Assembly (NCBI RefSeq): GCF_004402785.1
Contig: NZ_SOFP01000023.1
Location: 1-64,000 of the forward strand
Length of the DNA stretch: 64,000 bases
Direction of reading: 5' to 3'
From: Cryobacterium algoritolerans
Lineage (GTDB): Bacteria; Actinomycetota; Actinomycetes; Actinomycetales; Microbacteriaceae
Every line of letters begins with the position of its first letter. Within the stretch, counting starts at the first letter, position 1. The notes under the pieces are model-generated. The model saw only the letters and a program-made list of their open reading frames with translations. It had not been told where the DNA came from and ran no database searches. Shown here in pieces: positions 1 through 64,000 of the stretch. A program made the position numbers and the translations under genes.

Positions 1-228
1 GACGGCGGCGATGTCGTGGCGGGTGAGGTTGGCCTTGGACAGCGCCTGGCCGATCACCTCACGGGTGTTGTTCCAGATTTCCATCGGGTCGTGCTCGACC
101 CAGCCGGCCCGGGGGAAGATCTGGGCGTGCTCGAGCTGGCCGGTCGAGACGATCGACCCTGCCTTGTCGAAGATGATCGCGCGGGAACTCGTCGTTCCCT
201 GGTCGATGGCAATGATGTACTGGGCCAT
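1..228 (-). CDS. glpK: Glycerol kinase, N-terminal part (runs off window)
   Basis: Phosphorylates glycerol to glycerol 3-phosphate with ATP in the cytoplasm. Only the first 76 codons are inside the window; the gene continues past base 1. The start reads [19 protein letters not shown], the phosphate-1 loop (DQGTTSSR) of FGGY-family kinases, followed by the family-typical [11 protein letters not shown]. The ATG at 228 follows an AAAGGAG ribosome site at 234-240. It is the last visible gene of the leftward series glpD-glpF-glpK, so uptake and phosphorylation are probably co-expressed, under the SorC-type regulator at 3138. Confidence 0.95.
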
Positions 229-323
229 TGATAACTCCTTTGTTGATCGTGTGATTCAGGTTGCGAAATGAGTGTCGAGTGTGCGCGTCATCCGTCGGCG
301 GATGCCGCGGCTCCGGTCCCCGG

Positions 324-1088
324 CTAGGCCAGGATGGGCAGGAGGGCCGCGGACGCCCAGCCGGCGAGCAGTCCGCCGATGATCGGTCCGGCGACGGGAA
401 CCCACGAGTAGGCCCAGTCGGAGGATCCCTTGCCCTTGATCGGCAGCAGGAAGTGCGCGATCCGGGGCCCGAGGTCACGCGCCGGGTTGATCGCGTACCC
501 CGTCGGACCACCGAGCGAGGTGCCAATCACGATGACCAGCAGCGCGACGGGCAGGGCGCCGAGGGCGGCGAGGCCGCCACTCTCACCCTGGCGTCCACCG
601 CCGAACGCGATCACCACGAACACCAGCACGAAGGTGCCGATGATCTCGGTGACGAGGTTCCAACCGTAGGAACGGATGGCCGGGCCGGTCGAGAACACGC
701 CCAGCTTGTTGGCCGCGCTCGGCTCCTGGTCGAAGTGCTGCTTGTAGGCCAGCCAGACGAAGACGGCGCCAAGCAGTGCCCCCAGCATCTGCGCCCCGAT
801 GTAGGCCAGGACGGAGACGGCGTTCACGGGAACGCCCGAGCCGAACTCGGTCGCGCCGGAGGCCACCAGGCCGAGAGTGACGGCAGGGTTGAGGTGGGCG
901 CCGGAGTTGTAGGCCACGATGACACCCGAGAAGACCGCGAGGCCCCAGCCGATGGTGACCATCAGGAAGCCCCCGCCGGCACCCTTGTTTTTAGCCAGGG
1001 CCACGTTGGCGACCACTCCGCAGCCGAGGAGGACGAGCAGGGCGGTGCCCACCAGTTCCGAGAGAAAAACGATACCGAGATTGTCCAC
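324..1088 (-). CDS. glpF: Glycerol uptake facilitator (MIP/aquaglyceroporin family)
   Basis: Membrane channel that lets glycerol diffuse into the cell. The 254-residue protein has six hydrophobic segments and both family half-helix motifs: AHLNPAVTLG in the first half and AINPARDLGPR in the second. The Asp after NPAR is typical of glycerol-conducting rather than strict water channels. I chose the GTG at 1088 because AAGGG lies seven bases upstream; an in-frame extension to 1187 would add a non-membrane, basic N-terminus unlike the family. It lies between glpD and glpK in the same direction, with 174 bases separating it from glpD. Confidence 0.92.
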   Translation of the reverse strand: MDNLGIVFLSELVGTALLVLLGCGVVANVALAKNKGAGGGFLMVTIGWGLAVFSGVIVAYNSGAHLNPAVTLGLVASGATEFGSGVPVNAVSVLAYIGAQMLGALLGAVFVWLAYKQHFDQEPSAANKLGVFSTGPAIRSYGWNLVTEIIGTFVLVFVVIAFGGGRQGESGGLAALGALPVALLVIVIGTSLGGPTGYAINPARDLGPRIAHFLLPIKGKGSSDWAYSWVPVAGPIIGGLLAGWASAALLPILA

Positions 1089-1262
1089 TGTGACACCCTT
1101 GTTTGGTGGAACCGGAGGATCCGAGAGAAAACGAATCTTCAAAAACCTATCGACTCGGCCCGGTCGAAGGGGCACCTTCGGCTGCACGTCCGTGCAAATC
1201 CGGGTCGCCCGGCAGGAAGCATGCGCCGGTCAGCAGGGCAGTAGTGTGCGCCCGAACCGGGC

Positions 1263-2984
1263 TCAGGCGATCGAGCCCGACGTCTCCGACACGGCCGACA
1301 GCTGAACCCCGTGCGTCTCGCGGAGCATTGCCACGGCGAGCGCGACCTCATTCTCACGGGTCGCCGCATCCCAGCCGAGCACCGGCGCGAGAACGGCCGC
1401 CAGCTCACCGAGAAGCGGAAGGCTGAGTTCGCCGCGGAAGGCCAGGCTGGTGCGGCGCAGAACCAGGTCGAGCAGGTGCATCACGGATTCCGTGGCGGCC
1501 AGGTACTCGATCTCCCGTCGGGTGTAGCCGGTGTGGTTGGCCAGCGGGGCGTCCGCTTCCTCGGTGAGCCAGTCGATCACATCGGCGGCGCGGGTGCCGT
1601 ACCGGGTGAGCAGGGCTGCGGCTCGTTCGGCACCCACCTCATCGCCGTGGGCGGTGACCCAGACCTGGTGCGCGGCATCCGTCACCGGGAAGTCACGGCC
1701 GCCGCCGATGGCGAGCCCGACGGTCGACACCACCCTGGGCAGGCCGAGCAGGGCGAGGATGTCACCGCTCAGGTGCTCGGCGAGGGCGCGGAAGGTGGTC
1801 CACTTCCCGCCGACCAGGCTGAGCAGCGTGCCGGGGCGGGCGCCGAGCGGCCGGGATTCGATCCGATAGTCGCGGGAGACGAAACCGGGCTGTTCGTCGT
1901 CGTGCCTGGGCAACGGGCGCACCCCGGCGAACCGGAAGACGATCTGCGACCGGTCGACGGCGACATCTGGGAATACGTGCGTGACCAGCTCGAAGAAGTA
2001 GTCGACCTCGTCTTCGGTGCAGCGGGCCGGCCGCGTCATGTCGTGTTCGAGGTCGGTGGTGCCAACCAGCACCCGGCCGGCGAGCGGGTAGATCAGCACG
2101 ATGCGACCGTCCTTGTGCTCAAAGAAGATCTCGCGCCCGTCGGTCGCGGCGAGCAGTTCGGGGTTGTCGAGCACGATGTGCGAGCCCTTGGTGCCGCCCA
2201 TGTAGGCGCTGGCCTGGCCGAGAGCCGCGTTGGTGAGGTCCGTCCACGGCCCGGAGGTGTTGACGACGACGTCGGCCTGGAAGCTGAACTCCTCGCCGGT
2301 GACGGTGTTGCGCAGGCGCACGCCGTCGGCATCCATCCCCACCGCCTCGAGGTAGTTGGCGCTGCGGGCGTGCGGGCCGGCGGCGAGGCCGTCGCCGAGT
2401 ACGTCGAGGGCCAGTCGCTCCGGGTCGTGCATCGAGGCGTCGTAGTAGGTGGCCGTGTACTTGAGCGAGGGGTTCAGCCGGGGCAGCTGGCGCAGCGACT
2501 CCTTCGCCCCGCGGAACTCGTGCCGGGGCACGCTGCCGCCGTCGCGGGAGAAGGAGTCGTACAGGGTGAGGCCGACCTTGATCAGCAGGGCGCCGCGCTC
2601 CTGCGCCGCCCCCTGCCGGTGGGTGAGGAAGCGCAGCGGCGCAGTCAGCACCCCGGAGAAGGTGGAGAAGATCGGCACGGTGGTCTTCAACGGCTTGACG
2701 TAGTGCGGGGCGATCTTGAGCAGGCTGTTGCGCTCCTCGACCGACTCCTTCACCAGCCGGAACTCGCCGTTCTCCAGGTAGCGCACACCCCCGTGGATCA
2801 TGTGCGAGGAGGCGGCAGATGCTCCGGAGACGTAGTCGCCCTTGTCGACGATGACCACGTCGACGCCCTGCAGCGCGAGGTCGCGGAAGGTGGCGATGCC
2901 GTTGATGCCTGCCCCGATGATGAGGACCCGCGCGCGGGGATCGGCCTGGACGGCGGCCTGGGCCTGGATCGCTGTATTATTCAC
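1263..2984 (-). CDS. glpD: Aerobic glycerol-3-phosphate dehydrogenase
   Basis: Membrane-associated FAD enzyme that oxidises glycerol 3-phosphate to dihydroxyacetone phosphate and passes electrons to the quinone pool. The 573 residues match the family length. The N-terminus has the dinucleotide-binding GAGINGIATFRDLALQG, followed by GDYVSGASAASSHMIHGGVRYLE, a GlpD hallmark. The C-terminal part holds the DAO_C-type helical domain. The start is a GTG at 2984 with only a weak ribosome site. It is first in the leftward glp series and divergent from the SorC-type regulator, with a palindrome in between. Confidence 0.95.
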   Translation of the reverse strand: MNNTAIQAQAAVQADPRARVLIIGAGINGIATFRDLALQGVDVVIVDKGDYVSGASAASSHMIHGGVRYLENGEFRLVKESVEERNSLLKIAPHYVKPLKTTVPIFSTFSGVLTAPLRFLTHRQGAAQERGALLIKVGLTLYDSFSRDGGSVPRHEFRGAKESLRQLPRLNPSLKYTATYYDASMHDPERLALDVLGDGLAAGPHARSANYLEAVGMDADGVRLRNTVTGEEFSFQADVVVNTSGPWTDLTNAALGQASAYMGGTKGSHIVLDNPELLAATDGREIFFEHKDGRIVLIYPLAGRVLVGTTDLEHDMTRPARCTEDEVDYFFELVTHVFPDVAVDRSQIVFRFAGVRPLPRHDDEQPGFVSRDYRIESRPLGARPGTLLSLVGGKWTTFRALAEHLSGDILALLGLPRVVSTVGLAIGGGRDFPVTDAAHQVWVTAHGDEVGAERAAALLTRYGTRAADVIDWLTEEADAPLANHTGYTRREIEYLAATESVMHLLDLVLRRTSLAFRGELSLPLLGELAAVLAPVLGWDAATRENEVALAVAMLRETHGVQLSAVSETSGSIA

Positions 2985-3077
2985 TGTTCGCTCACTTCTG
3001 TGTGGGTTCGCAGCCGTGACGCACTCACAGCCTGCTCATCGTCGATTTGCACTCAGGGCAAACCTTGTGGGTCAATA

Positions 3078-3111
3078 CAGCTTGACTACCGTTACACAAA
3101 CGGTCAAGCTG
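3078..3111. promoter_or_regulatory. Palindrome in the glpD / regulator divergent promoter region
   Basis: CAGCTTGAC at 3078-3086 is repeated inverted as GTCAAGCTG at 3103-3111, with 16 bases between the arms. It is centred between the two divergent genes, 94 bases above glpD and 27 above the regulator. It is a reasonable operator for the adjacent SorC-family protein, which could then control glpD and itself. Function is inferred from position and symmetry only. Confidence 0.5.
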
Positions 3112-3137
3112 GCTGAACATATGTGCAAGGAGCGGAC

Positions 3138-4109
3138 ATGACTCTCCCGAACGATCCGGCGCTCTCCGACCGGACCAGCGACGCGCTGACGGCTGCGCAC
3201 CTGTACTACATGCAGGACCTGACGATGGATGCCATCGCCCACGAACTCCACACGTCCAGGTCCTCGATTTCCCGCCTGCTCAGCCAGGCCAGGGCCACCG
3301 GGCTCGTCGACATTCAGATCCGCTCTCCCCTCGACGCGACGAGCAGTCTGGAGAAGGTCATCCTCGACCGTTACCGTGTCACCGCACACGTCGTTCCCGT
3401 TCCCGATCACGCCAGCGACGTCGACCGGTTAGAACGGGTTGCCCTCTCGGTGGCACGGATTCTCGGTCAGTTCTTCGATTCGAATATGACCATGGGAATC
3501 GCCTGGGGTTCCACGATGAGCGCGATCAGCCGGCATGTGACTCCGAAAACAACCCATAACTCTCACATCGTGCAGCTCAACGGCGCCGGGAATATGCGCA
3601 CCACCGGGCTCGACTACGCCAGCGAGATCCTGCGCCGATTTGGCGACGCATACGGCGCCCACGTCGAGCAATTCCCGGTACCCGCCTTCTTTGACGACCC
3701 GGCGACCCGGCAGGCGTTCTGGCGGGAGCGCGGTGTCACCCGACTGCTGGAGATGCAGGGCCGCCTGGACGTTGCCCTGTTCGGGCTGGGCTCCCCCTTC
3801 TCGGATGTCCCCAGTCACGTCTACGCCGGCGGGTACCTGGAGGACGGCGACTACGACGCCCTCAGTCGCGACGGTGCCGTCGGCGACGTTGCGACGATCT
3901 TCTTCCGGGCCGACGGCTCGACCGACGGAATCGCACTGAACGAGCGCAGCACCGGACCGGAGTTCTCGGTCCTACGCCGCACCCCCCGCCGGATCTGCGT
4001 GGTGTCCGGCAGCTCCAAACTCGCCAGCTTGCGCGGGGCGCTGTCCGCCCGGCTGATCACGGATCTGTTCATCGACGAGGGGACCGCCAGGGCCCTGGCG
4101 GATTCCTGA
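3138..4109 (+). CDS. SorC-family sugar-binding transcriptional regulator (probable glycerol regulator)
   Basis: 323-residue DNA-binding regulator. An N-terminal helix-turn-helix lies at roughly residues 15-55 (MDAIAHELHTSRSSISRLLS). It is followed by the SorC/DeoR-type phosphosugar-binding domain, with the family signatures IAWGSTMSAI and VALFGLGS. The ATG at 3138 has AAGGAG five bases upstream. Divergent orientation from glpD and the palindrome between them suggest that it regulates glycerol catabolism in response to a phosphorylated intermediate. The effector is inferred; SorC proteins elsewhere bind sugar phosphates. Confidence 0.85.
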   Translation: MTLPNDPALSDRTSDALTAAHLYYMQDLTMDAIAHELHTSRSSISRLLSQARATGLVDIQIRSPLDATSSLEKVILDRYRVTAHVVPVPDHASDVDRLERVALSVARILGQFFDSNMTMGIAWGSTMSAISRHVTPKTTHNSHIVQLNGAGNMRTTGLDYASEILRRFGDAYGAHVEQFPVPAFFDDPATRQAFWRERGVTRLLEMQGRLDVALFGLGSPFSDVPSHVYAGGYLEDGDYDALSRDGAVGDVATIFFRADGSTDGIALNERSTGPEFSVLRRTPRRICVVSGSSKLASLRGALSARLITDLFIDEGTARALADS

Positions 4110-4142
4110 GCGCGTCGGCGGGCGGCCCGGCGGACCTGACAA

Positions 4143-4186
4143 ATTGAGGCGGCGCCCGCGATATTGCACCAGGGCGCCGCCTCAAT
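4143..4186. terminator. Bidirectional stem-loop terminator
   Basis: A perfect 15-base-pair inverted repeat (4143-4157 with 4172-4186, arm ATTGAGGCGGCGCCC) with a 14-base loop. It lies between the convergent SorC-type regulator and gldA and could end transcription from both sides. Confidence 0.85.
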
Positions 4187-4260
4187 CAGCCACTCAACGT
4201 GGTTTCTCCTCCGTTGCGTCTCATCCGCCGGGGACTCCGACAGGGCGACGGGGCTGAAAG

Positions 4261-5430
4261 TCAGTGAGCTCCGACGAGCACTGGTGCGTGCTTCTGTACG
4301 TACTTCACCGGTGCCGGCAAACCGCGCGCCTTGCGGACGGAGCGGGAGAGCCGCTCGATCGACTTGAGAGCGTCCACGACATCGTCAGCAGTGACCACGA
4401 ACGGCATGTTGTGGATCGTCTCACCCGGCAGAGTCGCTGCCTTGCCGATGGCCTGCAACTCCTTCTCGTCGTCAAGCGTGAGGCCGATCTCCGTGAGCGT
4501 TGTAGGCAAACCGACCAGCGTGGTGAACTCGATGAAGTCCTCAATCTCGGCCCGGGGTGCGCCCTCGAGAACCAGCTGAGCCATCGAACCGATATTCACC
4601 TTCTGACCGTGAGTGAGACCGTGGGTCTGCGGAGCGGCAGTCAGACCGTTGTGGATGGCGTGAGCCGCCGCCAGGCCGCCCGATTCGAAACCGAGTCCGG
4701 ACAGGAGCGTGTTCGCTTCGACCAATTTCTCCAGCGCCGGGGTGACCAGGTTGTCACGAACCGCATCGAGAGCCGGCAGGGCGTTTTCCCAGATCACGTC
4801 CCAGGAGAGCTTGGCGAGCGCCGTTCCGGTCTGAGTCGGCAGCCCTCCCGCCATCGTCGTCGCGTTGGCCGCGGCCGTCGCTCGCGCCTCAAGCCAGGTT
4901 GCCAGAGCATCGCCGACTCCCGCGATCAGGAATTCAACCGGCGCATTGGCGACAATCTGGGTGTCGATGAGCACGAGGTCGGGGTTACGGGGGAAGAAAC
5001 GGTACTCGACGAACTCTCCCTCTTCGTTGTAGATAACCGCGAGAGCGGAGGTGGGAGCATCCGTCGACGCCACTGTGGGCACGCTGACCCAACGGATGCC
5101 GGCGAGGTATCCGGCCGCCTTGGCCGCGTCGACGGTGCTTCCGCCGCCGACGCCGACAATCACATCGGCTTTGGTTTCGAGAATTTTCTCGACCAGGGCG
5201 TCGACGACGGCAGCCGTTGCAAACTTGCCGAACGCGACCCGCTCTACCCGAAGGTCGGCCGCGGCGAAGCTCGCCGTCACCTGCTCACCGGCGAAACCCC
5301 AGACGACGTCATCAGAGACGATCAGGGGCGAACTGCCGATCTGGGCAACGAACTCGCCGAGGCGCTCGATCGCTCCTTTGCCTTGGACGTAGCGTCCTGG
5401 ACTCATTACTGTGCGGATTGGAGTGGTCAT
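4261..5430 (-). CDS. gldA: Glycerol dehydrogenase (iron-containing ADH superfamily)
   Basis: NAD-dependent oxidation of glycerol to dihydroxyacetone. The 389-residue protein follows GldA throughout: MSPGRYVQGKGAIERLGE at the start, the nucleotide-binding GVGGGSTVDAAKA, PTVASTDAPTSALAVIY, the metal-site region AGVGDALATWLEAR, and FESGGLAAAHAIHNGLT with its metal-binding histidines. The ATG at 5430 has AGGAAGAAGG upstream. The product feeds the adjacent DhaKLM kinase, giving a second route for glycerol beside GlpK/GlpD. It has its own upstream region with a palindrome shared with the dhaK promoter. Confidence 0.93.
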   Translation of the reverse strand: MTTPIRTVMSPGRYVQGKGAIERLGEFVAQIGSSPLIVSDDVVWGFAGEQVTASFAAADLRVERVAFGKFATAAVVDALVEKILETKADVIVGVGGGSTVDAAKAAGYLAGIRWVSVPTVASTDAPTSALAVIYNEEGEFVEYRFFPRNPDLVLIDTQIVANAPVEFLIAGVGDALATWLEARATAAANATTMAGGLPTQTGTALAKLSWDVIWENALPALDAVRDNLVTPALEKLVEANTLLSGLGFESGGLAAAHAIHNGLTAAPQTHGLTHGQKVNIGSMAQLVLEGAPRAEIEDFIEFTTLVGLPTTLTEIGLTLDDEKELQAIGKAATLPGETIHNMPFVVTADDVVDALKSIERLSRSVRKARGLPAPVKYVQKHAPVLVGAH

Positions 5431-5766
5431 CGTAGACCTTCTTCCTAGTCGAACTGCGTCTACATCTTTGTGGGACGGTAACGGCGAACCTGCCTGGCTC
5501 ACGGTTTTCACACTATGCCCGCAGTTGTGGCAGTCTCACGGGGATCCCGGCCGGAATGACACTCGGATGGGGCCCCCAGCCCCATCCGGCACGTATGCCC
5601 ACTAGCGGAGGTCCCTCCGTCATCGCCGCCCCCACCGCAGCAAATCGCGACTTCGGGCGTTTTTTGTGAATGCCATTCAGGATTTATCGGACCGTGGGGC
5701 TTCGTTTGCGAATCGTCCATGCACGTTTGTGCAGATTGCTTTCCACACGCTGCCGTGCAACCGGGA
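5431..5766. other. Upstream region of gldA
   Basis: About 335 bases without a supportable gene. It must carry the gldA promoter. Its one clear element is the near-palindrome TGAATGCCATTCA at 5667-5679, annotated separately. Short reading frames here show no recognisable protein features. Confidence 0.6.
5668..5678. promoter_or_regulatory. Candidate operator GAATGCCATTC upstream of gldA
   Basis: An 11-base near-palindrome that matches GAATGCAATTC at 10092-10102, upstream of dhaK, in 10 of 11 positions. Two related palindromes before two functionally linked transcription units suggest a common regulator, most simply the IclR protein at 10205. Confidence 0.45.
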
Positions 5767-5832
5767 AATGCCCGCGGAACCGCCCGACGGACGCTCCTTT
5801 TCGAGCGTCCGTCGAACGATTCGGCGGGCATT
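5767..5832. terminator. Terminator-like stem-loop after the dha operon
   Basis: Inner 12-base-pair stem (5785-5796 with 5803-5814, six-base loop CTTTTC) extended by an outer nine-base arm pair AATGCCCGC / GCGGGCATT (5767-5775 with 5824-5832). It lies just beyond the dhaM stop, so it probably ends dhaKLM transcription. Confidence 0.8.
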
Positions 5833-5885
5833 GCGGGTGCGGAAAACCAGGTCTGGTCCTCAGCCCATCGACACGGCGTCTCCGA

Positions 5886-8342
5886 TCAGGCGAGCTGCCC
5901 TGGGGCCAGCAGCGCGACGGCGGCTGCCCGAGCCATGCTCGAACTTGACGCGGCGACTACCGAGGCGGCGGCATCCCGGCACTGCTGGGCGGTGACGCTG
6001 CTCAAGAGCTTTGCAACGCCACCCAGGGCACGAGGAGACATCGACAGGCTGGTCACGCCGAGACCCACCAGAATTGCGGCGAGAAGAGGATCAGCTGCGG
6101 CCTCACCGCAGACGCCGACCGGTTTGCCGGTCGCGATCCCGGCCCGGGACACCTCCCTGATCATCCGGAGCACCGCCGGCTGCCACGGATCGTTGAGCAG
6201 GGCCAGCTCCCCCATCAACCGATCGGCCGCCATCGTGTACTGAGCCAGATCGTTGGTCCCCAGGCTCGCAAAGTCCACCGTCTGGAGGATGTCCCCGGCG
6301 GTGATCGCCGCGGCCGGAGTCTCGATCATGACACCAACACTGCGCAAGCCGTGCTCGAAGCAACGGGCCGCGAACGCAATCGATTCTTCGACGGTCGCGA
6401 TCATCGGCGCCATCACGCCCACGTCGGCGGTCTCGGCGGCTGCCGCCATCGCGATGGCCTGCAACTGAGTGTCGAGCAGCTCCGGTCTCCGCCACGCAGT
6501 GCGATACCCCCGGATGCCGAGCGCAGGGTTGACTTCGTTCACTTCGGACACGAAGGCGAGTGGTTTGTCCGCCCCCGCATCCAGGGTTCGGATGATGACT
6601 TTCCTGCCGGGAAAAGCCGCGAACACCCGGCGATAGGCACGCACTTGCTCCTCGATGCCGGGAGCCTCCTCTTGATCGAGGAAGCAGAATTCGGTGCGGA
6701 AGAGCCCGACTCCCTCGGCCTTCGCCTTGATTGCCTCAGCCACGCTGTCGGGCGAGGCGACATTCGCGAGGAGCTGCACGCGTTGCCCGTCCTTCGTTCT
6801 TCCCGTCCCATCGAACATGGTCACCCGACTACTTTCCTGCTCGGCTTGCACGACCTGCTCGTCGGTAGGATCGACGACGATCACGCCGGTCGTGCCGTCA
6901 ACGATTACAACGCTGCCCGCCCTGATCTCCAGCGCATGCCGAGCAGCCACTACGGCGGGCAGGCCAAGGGCACGGGCGAGGATGGCCGTGTGGGAAGTCG
7001 GGCCGCCCTCAACGGTCACGATCGCTCGGCACACCGCTGGATCGATCAGCGCGGTGTCGGCGGGCGCCAGATCGCGCGCCACAAGAACGTAGGGCTCCGT
7101 CCGGTCGGGCAGTCCCGGCGCCGGTCGCCCGAGCAGTTCGGCCACGATGCGGTTGCGCACATCGTGCAGGTCGGCGACGCGCGCAGCGAGAAGCCCCCCA
7201 TGCTCCCTGAACACTACCGCGATGTCGCCGACCGCCGCCCAAACGGCCCGTTCCGGGGTCTGCCCTTTGTCGGTCACCCGGGCACAGGCATCACCGATCA
7301 GCCCGGGATCGGTCGCCATCAGGGCCGTTGCTTCCAGGATCTCCCGCGCCGCCGGACCCGATACGCGGCCGGCCTTGTCCATTAGAGCACCGGCAACGAA
7401 TGCCGAGGCCGCCTCGATCCGGCCCACGGCCTCCGAACGCTCCTGCTCGGAGAGCTCAGGAGCATCGACCGGTTCCTCCAGCTGGTCCGGCATCCGAACG
7501 ATCGGTCCGACCGCGAGGCCGGGGCTGACCCCGAGGGGCCCGCTCGACAGGGCCTCCTTCGACGGCCGCGCGTCTGGTCGCGCTGCGGACTGCTCGGATG
7601 CAGTCCCGGGCGGGGGTGTGGTCTCGACCTCCCCGAACCCGCCGCGCACCAGTTCACCCACTGCTTCGAGAGCCTCCCTGGCCTGCCTCCCCGCAGCCGC
7701 GATGGAAATCGTGTCGCCCTGCCGAGCGCCGACGCCGAGCAGTGCGGTCGGGCTGTTCGCCGGCACCGGGGGCCCGCCGGAGCGGATGTTGGCAACCGTC
7801 ACCGTGGCCTCGAAGGCACTGATGGCTTTGACGAGCATCGACACGGGTCTCGCGTGCAAGCCGTGGGGGTTGCGGAGGGTCACCTCCATGGCATGCTCTG
7901 CCACCGGGCCGACGTCAAACGATGGTTCAGGCTGCTCGTCGTCGTCCAGGTGGGTCCGTTTGGCGTGGAGGGCACCCCTGGCCTCCCTTTCCACGTCATC
8001 CAGGCTTGCGCCGCCGGCTGCGCGCACCACTGCCGCCATGAGGCCCTCGACGAAGGGCGCGCTCGTCAGTTTCACGGGCACTTCGGAATCCGCCAGGAAT
8101 TCCAGCGCCATTTCCGCGCTCATCACGGCCGAGCCGAGATCCATCATCACGAGCACGCCCTCGGGAGAGGAAACCTCGGTGATGGCCTCGGCGACCTTGA
8201 ACGCATCCGTTCCCGTCACGCCTTCGCCGGCACCGGCCGCAATCGCGATGGCGGGCCCGCCATCGCCGACCATCTCCAGCGCGAGGTCCACGGCTGCCTG
8301 CGCGAGCCGGGGGCTGTGCGATACCACTGCTATTCCGATCAT
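5886..8342 (-). CDS. dhaM: Dihydroxyacetone kinase phosphotransferase subunit fused to HPr and full-length Enzyme I
   Basis: Delivers phosphate from PEP to DhaL-bound ADP for dihydroxyacetone phosphorylation. The 818 residues hold three domains. The mannose-type EIIA/DhaM domain spans about 1-130, with His9 in VVSHSPRLA. An HPr domain spans about 151-235, with His163 in HGLHARP. A complete Enzyme I spans about 275-818. The Enzyme I part has the phosphohistidine motif GGPTSHTAILARA and the PEP-binding barrel signatures FRTEFCFLD, SLGTNDLAQYTMA and GVCGEAA. The characterised E. coli DhaM is about 470 residues and carries only part of Enzyme I, so this version could be self-sufficient. Three bases separate it from dhaL. 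Confidence 0.93.
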   Translation of the reverse strand: MIGIAVVSHSPRLAQAAVDLALEMVGDGGPAIAIAAGAGEGVTGTDAFKVAEAITEVSSPEGVLVMMDLGSAVMSAEMALEFLADSEVPVKLTSAPFVEGLMAAVVRAAGGASLDDVEREARGALHAKRTHLDDDEQPEPSFDVGPVAEHAMEVTLRNPHGLHARPVSMLVKAISAFEATVTVANIRSGGPPVPANSPTALLGVGARQGDTISIAAAGRQAREALEAVGELVRGGFGEVETTPPPGTASEQSAARPDARPSKEALSSGPLGVSPGLAVGPIVRMPDQLEEPVDAPELSEQERSEAVGRIEAASAFVAGALMDKAGRVSGPAAREILEATALMATDPGLIGDACARVTDKGQTPERAVWAAVGDIAVVFREHGGLLAARVADLHDVRNRIVAELLGRPAPGLPDRTEPYVLVARDLAPADTALIDPAVCRAIVTVEGGPTSHTAILARALGLPAVVAARHALEIRAGSVVIVDGTTGVIVVDPTDEQVVQAEQESSRVTMFDGTGRTKDGQRVQLLANVASPDSVAEAIKAKAEGVGLFRTEFCFLDQEEAPGIEEQVRAYRRVFAAFPGRKVIIRTLDAGADKPLAFVSEVNEVNPALGIRGYRTAWRRPELLDTQLQAIAMAAAAETADVGVMAPMIATVEESIAFAARCFEHGLRSVGVMIETPAAAITAGDILQTVDFASLGTNDLAQYTMAADRLMGELALLNDPWQPAVLRMIREVSRAGIATGKPVGVCGEAAADPLLAAILVGLGVTSLSMSPRALGGVAKLLSSVTAQQCRDAAASVVAASSSSMARAAAVALLAPGQLA

Positions 8343-8345
8343 GAG

Positions 8346-8990
8346 CTACTCCTTGCCCAGAGTCTCGGCCAGGGCCTGGAACAGCAGCGATGTCGACGCG
8401 GCCCCCGGGTCGATATGGCCGATGCTGCGCTCCCCGAGGTAACTCGCCCTGCCCTTGCGCGCGAGCAGGGCTTGGGTTGCATCCCGCCCGGTTTGTGCGG
8501 CGGAGTACGCAGCCCGGGCTGCCGAGGGGATATCGGAGGAGCCGGCGAGAGCGGCATCGAACGCGTCGAGCGCGGGAGCGAGGACATCGAACATGGTCTT
8601 GTCCCCGACCTCAGCCTTGCCACGGGCGACGACACCGCCCAACCCTGCACGGAGCGCCGACGCCAGGCCGGGCGCGTCCAGGGTTCCCACCGGGCCCGCC
8701 GTCGCGCCGATCCGCAGGAAGAAGGTGCCGTACAGGGGGCCACTGGCACCGCCCACCGACGTCACCAGGGTCATGCCCGCTCCCGTGAACAACTCGTCGA
8801 CGGTGCCGGCCGGTGAGGCCTGGATTTTCTCGACGACCGCGCTCATGCCGCGGGTCATGTTCGAACCGTGGTCCGCGTCGCCGATGGCTGAATCGAGTTC
8901 GGTGAGATAGGAGACCTGCTCGGTGACCAGGTCGTTAAAGCGGGTCAGCCAGCCGGAGAGCTGGTCAACGCTGATCGTCTCATTCGTCAT
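8346..8990 (-). CDS. dhaL: Dihydroxyacetone kinase, ADP-binding subunit
   Basis: Carries a permanently bound ADP that is phosphorylated by DhaM and donates phosphate to dihydroxyacetone on DhaK. The 214 residues have the Mg-nucleotide motif ELDSAIGDADHGSNMTRG near residues 30-47 and the glycine-rich SVGGASGPLYGTFF, both diagnostic of DhaL. It is the middle gene of dhaK-dhaL-dhaM; the start lies four bases past the dhaK stop and its stop is three bases before dhaM, so translational coupling is likely. Confidence 0.95.
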   Translation of the reverse strand: MTNETISVDQLSGWLTRFNDLVTEQVSYLTELDSAIGDADHGSNMTRGMSAVVEKIQASPAGTVDELFTGAGMTLVTSVGGASGPLYGTFFLRIGATAGPVGTLDAPGLASALRAGLGGVVARGKAEVGDKTMFDVLAPALDAFDAALAGSSDIPSAARAAYSAAQTGRDATQALLARKGRASYLGERSIGHIDPGAASTSLLFQALAETLGKE

Positions 8991-8994
8991 GGTG

Positions 8995-9993
8995 CTAGAT
9001 CCCCCAACGCAGTCCGGAGGTATTCACCGGCGCATCCCACAGGCGCAGCAGGTCATCGTCGGCCTTGAGGATCGTGACGGAGCAACCCGCCATGTCCAGC
9101 GCCGTAATGTAATTGCCCACGAGAGAGCGGGCGACCGTGATGCCGGCGGCGTCAAGGATCTTCCGGACTTCGGCATACATGACATAGAGCTCGATCAGCG
9201 GGGTTCCGCCCAGCCCGTTCAGCATCACGATCGTCGGGGCGCCGGTGAAGTCCAAATCAGAGAGGATCGGCTCGACGAGTTGACGGGCGACCTCGGCGGC
9301 CCCGGCCAGAGGCACACGGCGGCGTCCCGGCTCGCCGTGAATTCCCACGCCGATCTCCATCTCGTCGTCGGGCAGTACGAAGGTCGGTTTTCCCGCTGAC
9401 GGTACGGTGCAGCTGGTGAGAGCGACGCCCATTGAGCGACCCGACTCATTGACCTTCTGCGCCACCGCGGCGACGGCAGCAAGGTCGCGACCTTCCTCGG
9501 CAGCAGCTCCCGCGATCTTTTCGAGCAGGACGGTGGTGCCGACGCCTCGGCGACCCGCGGTGAAGCTCGAATCCTCGACCGCGACGTCATCGTTGACAAC
9601 AACGACCGCCACCTTGATCCCGGTCTCTGCCGCAGCCAGCTCAGCGCCGATCTCGAAGTTCATTACATCGCCGGTGTAGTTCTTGACGATATGCAGTACG
9701 CCGGCTCCCCGATCGACAACTTTCGTTGCCTCCAGCATCTGGTCGGGCGTTGGCGAGGTGAAGATAGCGCCAGCGCACGCTGCATCGAGCATGCCCTCAC
9801 CGACGAAGCCTCCATGGAGGGGCTCGTGGCCAGTGCCGCCACCCGAGAGCAAGGCGACTTTGCCTGCCGCCTTCGGGGTAGCTCGGAAAATGATCCGATT
9901 CGCGTGGTCAACGCGAAGATCCGGGTGTGCGGCTGCGACACCGGCGAGGGAATCGGCGAGAACTGTCTCCGGGGAATTGATGAGTTTTTTCAT
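8995..9993 (-). CDS. dhaK: Dihydroxyacetone kinase, substrate-binding subunit
   Basis: Binds dihydroxyacetone covalently through a histidine hemiaminal and receives phosphate from DhaL. The 332-residue protein has the family landmarks [18 protein letters not shown] (residues about 49-64) and [10 protein letters not shown], in which His219 matches the substrate-binding histidine of E. coli DhaK. The ATG at 9993 follows AGGAGG eight bases upstream, preferred over an upstream in-frame ATG at 10020 that lacks such a site. First gene of dhaKLM, divergent from an IclR regulator. Confidence 0.95.
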
Positions 9994-10091
9994 GTCTGGG
10001 ACCTCCTGATTGACCTTCATGGTTGCTCTCCGTTGAACTTGTCGAGGTGTGATCCGCAGGTCGACTTCGCCTGCAACTCAATAGAAATACA

Positions 10092-10102
10092 GAATGCAAT
10101 TC
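10092..10102. promoter_or_regulatory. Candidate operator GAATGCAATTC between dhaK and the IclR gene
   Basis: Near-palindrome in the 211-base divergent region, matching GAATGCCATTC upstream of gldA with one difference. It is followed by AT-rich sequence containing two CGAAT words, unusual for this GC-rich window. Probably the binding site of the adjacent IclR regulator. Confidence 0.45.
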
Positions 10103-10204
10103 GATAATGTCGAATATCCCTCGAATGGGTGGTAAATGTCAAGGTGATCTGCGAACGCATCTCGCTGAAACGGCATAGTGTAGAAGATCAGCTGGAGGTG
10201 CAAA

Positions 10205-11017
10205 GTGATTCAAGCCATCGATCGTGCGGCCAAGGTGCTGTCGTCGCTGCAGGGCGCGCGCCACCTCGGCATCACGGAGCTTTCTGCCGAACTGGGGCTG
10301 CCGGCCTCGACTGTGCACGGCATCGTCAAATCGCTGCAGGGCCACGGTCTCGTCGCCCAGGAGCCCGGTGGCAACCGGTACATGCTCGGCCCTGCCCTGC
10401 TCAAACTCTCGAATGTCTATCTCGACACGCTCGACGTGCGCGCCCGGGCGATGCGCTGGACCCTCGAACTCGCGCGCAGAACCGGACTGTCCACACGTCT
10501 CGGGGTGCAATTGTTCGACGAGGTCATCATCATCCACCATAACCAGCGGCCGGACGGTAGCCAGCAGATGCCCGAGACGGGCCTGTCCGTCCCCGCCCAC
10601 GCCTCGGCCATGGGCAAGGTCCTCCTCGCGTACAACCCCGAGTACGCCACCGGATTGTTGGGGCGGTCACTTCGCACCCTCACCGGTGCCACGATCACCG
10701 ACCCGACCCAGCTGGCCATTCAGTTCGCCTCGATCGCGGACTTCGGCATCGCGACCGAAGAGGACGAGGCCGTGTTGGGCGAGTCGTCGGTTGCCGCGCC
10801 CGTGGTCGACACCCGCGGCAACGTTATTGCCGCTGTCGCCGTTGTCATTCCATCGAGCCAGTGGCCTCCAGAACCCGACGTGCTCAACAGCCTGCGCGAA
10901 ACGGCCCGGAACATCTCCCGGGAACTCGGAGCCAGCACGTGGCCGCCGCGGGCACCCCAACCGACGGTCCTCGTGCATCCGAAGTCCCCAGAGCCGCTTA
11001 CCCGACCGGAAACGTGA
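10205..11017 (+). CDS. IclR-family transcriptional regulator (probable dha/gld regulator)
   Basis: 270-residue regulator with an N-terminal winged helix-turn-helix (about 1-60: ITELSAELGLPASTVHGIVKSL) and the IclR effector-binding domain (about 75-245, including VPAHASAMGKVLLAY and the TEEDEAVLGESSVAAPVVD segment). The GTG start at 10205 has GGAGG upstream. Divergence from dhaK and the shared palindromes suggest control of dhaKLM and perhaps gldA. The effector is unknown; a C3 compound is a reasonable guess. Confidence 0.85.
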   Translation: MIQAIDRAAKVLSSLQGARHLGITELSAELGLPASTVHGIVKSLQGHGLVAQEPGGNRYMLGPALLKLSNVYLDTLDVRARAMRWTLELARRTGLSTRLGVQLFDEVIIIHHNQRPDGSQQMPETGLSVPAHASAMGKVLLAYNPEYATGLLGRSLRTLTGATITDPTQLAIQFASIADFGIATEEDEAVLGESSVAAPVVDTRGNVIAAVAVVIPSSQWPPEPDVLNSLRETARNISRELGASTWPPRAPQPTVLVHPKSPEPLTRPET

Positions 11018-11028
11018 ACGGGAATTCT

Positions 11029-11055
11029 TTGGCACGGGATACGTTGAGCTATAAC
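11029..11055 (+). promoter_or_regulatory. Possible promoter of the rib operon
   Basis: TTGGCA at 11029-11034 and TATAAC at 11050-11055 resemble -35 and -10 hexamers, although the 15-base spacing is short. The resulting transcript would begin just ahead of the FMN riboswitch. Confidence 0.35.
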
Positions 11056-11080
11056 TAGTAGTAGCAGTACCAAGAAACGT

Positions 11081-11204
11081 GCTCCGGGGTCGGTGTAATT
11101 CCGAACCGGCGGTGAAAGTCCGCGACCCGTTCCACCTCAGGGTGGATCGGTTGAGCTGGTGAAATTCCAGCACCGACGGTTAAAGTCCGGATGAGAGGCG
11201 CACG
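11081..11204 (+). ncRNA. FMN riboswitch (RFN element)
   Basis: A cis-acting RNA that senses flavin mononucleotide and lowers expression of riboflavin genes. The conserved core words are present in order: CCGGGGTCGGTG, CCGGCGGTGAAAGTCC, a variable arm around 11131-11152, GAAATTCCAGCACCGACGG, TTAAAGTCC and GATGAGAGGCGCAC. It lies 112 bases ahead of ribD. Immediately downstream, a nine-base-pair stem with one mismatch (about 11213-11221 with 11233-11241) could be the expression platform. Confidence 0.95.
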
Positions 11205-11315
11205 AGTCGAAAAATCCCGTCAGGGATCGATCGACGGGTTTCGCCCTGCGCGCGACCCACCCGGTGTTCAGGCACCACTCCCCGGAGTTCGTTCCAGAAA
11301 CGAACGAGGACGGGA

Positions 11316-12332
11316 ATGGACCAGGACGCGGCACTCGAACGCTCCATGCGGCGCGCCCTCGAACTGGCCGCACACGGACCGAGTACCGGGCCGAATCCCC
11401 GGGTCGGCTGCGTCCTCCTGGCCGCCAACGGCGAGGTGCTCGCCGAGGGCTGGCACCGCGGCGCCGGGACTGCCCATGCCGAGGTGGACGCGCTCGGAAA
11501 GCTGCCGGGCGGCGCCGCTCGTGGCGCGACCGCCGTGGTCACACTCGAGCCCTGCAACCACACCGGCCGCACCGGCCCCTGCGCGCTCGCCCTGATCGAC
11601 GCCGGCATCGCCCGGGTGGTCTACGCGGTGTCCGATCCCGGCCGGGAGTCGTCCGGCGGCGCCGAACGACTCCGCGCGCACGGAATCGACGTGCTCGGTG
11701 GGTTCCTCGAGGCCGAGGTCTCGGCCTTCCTCGCCGACTGGCTGACCGCGGCCCGCCTGGGCCGGCCGTTCGTCACCCTCAAGTGGGCGTCCAGCCTTGA
11801 CGGCCGCGCCGCCGCGGCCGACGGCACCAGCCGATGGATCACCGGTCCGCAGGCGCGCCTGGACGTGCACCGTCGCAGGGCCGCGGCCGACGCGATCATC
11901 GTCGGCACCGGCACGGCCCTCGCCGACGACCCGGCGCTCACCGCCCGCGACGCCGCCGGAGAACTCCTGCCCAGCCAGCCGATTCCCGTCGTGATCGGCA
12001 GCCGACGCATCCCGGCGGATGCCGCGCTCCGCTCCCACCCACGCCCGCCGCTGTTTTTCCCCACCGACGACCTCACGGCCGTGCTCGCGAACCTGCACGG
12101 ACGCGGCATCCGTCACGCCTTCATCGAGGGTGGCCCGCGCCTGGCGAGTGCCTTCGTGGCGGCCGGGCTCGTCGACGAATACCTCGTCTATCTGGCCCCG
12201 ACCCTGCTCGGCGGCGGGCGGCTCGCCCTCGGCGAGATCGGCGTGTCCGGCATCGACGAACAACGTCTCCTGACCATCGAACACTGCGGCCGGCTGGGCG
12301 AGGACCTCCTCGTCGTCGCCCGACCGAGATAA
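11316..12332 (+). CDS. ribD: Bifunctional diaminohydroxyphosphoribosylaminopyrimidine deaminase / reductase
   Basis: Performs the second and third steps of riboflavin synthesis: deamination of the pyrimidine, then NADPH-dependent reduction of the ribosyl group. The 338 residues split into a deaminase (about 1-145) with the zinc motifs TAHAEVDAL and LEPCNHTGRTGPC, and a reductase (about 155-335) beginning at RPFVTLKWASSLDGR and containing FIEGGPRLASAF. First gene of ribD-ribE-ribBA-ribH, controlled by the upstream FMN riboswitch. Confidence 0.95.
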   Translation: MDQDAALERSMRRALELAAHGPSTGPNPRVGCVLLAANGEVLAEGWHRGAGTAHAEVDALGKLPGGAARGATAVVTLEPCNHTGRTGPCALALIDAGIARVVYAVSDPGRESSGGAERLRAHGIDVLGGFLEAEVSAFLADWLTAARLGRPFVTLKWASSLDGRAAAADGTSRWITGPQARLDVHRRRAAADAIIVGTGTALADDPALTARDAAGELLPSQPIPVVIGSRRIPADAALRSHPRPPLFFPTDDLTAVLANLHGRGIRHAFIEGGPRLASAFVAAGLVDEYLVYLAPTLLGGGRLALGEIGVSGIDEQRLLTIEHCGRLGEDLLVVARPR

Positions 12333-12341
12333 GGAATCACC

Positions 12342-12970
12342 ATGTTCACCGGAATCATCGAGGAGCTCGGCCGCGTCGAGCGGGTCGAACAGTCGACGGA
12401 TGCCGTGCGCCTCACCGTGCGCGGCCCGCTGGTCGTCGCCGACGCCGGCCACGGCGACTCGATCTCGGTCAGTGGTGTCTGCCTCACCGTCGTGGAGCGC
12501 ACCGGCGAGACGTTCACGGCCGATGTGATGGCCCAGACTCTGGCGATGTCGACGCTCTCCGGCGTCACCGCCGGAACCCCGGTGAACCTGGAACGGGCCG
12601 CGCTGGTCGGCGGTCGGCTGGGCGGGCACATCGTGCAGGGCCACATCGACGGCACCAGCACGCTGCTGGCGATCACCCCCGGGGAGGCCTGGCGGGTGCT
12701 CCGGTTCAGCCTTTCCCCCGAACTCGCCCCGCTCGTCACGAGCAAGGGGTCCATCGCCGTCGACGGCGTGTCGCTGACGGTCAGCGACATCAGCCCCGCC
12801 AGCGACGCCGAACAGTGGTTCGACGTCTCGCTCATCCCCGAAACCCTCACCGCAACGACGCTCGGAGAGCGTTCGGTCGGCGATCACGTCAATATCGAAA
12901 CCGACATCCTGGCCCGTCACGTCGAGCGCATGCTCGATCTGGCGGCCGCAGGATCGAAAAGGAGCCTGTC

Positions 12971-12974
<4 letters not shown>
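12342..12974 (+). CDS. ribE: Riboflavin synthase, alpha chain
   Basis: Dismutates two 6,7-dimethyl-8-ribityllumazine molecules to riboflavin. The 210-residue protein starts with the invariant MFTGIIEELG and contains two homologous lumazine-binding barrels (about 1-95 and 96-200), each with a VNLE or VNIE segment, plus GHIVQGHIDG. Its TGA overlaps the ribBA ATG (ATGA), indicating translational coupling within the rib operon. Confidence 0.95.
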
Positions 12975-14229
<1,255 letters not shown>

Positions 14230-14233
<4 letters not shown>

Positions 14234-14712
14234 GCGGAGCAGGTTCACCCCAGATCGCTGTCGACGGCACCGGGCTGAGAATCGTGATCGTCGCCGGCCG
14301 GTGGCACGACGTGATCACCGACGGGCTGATCGCGGGCGCCACCCGGGTGCTCGAAGCCTCCGGCGCGAACTTCAGCCTGGTTCGGGTGCCGGGCAGCTTC
14401 GAACTGCCGGTGGCCTGCAAGGTGGCGCTGGAGAACGGGGCGGATGCCGTGGTCGCCCTCGGCGTCATCATCCGTGGCGGCACGCCCCACTTCGAATACG
14501 TCTCGACCGCGGCCACGGACGGCCTGACCCGCGTCGCCCTGGACACGGGCAAGCCCGTCGGCTTCGGCGTGCTCACCCTCGACGACGAGCAGCAGGGCCT
14601 CGACCGGGCCGGCCTGCCCAGGTCGAAGGAGGACAAGGGAGAGGAAGCAGCATCCGCCGCGATCGCCACCGCCCAGGTGCTGCGGTCGCTGCGGTCCGGC
14701 ACTGCGGGCTAG
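14230..14712 (+). CDS. ribH: 6,7-dimethyl-8-ribityllumazine synthase
   Basis: Condenses the pyrimidine and butanone phosphate to lumazine, the substrate of RibE; forms icosahedral or pentameric assemblies. The 160 residues show VAGRWHDVITDGLIAGA, the substrate-binding PGSFELPVA, LGVIIRGGTPHFEYV with the catalytic histidine, and PVGFGVLTLD. The ATG overlaps the ribBA stop. Last gene of the operon. Confidence 0.95.
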
Positions 14713-15008
14713 GCACCCTCGCGGCGCACCTTGGGGAATTCGGCGCACGGAGCACCGCGCGCCGCGAACGTAAAGGTGCGCCGCGAAAATCAGCCCGCGG
14801 CGACCCCAGGCGAAACCGCACGCGCGGATCGTTACCTGAGCGTTAGCCGGGGATTGGCTCCCGGACGCGCCCGGACGTAGGGTGCACTGTGGCCGCCACA
14901 AGCGCTCACCTCATCGCGCGGTCCCGGGGGGCAGCCGCCGGCGCCCGATCGGCGTCGCACCTGCCGGCCGGGTTCCGCTTCGCGTCAACCTTCCGGAGCG
15001 ACTCCTCA
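14713..15008. other. Intergenic region after ribH
   Basis: 296 bases without a supportable gene. The first half holds a large hairpin (annotated at 14720-14785); the second half is the leader of the transporter at 15009. An in-frame upstream extension of that transporter is basic and Ala/Arg-rich and looks non-coding. Confidence 0.5.
14720..14785. terminator. Hairpin after the rib operon
   Basis: A 13-base perfect arm pair (14720-14732 CGCGGCGCACCTT with 14773-14785) encloses about 40 bases that contain further GC-rich self-complementary words. Position directly after ribH suggests a terminator, though no U-run follows. Confidence 0.55.
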
Positions 15009-16367
15009 ATGTCAGCACCCACCACGTCGGCCACCCCTGTAACATCCGCGGCGCCCACGAACCCGCGCAGCCGGGTCGTGCTCGCCAGCCTCATCGGCAC
15101 GACCATCGAGTTCTACGACTTCTACGTTTACGCCACGGCCGCCGTTCTCGTCTTCCCGCACCTGTTCTTCCCCACCGGCAACGAGACCACGGCGCTGCTC
15201 GCGTCGTTCGCGGTCTTCGGCGCCGCCATGGTGGCCCGCCCGATCGGCGCCCTCGTCTTCGGCCACTTCGGCGACCGGAAGGGACGCAAGGCGACCCTGG
15301 TCGGCGCGTTGCTGACCATGGGCATCGCCACCTTCCTGATCGGGCTGCTGCCCACCTACCCCCAGGTCGGCTGGTTCGCCCCGCTGCTGCTCGTCGTGCT
15401 GCGGCTCGCCCAGGGCTTCGCGCTCGGCGGGGAGTGGAGCGGTGCGGCCCTGGTCGCCACCGAGAACGCGCCGGCCGGCAAACGGGCCTGGTACGGAACC
15501 TTCCCACAGGTGGGCGCCCCGCTCGGCTTCATCATCGCGAACGGCCTGTTCCTCGCGATCGCCCTTGCCCTGCCGTCCACCGATCCGACCCGTCCCTCCG
15601 ACGCGTTCCTCGAGTGGGCCTGGCGCATCCCGTTCCTGTTCTCGGCCGTGATGGTGATCGTCGGCCTCTGGGTGCGGCTGCGCCTGGTCGAGAGCGATGC
15701 GTTCACCAAGGTCGTCGCCGCCAAGCGGGTGGAGAAGCTGCCCCTGGCCGCGGTGTTCAAGTCGAACTGGCGCGAGCTGATTCTCGGCACCTTCATCATG
15801 CTGGCCACCTATGTGCTGTTCTACCTGATGACCACGTTCACGCTCGGCTACGGTCGCGCCGCGACGGATGCCCCGGTGCCCGGGCTCGGCTACAGCTACA
15901 ACAACTTCATCCTGATGATGATCGTCGGCGTGCTGTTCTTCGGGGTCTTCACCCTCGCCTCAGGACCGTGGGCTGACCGGCACGGCCGCCGCAAGACCCT
16001 GGTCATCGTGACCATCGCCATAATCGGGTTCGGCCTGCTGTTCGTGCCGCTGCTCGGGGCCGGCTTCGTGGGCGTGATGGTCTTCCTCATCGTCGGCTTC
16101 TCCCTGATGGGCATGACCTTCGGACCGATGGGCGCACTGCTGCCCGAGCTGTTCCCGACGAACGTGCGTTACACGGGTTCCGCGTTCGCCTACAACATGA
16201 GCTCGATCCTCGGCGCGGCCGTGGCCCCGTTCATCGCGATCTGGCTCTGGACGCTCGGTGGGGGTAGCCCGTTCTGGGTCGGCGTCTACCTGTCGGTGAT
16301 GGCCGTGCTCACGCTCGTCGCGCTGCTCGCCAGCCGCGAGACCCGCAACATCGACATCGAGGCGTAG
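15009..16367 (+). CDS. MFS transporter, metabolite:H+ symporter (MHS) type
   Basis: Inner-membrane proton symporter of 452 residues with about 12 hydrophobic segments. Family marks are GTTIEFYDFYVYATAA at the first helix, the cytoplasmic loop motif GHFGDRKGRKATL, and the LRLAQGFALGGEWSGA segment shared by shikimate, citrate and proline/betaine members. The ATG at 15009 was chosen over an upstream ATG at 14889 because the extra 40 residues are basic and lack a transporter signature. The substrate cannot be read from sequence; it stands alone between the rib operon and an ABC remnant. Confidence 0.85.
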   Translation: MSAPTTSATPVTSAAPTNPRSRVVLASLIGTTIEFYDFYVYATAAVLVFPHLFFPTGNETTALLASFAVFGAAMVARPIGALVFGHFGDRKGRKATLVGALLTMGIATFLIGLLPTYPQVGWFAPLLLVVLRLAQGFALGGEWSGAALVATENAPAGKRAWYGTFPQVGAPLGFIIANGLFLAIALALPSTDPTRPSDAFLEWAWRIPFLFSAVMVIVGLWVRLRLVESDAFTKVVAAKRVEKLPLAAVFKSNWRELILGTFIMLATYVLFYLMTTFTLGYGRAATDAPVPGLGYSYNNFILMMIVGVLFFGVFTLASGPWADRHGRRKTLVIVTIAIIGFGLLFVPLLGAGFVGVMVFLIVGFSLMGMTFGPMGALLPELFPTNVRYTGSAFAYNMSSILGAAVAPFIAIWLWTLGGGSPFWVGVYLSVMAVLTLVALLASRETRNIDIEA

Positions 16368-16393
16368 CTCGATCGAATGTCGCGGCCCTGGCC

Positions 16394-16472
16394 GTTGAGT
16401 TGCGCACAAAACACCTTCCCGCCTTCCCACGTCGTGGGAGGGTGTGGGAGGACATTTTGTGCGCAACTCAAC
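16394..16472. terminator. Nested long palindrome after the MHS transporter
   Basis: Perfect 18-base arms (16394-16411 GTTGAGTTGCGCACAAAA with 16455-16472) enclose a second hairpin of TCCCAC / GTGGGA type near 16425-16440. It is one of a set of long extragenic palindromes in this window and could act as a terminator. Confidence 0.65.
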
Positions 16473-16479
16473 CCTCGGC

Positions 16480-16834
16480 GGGTGGTGTCGACCAGGCCGC
16501 AGAGGATCATGGCCACGTGGTAGAGCACGTGCCAGAGCGGCAACGCCTGGGTCAGGTCCTGGATCGGCTGCGGGTAGAAGCTCAGCGGGCAGAAGCTCAG
16601 CGGGCAGAACGTGGGCGAGAACAGAACATCGGTGCGCGTGGACACCGCGCCGACCATACGCCTGGGCGTCGATTTGCCCGCCCCATCGGGCCCGAGGAGA
16701 CCGAATGACTCGCCGTCGGCAACCTCGAAGGAGACGCCGTCGACGGCGGCGAATTCCTGGTATTTTTTGGCGAGGTTCTCGGCGACAGTCACAGGCTCCG
16801 GCGCAGTTTCCCACTGGAGACGGCACGACCGCAA
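16480..16834 (-). pseudogene. ABC exporter remnant: ATPase start joined to permease end
   Basis: Reading leftward, the first part is the N-terminus of a drug/polysaccharide-exporter ATPase (AVDGVSFEVADGESFGLLGPDGAGKST, here with Asp where the Walker A loop normally has Asn). Right after Walker A the homology switches to the C-terminal segment of an ABC-2 permease (FSPTFCPL...SFYPQPIQDLTQALPLWHVL). Most of both genes is missing, so a large internal deletion must have joined them. A small tandem duplication (SFCPL repeated) lies at the junction. No functional product is expected. Confidence 0.7.
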
Positions 16835-16860
16835 CCGGCCGTTGCGGTTAGGCTCATTTG

Positions 16861-19260
16861 GTGAGCACCCCGATCAACAGTACGAACAGCACCAGCACGG
16901 CCGGCAGCCCCGGAGCCGCCCCGACCACCCGCCGGGCCCGCTTGGGTCGGCTGGGCCGTCGAACCGGGCCCGTGTCCGGCCCACGAGCGAAATTCAGCCA
17001 GCTCCTCCCCTACCTCCTCGAGCACAAGCGCGTGCTCAGCGTCGTGATCGTACTGAGCGTCCTCGGCGCCCTGGCCAGTCTGGCCCAGCCGCTGCTCGTG
17101 AGCCAGGTCATCACGGTCGTCCAGAAGGGAAACCCGCTCGGCGCCCTCGTCTGGGGCCTGATCGCCCTCGTCGTCGTCTCCGGTCTGATCAGCGGTTACC
17201 AGCACTACCTCTTGCAGCGCACCGGCGAGGGCGTGGTGCTCTCCAGCCGACGCAAGCTGATCGGCCGGATGCTGCGCCTCCCGATCAGCGAATTCGACAC
17301 CCGCCGCACCGGGGACCTCGTCTCCCGGGTCGGCTCCGACACGACCCTTCTGCGGGCGGTGCTCACCCAGGGACTCGTCGAAGCGATCGGCGGATCGCTC
17401 ACCTTCCTCGGCGCGCTGATCGCGATGCTCGTCATCGACCCGGTGTTGCTCGGGCTGACCGTGCTGGTGATCGCGGCATCCGTGGTCACGGTGACCCTGC
17501 TCTCACAGCGGATCCGGGTGGCCAGCCTCGCGGCACAGGTGAAGGTCGGCGACCTGGCCGCCAGCGTGGAGCGGGCCATCAGCGCGGTGCGCACGGTGCG
17601 CGCCTCCAATGCGACCGACCGGGAGATCGCCGCGGTGGAGGAAGACGCCGTCGGCGCGTGGAAGATGGGCATCCAGGTCGCGAAGATCTCCGCCCTGGTC
17701 GTTCCGATCGCCGGGATCGCCATGCAGGTGTCGTTCCTCGTCGTGCTCGGCGTCGGTGGTTTCCGGGTGGCGAGCGGAACCATCACGGTCGCGAACCTGA
17801 TCGCGTTCATCCTCTTCCTGTTCCTGATGATCGTGCCGCTCGGCCAGGCGTTCGGGGCGATCACATCGGTGAATTCAGCGCTCGGCGCCCTTGGCCGGAT
17901 TCAGGAGATCATCGACCTGCCCGCTGAGGACCAGTTTGACCGCGACATCGCCCCGTTGGCGATCACCGTCGGCGCGGCCAACGAATCGGTGCGACCGGAT
18001 GCCCCGGCGATCTCCTTCGAGGACGTGCACTTCAGCTATGCGGTCGCCGCGGAGGTCGTACCCGACGCCGTCGACGCTGTGCCGTCCGTACCGTCCGTGC
18101 CGTCCGTGCTCGAGACCGATGTCGCGTCACCGGTCCTCCGTGCGGCCGTGCTCGCCGAGCCTGACCTTCTCGCGGCCGATCTCGCGGCCGATCTCGCGGC
18201 GGCGGCGGCGGCTGGTGCCTCGACCGTTACCTCGGCCCCGGCGGCCCTGGACACGGCCACCGGCGTGGACGGCCGCACGCATCGGCTGCCGACGGCCACC
18301 GACCTGTTCGGCGCGATCCCGCCCGACGACCTTGACCCGACCGGTACCGCAGCCCCGACCGAAGGCTTCGATGCCTCGCCGCCAGCCGCGAACTCCGCTG
18401 GTGGACCGGCCGTCGCTACCGGTAAAGCTGCCGTGTCCGCGGCGGCACCCACAGCCTTGACTGCGGCTGTTCTCGTGCCCTCGGCGGTTCCCACGGCTGG
18501 CCCCGCGCCGGCCCCCATTCCCACGGCTGAGGCCACGCCGGCCAGCGTCCCCGCGGCCACGCTCGAGACCGCCGAGCCTCGTCCGGTGCTCCGCGGGGTC
18601 TCCTTCAGTGCCCAGCGCGGGCTGCGCACAGCCCTGGTCGGACCATCCGGCGCCGGCAAGAGCACGATCCTCGCCCTGATCGAGCGGTTCTACGACCCGA
18701 ACGCCGGCGTTGTGCGGCTCGGCGGGCTGGACATCCGCACCCTGGACCGCACGGCCCTGCGCTCGCAGATCGGCTACGTCGAGCAGGACGCGCCCGTGCT
18801 CGCCGGGTCGCTGCGCGACAATCTCACCCTGGCCACGCCGGATGCAACCGACGAGGAATGCATCGCCGTGCTGCACGCCGTCAACCTCGGTGAGGTGCTC
18901 GACCGCGACCCGGCGGGGCTCGGCGCGGCGGTCGGCGAGTCCGGCGTCATGCTGTCCGGCGGCGAACGCCAGCGCCTCGCGATCGCCAGGGCGCTGCTCG
19001 CGGCACCGCCGATCCTGCTGCTTGACGAATCCACGTCCAGCCTCGACGGGGTCAACGAGCAGATGATGCGGGCCGCGATCGACGCCGTCGCCGTGAACCG
19101 CACGCTGATCGTGATCGCGCACCGGCTCTCGACCGTGGTCGACTCCGACCAGATCGTGGTGCTCGACCACGGCCAGGTCATCGGCACCGGCACCCACTCC
19201 GAACTCGTGGCCTCCACGCCGCTCTACCGCGAGCTCGCCAAGCACCAGCTCCTCGTCTAA
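16861..19260 (+). CDS. ABC exporter (fused membrane and ATPase domains) with a large low-complexity insert
   Basis: Type IV ABC half-exporter of 800 residues. After a Ser/Thr/Arg-rich N-terminus, six transmembrane helices occupy about 45-335. The nucleotide-binding domain starts with ISFEDVHFSY near residue 390 but is then interrupted by about 180 residues rich in Ala, Pro, Val and Thr. It resumes at RPVLRGVSF and continues with Walker A VGPSGAGKST, signature MLSGGERQRLAIARALL and Walker B ILLLDESTSSLD. All catalytic motifs are intact. The GTG at 16861 is chosen; a TTG lies just before it. The substrate is unknown. Confidence 0.88.
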   Translation: MSTPINSTNSTSTAGSPGAAPTTRRARLGRLGRRTGPVSGPRAKFSQLLPYLLEHKRVLSVVIVLSVLGALASLAQPLLVSQVITVVQKGNPLGALVWGLIALVVVSGLISGYQHYLLQRTGEGVVLSSRRKLIGRMLRLPISEFDTRRTGDLVSRVGSDTTLLRAVLTQGLVEAIGGSLTFLGALIAMLVIDPVLLGLTVLVIAASVVTVTLLSQRIRVASLAAQVKVGDLAASVERAISAVRTVRASNATDREIAAVEEDAVGAWKMGIQVAKISALVVPIAGIAMQVSFLVVLGVGGFRVASGTITVANLIAFILFLFLMIVPLGQAFGAITSVNSALGALGRIQEIIDLPAEDQFDRDIAPLAITVGAANESVRPDAPAISFEDVHFSYAVAAEVVPDAVDAVPSVPSVPSVLETDVASPVLRAAVLAEPDLLAADLAADLAAAAAAGASTVTSAPAALDTATGVDGRTHRLPTATDLFGAIPPDDLDPTGTAAPTEGFDASPPAANSAGGPAVATGKAAVSAAAPTALTAAVLVPSAVPTAGPAPAPIPTAEATPASVPAATLETAEPRPVLRGVSFSAQRGLRTALVGPSGAGKSTILALIERFYDPNAGVVRLGGLDIRTLDRTALRSQIGYVEQDAPVLAGSLRDNLTLATPDATDEECIAVLHAVNLGEVLDRDPAGLGAAVGESGVMLSGGERQRLAIARALLAAPPILLLDESTSSLDGVNEQMMRAAIDAVAVNRTLIVIAHRLSTVVDSDQIVVLDHGQVIGTGTHSELVASTPLYRELAKHQLLV
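18040..18577 (+). repeat. Low-complexity insert inside the ABC exporter ATPase domain
   Basis: In-frame stretch of about 540 bases between the first beta strand and the RPVLRGVSF strand of the nucleotide-binding domain, which are normally only a few residues apart. It contains short tandem repeats such as ccgtcc(g/a)tg near 18080 and CGGCCGATCTCG near 18175. The encoded segment is almost free of aromatic residues. Confidence 0.7.
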
Positions 19261-19265
19261 CCGCG

Positions 19266-19317
19266 CTCCCTCCTCCTGCCCCCTGCCCCCTGCCCCCTGC
19301 CCCCTTCCCCCTGCCAC
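19266..19317. repeat. CTGCCCC heptamer tandem repeat
   Basis: About six imperfect copies of a pyrimidine-rich heptamer directly after the ABC exporter stop. A second simple repeat, units of GCGAGCGGGCG, occupies about 19440-19495 before the mannosidase gene. Both border the hairpin at 19353-19406 and are probably slippage products. Confidence 0.75.
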
Positions 19318-19352
19318 TCCCCCTCCCCTCGTCCTGGCCTCGTCCTGGCCGG

Positions 19353-19406
19353 GAGAGTGCACTTTTCGCCCCTTCGCGAAGCGCATGGGGGCGAAAGGTG
19401 CACTCT
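19353..19406. terminator. Palindrome between ABC exporter and mannosidase genes (GAGAGTGCA family)
   Basis: About 20-base arms (19353-19372 with 19387-19406) beginning GAGAGTGCACTTTTCGCCCC with one mismatch, loop about 14 bases. It lies between convergent genes and can serve as a bidirectional terminator. The arm is nearly the same as that of the palindrome at 22663-22722 on the other side of the mannosidase gene. Confidence 0.75.
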
Positions 19407-19506
19407 CGCGGAACTCGGGACGAGGGTCTGGGGACCGCGGCGAGCGGGCGGCGAGCGGGCGGCGAGCGGGCGGCGGGCGGCGAGCGGGCGGCTGGTGGGT
19501 GGCAGG

Positions 19507-22500
19507 TCAGCGGGCGAAGCGCAGGGTCACGAGTTGGAAGGGGCGAAGTCCGAGCGTCAGGGAGTCGCCGTCGACCGAGAGAGTGGCGCGCAGCCGCGCG
19601 AGCGGGCGCTCGAGCAGGTCGGTCTCGGTGACGTCCGTCGCGTCGAAGCGACGGATGATCCGCGCCGTCGCCCGGCCGCCGTGTGCCTCGTAGAGCCGCA
19701 CCACGACATCCCCGCTGCGGTCTTCGGCGAGTTTGACGGCCTCGATCACGACCGCGGGATTGTCGACCTCGAACAACGGTTCGATCCGGTCGGCCGCCAC
19801 CCCGGGCACGGTGCGGAGCGGCAGGTTGAGCCGGTAGCCCTCGGCAACCGCGTCGGCTATGCTCGCGCCCGGCCGGAGGGATACCCGCAGGGCGTGTTCG
19901 CCCTGATCGGCCGTCGGGTCGGGGAACACGGCCGCGCGCAGCAGCGAGAGGCGGACGGTCGTGGCGCTGTAGCCGGCAGCATCGGTGTCCCTGGTGATGT
20001 CGTGGCCGTAGGTGGAGTCGTTGGCTACGGCCACGCCGTAACCCGGCTCGCCGACGTGCACCCAGCGGTGGGCGCAGGTTTCGAAACGGGCCGCGTCCCA
20101 GGAAGTGTTCGCGTGTGTAGCCCGGTAGACGTGGCCGAACTGAATCTCGGACGCCGCGCGTTCGGCGTGCAGGTCGAGCGGGAACGCGAGCTTGAGCAGC
20201 TTCTGCCGCTCGTGCCAGTCGATGCTCAGGGCCAGATCGATGCCCCGCGCGCCGGCCGCCACGGTGATCAGCTGCACCACGTGCGAGGCGCCGAACGCCC
20301 GGCTGATCCTCACCTCGGCAACCTCGGTGTCGGCCAGGACGACATCGACGGCATCCGCAGCGGTCAGGCTTGTCGCGGTGCGTTTGTAGTGCTGGTCGAT
20401 GTCCCAGGCGTCCCACTGAGTGGGGGTGTCCCGGTGCAGCTGGAGCAGGTTGCCGCGTTGTCCGGCCGGAATCAGCTCGCGGCCGGCGACGAGGTCGCGC
20501 AGCGAGGAGAACAGCCCGTCGGCGTCGATGGTCACGGCGACGAGGCCGTTGGCGAGCACGATGCCGTCTGCGGTGCGTTCGACCGTGACCGGCCGGACCT
20601 GCGATGCCGCGGCGCCCGGGCCCGATTCGGGCGCCGCCGGCGGGGAGAACCGCGGGCGGCTGATGGCCCCGGCACCGAGCCCCGCGATGCCCCGCACCGG
20701 GTACGGGCCTGCGTTGAGGGTGATCGAGCCGTCACCCGCGCCGCAGAGCGCCGTCACCGAGTCCGACACGACGCCGTGCAGGGCGTCGGCGACCTCGGCA
20801 TAGTGACGTTCGGCCTCCTGATGCACCCAGGCGATCGACGAACCGGGCAGGATGTCGTGGAATTGCTGGAGCAGCACGGTGTGCCAGGCCCGCTGGAGCG
20901 CATCGTAGGGGTACGCGGCATCCGTGCGCACCGCCGCAGTGCTCGCCCACAGCTCCGCCTCCCGCAGCAGGTGTTCGCTGCGCCGGTTGCCGCGTTTGGT
21001 GCGGGCCTGCGAGGTGTAGGTGCCACGGTGGAACTCGAGGTACAGCTCGCCCGACCAGACCGGGGGCTCCGGGTATTCGGCCTCCGCCGTCTCGAAGAAC
21101 CGTCGCGGTGTCGACAACTCGACCGTGGGCGACCCCTCCAGTGACGCGGTGCGGCGGGCGGCGGCGATCATCTCGCCGGTCGGGCCGCCCCCACCATCAC
21201 CCCAGCCGAACGGCACCAGCGAGGTGTTGGCGGTGCCCTTCTCGGCATAGTTGCGTTGCGCGCGGGCCAGCTCCTCCCCGGACAGCTCGGCGTTGTAGGT
21301 GTCGATGGGCGGGAAATGCGTAAAGATGCGGCTGCCGTCGATGCCCTCCCAGAGGAAGGTGTGGTGCGGCATCAGGTTGGTCTCGTTCCACGAGGTCTTC
21401 TGGGTCAGGAACCAGCGCGACCCGGCCGCCGCAACGATCTGCGGCAGCGCCGCCGAGTACCCGAAGGAGTCGGGCAGCCAGACCTCCAGCGGTTCCACGC
21501 CGAGCTCCTCCATGAAGAACCGCTTACCGGCCACGAACTGGCGCGCCAGCGCCTCGCCGCCGGGCATGTTCGTATCCGACTCCACCCACATGCCCCCGAT
21601 CGGCACGAACCTGCCCGCGGCAACCTGCGCCTTCACCCGTTCGAACAGTTCCGGGTAATGTTCCTTCAGCCACGCGTACTGCTGGGCGGATGACGCGGCG
21701 AAGGCGAAGTCCGGATTTTCCTCGATCAGGGCCAGCACGTTCGAGAAGGTGCGTGCGACCTTGCGCACGGTCTCCCGCACCGGCCAGAGCCAGGCGCTGT
21801 CGATATGCGCGTGGCCGACGGCGTGCAGCCGGTGCGCGCTCGCGTAGGCCGGGAGAGCGAGCACCGGGGCAAGCGCGGCCCGACCGACCGCCGCCGTGCC
21901 GGAGACGTCGTCAGGGTCCATCGCGTCGATGCACCGCTCCAGGGCGTGCAGGATTTCCGCCCGCCGTGGCAGCGCCTCCGGCAGCTGGCGCTGCAGGCCG
22001 TTGAGGGTCCAGAAGTCTTGCACCAGTTCCCAGACGGTCTCGTCTCTCACGGCCAGGTCGACCTGGCGCAGCGTGTAGATCGGTTCGGTCCCGGCTGTTG
22101 CCGGATCACCCTCGACGGTGGGCACGAAGGTGAACCCGCTCGTGACATCCGGGTTGGACGCCGCCTCAAGATAGACATCCACGGTACCGCCGGCTGACAG
22201 GGCGAGGGGCACACTGCGGTTGCGGGGTGAGATCGCCTTGAGGATGACGCCCGCGGGCGACCAGGCAATGCCCTCGGCCTGGAACCCGGGGGTGGCGGCG
22301 CTGAAGCCCAGGTCGACGACCACCTCGAGCCGGCTGGACGCGTCGATCGACCAGCCGGCCGGGACCGTACCCGTGGCGTGGAACCAGGTGGTGCCCCACG
22401 GGCGTCCCCACGGACGACCGATCTGGAACGGTCGGTACTCCTGCTCGGCGGCGTCGTCGAAGCTGACCGGTTCGCCCGGCGCCACCCACGCGGTGAGCGT

Positions 22501-22593
22501 GAGCGGCATGGACGCACGGTGGATCGACGGGACCAGCCGCTCCCGGACGAACCGGTCGATCCGCAGTTGAACGAGCCCGCTGTCGTCATGCAT
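19507..22593 (-). CDS. Alpha-mannosidase, glycoside hydrolase family 38
   Basis: Retaining exo-alpha-mannosidase of 1028 residues; no signal peptide, so cytoplasmic. An N-terminal beta-sandwich (about 1-245) precedes the GH38 catalytic domain. That domain holds HAVGHAHIDSAWLWP (zinc ligands His263 and Asp265) and VWLPDSFGYSAALPQI, whose Asp375 fits the catalytic nucleophile. The central helical domain has QFHDILPGSSI, followed by a long C-terminal beta region. The ATG at 22593 is used. It has no operon partner and is bracketed by two related palindromes. Likely role is breakdown of mannosides or mannan fragments. Confidence 0.92.
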   Translation of the reverse strand: MHDDSGLVQLRIDRFVRERLVPSIHRASMPLTLTAWVAPGEPVSFDDAAEQEYRPFQIGRPWGRPWGTTWFHATGTVPAGWSIDASSRLEVVVDLGFSAATPGFQAEGIAWSPAGVILKAISPRNRSVPLALSAGGTVDVYLEAASNPDVTSGFTFVPTVEGDPATAGTEPIYTLRQVDLAVRDETVWELVQDFWTLNGLQRQLPEALPRRAEILHALERCIDAMDPDDVSGTAAVGRAALAPVLALPAYASAHRLHAVGHAHIDSAWLWPVRETVRKVARTFSNVLALIEENPDFAFAASSAQQYAWLKEHYPELFERVKAQVAAGRFVPIGGMWVESDTNMPGGEALARQFVAGKRFFMEELGVEPLEVWLPDSFGYSAALPQIVAAAGSRWFLTQKTSWNETNLMPHHTFLWEGIDGSRIFTHFPPIDTYNAELSGEELARAQRNYAEKGTANTSLVPFGWGDGGGGPTGEMIAAARRTASLEGSPTVELSTPRRFFETAEAEYPEPPVWSGELYLEFHRGTYTSQARTKRGNRRSEHLLREAELWASTAAVRTDAAYPYDALQRAWHTVLLQQFHDILPGSSIAWVHQEAERHYAEVADALHGVVSDSVTALCGAGDGSITLNAGPYPVRGIAGLGAGAISRPRFSPPAAPESGPGAAASQVRPVTVERTADGIVLANGLVAVTIDADGLFSSLRDLVAGRELIPAGQRGNLLQLHRDTPTQWDAWDIDQHYKRTATSLTAADAVDVVLADTEVAEVRISRAFGASHVVQLITVAAGARGIDLALSIDWHERQKLLKLAFPLDLHAERAASEIQFGHVYRATHANTSWDAARFETCAHRWVHVGEPGYGVAVANDSTYGHDITRDTDAAGYSATTVRLSLLRAAVFPDPTADQGEHALRVSLRPGASIADAVAEGYRLNLPLRTVPGVAADRIEPLFEVDNPAVVIEAVKLAEDRSGDVVVRLYEAHGGRATARIIRRFDATDVTETDLLERPLARLRATLSVDGDSLTLGLRPFQLVTLRFAR

Positions 22594-22840
22594 GCCTGCA
22601 TCATACGACCGCGGCTCTTCCCCTCTTCCCCCACTTCCCCACGGGAAACGCCTTCCCTCCGCCGCGAGAGTGCAGTTTTGGCCCCCTCAGCAGGCTGAGG
22701 GGGCCAAAACTGCACTCTCGCGCAACCCACGCACCCACTTGGATGGGAAGAGGTGCGTGGGTGGGGTGGGGCCGGGGCGGGGCGGGGTGGGGCGGGGCGG
22801 GGGCGGGGCGGGGTGAGCGGGCGGGAGGCTAGGCGGGAGG
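22594..22840. other. Intergenic region between pckG and the mannosidase gene
   Basis: Contains the 28-base-pair palindrome at 22663-22722 and a G-rich tract at about 22755-22815 in which GGGG runs recur every six or seven bases. The tract could form G-quadruplexes on the plus strand, which is the template strand for pckG. No gene is supported. Confidence 0.6.
22663..22722. terminator. Perfect 28-base-pair palindrome after pckG (GAGAGTGCA family)
   Basis: Arms 22663-22690 and 22695-22722 pair without a mismatch around the four-base loop CAGG. The arm begins CGCGAGAGTGCAGTTTTGGC and shares its core with the palindrome at 19353. It is a strong stem-loop immediately downstream of pckG. Confidence 0.85.
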
Positions 22841-24691
22841 CTAGGCGCGGAGGTTGTAGCGCACGCTGGCGAGCTCGGCCTGAAGGGCCGGCGGCACGCG
22901 GTCGCCGAACTGGGCGAAGTACTCCTCGGTGAGGTCGCACTCGGCCAGCCACGATGCGTGGTCGATGTGGAAGAGCTGCTCCACCTTGTCCGTCGACAGG
23001 TCCAGGCCGTCCAGGTCGAGGCCACCCTCGACGGGGAGGCGTCCGATCGGGGTGTCGACGGCCTGCGCCTTGCCCTCAACCCGGCGCACGATCCACTCGA
23101 TCACGCGCGAGTTCTCGCCGAACCCGGGCCAGAGGAAGCTGCCGTCGTGCCCCTTGCGGAACCAGTTCACCTGGAAGATCGACGGAGCCTTGGCGCCGAG
23201 TCCCCTGCCGACCGAAAGCCAGTGTGCCCAGTAGTCGGCCATGTTGTAGCCGCAGAACGGGAGCATCGCGAACGGGTCGCGACGCAGTTCGCCGACGATG
23301 CCTTCCGCCGCCGCCGTCTTCTCCGAGGCGATGGTGGCACCCATGAACACGCCGTGCTTCCAGCTGCGCGCCTGGGCGACGAGCGGAACGTTGGTCGCGC
23401 GACGGCCACCGAACAGGATGGCGTCGATCGGCACGCCGCCGAACGCCTCCCAGTCGTCGGAGATCGACGGGCACTGGGCCGCGGCGACGGTGAACCGGGA
23501 GTTGGGGTGCGCGGCCGGGGTGCTCGAGGCGGGGGTCCAGTCGTTGCCTTCCCAGTCGATCAGGTGTCGGGGCGGCGTCTCGGTGAGGCCTTCCCACCAG
23601 ACGTCTCCGTCGTCTCGCAGCGCTACGTTCGTGAAGATCGTGTTGCCCCAGACCGTGGCGACGGCCGTCGGGTTGGTGACCTCGCCGGTGCCGGGGGCGA
23701 CGCCGAAGAAGCCGGCCTCCGGGTTGATCGCCCACAGACGGCCATCGGTACCGGGCCGCAGCCAGGCGATGTCGTCGCCGATGGTCTCGACCTTCCAGCC
23801 GGGGATGGTCGGCCGCAGCATCGACAGGTTCGTCTTGCCGCAGGCCGATGGGAACGCGGCGGCCAGGTGGGACACGCCGCCCTCCGGCGAGGTGACCTTG
23901 ATCAGCAGCATGTGCTCGGCCAGCCAGCCCTCGTCACGGGCCATAACGGATGCGATCCGCAGCGCGAACGACTTCTTCGAGAGCAGCGCGTTGCCGCCGT
24001 AACCGGAGCCGTAGGACCAGACCTCGCGGGTCTCCGGGAACTGCACGATGTACTTGGTGTCGTTGCAGGGCCATTCGACGTCGGCGCGGCGGTGCCCGTC
24101 GGCGTCGACAAGTGGGTATCCCGCGCTGTGCACGGTGTGCACCCAGGGTGCTCCGGCCTCGATCATGTGGAGCACCTTCTGGCCCATCCGGGTCATGATG
24201 CCCATGTTGAGCACGACGTAGGGCGAGTCGGTGATCTCGACGCCGAGCTGCGAGATGGGGCCGCCGAGCGGACCCATCGAAAACGGCACGATGTACATGG
24301 TGCGACCGCGCATGCTGCCGGCGAAGACCTCGGTCAGCTCGGCGCGCATCGACACGGGGTCGGCCCAGTTGTTGGTGGGGCCGGCATCCTCCGGCTTGGT
24401 CGAACAGATGAAGGTGCGGTCCTCAACCCGGGCGACGTCGGACGGGCTGGTGCGGGCGAGGTAGCTGTTGGGGCGCCACTCCGGGTTGAGCCGGATGAGC
24501 TTGCCTTCGGTGACGAGCTGCTTGGCGAGGGCGTCTGCCTCGCGCAGGGATCCATCGCACCAGACGATCGCGTCGGGCTGGGTCAACCGGGCGATTTCGT
24601 CCACCCAGGCCTGGAGGTTGGGGTCGGTGGTTCCAACGGCGTTGCGGGACTCGCCCCCGCCGGTCTGAACTGAGACATTCGCGATGGTCAT
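22841..24691 (-). CDS. pckG: Phosphoenolpyruvate carboxykinase (GTP)
   Basis: Converts oxaloacetate and GTP to PEP, the gluconeogenic step needed on C3/C4 and aromatic carbon sources. The 616 residues match the GTP-dependent family. Visible motifs are the substrate-binding NNWADP, the P-loop [14 protein letters not shown] with its reactive cysteine, the metal-binding [10 protein letters not shown], and [21 protein letters not shown] use the ATG at 24691 (AAAGG seven bases upstream); an in-frame ATG at 24706 is possible. It is divergent from a RamB-like regulator, whose relatives control acetate and gluconeogenic genes. Confidence 0.95.
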
Positions 24692-24793
24692 CTCCTGGCC
24701 TTTCATGGTCGATCCGGTACAACTGACAGATAACTTTGCCCGGTAAGTCAAGAATGCGCCTATTTCCCGCCTTCCGTGGGATATCTTTCCGTT

Positions 24794-24809
24794 AAGAATC
24801 ACGATTCTT
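24794..24809. promoter_or_regulatory. Palindrome AAGAATC-N2-GATTCTT in the pckG/regulator region
   Basis: Seven-base perfect arms with a two-base centre, 17 bases before the regulator start and about 100 before pckG. AT-rich and isolated in a GC-rich region, it is a good candidate for autoregulation by the RamB-like protein. It does not look like the published Corynebacterium RamB site, so this is inference. Confidence 0.5.
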
Positions 24810-24825
24810 TCGGTAATGTTAAGGA

Positions 24826-26268
24826 ATGCCCACACGTGCTTCGGACCTCGTCACCCTCGGCCTGCGCATCCGTCACTTCCGTGGCGAGCACGGGCTCACC
24901 CTCGACCAGCTCGGCGATCGGGTCGGCCTGGCCGGTAGCCAGCTCTCCCTGATCGAGAACGGACGGCGCGAACCCAAACTGTCAACGCTGCAGGATGTCG
25001 CCACCGCCCTGGCCGTTCCCATCACCGAACTGTTGAACGGCGAGGCTCCCAACACGCGGGCGGCCCTGGAGATCGAGCTCGCCCGGGCGCAGAAGAACCC
25101 GCTCTACGGTGCCCTCGGCCTGCCGACGGTGAAGGTGACCAAGGGCATGCCGCTTGCGGCGCTCGAATCCCTGCTCGGCCTGCACCGGGAACTCGCCCGC
25201 CGGGCCAGCGAGGCAATCGCCACACCGGAGGAGGCCAGACGGGCGAACACCGAGCTGCGCGAGCTCATGCGCGAGCAGGACAATTACATGCCCGACATCG
25301 AGCAGCTCGCCGAGGACCAGGTGCAGGCATCCGGTCATGTGTCCGGCGCGCTCACCCACCGCGAGGTGAGCGTGATGGCCGAGCAGCTCGGCTTCAACCT
25401 CATCTACGTGAACGACCTGCCCGGCTCGACCCGGTCGGTCACCGACCTGGTCAACCACCGCATCTACCTGCCGCCGGCGTCGATCCCCGGCGGCCATGGC
25501 CTGCGTTCGATGGCGCTGCAGGCGATGGGGCACCGGCTGCTCGGACACGAGCGGCCGGCCAGCTACGCCGAGTTCCTCTGGCAAAGGCTGCAGATCAATT
25601 ACTTCGCGGCGGCCTGCCTGATGCCCCGGAATGCCTCGGTGGCGTTCCTCGCCAACGCCAAACGGGAGCGCGAGCTCTCGGTCGAGGACTTCCGCGACGC
25701 CTTCGGAGTGACCCACGAGGCCGCGGCGCTGCGGCTGACGAACCTGGCCACCTCGCACCTGGACATGACCCTGCACTTCCTCCGGGTCACCGGCGACGGC
25801 GCCCTGCAGAAGGGCTACGAGAACGATGGCCTCCCGCTGCCGGCCGACGTGACCGGCTCGATCGAGGGCCAGTTCGTCTGCAAGCAGTGGAGCGCCCGCA
25901 GCGCGTTCACCCACACCAACCGCACCACCGAGTTCTACCAGTACACGGACACCCCCGCCGGCACGTTCTGGTGCGCCACCCAGACCGGGGCGACGGATGC
26001 CCGCGAGTTCTCGATCAGCGTCGGCGTGCCCTTCGTGCAGGCCAAGTGGTTCCGCGGCCGGGAGACCACCCAGCGGGCGATTTCCCGCTGCCCGGACGAG
26101 TCCTGTTGCCGCCGGCCGGCGTCGGACATCTCGTCCCGCTGGGCCGGGAAGTCCTGGCCGAGCGCCCGTCTGCACGCGCATGTGTTGTCGCCGCTGCCGA
26201 GCGGCACGTTTCCCGGCGTCGACGACACGGAGGTCTACGAGTTCCTCGAGGCACACGCCGCCGAGTAG
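24826..26268 (+). CDS. ramB: RamB-like XRE-family regulator (short-chain fatty acid responsive type)
   Basis: 480-residue regulator. The N-terminal XRE helix-turn-helix covers about 10-68 ([21 protein letters not shown]). The middle is an ImmA/IrrE-like domain in which the peptidase motif is degenerate ([13 protein letters not shown]). The C-terminal domain of about 200 residues holds clustered cysteines ([10 protein letters not shown]). This layout is that of RamB/ScfR proteins, which control acetate, propionate and glyoxylate metabolism in actinobacteria. AAGG lies almost directly before the ATG, so translation may start from a very short leader. Divergent from pckG. Confidence 0.85.
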
Positions 26269-26302
26269 CCGCTATTCCCCGGCCGACGGAAGACGGAGAT
26301 TG

Positions 26303-26394
26303 GCATAACTCCTGCAGATTGGCACGCCCGGCCGGCAGATCCGCGTGATTTCCAAGGGCGCGCGCGAGCAGGACGCAGATTGCAGGAGTTATGC
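26303..26394. terminator. Long palindrome between ramB-like gene and fbpC
   Basis: Perfect 14-base outer arms (26303-26316 GCATAACTCCTGCA with 26381-26394) around about 64 bases in which GCAGATTGG-type words recur. It lies between convergent genes and may act as a bidirectional terminator; it differs in sequence from the other palindromes in the window. Confidence 0.6.
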
Positions 26395-26434
26395 ACTGCG
26401 GAAAGCCCCCCGAGGCGCGGCAGGCCCGACGATG

Positions 26435-27643
26435 TCAAAGGGCGGCGGGCAGCGACGGATGCCGCTGCGCCGCGGCCAGGGCGGCCGCCGTGAACGCCGT
26501 GGCCGTGCCGCGCGCCCGGAGGCTGACCCGGCTGCCGACGACGGTGCCGGTGGTGCCGTGCTGCCTGACGTGCACGATGGTCCCCGGGCTGCCGGCCACA
26601 TGCAGCCGCACGGCGAGCTGTACCTCGGCGCCGTAGAAGTCGACCGCCTCGACCTGGCCGGTGCAGGTGCCCGTGCCCGTGCCCGTGCCGGTTACGTCGG
26701 CGTCGCAGGGCTCCACCACGATCTGTTCGGGGCGCAGCATGATGCACGCGTCCCCGTGCAGGGTGGTCGGGGCGAGCGCAACCTGGCCGAGGGCGCAGGT
26801 GGCTACCCCGTTACCGATGGTGGCGGGCAGCACGACGGCGTCGCCGAGGAACCGTGCGGTGAACAGGTCCACCGGCCGCCAGTAGAGCTCCCGCGGCGAA
26901 CCGACCTGGCCGAGGTGGCCGTCACGGAGCACCGCGAGCTGGTGGGCGAAGCTCATCGCCTCTGCCTGGTCGTGGGTGACGAGCACCGTGGTGATGCCGG
27001 CGAGTTCGAGGGTGGCGGCGACGATGTCCCGGGTGGCGGCACGCAGCCCGGCGTCGAGGGAGGAGAACGGTTCGTCGAGCAGCATCACTTTCGGGCGCCG
27101 GGCGAGCGCGCGGGCCAGGGCGACGCGCTGCTGCTGCCCGCCGGACACCTCGTCGGGGCGACGGTCGGCGAAGCCCGGGTCGAGCGAGACCATGCCGAGG
27201 AGCTCGGCGACGGCCTTCTTGCGCTCCCGGCGGGTACCGCCGCGGAGGGCCGGGCCAAGGCCGAACGCGATGTTCTGCCCGACCGTGAGGTGCGGGAATA
27301 GGGCGCCGTCCTGGGCGACGTAGCCGATTTCGCGCCGGTGCGCCGCGACGGCAACGCCGGGGCCCGCGACCAGGCGGCCGTTGACGGTGATCGTGCCGGC
27401 ATCCGGAAGCTCGAAACCGCTGATCAGGCGGAGGAGCGTGGTCTTGCCGGAGCCGGAGGAGCCGACGATGACCGTGCGGCTGCCCTCCGGCACGGTGAGT
27501 GAGACCCGGTCGAGGATGGTCGTACCGCCGAAGCTCTTGCTGACGCCGGCGAGTTCGATCGCGGTCCTGCCGACCGGCATCCGCTCGCCCGCGACGCCCC
27601 CCGCCGCGCCCTCGGCCGCGCCGGCCAGGTCCACGGCGGTCAC
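26435..27643 (-). CDS. fbpC: Ferric iron ABC transporter, ATP-binding protein
   Basis: ATPase that drives Fe(III) import. The 402 residues contain Walker A GSSGSGKTTLL, the Q-loop region, signature VSGGQQQRVALARAL, Walker B VMLLDEPFSSLD and the H-loop VTHDQAEA, followed by a C-terminal TOBE-like regulatory domain (about 290-400). The GTG start at 27643 overlaps the permease TGA (GTGA), so the two are coupled. Part of fbpA-fbpB-fbpC behind an iron box. A short Gly/Thr repeat (TGTGTGTGT) lies in the TOBE part. Confidence 0.88.
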   Translation of the reverse strand: MTAVDLAGAAEGAAGGVAGERMPVGRTAIELAGVSKSFGGTTILDRVSLTVPEGSRTVIVGSSGSGKTTLLRLISGFELPDAGTITVNGRLVAGPGVAVAAHRREIGYVAQDGALFPHLTVGQNIAFGLGPALRGGTRRERKKAVAELLGMVSLDPGFADRRPDEVSGGQQQRVALARALARRPKVMLLDEPFSSLDAGLRAATRDIVAATLELAGITTVLVTHDQAEAMSFAHQLAVLRDGHLGQVGSPRELYWRPVDLFTARFLGDAVVLPATIGNGVATCALGQVALAPTTLHGDACIMLRPEQIVVEPCDADVTGTGTGTGTCTGQVEAVDFYGAEVQLAVRLHVAGSPGTIVHVRQHGTTGTVVGSRVSLRARGTATAFTAAALAAAQRHPSLPAAL

Positions 27644-29280
27644 GAGCCGCTCGTCAGGCGGGAGCGGGCGAACAAGAGGTAGGTCACCGGCAGGCTGAGC
27701 GCGATCATCAGCAGGGCGTAGGGGGCGGCGCCGACGTAGTTGATGTCATTCACCTTCGACCAGAATTGGATCGCCAGGGTGCGGGTGCCGTTCGGGGCGA
27801 GCAGCAGGGTGGCGGTCAGCTCGGTGACGATTCCGAGGAAGACGAGCGCGCCGGCGGCGAGCGCGGACGGGGCGAAGAACCGGGCGGTCACGTTCAGGAA
27901 CGCCCCGATCGGGTGCTTGCCGAGCGAACGAGCGGCTTCCTCCAGACCCACCGGTACCTGGGCGAGCCCGGCCCGCAGGTTCACGAGCGCCCGCGGCAGG
28001 AACATCAGCACATAGGTCGCGATCACCAGCACCACGGTCTGGTAGAGCGGCTGCACGAAACGGATGCTCACCGTCACCAGGGCGAGCGCGGTCACGATGC
28101 CGGGCAGCGAGCTGGTGAGGTAGTTGACCGACTCGAGACCGCGCGCCAGCCGGCTGGGGTAACGAACCGCGAGGAACGCGATCGGGAACGCGAGCAGGCA
28201 GGTGGCGACGGCGCCGATGAGGCCGTAGCCCACGGTCTGCAGGAACGCTTCGCCGACGACGCCGTCGGTCCAGACCGCGGGGCCGCCCTGGACCAGCCAG
28301 CGGATCACGCTCGTGAACGGCACGCCGATCGAAAGCACGAACAGGCCGCCGAGGACGAGATAGCCGAGCGGCGTGAACCGGCCGAGGGACCGCCGCGGGG
28401 CGATCCGGGCCACGCCGGAACCGATCCGGGCATAGCGGGCACGACCTCTGGCACCGGACTCACCAACGAGCAGGAAGAGGCAGCAGAGCACGAGCACCCC
28501 GGCGAGCGCGTTCGCCGCCGGGCCGTTGAAGGTGGACCGGTACTGCTCGACGATGGCGGTGGTGAAGGTGTCGAAGCGCACCATGGCGAAGGCGCCGTAC
28601 TCGGCGAGCAGGTGCAGGCCGACCAGCAGCGACCCGCCGAGGATCGGCAGGCGCAGCTGGGGCAGGATCACCCGGAAGAAGACACCCCAGACGCCACTGC
28701 CGAGCGAGCCGGCCGCCTCCTCCACGGTGGGGTCCAGCCGCCGGAGCGCCGCCGCGCAGGGCAGGTAGACCAGGGGAAAGTAGGAGAGGGTGGCGATCAG
28801 GACGCCGGACCAGAGCCCGTTCAACGACGGGATGGCGCTCACCCAGCCGTAGCTGTTCACGAACGCCGGCACCGCAAGCGGCGCCGCCAGCAGCACGGCG
28901 AACACGCGTGCACTGGGCAGCGAGGTGCGGCCGACCAGCCAGGCCGCGCCGACCCCGATGACCGCGCAGAGCGGGACCGTGATCAGGACCAGGCCGACCG
29001 TGTTGACGAGGAGCTCGCCGACGCGGGGCCGGAACACCAGCGCCGAGAGTTCGGGCCAGCCGGTGAGGATGCCGGTGACGATGACGTAGCCGAGCGGGAG
29101 CAGTCCGAGCAGCGACACCGTGCACGCCACCGCGACGATGAACGCGGAGGGGCGCCTGTTCACCCGGCCGACGACATCCGGGCGCACCGGAGTCGCGGCG
29201 GGCGCCGGGCTCTCCGGCAGCGGGGACGCGGAATCCGGGCGTTCGGGCGCCGGGCTCGCGGGTGGCAGGGTGACGGTCAT
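27640..29280 (-). CDS. fbpB: Ferric iron ABC transporter, permease
   Basis: Inner-membrane channel of the Fe(III) importer. The 546-residue protein is a duplicated permease of about 12 helices with two cytoplasmic EAA loops: PTVEEAAGSLGSGVWGVFFRV and VGLEEAARSLGKHPIG. A Pro/Ala/Ser-rich tail of about 40 residues precedes the first helix. The ATG at 29280 lies 11 bases past the fbpA stop; longer upstream frames are shadows of fbpA. Its stop overlaps the fbpC start. Confidence 0.88.
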   Translation of the reverse strand: MTVTLPPASPAPERPDSASPLPESPAPAATPVRPDVVGRVNRRPSAFIVAVACTVSLLGLLPLGYVIVTGILTGWPELSALVFRPRVGELLVNTVGLVLITVPLCAVIGVGAAWLVGRTSLPSARVFAVLLAAPLAVPAFVNSYGWVSAIPSLNGLWSGVLIATLSYFPLVYLPCAAALRRLDPTVEEAAGSLGSGVWGVFFRVILPQLRLPILGGSLLVGLHLLAEYGAFAMVRFDTFTTAIVEQYRSTFNGPAANALAGVLVLCCLFLLVGESGARGRARYARIGSGVARIAPRRSLGRFTPLGYLVLGGLFVLSIGVPFTSVIRWLVQGGPAVWTDGVVGEAFLQTVGYGLIGAVATCLLAFPIAFLAVRYPSRLARGLESVNYLTSSLPGIVTALALVTVSIRFVQPLYQTVVLVIATYVLMFLPRALVNLRAGLAQVPVGLEEAARSLGKHPIGAFLNVTARFFAPSALAAGALVFLGIVTELTATLLLAPNGTRTLAIQFWSKVNDINYVGAAPYALLMIALSLPVTYLLFARSRLTSGS

Positions 29281-29291
29281 CACTGTTGAGT

Positions 29292-30344
29292 TTACAGAAG
29301 GCCGGCCTGGGTCATCAGATCGGTGACCTTGGTGCTGTTGAGCTTCGACGGGTCGATCTTCGGCGCGTCGAGGTCGCTGATCGGCACGAGCGCGGGGTTC
29401 GCGCCGACACCGTCGACGATGGGGTATTCGAACGAGGTACCGGTCTGCAGGATGCTCTGGCCGGCCTTCCCTGTGATGAAGGCAAGGAACGCCTGCGCCG
29501 CGACCGGGTTGGGGCTGGACTCCAGCACTCCGCCGCCGGAGAGGCTGAGGAACGCGCCCGGGTCCTGGTTCTTGAAGTACAGCAGCTTGGTGTTCGAGCT
29601 GTTCTCGCCGGTGCCCTTCTGGTCGCCGAACCAGTAGTAGTGGTAGATCACGCCGCCGGGGATCTCGCCCGCGTTGATGGCCTTCATCACCGTGCTGTTG
29701 CCCTTGTAGATGACGGTGTTGCTTTTCATCGCCTTGAGCCAGGCAGTCGTCGCCGACTCGCCCTTGAGTTCGAGCATGGCGCTGACAATGGCCTGGAAGT
29801 CTGCGCCGGACGGCGAGGCCGCCCAGCGGCCCTTCCAGCTCGGGTCGGCGAGGTCGAGCAGCGACTTCGGCAGCTGGTCCTCGGTGAGGAGCGCCGGGTT
29901 GTAGGCGAACACGGTCGAGCGGGCCGCGATGCCGGTCCAGTTGCCGGTGCTCGGCTGGAACTGCGCCGGCACCTGGGCGAGGGTCGCCGCATCGACCGGG
30001 CTGAAGAGCCCGGCGTTGTCGACGAGGCTTATCGCCGGCGAGTTCTCGGTGAGGAAGACGTCGGCCTTCGACGCCGCCCCCTCCTGCACGAGCTGGTTGC
30101 CGAGCTCGGAGTCGTCGCCGTTGCGCAGCGTGACCTCGACGCCGGTCTTCTTGGTGAACTCGTCGGCCCAGGCCTGGGTGAGTTCCTCGTGCTGCGCGTT
30201 GTAGACGGTGATGGACCCGGACGGCTTCCCGCCGGACGTTGCCTCGGGGCCGGATGCCGCGCCGTTCGCGCTGCAGGCGGTCGCGCCCAGCACGGTCACC
30301 CCGGCGATACCGGCGATCATGGCCCATCTGCGTGTCAGTCTCAT
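29292..30344 (-). CDS. fbpA: Ferric iron ABC transporter, substrate-binding lipoprotein
   Basis: Extracytoplasmic iron-binding protein of 350 residues. A basic start, hydrophobic segment and lipobox ending ATAC (residues about 21-24) indicate a lipoprotein. The mature part follows the FbpA fold: ITVYNAQHEELTQAWADEF, ADVFLTENSPAI, and the tyrosine pair in GGVIYHYYWFGDQ that coordinates iron in this family. First gene of the operon, 46 bases from a near-consensus iron box, so expression should rise on iron limitation. Confidence 0.9.
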   Translation of the reverse strand: MRLTRRWAMIAGIAGVTVLGATACSANGAASGPEATSGGKPSGSITVYNAQHEELTQAWADEFTKKTGVEVTLRNGDDSELGNQLVQEGAASKADVFLTENSPAISLVDNAGLFSPVDAATLAQVPAQFQPSTGNWTGIAARSTVFAYNPALLTEDQLPKSLLDLADPSWKGRWAASPSGADFQAIVSAMLELKGESATTAWLKAMKSNTVIYKGNSTVMKAINAGEIPGGVIYHYYWFGDQKGTGENSSNTKLLYFKNQDPGAFLSLSGGGVLESSPNPVAAQAFLAFITGKAGQSILQTGTSFEYPIVDGVGANPALVPISDLDAPKIDPSKLNSTKVTDLMTQAGLL

Positions 30345-30390
30345 CGTGTCGGATGCCCCGTCTGTCGTGCGGGCAGCGCCCGCGATATTA

Positions 30391-30409
30391 TTAGGTAAGC
30401 CTACCCTAA
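30391..30409. promoter_or_regulatory. DtxR/IdeR iron box upstream of fbpABC
   Basis: TTAGGTAAGCCTACCCTAA matches the actinobacterial consensus TTAGGTTAGCCTAACCTAA at 17 of 19 positions. It should bind Fe(II)-loaded DtxR/IdeR and shut off fbpA. Its right end overlaps the stop codon of the TetR gene at 30406-30408. Confidence 0.9.
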
Positions 30410-31059
30410 TCCATCGAGGTCGTTGTCGTGGTGCCGAGAGCCCCGGAGGCGAGGCCGAGTTCGTGTTCGGCCACGGTGCGCACGAGCCCGCGCAGGGATC
30501 CGGCGTGGCCGTAGCGCACGACGGCGTGGGCGTTCAGCCCGTCGATGATGCCGAGCAGCTGCCAGGCGACCGCATCGGGGTCGTCGACGGTGAACTCGCC
30601 GGCGGCGACACCTGAGCGCAGAAGGCCGGAGACGAAGGCCTGCCAGGCATCCATTTGCACGCCCACCTCGATGGCCAGGGCGGTATTGCGCCGGCCAAAG
30701 CTCCAGGCGTCGAGCCAGAGGGCGGTGACAGGGCTGCGGTCCGGCCCGAGCAGGGAGTCGATCAGGGCGCCGAGCGCCGCGACCTGGCGTGCGCACGACG
30801 CCAGTTCCTCGGCGACCTCGCCGATTTCAGCCGCAACGATGGCGGCGAAGGTGTCGGCGACCAGCACATCCATGCTCGGCTGGTAGTGGCTGACCAGCGC
30901 GGGAGTCACCCCGATCCGGGCGGCGACGCCGCGCAGGGTGATGCCGGCCAGACCGTCGGCCAGGGCAATCTCCCGCGCGGCCGCGGCGACCTCGGCCGCA
31001 CGGTCGGCCGGCGACTTGCGGCGGGCGCCTGGCCGAGGATCGCTCTGGACGGTTGACAT
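30406..31059 (-). CDS. TetR/BetI-type transcriptional regulator beside the agmatine genes
   Basis: 217-residue repressor. The helix-turn-helix is at about 25-65 (ALADGLAGITLRGVAARIGVTPALVSHY), followed by a BetI-like C-terminal ligand domain. The ATG at 31059 follows GAGGT. It is divergent from aguB-aguA with a clear palindrome between, so it probably represses agmatine catabolism and itself. The TAG lies inside the fbp iron box, so transcripts of this gene run towards the fbpA promoter. Confidence 0.85.
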   Translation of the reverse strand: MSTVQSDPRPGARRKSPADRAAEVAAAAREIALADGLAGITLRGVAARIGVTPALVSHYQPSMDVLVADTFAAIVAAEIGEVAEELASCARQVAALGALIDSLLGPDRSPVTALWLDAWSFGRRNTALAIEVGVQMDAWQAFVSGLLRSGVAAGEFTVDDPDAVAWQLLGIIDGLNAHAVVRYGHAGSLRGLVRTVAEHELGLASGALGTTTTTSMD

Positions 31060-31094
31060 GGGACCTCAGTGTATATAGCTTTGCTTCTACCTTG

Positions 31095-31110
31095 TTGATC
31101 ATGCGATCAA
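31095..31110. promoter_or_regulatory. Palindromic operator TTGATC-N4-GATCAA
   Basis: Six-base perfect arms with a four-base centre, midway between the TetR gene and aguB. Size and symmetry fit a TetR dimer site. It lies 30 bases before the aguB start, where bound repressor would block transcription. Confidence 0.65.
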
Positions 31111-31139
31111 TTAACCCTCGCAGCCTCACCGGAGATCTC

Positions 31140-32306
31140 ATGCGCCTCATCCCTGCCCCCGACATCGCCGTCCCGCTCACCCGCGTCAGCCCCGAGGCCG
31201 CCGCCCCGCTCCGGGTCGCACTCGTGCAGCACCGGTGGCAGGCCGACCCGGCGGCGCTCACCGGGGAGCTGGCCGACGGCATCCGTCTCGCCGCAGCGGA
31301 GGGTGCGAAGGTGGTGTTCCTGCCCGAGCTCACCCTGTCCCGTTACCCGGGAAACGAGCGGGCAACGGGTGTCCCCAAGCTCGGCGCCGAGGATCTGCTG
31401 ACCGGACCGACGTTCGCGTTCGCGGCCGCGCAGGCGCGCGAACACGGCATCGTCGTGCACGCCTCGCTCTACGAACGCCCGGACGACGACGACACCCCGG
31501 CCGACCCGCGCGGCTACAACACGGCCATCCTCGTCTCGCCGGCCGGCGCGCTGCTCGGCCGCACGCGCAAGCTGCACATCCCGGTCACCGAGGGCTACTA
31601 CGAGGACACCTGGTTCCGGCCGGGCCCGGCCGAGGACGCCTACCCGGTCTACGCACCGGACGAGCTCGATGGTGCGCGCCTGGGCCTGCCGACCTGCTGG
31701 GACGAGTGGTTCCCCGAGGTGTCCCGGCTCTACGGCCTCGCCGGCGCGCAGCTGCTGGTCTACCCGACGGCGATCGGCTCAGAGCCGGGGTTCCCGGCCT
31801 TCGACACCCAACCGATCTGGCAGCACGTGATCGTGGCCAACGGCATCACCAGCGGCCTGTTCATGGTGGTGCCGAACCGGCACGGCGACGAGGGCGACCT
31901 GACCTTCTACGGCTCGTCCTTCATCTCCGACCCCTACGGCCGCGTGCTCGCACAGGCGCCGCGGGACGAGTCCGTCGTGCTGGTCGCCGACCTCGACCTG
32001 GCCCAGCGCGAGGAGTGGCTCGCGCTGTTCCCGTTCCTCGGCACCCGCCGGCCGGACAGCTATGCCGGTCTGACCGCGCCGGTCGACCCGGCGCGCCCGT
32101 TCGGCGCGACGGGGTTCGCCGCAGGTTCCGCCGTGGATTCCGCCGCCGTTTCCGCCGCCGCTTCGGTCGCCGCTTCGGTCGCCGGTTCCGCCGCCGCTTC
32201 CGCCGCCGCTTCGGTCGCCGCTTCGGTCGCCGGTTCGGTCGCCGGTTCGGTCGCCGGTTCCGCCGCCGCTTCGGTCGCCGCTTCGCCGAACGAGGCACGG
32301 TCGTGA
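31140..32306 (+). CDS. aguB: N-carbamoylputrescine amidase (nitrilase superfamily) with a repetitive tail
   Basis: Hydrolyses N-carbamoylputrescine to putrescine, CO2 and ammonia. The catalytic triad is visible: Glu63 in LPELTLSRYP, Lys144 in RTRKLHIPV and Cys186 in PTCWDEWFPE. The core ends near residue 320 with FLGTRRPDSYAGL. After it come about 65 residues made almost only of Ala, Ser, Val and Gly repeats, absent from usual family members of about 290-300 residues. The ATG at 31140 has GGAG upstream. The TGA overlaps the aguA GTG. Confidence 0.9.
   Translation: MRLIPAPDIAVPLTRVSPEAAAPLRVALVQHRWQADPAALTGELADGIRLAAAEGAKVVFLPELTLSRYPGNERATGVPKLGAEDLLTGPTFAFAAAQAREHGIVVHASLYERPDDDDTPADPRGYNTAILVSPAGALLGRTRKLHIPVTEGYYEDTWFRPGPAEDAYPVYAPDELDGARLGLPTCWDEWFPEVSRLYGLAGAQLLVYPTAIGSEPGFPAFDTQPIWQHVIVANGITSGLFMVVPNRHGDEGDLTFYGSSFISDPYGRVLAQAPRDESVVLVADLDLAQREEWLALFPFLGTRRPDSYAGLTAPVDPARPFGATGFAAGSAVDSAAVSAAASVAASVAGSAAASAAASVAASVAGSVAGSVAGSAAASVAASPNEARS
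32110..32296 (+). repeat. Minisatellite at the 3' end of aguB
   Basis: Nested six- and nine-base units (gccgct, tcggtc, gccggttcc) repeated through about 185 bases, encoding AASVAAS/VAGS-type repeats. The frame is kept to the stop. It probably arose by slippage and could vary in length between strains. Confidence 0.85.
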
Positions 32307-33418
32307 CGTGGCGGATGCCGGCCGAGACGGCACCGCAGGACCGAGTCTGGATGGCGTTCCCCGCGTCGGGCTACACGCTGGGCAACGACGCCGGCTCGGC
32401 CGCGGAGGCACGTCAGGCCTGGGCCGACGTGGCCCACGCCGTGCTCGAGTTCGAGCCCGTCACGATGGTCGTCGATCCGGCCGAGGCCGCCGTGGCCCGC
32501 CGGTACCTGTCCGGGGCGGTCGAGATCATCGAGGCACCGCTCGACGACGCGTGGATGCGCGACATCGGTCCGAGCTTCGTGCTCGACGAGGACGACCCCG
32601 GCGCTGGGGAACGCGGCGCGGTCGAACCCGGCGCGGGGGAGCCCAGCGCTGTCGGACCCGGCGCGGGGGAGCCCAGCGCTGTCGAACTCGGCGCGGTCGA
32701 CTGGACCTTCAACGGCTGGGGCGGCCAGGACTGGGCCCGCTGGGCCAAGGACGCCGAGATCGGCCGCCTGGTCACAGGGGCATCGGGGGCCACCGGCATC
32801 CCCTCGCTGCTCGTGAACGAGGGCGGGGGCATCCAGGTCGACGGGCTGGGCACGGTGCTGGCGACCCTGAGCGTGCAGCTGGACCCGGGGCGCAACCCGC
32901 AGGCCGACCGCGCCACGGTCGAGGCCGAATTGGCGCGCACGATCGGGGCCACGCACGTGGTCTGGCTGCCGCGCGGGCTCACCCGCGACCAGGAGCGTTA
33001 CGGCACCTGGGGCCACGTGGACATCGTCGCAGCGATCCCCTCCCCCGGCATGCTGCTGGTGCACTCCCAGGACGACCCGGCACATCCCGACTATCCGGTC
33101 ACCCGGGAGCTGCGCCGGATGCTGGCCGAGTCGACGGATGCCGCGGGCAGCCCCTGGACCATCATCGACCTGCCCGCCCCGGCCACGCTCTCCGATTCGG
33201 AGGGGTTTGTGGACTACAGCTACGTCAACCACCTCGTGGTGAACGGCGGCGTGATCGCCTGCAGCTTCGGCGAGAAACGCGCCGACGAGGCCGCACGGGA
33301 GATCCTCGCCGCGGCCTACCCCGGCCGGAGTGTGATCGCGGTCGAGGCCAGGCCGTTGTTCGCACGAGGCGGCGGCATCCACTGCATCACGCAGCAGCAG
33401 CCGTCCGTCCCGGCGTGA
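32303..33418 (+). CDS. aguA: Agmatine deiminase with a repetitive insert
   Basis: Converts agmatine to N-carbamoylputrescine and ammonia; pairs with AguB. The 371 residues contain WMAFPASGYTLG, the active-site loop APLDDAWMRDIGPSFV, NEGGGIQVDG, and the nucleophile Cys361 in GGGIHCITQQQP. Between SFVLDEDD and DWTFNGWGG about 30 residues of GAGEPSAV-type repeats are inserted where relatives have a short loop. The GTG at 32303 overlaps the aguB stop. Confidence 0.92.
   Translation: MTWRMPAETAPQDRVWMAFPASGYTLGNDAGSAAEARQAWADVAHAVLEFEPVTMVVDPAEAAVARRYLSGAVEIIEAPLDDAWMRDIGPSFVLDEDDPGAGERGAVEPGAGEPSAVGPGAGEPSAVELGAVDWTFNGWGGQDWARWAKDAEIGRLVTGASGATGIPSLLVNEGGGIQVDGLGTVLATLSVQLDPGRNPQADRATVEAELARTIGATHVVWLPRGLTRDQERYGTWGHVDIVAAIPSPGMLLVHSQDDPAHPDYPVTRELRRMLAESTDAAGSPWTIIDLPAPATLSDSEGFVDYSYVNHLVVNGGVIACSFGEKRADEAAREILAAAYPGRSVIAVEARPLFARGGGIHCITQQQPSVPA
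32596..32699 (+). repeat. Tandem repeat inside aguA
   Basis: Two near-identical 30-base units containing gcgcgggggagcccagcgct, plus degenerate flanking copies. They encode the acidic GAGEPSAV segment inserted into the enzyme. Frame is preserved. Confidence 0.8.
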
Positions 33419-33438
33419 CGATGGCGGCCGCCGCAGCG

Positions 33439-33522
33439 GCGAGCGCGCCACTTGCGCCGCAACGCTCCTGGCACACCTGGCGCGCAACGGCGCTGTAGGC
33501 GCGCTCGAGCCTGCCGCGGCCC
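33439..33522. repeat. 84-base repeat, copy 1
   Basis: Identical to 33579-33662. Each copy is itself an interrupted palindrome: GAGCGCGCC at 33441-33449 pairs with GGCGCGCTC at 33498-33506, and inner GC-rich words pair as well. Could act as a terminator. Confidence 0.9.
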
Positions 33523-33578
33523 AGCCCCGGCATCCAGTCGCGGCACCCGGCACGGCACCCGGCACCCGGCACGTCACT

Positions 33579-33662
33579 GCGAGCGCGCCACTTGCGCCGC
33601 AACGCTCCTGGCACACCTGGCGCGCAACGGCGCTGTAGGCGCGCTCGAGCCTGCCGCGGCCC
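33579..33662. repeat. 84-base repeat, copy 2
   Basis: Exact second copy of 33439-33522, offset by 140 bases. The perfect identity over non-coding sequence implies a recent duplication. Confidence 0.9.
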
Positions 33663-33714
33663 GATGGTGGCTTCCCGGCCGCAGCATGCGGTCGCGGCGC
33701 TGACGGCGATCGGG

Positions 33715-34596
33715 TCAGCGCGGGGGCATCCGGATGGCGCCGTCGAGCCGGATCGTGTCGCCGTTGAGCATCGGGTTCTCCACGATGTGCCGCACCAGGG
33801 CCGCGAAGTCGGCCGGGTCGCCCAGCCGGGCCGGGTGCGGCACGGATGCCGCGAGCGACTCGCGCACGGTCTCCGGCAGTCCCCGCAGCAACGGGGTGTC
33901 GAAGATGCCCGGGGCGATGGCGACCACCCGGATCAGCGACCTGGCGAACTCGCGGGCGAGCGGCAACGTCATTGCGGCGACCCCGCCCTTGGACGCCGCG
34001 TAGGCGGCCTGCCCGATCTGCCCGTCGAAGGCGGCGACCGAGGCCGTGTTGATGATCACGCCGCGCTCCGGGATGCCGGACCGCGCGCCGGGCGCTGAGC
34101 CGGGCTCCGGGGCGGGATGTGCACCGGAGTCTGTCCCCAAGCGGGGGGCGGAGCCGGAGTCTGCGTGCTCGCGAAAGCCCGCGCCTGCACCGCCGACCGG
34201 GTCGGTGGCCTGGATCGCTGCCGCGGCCAGCCGGATCACGTTGAAGGTGCCGACGAGGTTGATCCGGATCACCCGGTCGAACTCGTCCAGCGGCAGCGGG
34301 CCGTCCCGGCCGACCGTGCGTTGCCCGGGGGCGATGCCCGCGCAGTTGACCACGATCCGCAGCGGCCCGAGCATGGTCGCCGCGTCGACCGCGGCCTGCA
34401 CGTCCTCGGCGCGGGTGACGTCGCCCGGAACGAACCGGGCCCGGCGGCCGAGCGTTGCGGCCGCCTGATCTCCCGGGGAGCCGGGCAGGTCGAGCAGCAC
34501 GACGGCTGCGCCGGCCGCGGCCAGGGAGGTTGCGGTGGCCAGGCCGAGACCGGATGCCGCGCCGGTGACGAGCGCGGAGCATCCGTCGATGCGCAT
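33715..34596 (-). CDS. Short-chain dehydrogenase, 3-hydroxyacyl-CoA dehydrogenase type
   Basis: NAD-dependent dehydrogenase, probably of 3-hydroxyacyl-CoA in fatty acid or branched-chain oxidation given its thiolase partner. The 293 residues have the cofactor motif VTGAASGLGLATA, NCAGIAPG, the catalytic Ser of NTASVAAFDG and the YAASKGG motif. The region between GTFNVIRLAAAAIQ and GVIINTAS holds about 35 extra residues rich in Gly, Ser, Ala and Pro that typical family members (about 255 residues) lack. The ATG overlaps the thiolase TGA by one base. Confidence 0.87.
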   Translation of the reverse strand: MRIDGCSALVTGAASGLGLATATSLAAAGAAVVLLDLPGSPGDQAAATLGRRARFVPGDVTRAEDVQAAVDAATMLGPLRIVVNCAGIAPGQRTVGRDGPLPLDEFDRVIRINLVGTFNVIRLAAAAIQATDPVGGAGAGFREHADSGSAPRLGTDSGAHPAPEPGSAPGARSGIPERGVIINTASVAAFDGQIGQAAYAASKGGVAAMTLPLAREFARSLIRVVAIAPGIFDTPLLRGLPETVRESLAASVPHPARLGDPADFAALVRHIVENPMLNGDTIRLDGAIRMPPR

Positions 34597-35801
34597 CAGA
34601 GCCTCTCGATGATGGTGGCGTTGGCCATGCCGCCGCCCTCGCACATGGTCTGCAGGCCCCACCGGCCGCCGGTGAGTTCGAGGTGGTTGAGTAGGGTACC
34701 GAGCAGCCGGGTGCCGGAGGAGCCGAGCGCGTGGCCGAGGGCGATGGCGCCGCCGCGCGGGTTGAGCAGGGCCGGGTCGGCGCCCATTTCGCGCAGCCAG
34801 ACGAGCGGCACGCTGGCGAACGCCTCGTTGACCTCGTAGGCGTCGAGGTCGTCGATGCCGAGGCCCGAGCGTTCGAGGATGCGCCGGGTCGCCGGGATCA
34901 CGCCGGTCAACATCAGCTTCGGGTCGCTTCCGGTGACCGCGAAGCTGTGGAACCGGGCGCGCGGGTTGAGGCCGAGCTCGGCGGCCCGCTTCGCGCTCAT
35001 GATCAGGGCCGCGGACGCCCCGTCGGTGAGCGGGGAGGAGTTGCCTGCCGTGATGTGCCAGTCGAGTGTCGGGAACCGGGAGGCGAGCGCGTCGGTGCGG
35101 AATGCGGGCGGCAGCCCGGCCAGGGAGTCAAGGGTGGTGCCGGGGCGAATGGTCTCGTCGTCGATGACGACCCGGCCGTCGGGCAGGGTGGTCGGCCGGA
35201 GCTCGCCGGCGAAGTCGCCGCGTTCGGCCGCGGCCGCGGCGAGGCGGTGGGAGCGGGCGGCGAAGGCATCCAGCTCGCGGCGGCCGAGCCGCCACTGCTG
35301 GTTGATCAGCTCGGCCGAGACGCCCTGGCTCACCAGCCCCTGCGGGTAGCGGGCGTGCATCAGGCTACCGTGCGGGTCCTGGCCGGGGGCCGATCCCTGC
35401 TTCGTGCCGAGAGAGGAGCCCAGCGGCACCCGGCTCATCGATTCGACGCCGCAGGCGATGACCACGTCGCAACTGCCGGACATGACCGCCTGCGCAGCGA
35501 AGGTGGCGGCCTGCTGGCTCGAGCCGCACTGCCGGTCGATGGTTGTTCCCGGCACCGTATCGGGGAAACCGGCGCTCAGCAGAGCGGTGCGCACCACGTT
35601 GTAGCTCTGCTCGCCGACCTGGCTGACGCAGCCGCCGATCACGTCCTCGATCAGCGCGGGGTCGAGGCCGTTGCGGCTGACCAGTTCGCGCAGCACGCCG
35701 GCCAGCAGGTCGGCCGGGTGCACACCGGACAGGGCACCCCCCGGCTTGCCCCGGCCCGACGCGGTGCGGACGACATCGACGATGACAGCATCATTGCTCA
35801 T
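34596..35801 (-). CDS. Acetyl-CoA C-acyltransferase (thiolase)
   Basis: Cleaves 3-ketoacyl-CoA in beta-oxidation. The 401 residues hold the nucleophile Cys92 in DRQCGSSQQ, the NEAFA motif, the catalytic His in NPRGGAIALGHALGSSG, and the second active Cys in MCEGGGMANATI. The first and last motifs place it with degradative thiolases. It forms a two-gene unit with the downstream SDR dehydrogenase, supplying two consecutive steps of acyl-CoA oxidation. Confidence 0.9.
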   Translation of the reverse strand: MSNDAVIVDVVRTASGRGKPGGALSGVHPADLLAGVLRELVSRNGLDPALIEDVIGGCVSQVGEQSYNVVRTALLSAGFPDTVPGTTIDRQCGSSQQAATFAAQAVMSGSCDVVIACGVESMSRVPLGSSLGTKQGSAPGQDPHGSLMHARYPQGLVSQGVSAELINQQWRLGRRELDAFAARSHRLAAAAAERGDFAGELRPTTLPDGRVVIDDETIRPGTTLDSLAGLPPAFRTDALASRFPTLDWHITAGNSSPLTDGASAALIMSAKRAAELGLNPRARFHSFAVTGSDPKLMLTGVIPATRRILERSGLGIDDLDAYEVNEAFASVPLVWLREMGADPALLNPRGGAIALGHALGSSGTRLLGTLLNHLELTGGRWGLQTMCEGGGMANATIIERL

Positions 35802-35852
35802 GCCCTCAGCCTAGGCTTCCGCCCGGTCACCGATGCTGTGCGCCCAGCGAGG

Positions 35853-35948
35853 GTGGCCAACTCATCAGATGTGACGCGGCATCCGCACTGCACCGCACTG
35901 GTCAGGGGAACCGTGCGAGGCCGCGGGTGGATTCCCTGAGTTAGCCAC
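35853..35948. terminator. Palindrome after the RNA methyltransferase gene (CCAACTCA family)
   Basis: Arms GTGGCCAACTCA (35853-35864) and CTGAGTTAGCCAC (35936-35948) pair with one mismatch around a loop of about 70 bases. Related to the palindrome at 36878-36970 on the other side of the methyltransferase. Confidence 0.5.
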
Positions 35949-35977
35949 GGCGAAGCGCGGCGACCGGCGGGTGCGGG

Positions 35978-36775
35978 TCAGCCGGAGAGCGCCCACATCG
36001 CGACGGCACTGGCCGCGGCGACGTTGAGCGAATCGATCCCGTGCTTCATCGGGATCTGCACCACGCTGTCGGATGCCGCGAGCGCGTCGTCGGTGAGTCC
36101 CTCGCCCTCTGCGCCGAGCAGCAGTGCCAGCCGTTCGTGGTCGGTGCCGCGGAAGTCGCGAAGGCTCACGGCATCCTCGGCCAGGGCGAGCGCCGCCACG
36201 TGGAAACCGTGCCGGTCCAACAGTGCGCGGATGCTCGGCCAGTCGCCCACCCGGGTCCAGGGAACCTGCAGCACCGTACCCATCGACACCCGGATGGCCC
36301 GGCGGTAGAACGGGTCGGAACAGCGCGGTGTGACCAGGATCGCGTCCGCGCCGATCGCACCGGCCGAGCGGAAGATGGCGCCCACGTTCGTGGGGTCGGA
36401 AACGTTTTCAAGGATGACGATCCGGCGGGCGCCCGCGAGCAGGGCGTCGGGGCCCGGCAGCTCGGGGCGGTGCATCGCGGCAATCACCCCGCGGTGCAGG
36501 ATGTATCCGGTCAACTCCGCGAGCAACTCCCCCGGCCCGACGAACACGGGCACGTCGTCGCCGACGAGCGCCCGCGCCTCCTCGATCGTGTTGCCGAGCG
36601 CCAGCACCGACCGGGGCCGGTGCCCGGCCCGCAGTGCACGCTCCAGAACCAATGCCGATTCGGCTATATACAGGCCGTGCTCGGTGCCGCTGGCCTTTTT
36701 CAGGGCGACATCGGTCAGGTGGGCGTAGTCGACCAGCCTCGGATCGCTGAGGTCGCTGATCTCGATGACGGGCAT
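35978..36775 (-). CDS. TrmH/SpoU-family RNA 2'-O-methyltransferase
   Basis: SAM-dependent ribose methylation of tRNA or rRNA; a trefoil-knot (SPOUT) enzyme. Of its 265 residues, the N-terminal third resembles the L30e-like RNA-binding domain. The C-terminal part has the three SpoU motifs: NVSDPTNVGAIFRSAGAIGA, LLLGAEGEGLT and IPMKHGIDSLNVAAASAVAM. The ATG at 36775 is used; a TTG lies six bases upstream. The target nucleotide cannot be assigned. It stands alone, bracketed by two related palindromes. Confidence 0.88.
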   Translation of the reverse strand: MPVIEISDLSDPRLVDYAHLTDVALKKASGTEHGLYIAESALVLERALRAGHRPRSVLALGNTIEEARALVGDDVPVFVGPGELLAELTGYILHRGVIAAMHRPELPGPDALLAGARRIVILENVSDPTNVGAIFRSAGAIGADAILVTPRCSDPFYRRAIRVSMGTVLQVPWTRVGDWPSIRALLDRHGFHVAALALAEDAVSLRDFRGTDHERLALLLGAEGEGLTDDALAASDSVVQIPMKHGIDSLNVAAASAVAMWALSG

Positions 36776-36877
36776 CCGCAAAGTCTAGCGGCGCCCCGCG
36801 CGACCTGGACGGTCCGCCGGTGCGCGGGCGCCCCGGTGGCCGGGTTCTCGCGTGCCCGGGTGCCCGCGTGCCCGGGT

Positions 36878-36970
36878 GGCCAACTCAGGAGATCCGGGAC
36901 CGGGCGAACAGGCCGAGCCCGGACTAGTGCGATGGTTCCCGGATGCCGCGGCAGATCTCCTGAGTTAGCC
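36878..36970. terminator. Palindrome after gabD (CCAACTCA family)
   Basis: Arms GGCCAACTCAGGAGATC (36878-36894) and GATCTCCTGAGTTAGCC (36954-36970) pair with one mismatch around about 59 bases. It lies between gabD and the methyltransferase, both read leftward, so it would terminate gabD. Confidence 0.6.
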
Positions 36971-37011
36971 CCGACTCGGCGGGGCACGGGGGCAACCCGG
37001 GCGGGCAGGCC

Positions 37012-38487
37012 CTAATCGAGGAAGGGGTCGGGGAGGAGCGTGTACTTGGTCGAGAGATACTCGTGGATGCCCTCGAGCCCACCCTCGCGGCCCAGACCGG
37101 ACTGCTTGACCCCGCCGAACGGCGCCGCCGCGTTGGAGAGCACGCCGACGTTCAGGCCCATCATGCCCGTGTGCAGGCGCTCGATCATCCGGTGTCCGCG
37201 GGCGAGGTCCTGGGTGAACACATAGCCGACCAGGCCGTATTCGGTGTCGTTGGCGAGGCGGACGGCCTCGTCCTCGTCGTCGAACGAGGCGATTGCCAGC
37301 ACCGGCCCGAAGATCTCCTCGCGCAGGATGCCGCTGCCCGGCGCGACGCCCGAGATCACCGTGGGCTGATAGAACGTTCCCGGCCCGGCGATGGCGGACC
37401 CGCCGGTCAGCAGCGTCGCCCCCTTGTCGAGCGCGTCCCGCACGAGCGTGTCGGCCTTTTCAATGGCGGCCTCGTTGATCAGCGGGCCGACGCTGACACC
37501 TTCCTCGGTGCCGCGGCCGACCGTGAAGTCGGCGACCTTCTCGGTGACGCGGCGGGCGAATTCGTCGACGATGGACCGGTGCACGATGAACCGGTTGGCC
37601 GCGGTGCAGGCCTGGCCCACGTTGCGGAACTTCGCGGCGATCGCACCGGCGACGGCCTTGTCCAGGTCGGCGTCTTCGAAGACGACGAACGGGGCATTAC
37701 CGCCGAGCTCCATCGAGGTTCGCAGCACTCCCTGTGCGGACTGCTGGATCAGCTTCTGCCCAACCGACGTCGACCCGGTGAAGCTGAGCTTGCGCAGGCG
37801 CGGGTCGGCGATGATCGGCCCGGACACGGCGGCCGAGGACGAGGTCGTGATCACGTTCACGACTCCGGCCGGCAGGCCGACCTCCTCGAGCAGCCTGACA
37901 AAGAACAGGGTGGTCAGCGGGGTCAATTCGGCCGGCTTGATCACAACGGTGCAGCCCGCGGCGAGCGCCGGGGCGATCTTGCGGGTCGCCATGGCGAGCG
38001 GGAAGTTCCAGGGGGTGATCAGGAAGCACGGCCCGACCGGGTGCTGGGACACGATCATGCGCCCGGAGCCCTCCGGGTTGGTGCCGTAGCGGCCGGTGAT
38101 GCGTACGGCCTCCTCGCTGAACCAGCGCAGGAATTCGCCGCCGTAGGCCACCTCGCCATAGGCCTCGGCGAGCGGCTTGCCCATCTCGATGGTCATCAGC
38201 AGCGCAAACTGCTGTTTGCGCTCCTGCAGCAGGTCGAAGGCCCGGCGCAGGATCTCGCCACGCACCCGGGGCGGGGTGGCCGCCCAGCCGGCCTGCGCCG
38301 CGACGGCAGCGTCGAGGGCGGCTTCGCCATCCGCGACACCCGCGTCGGCGATCGTCTTGATGACCTTGCCGGTGGCCGGGTCGTGCACGGTCAGGGTGGC
38401 CCCATCGGCGGCCGGCACCCATTTGCCGTTGATGAACAGCTCATTGGGTATGTGCTGGAGCAGTTCGGCTTCGGTGACATGCGTCAT
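37012..38487 (-). CDS. gabD: Succinate-semialdehyde dehydrogenase (NAD(P))
   Basis: Oxidises succinate semialdehyde to succinate. The 491-residue protein is closest in pattern to GabD: LITPWNFPLAMATRKIAPAL, FTGSTSVGQKL, the catalytic Glu in MELGGNAPF, the nucleophile Cys in GQACTAANRF, and the C-terminal GREGGLEGIHEYL. The ATG at 38487 has GGGAG five bases upstream. The homoprotocatechuate pathway encoded at 41.8-47.8 kb ends in pyruvate plus succinate semialdehyde, so this enzyme is a plausible last step, although it also fits GABA or putrescine degradation from aguAB. Confidence 0.88.
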   Translation of the reverse strand: MTHVTEAELLQHIPNELFINGKWVPAADGATLTVHDPATGKVIKTIADAGVADGEAALDAAVAAQAGWAATPPRVRGEILRRAFDLLQERKQQFALLMTIEMGKPLAEAYGEVAYGGEFLRWFSEEAVRITGRYGTNPEGSGRMIVSQHPVGPCFLITPWNFPLAMATRKIAPALAAGCTVVIKPAELTPLTTLFFVRLLEEVGLPAGVVNVITTSSSAAVSGPIIADPRLRKLSFTGSTSVGQKLIQQSAQGVLRTSMELGGNAPFVVFEDADLDKAVAGAIAAKFRNVGQACTAANRFIVHRSIVDEFARRVTEKVADFTVGRGTEEGVSVGPLINEAAIEKADTLVRDALDKGATLLTGGSAIAGPGTFYQPTVISGVAPGSGILREEIFGPVLAIASFDDEDEAVRLANDTEYGLVGYVFTQDLARGHRMIERLHTGMMGLNVGVLSNAAAPFGGVKQSGLGREGGLEGIHEYLSTKYTLLPDPFLD

Positions 38488-38571
38488 AGGGTCTCCCATA
38501 CTTGTGTGTGCCCGTCGAGCGACGGTCGAATTCTATCCGGGGCCGTTCGGCAAACCGGCCGCGGCCCGGAT

Positions 38572-39216
38572 TCAGGACCAGGGCAACGGCAGGAGCATCC
38601 CGGCGGCCATGGCTATCATCGCCAGCGCCATGCTCACGTGCTGGGTCGCCTCCAGCCTGTCAGTAACGTCGCCTCCCCGCCACCCGGTGCGGCGTTTCGC
38701 CGCCCGCACGGCACCGGCCGCGAGGGCGACGGATGCCGCGACCACCAGCCAGCCCAGCAGCACGCCACTGCCGGTCCACGCCAGCCCGTGCCCGGAATGC
38801 CCCGCCGCGCCGGCTCCCGCCACCGCAGCTCCGGCGGCCGACCGCCCGGACGCTGACGCGACGGCCCCCGCACTTCCGCCGGGCCCACCGCCCGGCGTCG
38901 GGCCCGACAGCATCCCGGCCCACATCACCGCCATCAGCAACAGCGCCGCAGAGTGGTGGGCGGCCGCGACCCGCCGGCGTCGGTCGAGGAGCGCGAGGAG
39001 GGCGGCCCCGACCAGCACCGCCACCCAGACCAGAGGGCTGAGCAGGTGCACGTTCGGCAGGACCATGTCGACCGTGGAAGCGGCCATCACCACCATCGCG
39101 GGTGCAGCCGCGACGCTGCGCCCCGGCGTGCGGAGCGCCGCGAGCGCGCAGAAGGCAGCCAGGCCGGCCGCCGCTGCGGCGACAGCCATGCAGACGAAGA
39201 CCCAGATCGCGCTCAT
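38572..39216 (-). CDS. DUF5134-like membrane protein
   Basis: 214-residue protein with about six hydrophobic segments and a Gly/Ala/Ser-rich loop in the middle (about 105-140) containing HSGHG. Histidine and methionine residues cluster around the helices (VDMVLPNVHLL, AAHHSAALLLMAVMWAGM, QHVSMALAMIAMAAGM). This pattern resembles DUF5134 proteins of mycobacteria and other actinobacteria. The function is unknown; the His/Met pattern would suit a metal-related role, but that is conjecture. No strong ribosome site. Confidence 0.65.
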   Translation of the reverse strand: MSAIWVFVCMAVAAAAAGLAAFCALAALRTPGRSVAAAPAMVVMAASTVDMVLPNVHLLSPLVWVAVLVGAALLALLDRRRRVAAAHHSAALLLMAVMWAGMLSGPTPGGGPGGSAGAVASASGRSAAGAAVAGAGAAGHSGHGLAWTGSGVLLGWLVVAASVALAAGAVRAAKRRTGWRGGDVTDRLEATQHVSMALAMIAMAAGMLLPLPWS

Positions 39217-39259
39217 TGAGCACCAAGATAGGCCGGTCCGCCCCGTCCGCGTTGATTCT

Positions 39260-39295
39260 CGGCGCACGGCTGCGGCAACCGGCGCACGGCTGCGG
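39260..39295. repeat. Duplicated 16-base word upstream of the IclR gene
   Basis: CGGCGCACGGCTGCGG occurs at 39260-39275 and again at 39280-39295, separated by four bases, in the divergent region between the membrane protein and the IclR regulator. Could be a binding-site repeat or simple duplication. Confidence 0.5.
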
Positions 39296-39347
39296 CGATC
39301 TGCCGCAAGAGCGCGGGTCACCGTGAACCGGATGCGAGAATGACACG

Positions 39348-40073
39348 GTGTCGATCCAAACCAGCCAGACCGGCGCGAGCGCCGCGCCGCACTCGCAGAC
39401 CCTCTCCCGCGGCATCCGCGTGCTGGAGATCCTCGCCGATGCCGACCGCCCGCTGACCATCGCCGAGGTTGCCGCCGCCCTCGGAGTGCACCGGTCGATC
39501 GCCTACCGGATCCTCCGCACCCTGGAGGATCACGGCCTCGTGGTGCGGGATGCCGCCGGCGCCGTGCGCCTGGGCCCCCGGATGGCGGCGCTCGCCCGCG
39601 GTGTGTCCCGTGACCTGCAGGCCGCGGCGCTGCCCGAACTCACCAGGGTCGCCAACGAACTCGGGATGACGGCCTTCGTCGCCGTGCTCGACCGGCTCGA
39701 GGTCGTCACCCTGGTCAGCGTCGAGCCCCGGCAGGCGCAGGCGACCGTGGGCCAGCGGCCGGGGACCCGGCATCCGCTCGCCGTCGGCGCGCCGGGGATC
39801 GCCATCCAGTCTCTGCTCTCTCCGACCCAGTGGGCCGATCTCGGCGGCGACGCCGCCCGTCGCGCCGAGGCCGCGGCCATTGGCGCGCAGGGCTTCGCGA
39901 CGAGCCACGACGAGGTCATCCCCGGCCTGGCCTCCGTTGCCGTGCCGCTGCTCGTGCCGGGTGAACCGCCCGCCGCCCTCGCCGTGGTCTACCTGGCCGG
40001 GGCACGCCCGGCGGCCGAACTCGGCGCCCGCCTCCGCCTCGCCGCCGCGGCGATCACGGCCGGGATGCGCTAG
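39348..40073 (+). CDS. IclR-family transcriptional regulator of the aromatic cluster
   Basis: 241-residue regulator: winged helix-turn-helix at about 20-80 (TIAEVAAALGVHRSIAYRILRTLEDHGLV) and an IclR effector domain at about 90-240, shortened and lacking some conserved residues. The GTG start at 39348 is used. It precedes the MHS permease and the homoprotocatechuate genes, and IclR proteins often control aromatic catabolism, so it is a likely second regulator beside the GntR protein at 43310. Confidence 0.8.
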   Translation: MSIQTSQTGASAAPHSQTLSRGIRVLEILADADRPLTIAEVAAALGVHRSIAYRILRTLEDHGLVVRDAAGAVRLGPRMAALARGVSRDLQAAALPELTRVANELGMTAFVAVLDRLEVVTLVSVEPRQAQATVGQRPGTRHPLAVGAPGIAIQSLLSPTQWADLGGDAARRAEAAAIGAQGFATSHDEVIPGLASVAVPLLVPGEPPAALAVVYLAGARPAAELGARLRLAAAAITAGMR

Positions 40074-40137
40074 GCCGGCCGGTCCGGGCCGGGCCAGGTC
40101 ACGGTCCGGCTTCGGTCCCGCGCGACGCCACACATAA

Positions 40138-40154
40138 TATACGATTTGTGATAC
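40138..40154. promoter_or_regulatory. AT-rich motif upstream of the permease gene
   Basis: TATACGATTTGTGATAC, about 80 bases before the permease ATG, matches TATATGATTTGATAC at 41732-41746 before the FAH-RraA gene apart from a two-base gap and one substitution. Candidate operator for the cluster's GntR or IclR regulator, or a shared -10 region. Confidence 0.5.
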
Positions 40155-40234
40155 GTTCCTCCCAGATAGTGATGCAGGGCGCCGCCCACACCGCCGAACC
40201 GACTTCACCCGCACCGAATACAAGGGAGTATTCC

Positions 40235-41578
40235 ATGGCTCTGACGACCGAACCAACGAAAACGAACGCTAAACGACTCGAGGAACGACGCGTCCTCGTC
40301 GGCACCATGGTCGGAACCACGATCGAGTGGTATGACTTCTTCATCTACGCGCAGGCCGCCGGGCTCGTACTCGCCGGCCTCTACTTCGCCCCGCTCGGCA
40401 GCGACAACGCCGCGCTCGCCCAGCTCGTCGCCTGGGCCTCGATCGGAATCAGTTTCCTGTTCCGCCCGCTCGGCGCCATCGTCGCCGGGCACCTCGGCGA
40501 CCGGCTCGGCCGCAAGGCCATGCTCGTGGTCACCCTCGTGATGATGGGCGCGTCGACCGTGCTGATCGGCCTGCTGCCGACCTACGCCCAGATCGGCGTC
40601 GCGGCACCGCTACTGCTCATCCTGCTGCGCATCCTGCAGGGCTTCTCCGCCGGCGGCGAGTGGGGCGGCGCGGCACTCATGTCGGTCGAGCACGCACCAG
40701 ACAACAAGCGCGGATTCTTCGGCGCCTACCCGCAGATCGGCGTGCCGTCCGGGCTCATCCTCGCCACCGCCGTCATGCTCGTCGTGACCAACTCGATGAC
40801 CGAAGCGGCCTTCCTCGCCTGGGGCTGGCGAATCCCGTTCCTCCTCTCCGTTGTCCTGATCGGAATCGGCTACATCATCCGCCGCTCCGTCAACGAGAGC
40901 CCGGTCTTCACCGAACTCCAGGCGCGCAAGAAGGAGTCCGCCGCACCACTGAAGGAGCTCTTCGCGCACAACTGGCGCCAGGTCGTGCTCACCGCCCTCA
41001 TCTTCATCGCCAACAACGCCGCCGGCTACCTGCTGATCGCCTTCTTCTCCTCCTACGCCACCAAACCAGCCGAAGTCGGCGGACTGGGCATGGAGCGCTC
41101 CCCCGTGCTGCTGGCCAGCACGGTCGCCGCCGTCTTCTGGCTGGCAGCCACGATGTTCGGCGGGATCCTGTCCGACCGGATCGGCCGCATCCGCACCTTC
41201 CAGATCGGCTACGCCTGGCTCTTCGCCTGGGCGATCCCGATGTTCCTGCTGATCGACACGAAGAACATCGCGCTCTACGCGATCGCCCTGGTCGTACTCG
41301 CCGTCGGCCTCGGCCTGTCCTACGGCCCCCAGGCCGCGCTCTACGCCGAAATGTTCCCGGCCCACGTGCGCTACTCGGGCGTGTCGATCGGCTATGCCCT
41401 CGGCGCGATCCTCGGCGGGGCCTTCGCCCCGCTGATCGCCCAGCTGCTGCTCGACAAGACCAGCTGGTCACCCTCGATCGGCATCTACATCATGGTGCTC
41501 GCCGCCATTTCCTTCGCCGCGGTCTCCGTGGTCAAGGAAACGCGCGGAGTACACCTCGGGGTGTCCGCGCGCGACTAA
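40235..41578 (+). CDS. MFS transporter, MHS type, of the homoprotocatechuate cluster
   Basis: Proton symporter of 447 residues and about 12 helices with GTMVGTTIEWYDFFIYAQAAG, the loop motif GHLGDRLGRKAML and LRILQGFSAGGEWGGA. The ATG at 40235 has AAGGGAG upstream. Position between the IclR regulator and the ring-cleavage genes, and the operator-like motif shared with the next gene, suggest that it imports an aromatic acid such as hydroxyphenylacetate. The substrate is inferred only from context. Confidence 0.87.
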   Translation: MALTTEPTKTNAKRLEERRVLVGTMVGTTIEWYDFFIYAQAAGLVLAGLYFAPLGSDNAALAQLVAWASIGISFLFRPLGAIVAGHLGDRLGRKAMLVVTLVMMGASTVLIGLLPTYAQIGVAAPLLLILLRILQGFSAGGEWGGAALMSVEHAPDNKRGFFGAYPQIGVPSGLILATAVMLVVTNSMTEAAFLAWGWRIPFLLSVVLIGIGYIIRRSVNESPVFTELQARKKESAAPLKELFAHNWRQVVLTALIFIANNAAGYLLIAFFSSYATKPAEVGGLGMERSPVLLASTVAAVFWLAATMFGGILSDRIGRIRTFQIGYAWLFAWAIPMFLLIDTKNIALYAIALVVLAVGLGLSYGPQAALYAEMFPAHVRYSGVSIGYALGAILGGAFAPLIAQLLLDKTSWSPSIGIYIMVLAAISFAAVSVVKETRGVHLGVSARD

Positions 41579-41590
41579 CGGCAGACCGGC

Positions 41591-41650
41591 GGCAAGGAAC
41601 GGGGATAGGGGAACGGCCAGAACGCCGTTCCCCTACCCCCGTTCCTTGCC
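41591..41650. terminator. 26-base-pair hairpin after the permease
   Basis: Arms 41591-41616 and 41625-41650 pair with a single mismatch around an eight-base loop; the arm begins GGCAAGGAACGGGGATAGGG. A very stable terminator-like structure that separates permease transcription from the downstream operon. Confidence 0.85.
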
Positions 41651-41731
41651 CGTTGCCCGCCGGCCTGACCCGGGTGCGGCGGTCGCCCGGGAAGATTCTT
41701 CCCCGGTTTGATTGCCCCGCGACGCAGATCG

Positions 41732-41746
41732 TATATGATTTGATAC
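41732..41746. promoter_or_regulatory. AT-rich motif upstream of the FAH-RraA gene
   Basis: TATATGATTTGATAC (within the wider GTAT-N8-ATAC dyad at 41731-41746), 77 bases before the gene start. Counterpart of the motif at 40138-40154. Confidence 0.5.
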
Positions 41747-41822
41747 ATGCCGATCGAGTCGGCCGGCATACCCGAGCAGCGCAGACTTCACCGCTACGGG
41801 CTTTCAACCAGAGGAGTGTGGG

Positions 41823-43313
41823 ATGACCGACACCACCGAACCCCCCGAATCCACCGTCAGGGCGCTCGTTGGCGCCCGGCCGGGCAAGGTCATCGCCGTG
41901 CACATCAACTACCCGAGCCGCGCCGCGCAGCGGGGACGGGTGCCGGCCCAGCCGTCGTACTTCCTGAAGCCGGCCAGTTCGCTGGCCCTCTCCGGCGAGA
42001 TCGAACGCCCCGCAGGCACCGAGCTGCTCGCCTTCGAGGGTGAGATCGCCCTGATCATCGGCACGAGAGCACGCCGGGTCAACCCCGTCGAGGGCTGGAA
42101 CGCGGTCGCCGGGGTCACCGCCAGCAACGACTTCGGAGTCTACGACTTGCGTCACGCCGACAAGGGCTCCAACCTCCGCTCCAAGGGAGGCGACGGCTTC
42201 ACGCCGATCGGGCCGGCCGTGCTGCCGGCCGGCGAGGTCGACCCGACCGCGCTGCGCATCCGCACCTGGGTCAACGGCGTCCTCGCCCAGGAGGACACCA
42301 CCGGCACCCTGTATTTTCCGTTTGCTCGGCTCGTCGCCGACCTCTCCCAGCTGATCACCCTCGAACCGGGCGACATCATCCTGACCGGCACCCCGGCCGG
42401 CGCCTCGGTGGTGCGGCCGGGCGACGTCGTCGAAGTCGAGGTCGACGCCCCGACGGCGGTTCGGCCTCTGACCACGGGCCGGCTTCGCACCACCGTGGTC
42501 GAAGGCACCGTCCCCCTGGCCGGCTACGGCGCTGCACCGCTCATCGATGACCTGCAACGCACCGAGGCCTGGGGTTCACCGGAGGCCGCAGGGCTCGCTC
42601 CGCAGGCTCCCGCATTCGTTCTCACCGCAGCCCTGAAGGAGCGCATCAACAGCGTCGGCACCGCCACCCTGAGCGCTCAGCTGCGCAAGCGCGGCCTCAA
42701 CAACGTGTCGATCGACGGCCTCCGCTCGACCAGGCCAGACGCCCGACTCGTCGGCCGGGCGCGCACCCTGCGCTACCTGCCGAACCGGGAAGACCTGTTC
42801 GCGTCCCACGGCGGCGGCTACAACGCCCAGAAACGCGCCTTCGATTCACTCGGGCCCGACGACGTGATCGTGATGGAGGCCCGCGGTGAGCGCGGGACCG
42901 GCACGGTCGGCGACATCCTCGCCCTGCGCGCCCAGGTTCGCGGCGCCGCCGGGATCGTGACGGATGGCGGCGTGCGCGACCTCGCGGCCGTCACCGCACT
43001 CTCCATTCCCACCTACCACGCCGGCGGGCACCCGGCCGTGCTCGGCCGTCGCCACGTGCCCTGGGACACCGACCTGGCCATCGCCTGCGGCGGCGCCGCG
43101 GTGCAGCCGGGTGACGTGATCGTCGGCGACGCCGACGGCCTGCTCGTGATCCCGCCGCACCTGGTCGAGGAGGTCGTCGCCTCCGCCATCGAACAGGAAC
43201 GCGAGGAGAGCTTCATCGCCGAGATGGTCGCCGCCGGCCAGGGCGTCGACGGGCTGTACCCGATGAACGCGGACTGGAAGGCCCGCTACCGCACCTGGCA
43301 CGAGGAGAGATGA
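41823..43313 (+). CDS. Fusion of fumarylacetoacetate-hydrolase (HpaG-type) and RraA-type aldolase domains
   Basis: 496 residues. The N-terminal domain (about 10-245) is a fumarylacetoacetate-hydrolase fold with PSYFLKPASSL, the metal-binding FEGEIALIIG and NDFGVYDLRHADKG, and DIILTGTPAG. HpaG proteins of this fold isomerise and decarboxylate homoprotocatechuate ring-cleavage products. The C-terminal domain (about 265-495) is RraA/HMG-aldolase-like, with TVGDILALRA, GIVTDGGVRD and GDVIVGDADGLLVIP. RraA-type enzymes can cleave or decarboxylate oxo-acids. The two activities would suit consecutive pathway steps. GAGGAG lies upstream; the TGA overlaps the GntR start. Confidence 0.85.
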   Translation: MTDTTEPPESTVRALVGARPGKVIAVHINYPSRAAQRGRVPAQPSYFLKPASSLALSGEIERPAGTELLAFEGEIALIIGTRARRVNPVEGWNAVAGVTASNDFGVYDLRHADKGSNLRSKGGDGFTPIGPAVLPAGEVDPTALRIRTWVNGVLAQEDTTGTLYFPFARLVADLSQLITLEPGDIILTGTPAGASVVRPGDVVEVEVDAPTAVRPLTTGRLRTTVVEGTVPLAGYGAAPLIDDLQRTEAWGSPEAAGLAPQAPAFVLTAALKERINSVGTATLSAQLRKRGLNNVSIDGLRSTRPDARLVGRARTLRYLPNREDLFASHGGGYNAQKRAFDSLGPDDVIVMEARGERGTGTVGDILALRAQVRGAAGIVTDGGVRDLAAVTALSIPTYHAGGHPAVLGRRHVPWDTDLAIACGGAAVQPGDVIVGDADGLLVIPPHLVEEVVASAIEQEREESFIAEMVAAGQGVDGLYPMNADWKARYRTWHEER

Positions 43314-43993
43314 TGACCGTTTCGACGGACTCGGCCACGGTCGGCCTGAGCAAGGCGCAGCTGGCCCACCAGTGGATCAGGTCGCGGATCAGCGACGGCA
43401 CCTTCAGCCCCGGCTACCGCCTGGTGCTCGGCCAGATCGCCCGCGAACTCGACGTCAGCGCGGTCCCCGTGCGGGAGGCCATCCGCCTGCTCGAGGCCGA
43501 GGGCCTGGTCACCTTCGAGCGCAATATCGGCGCACAGGTCGCGATGCTCGACGCCACGGAGTATGTGCACACGATGCAGACACTCAGCCTCGTCGAGGGC
43601 TACGCCACCGCCCTCGCCGCGCCCGTCCTCAACGCGGACACGCTCGAACGCGCCAGGCGGATCAACGCGGAAATGGCCGACTGCCTCGACCACTTCGACC
43701 CGGCCAGCTTCACCCGGCTCAATCTCGAGTTCCACTCCACCCTGTTCGAGGCCTGCCCTAACCCGCACCTGCTCGACCTCGTGCACCGCGGCTGGAGCAG
43801 ACTCAGCGCCCTCCGCGACTCCATCTTCAGCTTCGTGCCGGGCCGCGCCCACGAATCCGTCGCCGAGCACACCGCCCTGCTCGACCTGATCGAGGACGGG
43901 GGCGACCCGCTGCAGGTCGAACTCGCCGCGCGCAACCACCGCCTCGGCACCCTCGACGCCTTCCTCGCCCGCCAGAAGGCCCCCAGTCCGTAG
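43310..43993 (+). CDS. GntR-family regulator, FCD type
   Basis: 227-residue regulator with an N-terminal winged helix (about 15-75: PGYRLVLGQIARELDVSAVPVREAIRLLEAEGLV) and an all-helical FCD ligand domain (about 85-220) carrying the usual metal/ligand histidines and acidic residues (NLEFHSTLFEAC, SVAEHTALLDLI). It is translated from an ATG overlapping the preceding stop, so it is co-transcribed with the catabolic genes it probably controls. Ring-cleavage intermediates or hydroxyphenylacetate are likely effectors. Confidence 0.85.
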   Translation: MMTVSTDSATVGLSKAQLAHQWIRSRISDGTFSPGYRLVLGQIARELDVSAVPVREAIRLLEAEGLVTFERNIGAQVAMLDATEYVHTMQTLSLVEGYATALAAPVLNADTLERARRINAEMADCLDHFDPASFTRLNLEFHSTLFEACPNPHLLDLVHRGWSRLSALRDSIFSFVPGRAHESVAEHTALLDLIEDGGDPLQVELAARNHRLGTLDAFLARQKAPSP

Positions 43994-44044
43994 CCCGGTG
44001 GTCGAGCCGGTCGGGACCCCCGCGATCTCGACAGGCGCGATCTC

Positions 44045-44122
44045 GACAGGCTCGATCACGGAACGACAGGCTCGATCACGGAACGACAGGCTCGATCACG
44101 GAACGACAGGCTCGATCACCGG
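44045..44122. repeat. Tandem 20-base repeat in the aromatic operon
   Basis: GACAGGCTCGATCACGGAAC is repeated exactly at 44045-44064, 44065-44084 and 44085-44104, with a partial fourth copy to about 44122. Degenerate copies (GATCTCGACAGGC) flank it. The word contains the GACAGGCTCGA element common in Microbacteriaceae intergenic repeats. It fills the 176-base gap between the GntR gene and the DapA-type gene. Confidence 0.9.
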
Positions 44123-44169
44123 CGGCTCGATCACCGACCATTCATCCACAGTCCCGAAGGGAACACCCA

Positions 44170-45129
44170 TTGAAGTTCCGCAGTGACCCCAGCCAGATCA
44201 AGGGCTCCATCGCGCCCCTCATGACGCCGTTCACGGCCGACGGCGCCGTCGACCATGCCGGCCTGGCCAACCTCGTCAACTGGCAGCTGGCCTCCGGCAC
44301 CCACGGCATCTCGCTCGGCGGGTCGACCGGGGAACCGAGCTCGCAGAGCATCCGCGAGCGCGCCGCAGCGATCCGCACCGCGGCCGAGGCCATCGGCGAC
44401 CGGGTGCCGTTCATGCCCGGCACCGGGTCGGCCAAGCTCGACGAGACCCTCAAGCTGACATCCGCCGCCCGGGATGCCGGCGTCGACGCCGCCCTGATCA
44501 TCACCCCGTACTACGCCCGGCCCACCCAGGAGGCCCTCTACGTCTGGTACAAGACGGTGGCCGAGGAGTTCCCCGACCTGCCGATCGTGGCCTACAACGT
44601 GCCCAGCCGTACCGCCGTGGACATCGCCCCGGAGACCATCGCCCGGCTCTACCACGATTTCGACAACTTCGTCGGGGTCAAGGAGACCACCAAGGACTTC
44701 GAGCATTTCTCCAGGGTGCTGCACCTCTGCGGAAAGGAACTCCTGGTCTGGAGCGGAATCGAGCTGCTTTGCCTGCCGCTGCTCGCGCTCGGCGGCGTCG
44801 GCCTGATCAGCGCCACCTCCAATATCGCTCCCGTCGCGCACGTGGAGCTGTACAACGCATGGGTTGCCGGCGATCTCGACCGGGCCCGCGAGATCCATTA
44901 CGGCCTGCACCCCCTCGTCGACCTGCTCTTCGTCGAGACCAATCCGGCGCCGGGCAAGTGGGTCCTCGAGCAGCGCGGCCTGATCGCATCCGGCTTCGTT
45001 CGCCCACCGCTGATCACCCCCACGGATGCCGGACTCGTCACCATGAGGCGGTTCCTGGCCGCCGGCGAGCAGTACCTCTCCCCCGTCGACGGTTTCACCA
45101 TCGACGGCTTCAGCAAGGCAGGAGCCTGA
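44170..45129 (+). CDS. Dihydrodipicolinate synthase/N-acetylneuraminate lyase-family aldolase
   Basis: Class I aldolase of 319 residues. The Schiff-base Lys171 lies in FVGVKETTKD, the proton-relay Tyr142 in IVAYNVPSRTAV, and the carboxylate-binding GGSTGEPSS near residue 50. The gene is embedded between the FAH-RraA and HpaE genes, not among lysine genes. It therefore probably acts on a homoprotocatechuate intermediate, for example cleaving 4-hydroxy-2-oxoheptanedioate to pyruvate and succinate semialdehyde in place of HpaI; this is inference. The start is a TTG at 44170 with AAGGGA seven bases upstream, an uncommon start codon. Confidence 0.82.
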   Translation: MKFRSDPSQIKGSIAPLMTPFTADGAVDHAGLANLVNWQLASGTHGISLGGSTGEPSSQSIRERAAAIRTAAEAIGDRVPFMPGTGSAKLDETLKLTSAARDAGVDAALIITPYYARPTQEALYVWYKTVAEEFPDLPIVAYNVPSRTAVDIAPETIARLYHDFDNFVGVKETTKDFEHFSRVLHLCGKELLVWSGIELLCLPLLALGGVGLISATSNIAPVAHVELYNAWVAGDLDRAREIHYGLHPLVDLLFVETNPAPGKWVLEQRGLIASGFVRPPLITPTDAGLVTMRRFLAAGEQYLSPVDGFTIDGFSKAGA

Positions 45130-45132
45130 CCC

Positions 45133-46653
45133 ATGTCCGTCACCGACACCACCACCACGGCCGTCCACTTCGTCCCCGACAACCTGCCGACCCACATCCG
45201 GCACTACATCGGCGGCCGCTTCGTCGACAGCGTCTCGGGCAAGACCTTCGACGTGCTCGACCCGGTCTCCAACCGGACCTACGCCACCGCCGCCGCCGGC
45301 CAGCAGGAGGACATCGACCTGGCCGTCGCGGCCGCCACGGAAGCCTTCGAGAACGGGCCGTGGCCCAGGATGAAAGCGCGCGAGCGATCCCGCATCCTGG
45401 GCCGGATCGCCGATGCGATCGAGGCGCAGGATGCCCGCCTCGCCGAACTGGAAACGTTCGACACCGGCCTGCCGATCACCCAGGCCCTCGGCCAGGCCAA
45501 CCGCGCGGCCGAGAACTTCCGCTTCTTCGCCGACCTGATCGTGGCGCAGGCCGACGACACCTATAAGGTCCCCGGCAGCCAGATCAACTACGTCAATCGC
45601 AAGCCGGTCGGCGTCGCCGGCCTGATCACCCCGTGGAACACCCCGTTCATGCTGGAGAGTTGGAAGCTCGCCCCGGCGCTGGCCTCCGGCTGCACCGTCG
45701 TGCTCAAGCCGGCCGAGTTCACACCGCTCTCGGCCAGCCTGTGGGCCGGGATCTTCGCCGCCGCAGGGCTGCCCGACGGGGTCTTCAACCTGGTCAACGG
45801 CATCGGCGAGGAGGCCGGCGACGCGCTGGTCAAGCATCCGGGCGTCCCCCTGATCTCGTTCACCGGCGAGACGACCACCGGCCAGACCATCTACCGCAAC
45901 TGCGCCGCCAACCTCAAGGGCATGTCGATGGAACTCGGCGGCAAGTCCCCCGCCATCGTCTTCGCCGACGCCGACCTCGAAGCCGCGATCGACTCGACCC
46001 TGTTCGGCGTCTTCTCGCTCAACGGCGAACGCTGCACCGCCGGCAGCCGGATCCTGGTCGAACGCACCGTCTACGAGGACTTCTGCGCCCGCTACGCCGC
46101 CCGCGCCCGGAACATCGTCGTCGGCGACCCGCACGATCCGAAGACGGAGGTCGGCGCGCTCGTGCACCCCGAGCACTACGCCAAGGTGATGAGCTACGTG
46201 GAGATCGGCAAGACCGAGGGCCGCCTGCTCGCCGGCGGCGGCCGCCCGGCGCACCTGGCCGAGGGCAACTACGTGTCGCCGACCGTGTTCGCGGATGTCC
46301 CGCCCACGGCGCGCATCTTCCAGGAGGAGATCTTCGGCCCGGTCGTGTCGATCACCCCGTTCGACACCGATGCGGAGGCCCTGGCGCTGGCCAACGGCGT
46401 CAAATACGGACTCGCCGCGTACCTCTGGACCAGCAACCTCACCCGGGCACACACCTTCGCCCAGGCGATCGAGGCCGGTATGGTCTGGCTCAACTCGCAC
46501 AATGTGCGCGACCTGCGTACCCCGTTCGGCGGGGTCAAGGCCTCGGGGCTGGGGCACGAGGGCGGCTACCGCTCGATCGATTTCTACACCGACCAGCAGG
46601 CCGTGCACATCACCCTCGGTGCCGTGCACACCGCCCGCTTCGGCGCCGCCTGA
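45133..46653 (+). CDS. hpaE: 5-carboxymethyl-2-hydroxymuconate semialdehyde dehydrogenase
   Basis: Oxidises the ring-cleavage product of homoprotocatechuate with NAD. The 506 residues follow the aldehyde dehydrogenase fold: LITPWNTPFMLESWKLAPAL, FTGETTTGQTI, MELGGKSPAIVF with the general-base Glu, and NGERCTAGSRI with the nucleophile Cys. The last motif, and the C-terminal GHEGGYRSIDFYTDQQAVHI, are characteristic of HpaE. It sits three bases after the DapA-type gene and before the ring-cleavage dioxygenase gene. Confidence 0.9.
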   Translation: MSVTDTTTTAVHFVPDNLPTHIRHYIGGRFVDSVSGKTFDVLDPVSNRTYATAAAGQQEDIDLAVAAATEAFENGPWPRMKARERSRILGRIADAIEAQDARLAELETFDTGLPITQALGQANRAAENFRFFADLIVAQADDTYKVPGSQINYVNRKPVGVAGLITPWNTPFMLESWKLAPALASGCTVVLKPAEFTPLSASLWAGIFAAAGLPDGVFNLVNGIGEEAGDALVKHPGVPLISFTGETTTGQTIYRNCAANLKGMSMELGGKSPAIVFADADLEAAIDSTLFGVFSLNGERCTAGSRILVERTVYEDFCARYAARARNIVVGDPHDPKTEVGALVHPEHYAKVMSYVEIGKTEGRLLAGGGRPAHLAEGNYVSPTVFADVPPTARIFQEEIFGPVVSITPFDTDAEALALANGVKYGLAAYLWTSNLTRAHTFAQAIEAGMVWLNSHNVRDLRTPFGGVKASGLGHEGGYRSIDFYTDQQAVHITLGAVHTARFGAA

Positions 46654-46663
46654 CCTGGATCCC

Positions 46664-46740
46664 GGCAGGCTCGATCATCACCGGCGCACAGGCTCGAACA
46701 CCGCTGGTCGAGCCCGCCGAGACCACAACCACTGACACTC
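46664..46740. repeat. GGCTCGA-type intergenic repeat
   Basis: The gap between hpaE and hpaD contains GGCAGGCTCGATCATCACCGG, ACAGGCTCGAACACCG and TGGTCGAGCCCGCCGAGACC-like words. They are related to the tandem array at 44045 and inverted with respect to one another. Such repeats are dispersed in Microbacteriaceae genomes; the function is unknown. Confidence 0.6.
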
Positions 46741-46756
46741 AATGAGGAGGATCCCC

Positions 46757-47833
46757 ATGACCACCACCCCCATCCCCACCCCAGCGGCCACCCCGCCGGA
46801 CATCCTGCGCTGCGCCTACATGGACCTCGTCGTCACCGACCTGGCCGCGTCCCGCGAGTTCTACGTGGACATCCTCGGCCTCGTCGTGACGGAGGAGAGC
46901 GACACCGAGATCTACCTGCGCAGCTTCGAGGAGTTCATCCACCACAACCTCGTGCTGCGCCAGGGCCCGGTCGCCGCGGTGTCCGCATTCGCCTTCCGGG
47001 TGCGCTCCCCCCTCGATGTCGACCTCGCCGAGGCGTACTACCGCGAACTCGGCTGCCGCACCGAACGCCGCGCGAACGGTTTCGTGAAGGGGATCGGCGA
47101 CTCGGTGCGCGTCGAAGACCCGCTCGGCTTCCCCTACGAATTCTTCTTCGACACCCAGCACGTGGAACGCCTCGCCTGGCGCTACGACCTCCAGGGTCCG
47201 GGCGCGCTCGTGCGCCTCGATCACTTCAACCAGGTCACCCCCGACGTGGGCCTCGGCCGCGGCTACCTCGAGGACCTCGGCTTCCGGGTCACCGAGGACA
47301 TCCAGGACGCGGACGGTGTCACGTACGCGGCCTGGCTGCGCCGCAAGGACACCGTGCACGACACCGCCCTGACCGGCGGCAACGGCCCACGGATGCACCA
47401 CATCGCCTTCTCCACGCATGAGAAGCACAACATCATCTACATCTGCGACAAGCTCGGTGCGCTGCGCAAGTCCGACCTGATCGAGCGCGGCCCCGGCCGG
47501 CACGGTGTGTCCAACGCGTTCTACCTCTACCTCCGCGACCCCGACGGTCACCGGGTCGAGATCTACACCCAGGACTACTACACCGGCGACCCGGACAACC
47601 CCGTCGTCACCTGGGACGTGCACGACAACCAGCGCCGCGACTGGTGGGGCAACCCGGTCGTGCCGAGCTGGTACACGGATGCCTCCCTCGTGCTCGACCT
47701 CGACGGCACCCCCCAGCCCGTGATCGAACGCACCCAGTCGAGCGAAATGGCCGTCACCGTCGGCGCCGACGGCTTCTCCTACACCCGCAAGGGCGAGGAC
47801 ATGCCCGAGTACAAGCTCGGCCACCAGCTGTAA
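46757..47833 (+). CDS. hpaD: Homoprotocatechuate (3,4-dihydroxyphenylacetate) 2,3-dioxygenase
   Basis: Extradiol ring cleavage of 3,4-dihydroxyphenylacetate. The 358-residue protein is very close in pattern to the structurally studied Brevibacterium fuscum enzyme. The 2-His-1-carboxylate metal site is complete: His156 in LDHFNQVTPD, His215 in MHHIAFSTHEK and Glu268 in HRVEIYTQDYY. The C-terminal extension DWWGNPVVPSWYT is also present. Two vicinal-oxygen-chelate modules make up the core. The ATG at 46757 has GAGGAGG upstream. It defines the substrate of the whole cluster. Confidence 0.96.
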   Translation: MTTTPIPTPAATPPDILRCAYMDLVVTDLAASREFYVDILGLVVTEESDTEIYLRSFEEFIHHNLVLRQGPVAAVSAFAFRVRSPLDVDLAEAYYRELGCRTERRANGFVKGIGDSVRVEDPLGFPYEFFFDTQHVERLAWRYDLQGPGALVRLDHFNQVTPDVGLGRGYLEDLGFRVTEDIQDADGVTYAAWLRRKDTVHDTALTGGNGPRMHHIAFSTHEKHNIIYICDKLGALRKSDLIERGPGRHGVSNAFYLYLRDPDGHRVEIYTQDYYTGDPDNPVVTWDVHDNQRRDWWGNPVVPSWYTDASLVLDLDGTPQPVIERTQSSEMAVTVGADGFSYTRKGEDMPEYKLGHQL

Positions 47834-47858
47834 CCGCGGCCGCGGCTCGAAACGGTCC

Positions 47859-47913
47859 CACCCCGTACCGGTCGAGGGTTCCCGTACCGCCGGGTACTCT
47901 CGACCGGAATGGG
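47859..47913. terminator. Hairpin between hpaD and rskA
   Basis: Imperfect arms CCCCGTACCGGTCGAG (47861-47876) and CTCGACCGGAATGGGG (about 47899-47914), with an inner CCCGTAC/GTACTCT region. It lies between convergent genes, so a bidirectional terminator is likely. Confidence 0.65.
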
Positions 47914-47922
47914 GCCTCCAGG

Positions 47923-48813
47923 TCAGGTGCTGTGCAGTTGGCCGCGCACGATCGAGTCGCCGGAGTGCGCGGGGTCGCCGTTGTCCGGCTCGGCGGATAC
48001 GTCGACGAGCGGGTACTGGGCCAGGTCGAGCCCGTCGGGGATCGAGAACCGGCCGGCGGCGCCGCCCAGCAGCCCGATGCTGACCAGGCCGGACGCATCG
48101 GCCTTGATCAGCCACACCTCGCGGAGGGGGGCGCGGCCGGTCGCCCCGGTGAGGTCGACCACAACGTCACGGTGGCCGTCGGCGGCCTTCTCCACGTAGG
48201 CCGTGCCGCCGGCGTTCCAGCCGGGGAACGGGTCCAGTCTCGCCTCGGCGATCTTCGCCTCAGCGACGACGGGGGGCGCCACATCCTGCCGCAGCGACTC
48301 CCACCAGATGCCCCCGCCGATGCCGCCGACCAGGCCGACGATCCCGGCCGCGACGGTCAGCGGCAGCCAGAAGCGGACGCGGCGCGGCCGTGCGAGACCG
48401 TCGATCCGGGCAACCGGCCGGATCCCGCTGTCGGGCGCGGACGCAGCGGCGGACGCCCGGGCAGCAGGAGAAGCGGGCGCGGCTGCGGACGCTGACAGGA
48501 CGTCGGGCTCCGCGGCATCCGTCACCGGTGCCGCTCCCGCCGGTGCCGCACTCGCCGGATAGTCGGAACGCCGGGGCGTGTCCGCGACCGCGTCGGAGAG
48601 CCCGAGCGCCGAATGGATGTGACCCCAGACGGCGTCGCGTGGCTCGATGAGGTCGACGTTGCGCGCCGCGCGACCGACCGCAATGGTGTGCTGCAGCGAG
48701 ATCAGTTCGAGCGAGCACTCGGGGCATTCGGCCAGGTGGAGGCGCTCCGGTTCGGTGAGGTCGAGCTCAGCCATGGCAATGAGCGCAAGATCGTCCCGGT
48801 CAATGTGTGCCAT
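47923..48813 (-). CDS. rskA: Anti-sigma-K factor, RskA family
   Basis: Membrane-anchored antagonist of the neighbouring sigma factor. In 296 residues, an N-terminal zinc-associated anti-sigma domain with HLAECPEC (residues about 26-33) precedes an Ala/Pro-rich cytoplasmic linker. One transmembrane helix follows at about 150-172 (LPLTVAAGIVGLVGGIGGGIWW). The extracellular RskA domain then contains REVWLIKADASG and VDVSAEPDNG. Its start overlaps the sigK stop by 14 bases, so the pair is made together. Confidence 0.9.
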   Translation of the reverse strand: MAHIDRDDLALIAMAELDLTEPERLHLAECPECSLELISLQHTIAVGRAARNVDLIEPRDAVWGHIHSALGLSDAVADTPRRSDYPASAAPAGAAPVTDAAEPDVLSASAAAPASPAARASAAASAPDSGIRPVARIDGLARPRRVRFWLPLTVAAGIVGLVGGIGGGIWWESLRQDVAPPVVAEAKIAEARLDPFPGWNAGGTAYVEKAADGHRDVVVDLTGATGRAPLREVWLIKADASGLVSIGLLGGAAGRFSIPDGLDLAQYPLVDVSAEPDNGDPAHSGDSIVRGQLHST

Positions 48814-49456
48814 CGTTCGCCTCCAATCTGGTGCGCAGCCTGGTCAGGCTTCGTCGAATATGACTCTTCACGGTGCCGAGGGGCAGTCCGAGGCTATCGG
48901 CAATCTGGGCGTGCGTCAGGTCGTCGTAGAACGCCAGTTGCATCACCCGCTGCGGCACCGGTTCAAGCCGTTGCAGTTCGTCGCTGATCATCAGCCGGTC
49001 GGCCACCTCGGCCGATTCGTCGGGCTGGCTGAATCGGAGTTCGCCCATCGCGGCCGCCTCGATCCGGCGGCGTCGGGAGCGGGCTTCGTGCGCATCTGCC
49101 ACCGCATGCCGGGTGATGCCGACGAGCCAGGCCGGAAGCCGGGCGCGGGACGGGTCGAAACCCGACCGGCCCTTCCAGGCGGCGATGAACACCTTCTGGG
49201 TCACGTCCTCTGCCTCGCCCGGGTCGCCGAGCGAGCGCACGGCAATGGTGTGCACGAGCGCGGCCCAGCGAGCGTATACCTCGGCGAGCGCGCGTTCGTC
49301 TCCACCGCGGAAGGCGGTGGCCAACCGCGCGTGGTCGTCTACGTCGGCGACTGCGCTCACAATGCCGGGGTGCCCTTCGGTCGAAAGCTGCGATGGCCGG
49401 TCGTACACCTCAGACCTCACCGGATTGCGGGCCTCGACCACCGTCGATCTCAGCAT
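48800..49456 (-). CDS. sigK: ECF sigma factor, SigK type
   Basis: RNA polymerase sigma factor of 218 residues. Region 2 (about 45-115) contains the AEDVTQKVFIAAWKG core-binding segment; region 4 (about 155-210) has the LTHAQIADSLGLPLGTVKSHIRRSLTRLR helix-turn-helix. The ATG at 49456 follows AAAAGG. Gene order puts a sortase and a DUF4397 surface protein immediately upstream in the same direction, so these are candidate operon members or targets. Confidence 0.9.
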   Translation of the reverse strand: MLRSTVVEARNPVRSEVYDRPSQLSTEGHPGIVSAVADVDDHARLATAFRGGDERALAEVYARWAALVHTIAVRSLGDPGEAEDVTQKVFIAAWKGRSGFDPSRARLPAWLVGITRHAVADAHEARSRRRRIEAAAMGELRFSQPDESAEVADRLMISDELQRLEPVPQRVMQLAFYDDLTHAQIADSLGLPLGTVKSHIRRSLTRLRTRLEANDGTH

Positions 49457-49471
49457 AGCCACACCTTTTCA

Positions 49472-50137
49472 TTATGGGATCGGATCCGCGGCGACGATCA
49501 CGTTGGACAGATAACGTCTCGCCCCGTAGTCGAACTCGCCGCCGCAGGTCACGAGGGTCAGCCGGGCCGCGCCCGAACGATCGAAGATCGCGTCCCACGG
49601 GACCTCCGGTTTGAGGATCGACTGCACGCCGGTCACCGCGTAGCGCCGCTGCGTTCCATCGCTCAGCGTCAGCGAGACCTGGGTGCCTGCAGTCGCTTCG
49701 GCGAGACGGGCGAACGGGCCGATGTCGTAGACGAGGGAGTCGACATGCGCGGCGATCACGGTCGCGCCGACCTTGCCGGCCGGTGACGGGCCGTAACGGT
49801 ACCAGGCGGCCACCGCGGGGTTCTTCGGCAGCTCCATCACGTTCTCCGCGGTCTGGCCGACCGCCTCGACCACCATATCGATGCCGAGGCTGTCCACTCG
49901 GATCCGAACGGGGGCGAGCGGCACAGGCTCCTGGTTGGCGCTGAGGGCGGCGCTCACGGTCGGCACCGCAACCTCGGGAGTCTGCTGTGGGACGGGCGCA
50001 ATGGATGCCGGATCCGGCGCGGACGAGACCGTTGGCGCCGGTGCGGATGCCGCGGACTCCCGAAGCCCCGAGCATCCGCTGAGCACGACGAGGGCCACAG
50101 CCAGCATCGCGACCGCGCCAGCTGTGGTCCTCTTCAT
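49472..50137 (-). CDS. Class F-like sortase with a lipobox-like N-terminus
   Basis: Sortase-family transpeptidase of 221 residues. A hydrophobic N-terminus ending in VVLSGCSG suggests a lipoprotein or an uncleaved anchor, followed by a Pro/Ser-rich linker. The catalytic domain (about 75-220) has the active His in AAHVDSLVY, the nucleophile Cys in LTLVTCGGEFD, and the Arg in ARRYLSNVIV. It lies 15 bases before sigK and 12 bases past the DUF4397 gene, which is its obvious candidate substrate. Confidence 0.85.
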   Translation of the reverse strand: MKRTTAGAVAMLAVALVVLSGCSGLRESAASAPAPTVSSAPDPASIAPVPQQTPEVAVPTVSAALSANQEPVPLAPVRIRVDSLGIDMVVEAVGQTAENVMELPKNPAVAAWYRYGPSPAGKVGATVIAAHVDSLVYDIGPFARLAEATAGTQVSLTLSDGTQRRYAVTGVQSILKPEVPWDAIFDRSGAARLTLVTCGGEFDYGARRYLSNVIVAADPIP

Positions 50138-50149
50138 CGTGCGCCCCGG

Positions 50150-50992
50150 CTAGCGGCGCCCGGCCGCAGCCGAGCGCCGCAGCCCGACGACCGCGATGGT
50201 ACCCAGTGCCAGCAGCAGGGCGGCGAAGCCGCCGAGCCACAGCCCGGTCTGGTCGGCGGGCTTGTTCGTGGCGACCAGCCCGGCCTCACCGGCGGGGATG
50301 CTGCCGGGGTTCGAGTGGAGTCCGGCGATCGTCTGTACACCGAGGGCCAGGTTCTTGTCGGTCAGGCTGCCCCACGCGTAGACGATCGTGTTCGTGCCCT
50401 CCGCGACGTTGACGTCGGCCGGGCCGATCACGGGGGCCGTCGTTCCCGTTGCGGCGACCGCCGCCGAGATGGTGCCGGCCGGCAGCGTCAGCACCGACTC
50501 CTTCGGGTTGACCAGGTTGGTGATGGCGGCGGCACCGTTGGCGAGCACGTCGACCGCGGGGGCGGCCGCCACGTGGCGCACGGTCAGCCGCCCCTGGCCG
50601 GCCTCCAGTTTGCCGATGTCGTTGGTGAAGAGCGTCGCGGTCGGCTTGCCTGCGGCGTCGAGGTGGGCGACTGCGGTGTAGTCCTTACCTGCCTCGAGGG
50701 GCAGGTCGACCGGGCCGATGGCCGGCTTACTCGCGTCGGCCGCGTCGGAGGCGGTGATCGCGACCTTGTAGGTGCCGGCCGGCAGTTCGAGCGGACCGGC
50801 GAGGTCGCCCGGCTTGAAGTTGTCGAGCGTGAGCTTGTCGTTCACGTACACGTCGACGGTGAGGCCGGGAACGCCGTGGAAAACGGATAGTTTCGCGACC
50901 GGGTCGACGGCCTGGGCAGGTGCGAGACCGGCCAGGGCGACGAGCGCGCCGAGGGAGAGGGCCGTCACGCCGATCGTCAGGGACTTGTGCAT
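50150..50992 (-). CDS. DUF4397 surface protein with a C-terminal anchor
   Basis: 280-residue secreted protein. A signal peptide (about 1-28, ending AQA) is followed by a DUF4397 beta-rich domain (AKLSVFHGVPGLTVDVYVND, VRHVAAAPAVDVLANG). The C-terminus is arranged like a sorting signal: PADQTG, a hydrophobic helix (LWLGGFAALLLALGTIAVVGL) and a basic tail (RRSAAAGRR). PADQTG is not a canonical LPxTG, so recognition by the adjacent sortase is a guess. The ATG at 50992 has AGGAGG five bases upstream; another ATG precedes it directly. Confidence 0.82.
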   Translation of the reverse strand: MHKSLTIGVTALSLGALVALAGLAPAQAVDPVAKLSVFHGVPGLTVDVYVNDKLTLDNFKPGDLAGPLELPAGTYKVAITASDAADASKPAIGPVDLPLEAGKDYTAVAHLDAAGKPTATLFTNDIGKLEAGQGRLTVRHVAAAPAVDVLANGAAAITNLVNPKESVLTLPAGTISAAVAATGTTAPVIGPADVNVAEGTNTIVYAWGSLTDKNLALGVQTIAGLHSNPGSIPAGEAGLVATNKPADQTGLWLGGFAALLLALGTIAVVGLRRSAAAGRR

Positions 50993-51191
50993 CATTTCCT
51001 CCTGGTGTGTCAGTTAGGGGTGACCTCGCGGGTGACCCCGTGGGTGTGCCGGGGCACTCTTACCAACTACTTCCGCGCCTGGCCCCGGATTGGATGCACC
51101 CGAATCAGACTTCTTCCCCTTCGACCACGCCGCAGATCACGGGGATCACAACACGGACCACACCGTAGGCACCACGCCGCAGTCACGTCGA

Positions 51192-51226
51192 GGGCCGCGC
51201 GCCAGCATTCGCTGTGCGCGCGGCCC
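51192..51226. terminator. Hairpin after the second DUF4397 gene
   Basis: GGGCCGCGCGC at 51192-51202 pairs perfectly with 51216-51226; the loop contains a further CAGC/GCTG pairing. It lies just past the stop of the leftward DUF4397 gene at 51275. Confidence 0.8.
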
Positions 51227-51274
51227 CCGAGGGTCCGCCGTCGCCCGGGGCGTACCTGGGCTCGGTGGCGATCC

Positions 51275-52000
51275 CTACTTGTGGTGCTGGCGCCCGCCCC
51301 CGGTCAGGTCGATCGTCTGCACGGCGAATGCGAGGTTGTCATCAGCCAGGCTGCCCCACGCGTAGACAATCGTGTTCGTGCGCTTGGCAATCGTGACGTC
51401 AGCCGGTCCGATCAGCGGGTCGGTCGTTCCGGTCGCGGCCACGACGGCCGAGATCGTGCCGACGGGCAGCGTCAGCTCTTCCTCGTCGGGGTTGCTCAGG
51501 TCGGTCACCGCGGCTTGCCCGTTCGCAAGAACGTCCACGGCCGGGGCCGCGGCGATGTGACGCACGGTGAGCCGTCCGTTCCTCTTGCCTGCCTTGTCCG
51601 TGTTGTTCATGAACAGCGTGGCCGTCGGGTCGCCGGCCTCGGTGAGGTGGGCGGCGACCGTGTAGTTATCGCCCGCCTCCACGGTCAGATCGATCGGGCC
51701 GATCACCGGGTCACTGTCGTCCGTCGCGTCCGCGGCGGTGACGGCCACCGAGTAGGTCCCGGCGTCGAGGGTGAGAGGGTCGGAGAAACTGCCTGGCGCA
51801 AAGTTGTCCAGGGTGAGCTTCCCGTCGACATAGACGTCGACGGTGAGACCCGGCACGCCGTGGAAGACGGTGAGGACGGCGGTTCCTGTGTCGGAGTGGT
51901 GCCCGTCGCCACCACGATCTTCGCCGGCGCTGGCCGGCAGGATTCCTGCGAGAGCGACGAGTACGCCGGCTGCGGTGCCAATTGCGATGGTCCTGTGCAT
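51275..52000 (-). CDS. DUF4397 secreted protein without anchor (paralogue)
   Basis: 241-residue secreted paralogue of the protein at 50150. A signal peptide (about 1-24, ending ASA) is followed by a DUF4397 domain whose segments FHGVPGLTVDVYVDGKLTLD, VRHIAAAPAVDVLANG and TNTIVYAWGSL match the paralogue closely. It ends GGGRQHHK, with no hydrophobic helix, so it is probably released or held by other proteins. The ATG at 52000 has AGGAGG upstream. It is probably a duplicated gene whose partner kept the anchor. Confidence 0.85.
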   Translation of the reverse strand: MHRTIAIGTAAGVLVALAGILPASAGEDRGGDGHHSDTGTAVLTVFHGVPGLTVDVYVDGKLTLDNFAPGSFSDPLTLDAGTYSVAVTAADATDDSDPVIGPIDLTVEAGDNYTVAAHLTEAGDPTATLFMNNTDKAGKRNGRLTVRHIAAAPAVDVLANGQAAVTDLSNPDEEELTLPVGTISAVVAATGTTDPLIGPADVTIAKRTNTIVYAWGSLADDNLAFAVQTIDLTGGGRQHHK

Positions 52001-52127
52001 GGTTACCTCCTGCATTTCGTTGGACGGGAGACCGTGTGGCCTCCCGCTACCATTTCCAACAAAAGCGTCGTTTTGGATGCACCCCCGTGAAGAAAAGTTT
52101 GACACGGCCCCCCGAACAGGGGATGAG

Positions 52128-52880
52128 TCAGGCCAGGAACTCCAGCGCGGCCCGCTTGAACTCGCGGGAGGTGAGCGCGTTCACGTGGTCGCGGCCGGGC
52201 AGCTGCAGGTATTCCGAGCCGCGGGCACGGGCCAGTTGGGCCACCCCGGCCGGAATCGGGTCGGCGCCGCCGGCCACGTAGAGCACCGGGATGCCGGGCG
52301 GCACGTCGAGCGTCGCCCCGGCGAACCCCTCCACGCAGGCCAGCAGGGCGGCCCGGTCGCCGCCGGCACCGATCGCGGCGGCGAGAACGGCCGCGATCAT
52401 CGGGTCAGCCGGGGTCTCGCCGGCCAGGAACCGCGTCATGGTCTCCCGGTCCCAGGACTCGAACAGTTCGGTCGGCCCCGCACCGCCGAGCACCAGCCGA
52501 ACCACCCGGTTCGGCGCCAGGCCGGCAAGTGCCGCCGCAACCCGCGAACCCATCGAATAGGCCACCACATCGACCTGGTCCAGGCCGAGCGCGTCGAGCA
52601 CGACCACGAGGTCGGCGGCCATCTGCCGGGGGGCGTAGTCGGCGACCCGGTGCGGTTTGTCGCTTCGTCCGTGGCCGCGGAGGTCTGGCGTGACCACGCC
52701 GCGGCCGGCCTCCTCAAGGAAACGCACCCAGCCGGTGCCCATCCAGCTGACCCTGGCGGTCGACGCGAACCCGTGCACGAGCAGGATCGGGCGATCCCCC
52801 GGCACGAAGTCGTAAGCGATCCTCAGGCCGTCGAGGCGACGCGCGAAGGAGCCCGGCACTGGTGCAGGTCCGGCCCCCAC
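52128..52880 (-). CDS. Alpha/beta hydrolase
   Basis: Esterase or hydrolase-type protein of 250 residues. The oxyanion segment LLVHGFAST, the DLRGHGRSDKP loop, the nucleophile Ser in VAYSMGSRVA, the acid Asp in GGADPIP and the His in GRDHVNAL form a complete triad. The substrate is unknown. The GTG at 52880 starts immediately after the nicotinamidase stop, so the two genes are one unit. Confidence 0.85.
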   Translation of the reverse strand: MGAGPAPVPGSFARRLDGLRIAYDFVPGDRPILLVHGFASTARVSWMGTGWVRFLEEAGRGVVTPDLRGHGRSDKPHRVADYAPRQMAADLVVVLDALGLDQVDVVAYSMGSRVAAALAGLAPNRVVRLVLGGAGPTELFESWDRETMTRFLAGETPADPMIAAVLAAAIGAGGDRAALLACVEGFAGATLDVPPGIPVLYVAGGADPIPAGVAQLARARGSEYLQLPGRDHVNALTSREFKRAALEFLA

Positions 52881-53471
52881 CTAGGCGACCATGTCTGACG
52901 TGGCCAGGACGGCCCCCGAGTGGGCCAGTTCGGCCAGGGCCGCCTCGCTGGTCTCCGGGCTGACCCCGGCGATCAGGTCGGTGAGCACGCGCAGGTGCTG
53001 GCCGTGGTCGAGGGCGTCGAGGCCGCTCGCCCGCACACAGTGGTCGGTGGCCAGCCCGACGATGTCGACATCCGTCACACCGTTCGTGATCAGCAACTCG
53101 CCGGTCTTCTCGCCGCCCTCCGAGACACCGTCGAAGACCGAGTAGCCGGCCTCTCCCTGGCCCTTTCGGATGTGGATGGTGTGTTCGGGCAGTGTCAGCG
53201 CCGGGTGGTATCCGGCGCCCGGGGTGCCCGCGACGCAGTGCACCGGCCAGCTCTCTGCGTAGTCGGGTTCGCCGGACAGGGCGAAGTGGCCGCCGTTGTC
53301 GCTGTCGGGGTCATGCCAGTCCCGGGATGCGAAGACGCAACCGTAGATGTTCGGATGCTTCGCCAGGAGCGCGCTCACCCCGGCGGCCACGGCGGACCCG
53401 CCCTCAACGGCCAGCGCGCCACCCTCTGTGAAATCGTTCTGGACGTCGATGATGAACAGTGCCCGTGTCAC
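52881..53471 (-). CDS. pncA: Nicotinamidase / isochorismatase-family amidase
   Basis: Hydrolyses nicotinamide to nicotinate for NAD salvage. The 196 residues show the Asp9 region FIIDVQNDFTEGG, the metal-binding SRDWHDPDS, the catalytic Lys in HIRKGQG, and the nucleophile Cys in ATDHCVRASGLDA. The GTG at 53471 has AAGGAG six bases upstream; a longer in-frame extension is Arg/Pro-rich and lies in the dacB downstream region. It is followed without a gap by an alpha/beta hydrolase. Confidence 0.92.
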   Translation of the reverse strand: MTRALFIIDVQNDFTEGGALAVEGGSAVAAGVSALLAKHPNIYGCVFASRDWHDPDSDNGGHFALSGEPDYAESWPVHCVAGTPGAGYHPALTLPEHTIHIRKGQGEAGYSVFDGVSEGGEKTGELLITNGVTDVDIVGLATDHCVRASGLDALDHGQHLRVLTDLIAGVSPETSEAALAELAHSGAVLATSDMVA

Positions 53472-53499
53472 AGGTGGCTCCTTCGGTCGCCGGATGGGA

Positions 53500-54939
53500 T
53501 CAGGTGTTCGATAGGTTGTCACCGCAGCGGTAGAAGCCGGCGGTGATGGTGTCGATCGCCTGCTTCGCATTATCGCCCACATCCCCGAGCGCGTATACGG
53601 CGAAGGTGAGCGGCGTGCCGTCTGCGGCGTGGATCACGCCGGCCAGGGTGTAGCCGGTGTCGATCCAGCCCGTCTTGGCGAAGACGGAACCGTCGGCGAC
53701 GGCATTGTCCCCCGTGAACCGGTCGCTGTAGGACAGCGACCCGCTGTCCCCGCCGGCGACGGGCAACCCGTCGAAGATCACACCGAGGTTCCCCTCCCTG
53801 GCGCTGATCTTGACGAACAGCTTCGTCAGGTAGGACGGCGGCACGGCGTTATTGTCACTCAGTCCGGAGCCGTCGGCGATGAGGATGCCGGCGGTGTCGA
53901 TGCCGTACGGGGCAAGCCCGGCGAGGGTGGACTTCTGCAGCGCCCCGAAGGTGTTCCCGGCCCCGGATTTCACCGCGACGAGCCGGGCGAGCATCTCGGC
54001 CAGCGCGTTGTCCGACACGAGCAGCGCCTGTTTTATCAGGCTGGACACCGGCTGGGACCGCACGGAGGCGAGCTCTGTGGCCCCTGCCGTGGCCGTGCCG
54101 CGACTGATCTCCACGTTGCCGCCGAGCGCGTCGGCGAACGCCTGCCCGGCGCGCCCGATCGGGTCGCTGCTGCGGGCGGAGGTGCCGCGGCCCGGGCTGT
54201 CCCGGTCGCCGTCGACCTGGAGGGCGGTTATCTCGGGCATGTACCCGTCGCCGAGTTCCTTGCGGTTCCAGCTCGGGTCCCAGCCAGGATCGCCGAAGTA
54301 GGAGGAATCGAGCACCAGCCTGGTGATCGGCGGATGCGCCGGGTCGGCCTGCCACGCCGCGATGGTCTTCGCGGCAAGGTCGTCGAGGTGCGCGGCGCCG
54401 GTATACACCGATTCGTCGCCGGTTGGGGTGCGGGAGAGGGTGAGGTCTCCCCCGCCGACCAGCACCACCGATCCCGGTTCGCTGCCGGCGACCACGGTCG
54501 TTGTGGCACGGTAGTCGGGGCCCAGCACGCCGAGCGCGGCCGCCGAAGTCAGCACCTTGAGCACGCTCGCGGTGCGGGACGGCGTGCTCCCGCCGCGATC
54601 GAAGAGAACCTCACCGGTGGTGGCGTTGAGTACCTGGGCCTGGAAGTTCGCGAGCCGGGGGTCGGCGGCCAACCCGGCCACAGAGCAGGTGCGGAGGCGG
54701 CTGGCCGCGCTGGCAGCGGCCGGCGCGGGCCGGGTGGGCGGCAGGGTCGGGGGCTGACTCTGGGTGGCCTGGACCCGCAGTGCGGTGGGTTCCCGGGTGG
54801 AGGTGGTTGAGGCTCCCGCAACGACGGCCCCGGTGCCGAGGAGGGCGAACACCGCCGCACCGGCGCCGATCAGCGCCGACGCGCGGTGGCGGGCGATGAA
54901 GGAGGCGATGCCAGGCCGCGGGGTGTCCTGTTCTTCCAC
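53500..54939 (-). CDS. dacB: D-alanyl-D-alanine carboxypeptidase / endopeptidase (peptidase S13)
   Basis: Low-molecular-mass penicillin-binding protein that trims peptidoglycan peptides. The 479-residue protein has one N-terminal membrane helix (about 20-45) and a Pro/Ala-rich linker. The transpeptidase domain has SVLK (SxxK) with its catalytic Ser, VSDNALAEMLAR (SxN) and FAKTGWI (KTG), plus the S13-type inserted domain between the first two. The start is a GTG at 54939. Confidence 0.92.
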   Translation of the reverse strand: MEEQDTPRPGIASFIARHRASALIGAGAAVFALLGTGAVVAGASTTSTREPTALRVQATQSQPPTLPPTRPAPAAASAASRLRTCSVAGLAADPRLANFQAQVLNATTGEVLFDRGGSTPSRTASVLKVLTSAAALGVLGPDYRATTTVVAGSEPGSVVLVGGGDLTLSRTPTGDESVYTGAAHLDDLAAKTIAAWQADPAHPPITRLVLDSSYFGDPGWDPSWNRKELGDGYMPEITALQVDGDRDSPGRGTSARSSDPIGRAGQAFADALGGNVEISRGTATAGATELASVRSQPVSSLIKQALLVSDNALAEMLARLVAVKSGAGNTFGALQKSTLAGLAPYGIDTAGILIADGSGLSDNNAVPPSYLTKLFVKISAREGNLGVIFDGLPVAGGDSGSLSYSDRFTGDNAVADGSVFAKTGWIDTGYTLAGVIHAADGTPLTFAVYALGDVGDNAKQAIDTITAGFYRCGDNLSNT

Positions 54940-54978
54940 CCGTGTACTTTACCTGCCGCTCATCTGAGGCGACCTCGG

Positions 54979-55391
54979 TTATCCCGTGGCCACCGCCGCG
55001 CGACGCCGGACGAGCCAGGCGTCCAGTTCGGCCACGGGGAGCGGGCGGGACAGGTGGAAGCCCTGCGCCTGCTCACAGCCGTACCGCACGAGCTCGTCGT
55101 AGGCGACGGCATCCTCCACTCCCTCGGCGACGGCGCTCATGCCCAGGCTGTGGGCGAGGTCGATGATGGAGGAGACGAGCGCCGCGGCGCGCGCGTCGTC
55201 GGCCATCGGGAAGATGAAGGAGCGGTCCAACTTGAGTTCGTCGATCGGCAGGTCTCGCAGGTAGGCGAGTGAGCTGTAACCGGTTCCGAAGTCGTCGACG
55301 GCGATCCGGATTCCCGTCTCCCGCAGCTGGGTGAGGATGTCCCGCGCCCGCTCCCGGTCGGTCATCAGGAATTCCTCGGTGATCGCCCCGG
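54979..55391 (-). pseudogene. Detached C-terminal part of an EAL domain
   Basis: In this frame the sequence reads [18 protein letters not shown], then IAVDDFGTGYSSLAYLRDLPIDELKLDRSF and SAVAEGVE, the second half of a cyclic-di-GMP phosphodiesterase (EAL) domain. It continues the gene at 55365 but in another frame. About 75 residues of the usual EAL domain between QPG and ITEEF are missing. An internal ATG at 55365 could allow separate translation, but a half domain without the EAL motif and the first metal ligands should be inactive. Confidence 0.8.
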
Positions 55392-57038
55392 CTGCAGCAG
55401 GCCGCGGGCCGGGTGCTGCCAGCGCACGAGGGCCTCGACGCAGTTCACCTGCCCCGTGTCCAGGTCGATCTTCGGCTGGTAGTGCAACACCAGCTGATCC
55501 TCGCGAAGTGCCAGGCGCAGCTCCTGCACGGTGCGCAGCCGGGAGTCCCCGTGGCTGTCGTCGGAGCTGCGGTAGACGTGGTGGCCGGTGCCGCCGGCCT
55601 TCGCCTTGTACATGGCCATGTCGGCCTTCCGCAGCAGTCCGGTCAGGTTGTCGCTCTGCTCGGGGTAGAGCGCGATCCCGACCGAGACGCTGGTCTGCAG
55701 GGAGATCCCGGCGAGGGTGAACGGCTCGGCCAGGGCCGCCTGCACCGTCGCCGCGAGGGCCTCCGCCTCCGCCGGGCCGGCCTCATCGAGGAGGATGGCG
55801 AACTCGTCACCACCCAGGCGTGCCAGCAGGTCCCGGGGCCGCAATTGGTCGGCCAGCCTTCGGCCGACCTGCACGAGCAGCTCGTCGCCGACATCATGGC
55901 CGAGGCTGTCGTTCACCTCCTTGAAGCGGTCCAGATCCAGCAGCATCAGTGCGCTTCTCTGGCCTCCCGCGCCGAGGCGCAGGGGCACGTCGAGGTAGAG
56001 CGCTCGCCGGTTGGGCAGCCCGGTGAGGTCGTCGGTGCGCACCTGGCGTCGCAGGTCGGCCATCCGGCCGAGATCCCGAAACGCGACGGCGGTGCGCAGG
56101 CTCGCCCCGGCGAGAGTCACGCTCGCCAGGACGACGGCGAGGACGGAGAGCCTCACCTGCGTGCCGATCACGAGCACCAGCACGCCTGAGGCCGTGGCCA
56201 CCACGGGCACGATCAGGGACAGGGCGCCGGTCAGCCGGCGGCCGACCGCACCGGGCGGGCGGGCGAGTCCGTCGACCCAGAGTGCGATCAAAGTGAGGCC
56301 GACGGCCCAGCCGCCGTCCAGCACCGTGCCGATGGCGTAGGTGTCGACGGCAACCTGTTCGGCGTAGATGAGGGCGGTGGCGGCGAAGACCAGCAGGCCG
56401 CAGACGAGGATACCCCAGCGAACGCCGACGTCCAATCCCCTGGCGGAGGCGACCCCCACCACGGCGGCGACCAGCACGAGGTCGAACAGGGGAAAAGCGG
56501 TCGCGAAGGCTGTGCCGAAGGTGAACTCGCCGGCCTGGGCCGCGAGGAGGGTCGGGCTGAGCACCGCGGCAAGCACGGCCGCGACGCCGAGGGCGCCGAC
56601 CGCGCTGTCCAAAGAGACCGCGGGCGGGAGCGCCCGCAGCTGGCGGTGCACCAGGATGGCGAGAGATCCGAGCATGAGCGGGTAGAACAGCAGGTAACCG
56701 AAGTCGGCTGGAGAGGGGAAGCTCAGGGCCACCCCGTCGCCGAGCACCAGCAGGTAATAGTTGTTGGCGGACGCGAACACGGTCACCGCGCCGGCGGCGA
56801 GGAGCACAATCATCCGACGGAACCCGGTGCGGTAGACGGCGCGCCAGCAGAGCACCGCGGGGATCCACTGGGTGATCGTGCCCAGCCAGCCGTTCACGAA
56901 CGGTCGCAGGCCGTCGACGGGGAGCACCAGTCCGGCCAGGTAGACGGCGAGCATCAGCACCATCACCCAAACCAGCCAGTCGCCGCGCCGGCCCGTGACC
57001 ATGGTCTCCACCCGTTGGCCGGTGCGCAGGTCAGACAT
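55365..57038 (-). CDS. Membrane GGDEF diguanylate cyclase with truncated EAL
   Basis: Makes cyclic-di-GMP. Nine or ten hydrophobic segments (about residues 15-300) form a membrane sensor. The GGDEF domain (about 325-480) is intact: [34 protein letters not shown] and [16 protein letters not shown], with an RPRD inhibitory-site motif five residues before GGDEF. The EAL part starts ([27 protein letters not shown]) but goes out of frame after QPG and stops at PRNS. The protein is therefore probably a cyclase only. The ATG at 57038 is chosen; a GTG at 57062 is also possible. Confidence 0.82.
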
Positions 57039-57255
57039 GTGATCCCCCATCCGTTCGTTCACTGTCGCCGAATCGGGTTGGCGTCGTCGCGGACGGAGCG
57101 TGAATCACGTTGGTCGTCGTGCCGGTTCGCACACCGTCCGCCCGTGCGCGCTCAGCTCAGGATATCGGCGACGCAGACTCGGCCTGCCGGCTAACTCCGT
57201 CCCGACGCACCCCCAGAATGAGTGCTGGCACCAACGCGCGAAGGCACCCGGACAG

Positions 57256-58239
57256 TCACTCGCCGGGGTAGCGCAGGCCGATCTGCTCGCGCACGGCGTC
57301 GAGGGTCTCCATGATCGCGACCATCTCCTCGACCGGCAGGATGTCGCTCGAGATCCTCCCGGCCCGGATGAGTTTCTCGGCCTCGATGGCTTGGAAATGC
57401 ATTCCGCGCCCGGTGATCGGGGCACTGAAGGTCTCGATCACCTCGTTCGCGCTGTCGCGCACCCGGATCGTCGTTGGCGCGTACCAGACCCGGTCGATGT
57501 CGATCCGGCCGGCGGTGCCCAGTATGGTCGCGGTGTTCGGACCGGCCGTGTCGCTGGCGGAGAGAGTCTGGGCGATTTGGCCGCCCGGGTAGCGGAACGT
57601 CGTCGCCACCTGGGCGTCGGCGCCGGTCGGTTTGAACGTCGCGGTCGCCAGGATGGTCTCCGGGCGCCCGAACAGCTCGGAGGCGAAGCTGAGCGGGTAA
57701 ATGCCGAGATCGAGGAGCGCGCCGCCGCCGAGCGCCATCGAATTCAGTCGGTGCTCGGGGGCATCCGGGAGGAGCTGGGTGTGGTCGGCGATCAGCGTGT
57801 GCACCTCCCCGATCGTGCCGGCGGCGAGGATCTCCCTGATCCGCACCATGTGCGGCAGGAACCTGGTCCACATGCCCTCGAGCACCAGCAGGTTCTTGCT
57901 CGCGGCGAGGTCGACGATCTCCCGCGCCTCACGGCCGTTCAGCGTGATCGGCTTCTCGATCAGGACGTGTTTGCCTGCATTGAGCATGAGGCGGGCGTTC
58001 TCGGCGTGGAACGGATGCGGGTTGGAGATGTAGACGATGTCGACGTCGCCGTCGGCGGCGAGGGCTTCGTAGCTCGCGTGGGCGGTGGGGATGCCGAACT
58101 CGGCCGCGAAGGCATCGGCCGAGGCCTGCGTGCGTGAGGCCACCGCCTGCACCTGGAATCCGCCGAGGTCGAGGTCGTTGGTGAATGCGTGGGCGATCCC
58201 GCCCGTGGCCAGGATTCCCCAGCGGATTGCGTCGGTCAT
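57256..58239 (-). CDS. Gfo/Idh/MocA-family oxidoreductase
   Basis: NAD(P)-dependent sugar or cyclitol dehydrogenase of 327 residues. The N-terminal Rossmann fold (about 1-120) has WGILATGGIAHAF, YISNPHPFHAENARLML and the signature GKHVLIEKPITLN with its catalytic Lys. The C-terminal alpha/beta domain has DLGIYPLSFASELFG. Related to trans-1,2-dihydrobenzenediol / D-xylose dehydrogenase-like members. The substrate is unknown. It lies 10 bases from the DUF998 gene stop, in the same direction. Confidence 0.88.
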   Translation of the reverse strand: MTDAIRWGILATGGIAHAFTNDLDLGGFQVQAVASRTQASADAFAAEFGIPTAHASYEALAADGDVDIVYISNPHPFHAENARLMLNAGKHVLIEKPITLNGREAREIVDLAASKNLLVLEGMWTRFLPHMVRIREILAAGTIGEVHTLIADHTQLLPDAPEHRLNSMALGGGALLDLGIYPLSFASELFGRPETILATATFKPTGADAQVATTFRYPGGQIAQTLSASDTAGPNTATILGTAGRIDIDRVWYAPTTIRVRDSANEVIETFSAPITGRGMHFQAIEAEKLIRAGRISSDILPVEEMVAIMETLDAVREQIGLRYPGE

Positions 58240-58249
58240 GGGCTTCAGC

Positions 58250-58912
58250 CTACCGAGCGAGGGACCGATCCCGGGTCCGTCCGAAGCGAATGAAAGCGCA
58301 CGCCGAGAAGGTCCAGCCGAGAATCCCGGCCAGGCAGACGCGCTCGGCGAGGCCGAGCAGCGCCGGGGCGAACGCGGTGGCCAGGCCCAGGGTCAGCAGC
58401 CCGGTGGCAGCGACGACCGCCAACGCCGCCGCAGCGGGGAAGGCGCGCGGTCGCCCGCTTCCGCGAAGCCAGACGGTGAGGGCGGTGACGCCGGCCAGGG
58501 CCGCCAGGAACCCGGTCGAGGCGACCGCCAGGTGCGCGATCCCGATGGGCGTGTGGTCGGTGACGGTGAGGTCGCCGGTCGCCGGAACGTCCGCGGGCAG
58601 GAAGGCCAGGACCGCGGAGCAGGCACCCCCGCACAGCAGCAGCGCCAGGCCCGCACGGCGAAGGCGCGAGGCCGGCCCGACCGTGCCGATGGCCACGACG
58701 GCGACGCCGGTGCTGGCCGCGCGGCCGAGGAAATTAAGGTTCATCACCCAGCCGAACGGGCCGACGGCAAGGTTGCTTTCGGCGGCGCTGATCGGGTTGT
58801 AATGCGGCGGCAGCAGCTGGAGGACGACGTCGACGAGCACGTAGGCGATCACTCCGGCCAGCGCGAGAGTGGCCGATCGCCGCCCGACGGGGCCCGGAAG
58901 CGGATGAATCAT
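58250..58912 (-). CDS. DUF998 family membrane protein
   Basis: 220-residue integral membrane protein with about six helices. The region HYNPISAAESNLAVGPFGWVMNLNF resembles the DUF998 pattern, with short charged loops between helices. The function is unknown. The ATG at 58912 shares its A with the terminal CCA of the tRNA-Thr fragment, and the only ribosome-site-like word (AGGCGG) lies within the tRNA acceptor sequence. Expression may once have depended on the intact tRNA transcript. Confidence 0.75.
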   Translation of the reverse strand: MIHPLPGPVGRRSATLALAGVIAYVLVDVVLQLLPPHYNPISAAESNLAVGPFGWVMNLNFLGRAASTGVAVVAIGTVGPASRLRRAGLALLLCGGACSAVLAFLPADVPATGDLTVTDHTPIGIAHLAVASTGFLAALAGVTALTVWLRGSGRPRAFPAAAALAVVAATGLLTLGLATAFAPALLGLAERVCLAGILGWTFSACAFIRFGRTRDRSLAR

Positions 58913-58959
58913 GGAGCCGCCTATCAGAATCGAACTGATGACCTTCTCATTACGAGTGA
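58912..58959 (-). tRNA. 3' fragment of tRNA-Thr(CGT): probable attachment-site scar
   Basis: Leftward, the 48 bases hold the 3' side of the anticodon arm with loop CTCGTAA, AGAAGGTC, the T arm ATCAG-TTCGATT-CTGAT, the acceptor 3' strand AGGCGGC, T and CCA. The 5' half (acceptor 5' strand, D arm) is absent; sequence diverges abruptly at 58960. Phage- and ICE-type integrases recombine in the 3' half of tRNA genes and leave exactly such a duplicate at the far end of the element. It cannot give a functional tRNA. Confidence 0.85.
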
Positions 58960-59068
58960 CCTCGGAGCCCTTGATCCGGCGCGGAAAAAATCTGAAATAC
59001 TTGGTCGATACGATATTTGAAACTCAGCTCGATCACCAGAAAACGGGCTCTCCTGACGTAACCGTGGG
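58960..59068. other. Island edge between the tRNA scar and the IS remnants
   Basis: Contains GCGCGGAAAAAATC-type AT-richer sequence and, at about 59046-59062, GGGCTCTCCTGACGTAA. That word resembles an ISL3-family terminal repeat next to the transposase remnant. No gene is seen. Confidence 0.45.
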
Positions 59069-59680
59069 TTAAACCCGGCCGGGGAGTACTGGTTTATGCC
59101 CGCCGAGGTTGAGCATCGCGAGGGCGATGAGGGTGTCGGGTGTTTTGAAGCCGAAGGCGATGTGGGTGATGAGTCGGATCTTGGTGTTCATGGATTCGAC
59201 GTGGCCGTTGGAGAGGCTGTGCTCGATAGAGGCGAGGATCGCGGTGCGGTGCTTCAGGATGCTTTTTTGGAGTTTGACGAAGGAAGCGATGCGGCAGCGG
59301 CGGGCCCGACCGACCCATTTGTTGAGCGCTTCGGTCGCTTCGTTGAGAGGCAGTTTGAAGATCACGCGGAGGCCTTCCTTCGACGACGCTGGCGATCCAG
59401 GCCGCACCGTCCGTGGACACCTGAGTGATCTGCGCCGAACGCTCCGGGCCTAACGCGTCGAAGAACGTCGCGAGGGTGGCTTTGTCTTGGCCCGGCGCCG
59501 CCCGGACGAGGCGGCCAGAATCGTGGTCGACGACGCAGGTCAAATACTTGTGGCCGCGCTTGTAGCTGATCTCGTCGATTCCGATCCGGGTGAGGTCGGC
59601 GAACTGGTCGTATTGCTTCCTGGATTTGCACCGAGCCCGCATCCAGGGACCGCCAGCGGCGACGCCCGTCACCAGCGTCG
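59069..59680 (-). pseudogene. ISL3-family transposase remnant
   Basis: Two blocks of an ISL3-type transposase survive. A middle block reads IGIDEISYKRGHKYLTCVVDHDSG and VSTDGAAWIASVV. A C-terminal block reads FKLPLNEATEALNKWVGRARRC, SLSNGHVESMNTKIRL and FGFKTPDTLIALAMLNLGG. They lie in different frames, and the stretch between TDGAAW and LPLNEA that should carry the second catalytic region is missing. The N-terminal zinc-finger part is also absent, replaced by an IS256-type fragment. Not functional. Confidence 0.8.
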
Positions 59681-60508
59681 TAGCGGGGACATCTGAACGC
59701 GAGCAGGTCTTCGCGGGCGTCTCGGAGCATTTGGGCGACTTTGGGGTGGGAGCGTTCGAGCATGCGGGTGACTTCATCGAACTGGGCTTGGACGTGCTTC
59801 GCGTCCGGTTGGGCGAAGATGGTGCGGAGCACGCAGGCGAGCATTTCCTGACTCGCGCGCGGCACGATGGAGAGCACGTTACGCATCTGGTGCACCCGGC
59901 AGCGCTGCCAGCTCGCGCCGTGGAACACGGTGCCGAGCGGCAACACCGATCGCGACGACCATGGCCTGGGAGATGACGCGGTGGTTCACGCGGGCTTTGC
60001 AGTATGTGGCATCGAGGAACACATACGGGTAGCCGGTCTCGCCGAAGTCCCGGTCGCGGGACGCGGCCACTTCCCCCTCCAGATCCGCGCAAATCCGGGA
60101 CACTTCCGACTTCGAGATGCCAGTATCGGCGCCGAGGGCCTTGACTTGGATCTCGACTTTCCGGGTCGAGACACCGTGGAGGCAGGCCTCCACGACAACG
60201 GCGAACAGTGCCTGGTCCACCCGGCGGCGACGCTCAAGCAGAGCGGGGAAAAATGAGCCTTGCGGCGGCCTGGGGATCTTCAGGTTCAGGTCCCCGGCCG
60301 TCGTCGACAGAACGCGCGGGCGGGTCCCGTTGCGTTGGGTGGTGCGGTCTTCGGAGCGTTCGAAACGGCCGGCACCGATGAGGGCGGTGGCCTCCGGGTT
60401 GACGAGTTCCTGGTACAGCGTTTCGATCGCGACGCGGATGCGGTCGGGGACATGGGTGAGCTTGAGTTCCGCGAGGAGGTCAGGCAGGGCAGACGGATCT
60501 AAAGCCAT
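59680..60508 (-). pseudogene. IS256-family transposase remnant
   Basis: Starts MALDPSALPDLLAELKLTHV at 60508 and follows IS256-type mutator transposases: RNGTRPRVLSTTAGDLNLKIP, GISKSEVSRICADLE and the first catalytic Asp in PYVFLDATYCKARVNHRVISQAM. After VVAIGVA about 45 residues, including the second Asp region, are deleted. The gene resumes in another frame with GASWQRCRVHQMRNVLS and QPDAKHVQAQFDEVTRML, then breaks off at the junction with the ISL3 remnant. Inactive by deletion, frameshift and truncation. Confidence 0.85.
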
Positions 60509-60601
60509 CGTGTGATGTGTCTTTCTGTGAGTTCTCTGATCGGTTCTCACTGAGGCATCGCACGATGGTTTCCTACGTTGTTAATCCAACGCCCCAAGAC
60601 C

Positions 60602-60632
60602 GGGAACTACACTCCACGGGACGTGACCGAAA
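60602..60632. repeat. Probable right terminal repeat of the IS256-type element
   Basis: GGAACTACACTCCACGGGAC and the following GTGACC resemble the outer ends of IS256-family elements, about 100 bases before the transposase start as expected. The matching left end is lost with the 3' part of the transposase. Confidence 0.5.
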
Positions 60633-60781
60633 ACATCTCACCGAGCACATGTCTCCGATACCCACGTTCATCATCCGCCGTTCCTGACCAGTCCCCTCGC
60701 TTACTCGCGTCCCCAAATATTGCATTCAGGGTTTGTTCAACGACATCGACCAATGGTCATCGATGGCCGTATGGTCACTGC

Positions 60782-61015
60782 ATGCTGACCATGGCTTCGC
60801 GTCTCGACGTCGCCGATCCGACCCGTTCGAGGATCTTGCTCAGCCTGCTCGATCAGCCCGGTTATCTTGCCAAGCTTCCACGCGACCTGGAGCTCGCCCG
60901 TTCGAACGTGTCGAACCACTTGAGTTGTCGGCGCGGCTGCGGCGTTGTTGCTGCTGTTCCCGAGGCCCGATCGACCGCGATATCAGCCTTGCTATCCGTC
61001 GGCGTTAACAGATAA
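60782..61015 (+). pseudogene. Truncated CmtR-like (ArsR/SmtB family) metal repressor
   Basis: 77 residues: MASRLDV-ADPTRSRILLSLL, LARDLEL-like LPRDLELARSNVSNHLS and CRRGCGVV. The two Cys spaced like CLRGCG form the Cd/Pb site of CmtR-type repressors. About seven residues of the first helix (usually between SRLDV and ADPTRS) are missing, and homology ends soon after VPEAR, so the C-terminal third with the remaining ligands is lost. Probably a decayed repressor; a short functional form cannot be excluded. Confidence 0.65.
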
Positions 61016-61021
61016 TGCTGG

Positions 61022-61183
61022 CTATGCTCGGTCCACCAAGCTGGTTTCCATGCCTGAGTCCACCCAGCCGCATACCCCGTCGGGGCACCGATAGGTCCAT
61101 CTCCGCAAACCCCGTCCCGTTTCGGGCGCGTAAGCCCCGAGCCCGATCCTGTTGCCACAGTCCGGGCAAATTCGAACAATCAT
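61022..61183 (-). CDS. 53-residue zinc-ribbon protein
   Basis: Small ORF starting MIVRICPDCGNRIGLGAYAP and ending METSLVDRA. Four cysteines in two knuckles (Cys6-P-D-Cys9 and Cys33-P-D-G-V-Cys38), each followed by Gly, and the central GLRRWTYRCPDGVCGW form a compact zinc ribbon. The ATG at 61183 has only a weak GGAT upstream. Intact frame and spacing argue that it is real. The function is unknown; such proteins often bind nucleic acid or act as metal-linked adaptors. It lies in the island, antisense to and just past the CmtR-like remnant. Confidence 0.6.
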   Translation of the reverse strand: MIVRICPDCGNRIGLGAYAPETGRGLRRWTYRCPDGVCGWVDSGMETSLVDRA

Positions 61184-61317
61184 CGATCGTATCCATTTCG
61201 ACGGGACGTTATCGCGGCGGCAACTCGGGGCTGGATTTAGCCGTAACTGTCGCCGGACCCTGTGATTATCTCGAAGTACTCAACATCGCTTGTGGAAGGA
61301 CCGGCCAGACGATACCT

Positions 61318-61644
61318 CTAAGCGTAGAGGGTGTGACGTCCAATGTCCGGGTAGCCAATCCGGCCGGTGTACTCCGTCACTTCGCCGACGAGGTAGTTGT
61401 CGGCGGTGGGTGAGAGCAGGATTGCCTCTGCCGGGACCTGAGTGCTTTGGGCGATTTTGAATCGTCGGTAGATTTTATGTCCACCCAGCCACGCGAGGTC
61501 ATCGTGGGCGAGGGACGATCGAGACTTGTGGCCCACAAGGATGATGTACGTGGCGAGGAGATTGTCGTCCTGGGCACGATCGATCATTCGGTCGATGAGT
61601 TCTTTGGTTTTCTGCGCCGGGGTGAGGTCGGGGTGCCCGATCAT
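61318..61644 (-). CDS. Island protein of unknown function, paralogue A
   Basis: 108 residues with no recognised domain. Key segments are ELIDRMIDRAQDDNLLATYIILVGH, GGHKIYRRFKIAQSTQVPAEAILLSP and ADNYLVGEVTEYTGRIG. Each has a counterpart in the protein encoded just upstream (61737-62084), so the two are diverged tandem duplicates. The ATG at 61644 has AGGAA seven bases before it and gives a start matching the paralogue. A longer form from 61740, overlapping the preceding stop by ATGA, is possible. No signal peptide or membrane helix. Confidence 0.6.
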   Translation of the reverse strand: MIGHPDLTPAQKTKELIDRMIDRAQDDNLLATYIILVGHKSRSSLAHDDLAWLGGHKIYRRFKIAQSTQVPAEAILLSPTADNYLVGEVTEYTGRIGYPDIGRHTLYA

Positions 61645-61736
61645 CGGTTGTTCCTGTCGGGGCGTCGGTGCTGTGATCTTGCCGTGTTTTTGGGCGTGTG
61701 CGACACCGATGTCGTGAGGTGTGATGCGTGTGGTGA

Positions 61737-62084
61737 TCATTGTGGGTGCCTATCTGCCTGCGGAACCGGGGGTGCGGCCACATCGCTGGGGGCTGTGAAG
61801 AGGAGCGGGACGGGGGTGTTCGGTGATGACCATGGTGCCCAAGTGGCCATGGAATTCGACAACGTCACCGGTTCGGAAGTTGTCAGGACAGGGCGCGAGA
61901 CGACGAGGTCGTTCGGAATCAGACTGGTCTGGGCGATGGGCATCCACCGGTAGACCCTTTTGCCGCGGATCAACGTGCAGTCCACGGCCGGCGCGGTGCC
62001 GACGAGGATGCTGTAGGAGTTGTGGAGGTCGTGCTCTTTGACATGGGCGATCATATTGTCGAGGAGTTTCTCTAAGTGCACCAT
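61737..62084 (-). CDS. Island protein of unknown function, paralogue B, probably frameshifted
   Basis: 115 residues as read. MVHLEKLLDNMIAHVKEHDLHNSYSILVG and GKRVYRWMPIAQTSLIPNDLVVSRP align with paralogue A. After SRP, near 61890, similarity continues in another frame as PDNFRTGDVVEFHGHLGTMVITE, equivalent to DNYLVGEVTEYTGRIG of A. A one-base loss in a short C run would explain this; the present frame ends in an unrelated Ser/Thr/Pro-rich tail. The ATG at 62084 follows GAGGGAG. The gene lies 88 bases after the ArsR gene, in the same direction. Confidence 0.6.
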   Translation of the reverse strand: MVHLEKLLDNMIAHVKEHDLHNSYSILVGTAPAVDCTLIRGKRVYRWMPIAQTSLIPNDLVVSRPVLTTSEPVTLSNSMATWAPWSSPNTPVPLLFTAPSDVAAPPVPQADRHPQ

Positions 62085-62172
62085 CGTTCTCCCTCTATCC
62101 GACGTTGTGAACGAATCTGTCCGGCACGCACGATTGCCTGGGGCAACCCGGTTCTCGCCCCGGGGGCGACCA

Positions 62173-62607
62173 TCACGGTCGCGCCCCATCAAGTTGGGGA
62201 GCAGGAACTGGAGATTCCAGATCGCTCAAGTTCATCGTCGACTCCAACTGCTGCTGAGTCGTCTCGAGTATCTCCATCAGGAGTACCCGGGACACTGTCA
62301 GAAGGTCGGCGACCTGGGGGTATGCGAGTCGGTAGAACACTTGGCTTCCGCGGCGTTCGGCCACGACAAGGTGGTGTCGTCGCAACACAGAAAGATGCTG
62401 TGAGATGTGGGACGCTTCCAGGCCCGTGTCTGTCATCAGGTCGCCCACGGATACGTCCGGGGAACGGGACAGTACTTCTAATACGCGCACCCGCACCGGA
62501 TGAGCGACGCCCTTGAAGAGGTTTGCCTTGATTTCATAGAGGGGGCGGTGCGCATTCGAGAACGGATCCATATCTTTATGATCTCTTGACTTGCTCAATT
62601 CATCCAT
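62173..62607 (-). CDS. ArsR-family transcriptional regulator
   Basis: 144-residue winged-helix repressor: IKANLFKGVAHPVRVRVLEVLS, VSVGDLMTDTGLEASHISQHLSVLRRHHLVVAERRGSQVFYRL. The metal-binding cysteine pair of classical ArsR/SmtB proteins is absent (no Cys in the protein), so it probably responds to a non-metal signal. The ATG at 62607 is used; the ATG at 62571 is an alternative. It probably heads a unit with the two paralogous unknown genes downstream and may regulate the divergent cytochrome oxidase gene. Confidence 0.82.
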   Translation of the reverse strand: MDELSKSRDHKDMDPFSNAHRPLYEIKANLFKGVAHPVRVRVLEVLSRSPDVSVGDLMTDTGLEASHISQHLSVLRRHHLVVAERRGSQVFYRLAYPQVADLLTVSRVLLMEILETTQQQLESTMNLSDLESPVPAPQLDGARP

Positions 62608-62670
62608 TCGCTTTGATTCGATACGTGTTGGGGCGCCTTGCCGAGTGGCTGTCTCGGAGAAAATTTTTAA

Positions 62671-62994
62671 CTATCCAGCGAGATGAGTCGCGATCGGGAT
62701 GAACCAAATCACCGTACCGATCACTACCGTCGCGGCGCCGATCAACACTCCGGTGATGGCTCTGCCCCGGTGGATGCAAAGCAGATCCGACCTGGATGCA
62801 CTTCTCGCTGCGCGGATCGTGCGCTGCGCCTCGTCAATGACCGCCAAGATGCCAATATCCGCCGCGGGGAAGAGCCCTCCGTTGGCATTGGCCACGATGA
62901 GCGTGGCCTCCCGCACAGTCATTGGGGCGGCGCGATGGGCGTTCAGGTTCCGGAAAATCTGTTGGTTGGTGGAGCCGGGCTGTTCTTGGCTCAT
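62671..62994 (-). CDS. Small membrane protein of unknown function
   Basis: 107 residues starting MSQEQPGSTNQQ. A soluble N-terminal part with predicted helices (AVIDEAQRTIRAARSASRSD) is followed by one C-terminal hydrophobic helix (ITGVLIGAATVVIGTVIWFI), ending THLAG. The ATG at 62994 has AAGG five bases upstream. It is divergent from the cytochrome oxidase gene with 95 bases between. No recognised family. Confidence 0.6.
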   Translation of the reverse strand: MSQEQPGSTNQQIFRNLNAHRAAPMTVREATLIVANANGGLFPAADIGILAVIDEAQRTIRAARSASRSDLLCIHRGRAITGVLIGAATVVIGTVIWFIPIATHLAG

Positions 62995-63089
62995 TGAAAC
63001 CTTAATCCACGAATACATAAATTCATCATATCGTGAAGTCACGCGTATGCTGTGGGAAAGCTTACAAATCGCCCAGAAAGTAGACATCA

Positions 63090-64000
63090 GTGACGACGAT
63101 TCTTGATAGTCGAGAAGCGACCACTTCACAGGCCGCCCCTTCCAACCGTGGGAATGTGCTGGTGGCCCTCGTCACCACCACGGACCACAAGGTCATCGGG
63201 TACATGTACCTGGTCACCTCTTTCCTGTACTTCTGCCTCGGTGGGGTCATGGCCCTGATCATTCGAGCGCAGCTTTTCGAACCCGGCCTGCAGATTGTGC
63301 AGACCAAGGAGCAGTACAACCAGCTCTTCACCATGCACGGCACGATCATGCTGTTGATGTTTGCGACTCCGCTGTTTTTCGGATTCGCCAACGCCCTTAT
63401 CCCGTTGCAAATCGGCGCTCCCGATGTCGCGTTCCCCCGGCTGAACGCCTTCACGTACTGGCTCTATAGCTTCGGCAGCCTGATCGCGGTCGCCGGTTTC
63501 CTCACCCCGCAGGGCGCGGCGTCCTTTGGCTGGTTCGCCTACCAGCCCCTAGCCAGCACGACCTACTCGCCGGGTGTTGGTGGGAATCTGTGGATGATGG
63601 GACTGGCCTTGTCCGGCTTCGGCACCATTCTCGGTGCCGTGAACTTCATCACCACGATCATCACTATGCGTGCACCGGGCATGACTATGTTCCGGATGCC
63701 GATCTTCACTTGGAACTCGCTGGTCACCTCGATCATGATCCTGATGGCCTTTCCCGTGCTAGCTGCCGCACTGCTCGGTGCTGCCGCGGACCGCATTTTC
63801 GGTGCTCACATCTATGACCCGTCCAATGGTGGCCCCATCCTGTGGCAGCACCTGTTCTGGTTCTTCGGGCATCCTGAGGTGTACATCATTGCGCTGCCGT
63901 TTTTCGGGATCGCTTCTGAGGTGTTCCCCGCCTTTAGCCGCAAGCCGATCTTCGGTTACAAGACGCTGATTTACGCGACCATCTCCATCGGCGCCCTGTC
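63090..64000 (+). CDS. ctaD: Cytochrome c oxidase subunit I, N-terminal part (runs off window)
   Basis: Catalytic subunit of an aa3-type haem-copper terminal oxidase. The 303 visible residues include [19 protein letters not shown], the haem-ligand His in [31 protein letters not shown], and [20 protein letters not shown] with the Cu-B His and the His-Tyr cross-link region. At least six membrane helices are visible. The start appears to be a GTG at 63090 with a poor ribosome site (AGAAAG). Its place next to IS remnants and an ArsR gene, away from ctaC/ctaE/qcr genes, suggests an extra, possibly acquired copy. Confidence 0.92.

Follow-up and report, generated by a model that had tools for sequence, protein, structure and literature searches.

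How can the ATPase domain of an ABC exporter accommodate some 180 residues of low-complexity sequence and still keep its catalytic motifs? This question is raised by a predicted exporter gene in the window, by which we mean the whole stretch of 64,000 nucleotides of Cryobacterium algoritolerans DNA analysed here. The window lies on contig C76 of a draft assembly (87 contigs, 3.7 Mb), and its nearest named relatives are Cryobacterium sp. MP_M3 and PH31-AA6. The exporter ORF is read without an internal stop, and its product scored 131.2 bits with Pfam ABC_membrane (curated cut-off 28) and, at residues 578-727, 101.9 bits with ABC_tran (cut-off 25), which identifies both a transmembrane domain (TMD) and a nucleotide-binding domain (NBD). 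The protein, whose function is predicted from these matches, fits the class of half-transporters composed of these two domains and presumably acts as a homodimer. Membership in MsbA_rel (TIGR02204), the best of the 182 NCBIfam families matched, was rejected, as the 380.2 bits obtained are below the curated cut-off of 780.4. The catalytic motifs are intact, as the sequence-only reading of this DNA had stated: GPSGAGKST, Q643, LSGGE, E724 and H755, which we take to be Walker A, a further motif residue, the ABC signature, the Walker B glutamate and the H-loop, are all present, and each is conserved in 90% or more of 50 aligned rows.

The insert starts directly after the A-loop tyrosine Tyr394 and ends before Pro576, where PVLRGVSF opens the next strand, so that beta1 is followed by the insert and then by beta2 and Walker A (Table 1). 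The boundaries are within two codons of those read from the letters alone (18040-18577), and the placing between beta1 and beta2 agrees with the strands predicted by AlphaFold2 at residues 385-393 and 576-585. The proposed in-frame run of about 180 low-complexity residues in an open ORF was measured at 181 residues, containing 29% Ala and 14% Pro besides Val and Thr (10% each), with an entropy of 3.20 bits compared to 3.60-3.88 bits in 181-residue windows of the remaining protein, the two parts of which were joined for this purpose. Low complexity applies to the insert overall but not uniformly, as short conserved segments are found within it. Compared to the usual 4-residue turn outside Microbacteriaceae, the net gain is about 177 residues, and no Pfam family matched residues 376-577 at E 0.001.

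Table 1 Features of the predicted exporter gene and of its insert (positions in the window).
Feature	Positions	Strand	Residues and remarks	Basis
Predicted ABC exporter half-transporter (TMD + NBD)	16858..19260	+	800 aa; start TTG as listed, putative	
Transmembrane region, ABC_membrane	17041..17841	+	62-328	Pfam
NBD strand beta1, ending in A-loop Tyr394	18010..18039	+	predicted 385-393	loop measurement, AlphaFold2
Insert	18040..18582	+	395-575; 181 aa, Ala/Pro/Val/Thr-rich, net charge -15	sequence, alignment
9-bp tandem repeat, x3.4	18079..18109	+	VPSVPSVPSV	repeat search
Wider conserved segment m1, PSVLETDVASPVLRAAVLAEPDLLAADLAA	18100..18189	+	415-444	alignment, pN/pS
Core motif AEPDLLAADLAADL	18154..18195	+	433-446; kept in 15/15 long-loop sequences	alignment, AlphaFold2
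12-bp tandem repeat, x2.8	18168..18200	+	overlaps and lengthens the motif helix	repeat search
Second conserved segment HRLPTATDLFGAIP	18280..18321	+	475-488	alignment, pN/pS
Strand beta2	18583..18612	+	predicted 576-585	AlphaFold2
Walker A GPSGAGKST	18640..18666	+	595-603	alignment; sequence reading
ABC signature LSGGE	18952..18966	+	699-703	alignment; sequence reading

Since the insert has about 75% G+C and 238 of 2000 base-shuffled copies stayed open, the open frame alone is weak evidence for coding, and the coding status follows from comparison with relatives that keep the frame. In 78 of 80 related loci from named genomes the whole insert lies in a single frame, and in the other two (L018, L021) the sequence runs off the contig end inside the insert. 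The contrary case that had been envisaged, relatives in which the protein is split into two genes, was found at none of the 80 related loci. In three relatives the draft contig ends inside the insert (L018, L021) or directly behind it (L020, 85 aa), and repeats may hinder assembly here; the 329-residue insert of another genome (L111) is embedded in a contig of 4.23 Mb. An antisense ORF of 209 aa (18036-18665, minus strand) was dismissed as a by-product of high G+C: of 11 long-loop sequences, 10 have at least one open antisense frame over the insert, and the frames concerned vary between them.

A family search with the transmembrane part alone as query gave matches at E 1e-100 in 184 of 199 Microbacteriaceae genomes and in 79 of 85 genera, i.e. 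the exporter is nearly universal in this family. The loop between beta1 and beta2 was measured in 187 loci, which, with identical inserts counted once, yielded 158 distinct inserts: 153 inside Microbacteriaceae (the window's genome being L091), 4 outside and 1 from a second exporter copy. Lengths beyond the first 80 loci were obtained by a scripted A-loop pattern and an assumed distance of 19 residues from beta2 to Walker A, so that single values may deviate by one or two residues; L018 and L021 were left out of the length counts, and L020 also of the distinct-insert set. Inside the family, the 153 distinct inserts, that of the window among them, cover lengths of 3-329 residues, with 74-329 residues in a long-loop Cryobacterium group (11 distinct, to which the window adds 181 and L020 adds 85), 27-80 in other Cryobacterium (34 distinct) and 3-91 in other Microbacteriaceae (107 distinct, without L091). 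Orthologues with a turn of 3-9 residues were found as well (L057, L188, L198). The longest loop measured, with 329 residues, belongs to the orthologue L111 (G005:C1:2681000-2686500), and L116 (G023:C1:1493000-1496500) is a second exporter copy in one genome of the genus, about 50% identical in the TMD and with a turn of 14 residues. Alignment with related exporters thus shows an insert that is variable in length (3-329 aa) and not strain-specific; the earlier description of it as unusual holds for its length but not in the sense of a strain oddity, as it lies near the upper end of a family-wide range. The insert is a real, unusually long example of a hypervariable loop of the whole family.

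Outside the family, the search gave 30 matches, of which 20 yielded loci, three of these (L224, L225, L228) unparsed; of the 10 without a new locus, three (G034, G038, G039) were already represented and seven were left out. Of 20 distinct homologues from other families of the same order, eighteen have a turn of 4-10 residues. The other two (L226, L229) belong to a single genus and have low-complexity stretches of 40-42 residues at this position, which were probably gained independently. Within the window's own genome, nine other ABC ATPase loci were inspected, and all seven that could be parsed have a short turn at this position. Among Microbacteriaceae orthologues, the net charge is negative in 149 of the 150 distinct inserts of at least 14 residues; these are related by descent and do not amount to 150 independent facts. 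Between genera, the letters of the insert are largely replaced while the acidity persists.

The contrast between loop and core is evident from the comparison of the window with its nearest relative, L011. The core proteins are 99% identical over 579 columns, whereas the inserts differ by 36 residues (181 versus 145 aa). The core (TMD and NBD) has a pN of 0.002 and a pS of 0.20, as opposed to a pN of 0.39 and a pS of 0.52 in the alignable non-motif part of the insert; the exporter core is under strong purifying selection. Apart from the two tandem repeats in the window's insert, the same loop contains Gly-Ala peptide repeats in L017 and AAATPP repeats in L012. Repeat expansion was also seen in another enzyme of the window. 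The ORF 32306-33415 (plus strand), which we take to encode an agmatine deiminase-like protein, has 39 low-complexity residues, including a 30-bp tandem repeat, in a turn between WMRDIGPSF and VDWTFNGWG. This turn is 10 residues long in all six parsable relatives, which belong to the same genus; nine relatives were matched, of which L239 lacked the second anchor and L238 and L240 the first. Turns of this genome other than that of the exporter can thus also grow by in-frame repeats. The preceding ORF 31053-32306 (plus strand), presumably for a carbamoylputrescine amidase-like protein, ends in an Ala/Ser/Val tail of about 60 residues with a tandem array of 24, 36 and 60 bp at 32117-32288. Because of the tandem repeats in the insert and the repeat expansion in the other enzyme, the mechanism best supported for the growth of the loop is slippage in frame at a turn that tolerates it.

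Within the insert, a segment of the form AEPDLxxADLAAxx is found in all 15 long-loop sequences (window, L011-L022, L024, L111). Six of its residues (Glu, Pro, Asp, Leu and two Ala) never vary, while each is encoded by two or three different codons among the 15 sequences. When near relatives were compared in seven pairs without overlap, the motif (14 codons) showed 23 synonymous and 11 nonsynonymous differences, compared to about 185 and 239 in the remaining insert of six of these pairs (Fisher one-sided p = 0.006); the test is rough, since low-complexity sequence had to be aligned with gaps and L018, L020 and L021, which are absent from the trees, occur in three of the pairs. The second conserved segment (HRLPTAxDLF) is common to the window, L011, L012 and L020 among 14 aligned long-loop rows, and L016-L019 and L022 have another retained segment, GRSAHTASDAELVAAENAM, with a pooled pN/pS of 0.10.

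AlphaFold2 gave a pLDDT below 50 across most of the insert (residues 399-435, 453-516 and 518-571), with block values mostly between 26 and 42. The motif block 441-450 reached a mean of 70, and a helix at 437-453 is the only stretch of the insert predicted with moderate confidence; these values come from a whole-transporter model of low confidence (mean pLDDT 62.9, pTM 0.42), in which a low pLDDT serves as a proxy for disorder. The structure prediction that had been proposed as a check is thus in line with a disordered loop. As to its supposed position near the ATP site, predicted disorder does adjoin the A-loop, and a probable closeness is deduced from the A-loop tyrosine next to the insert.

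Two further candidates for structured or shared elements were rejected. A helix in Leifsonia inserts was dropped, as the helices predicted by AlphaFold2 in the insert of the L049 NBD (68-77, 79-90) had a mean pLDDT of only 30-39. A common origin of the Leifsonia segment DVVAEAEAAAG, the TEAEKVVAEELGE helix and the Cryobacterium EPDLxxADLAA was discarded for the present because the respective position-specific matrices fail to recognise each other's sets above shuffled inserts. In six cross comparisons of the clade motif matrices against shuffled inserts, the median z was between -0.57 and 0.89, and 0-2 inserts per set of 8-16 reached p < 0.05. Applied to the 115 remaining inserts, the same matrices gave 19, 15 and 12 matches at p < 0.05 versus 6 expected, with a median z near 0; part of this excess arises because some Leifsonia inserts missed by the pattern fell into the remainder. 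With these motif models, no element common to the loops of Leifsonia, the TEAEK-bearing genera and Cryobacterium was found.

In a core DNA tree of 36 rows, from which the insert had been removed, the 12 long-loop rows need 2 label changes, where 10.2 would be expected if the labels were shuffled; this topology leaves room for a single origin of the long loop. The window clusters there with L011, L012 and L111. The locus L038, which has a 44-residue loop without the motif, stands at the base of the 12-row long-loop group in the core protein tree (support 80), in conflict with the core DNA tree, where it groups with Leifsonia. The core DNA tree leaves out L025, L039, L055 and L089, and both trees leave out L018, L020 and L021. 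Near the exporter, counterparts of the window's neighbours were found in flanks of up to 4 kb at 80 loci, namely genes which we assume to encode PEPCK (48 loci), an MFS transporter (37) and a mannosidase (25); a presumed riboflavin synthase gene stands beside the exporter in 22 of the 80 loci, and the upstream partner of that gene in 17. Because these flanking genes recur, the exporter gene keeps a stable chromosomal place in many relatives. In the window, a short ORF at 16286-16834 (minus strand) matches with its first 70-90 residues the start of an ABC ATPase whose gene precedes that of the exporter in many relatives (51 of 80 loci gave tblastn matches, some of them possibly to other ATPases). 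Past Walker A this ORF appears to continue as something else, so that it may be a deletion remnant; a 15-bp repeat lies at 16570-16609.

Starting from the observed site, frame, size range and tandem repeats of the loop, its fast turnover as against a frozen core, and the catalytic motifs, we favour, on balance, the explanation that the exporter turn tolerates insertions in Microbacteriaceae and that an acidic, mostly disordered loop drifts there by in-frame slippage and tandem duplication. The beta1-beta2 turn would have been replaced in this family by such a loop, its length would drift by slippage and duplication of G+C-rich codons, and the long-loop Cryobacterium group, including the window, would have let it reach 74-329 residues. 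Loops would be tolerated because the turn probably points to solvent, and both NBDs of the homodimer would carry a flexible acidic loop beside the A-loop and still dimerise. Selection on the loop might act mainly via solubility and acidity, and the AEPDL helix could be a short element under selection for docking, either on the transporter itself or on a partner. Drift is the best-supported explanation for most of the loop. On the other side, the HRLPTAxDLF and GRSAHTASDAELVAAENAM segments point to selection beyond what slippage and a single motif would entail, and it is not obvious how slippage could account for the near-absence of basic residues in the inserts.

The alternatives are not mutually exclusive with this explanation, and the confidence placed in them overlaps with that placed in it. 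By analogy to CFTR, a regulatory role of the loop is possible. In its specific form, namely a convergent bacterial counterpart of the CFTR regulatory insertion in which acidic disordered arms and the helix would touch the NBD dimer interface or the surface coupling TMD and NBD and so tune ATP-driven dimerisation, we consider it unlikely. The loop is found at the place of the CFTR insertion (accessible part of PMC5065228), removal of which alters the processing and currents of CFTR variants (accessible part of PMC7350234), and the conserved AEPDL helix and the persistent acidity fit such a role, but the motif was found only in one Cryobacterium group and no family-wide element was found, orthologues manage with a turn of 3-9 residues, and the accessible text of PMC5065228 could name no physiological function for the CFTR insertion itself.

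We give equally little credence to a wholly neutral loop, i.e. tolerated junk in which the motif is shared through recent descent only. The extreme drift in length, the repeats and the similar expansion in the agmatine deiminase-like ORF speak for this explanation, but it does not account for the relative shortage of nonsynonymous changes in the motif at variable synonymous sites, for the invariance of its six residues in spite of two or three codons each, or for the acidity of 149 of 150 inserts. Rather doubtful is the broader view that the whole family convergently carries a regulatory insertion, an acidic disordered loop at the position of the CFTR insertion, with length and helical motifs re-invented by clade so as to set the rate of ATP-driven NBD closure, and with Cryobacterium having the longest loop measured here (329 aa). 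Linear motifs are often clade-specific, and the short conserved hydrophobic and acidic segments in a disordered, clade-specific context would be in keeping with a tether for some partner in the cytosol (an enzyme delivering substrate, a chaperone or a scaffold, for instance) which would be recruited via the AEPDL helix and RLPTAxDLF, motifs that turn over between clades; the neighbouring genes (riboflavin, MFS, mannosidase, PEPCK) suggest no such partner, and we judge this idea improbable. Finally, an assembly error, gene fusion, intein or mobile element, which the contig ends inside and just behind the insert could suggest, is extremely unlikely in view of the 78 in-frame loci, the lack of split genes among all 80, the 329-residue version well inside a large contig and the absence of a Pfam match to residues 376-577 at E 0.001.

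This exporter samples 3-329 residues at one position in 153 distinct natural versions while its core is far more constant, a length series that could be used to measure the effect of a disordered loop on folding, ATPase activity and transport. The loop also illustrates a way in which an enzyme domain may acquire a disordered segment that holds a selected motif, and the presence of 181-329 probably disordered residues beside an ATP site would surprise a specialist. In the literature searched, mostly without subscription journals, no paper was found on a low-complexity or disordered NBD insertion in an actinobacterial ABC exporter, nor any joining Cryobacterium with a low-complexity insertion in an ABC transporter. 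Slippage and high G+C are named as drivers of length variability in low-complexity regions in the accessible part of PMC11285758. The insert resembles the slippage-grown regions of high-G+C genes described there in its tandem repeats and its length differences between species, but differs from them in lying inside a catalytic ATPase domain and in retaining a conserved motif.

The structural relatives of the exporter are half-transporters. BmrA (8qoe) was the first Foldseek match to the model, and among the best 60 of 452 sequence matches no bacterial protein ranked above BmrA; with VIA-align, the Atm1-type transporter 6pam_A (Z 28.7, rmsd 5.5, 432 aligned) and MsRv1273c/72c (9iqg_A; Z 28.3, rmsd 5.9, 436 aligned) were tied. 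Unlike the exporter, these proteins have chains of about 560-620 residues, too short for such an insert. CFTR was absent among the 50 rows listed in the VIA-align comparison, which is uninformative on relatedness.

In CFTR, the regulatory insertion directly follows the A-loop tryptophan. As far as the accessible parts of the sources go, this insertion (residues 404-435 of NBD1) lies, like the loop described here, between beta1 and beta2; the CFTR insertion is long, dynamic and unstructured in a crystal, and is near the NBD interface and the ATP site (PMC7350234, PMC5065228). It is described as lacking in the NBDs of other ABC transporters in the accessible part of PMC7350234. According to the accessible part of PMC5065228, beta1 and beta2 are joined by some 20-40 residues in the ABCG proteins ABCG2, ABCG5 and ABCG8, and the CFTR insertion is the only other loop to have been described at this location. 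The ABCG loops share with the exporter loop their place, a more than usual length and a probable mobility, but they are shorter and belong to the ABCG fold. The function of the CFTR insertion is disputed, since, in the accessible texts, PMC5065228 identifies no physiological function whereas PMC5290968 refers to studies on isolated domains which suggest that the phosphorylated insertion has an allosteric effect on the transmission interface. As 18 of 20 homologues outside the family have a turn of 4-10 residues, the exporter loop is probably independent of that of CFTR, a phosphoregulated channel with an insertion of 32 residues; the exporter, in contrast, is a bacterial half-transporter with 181 (up to 329) residues at this place, presumably in both NBDs of its homodimer.
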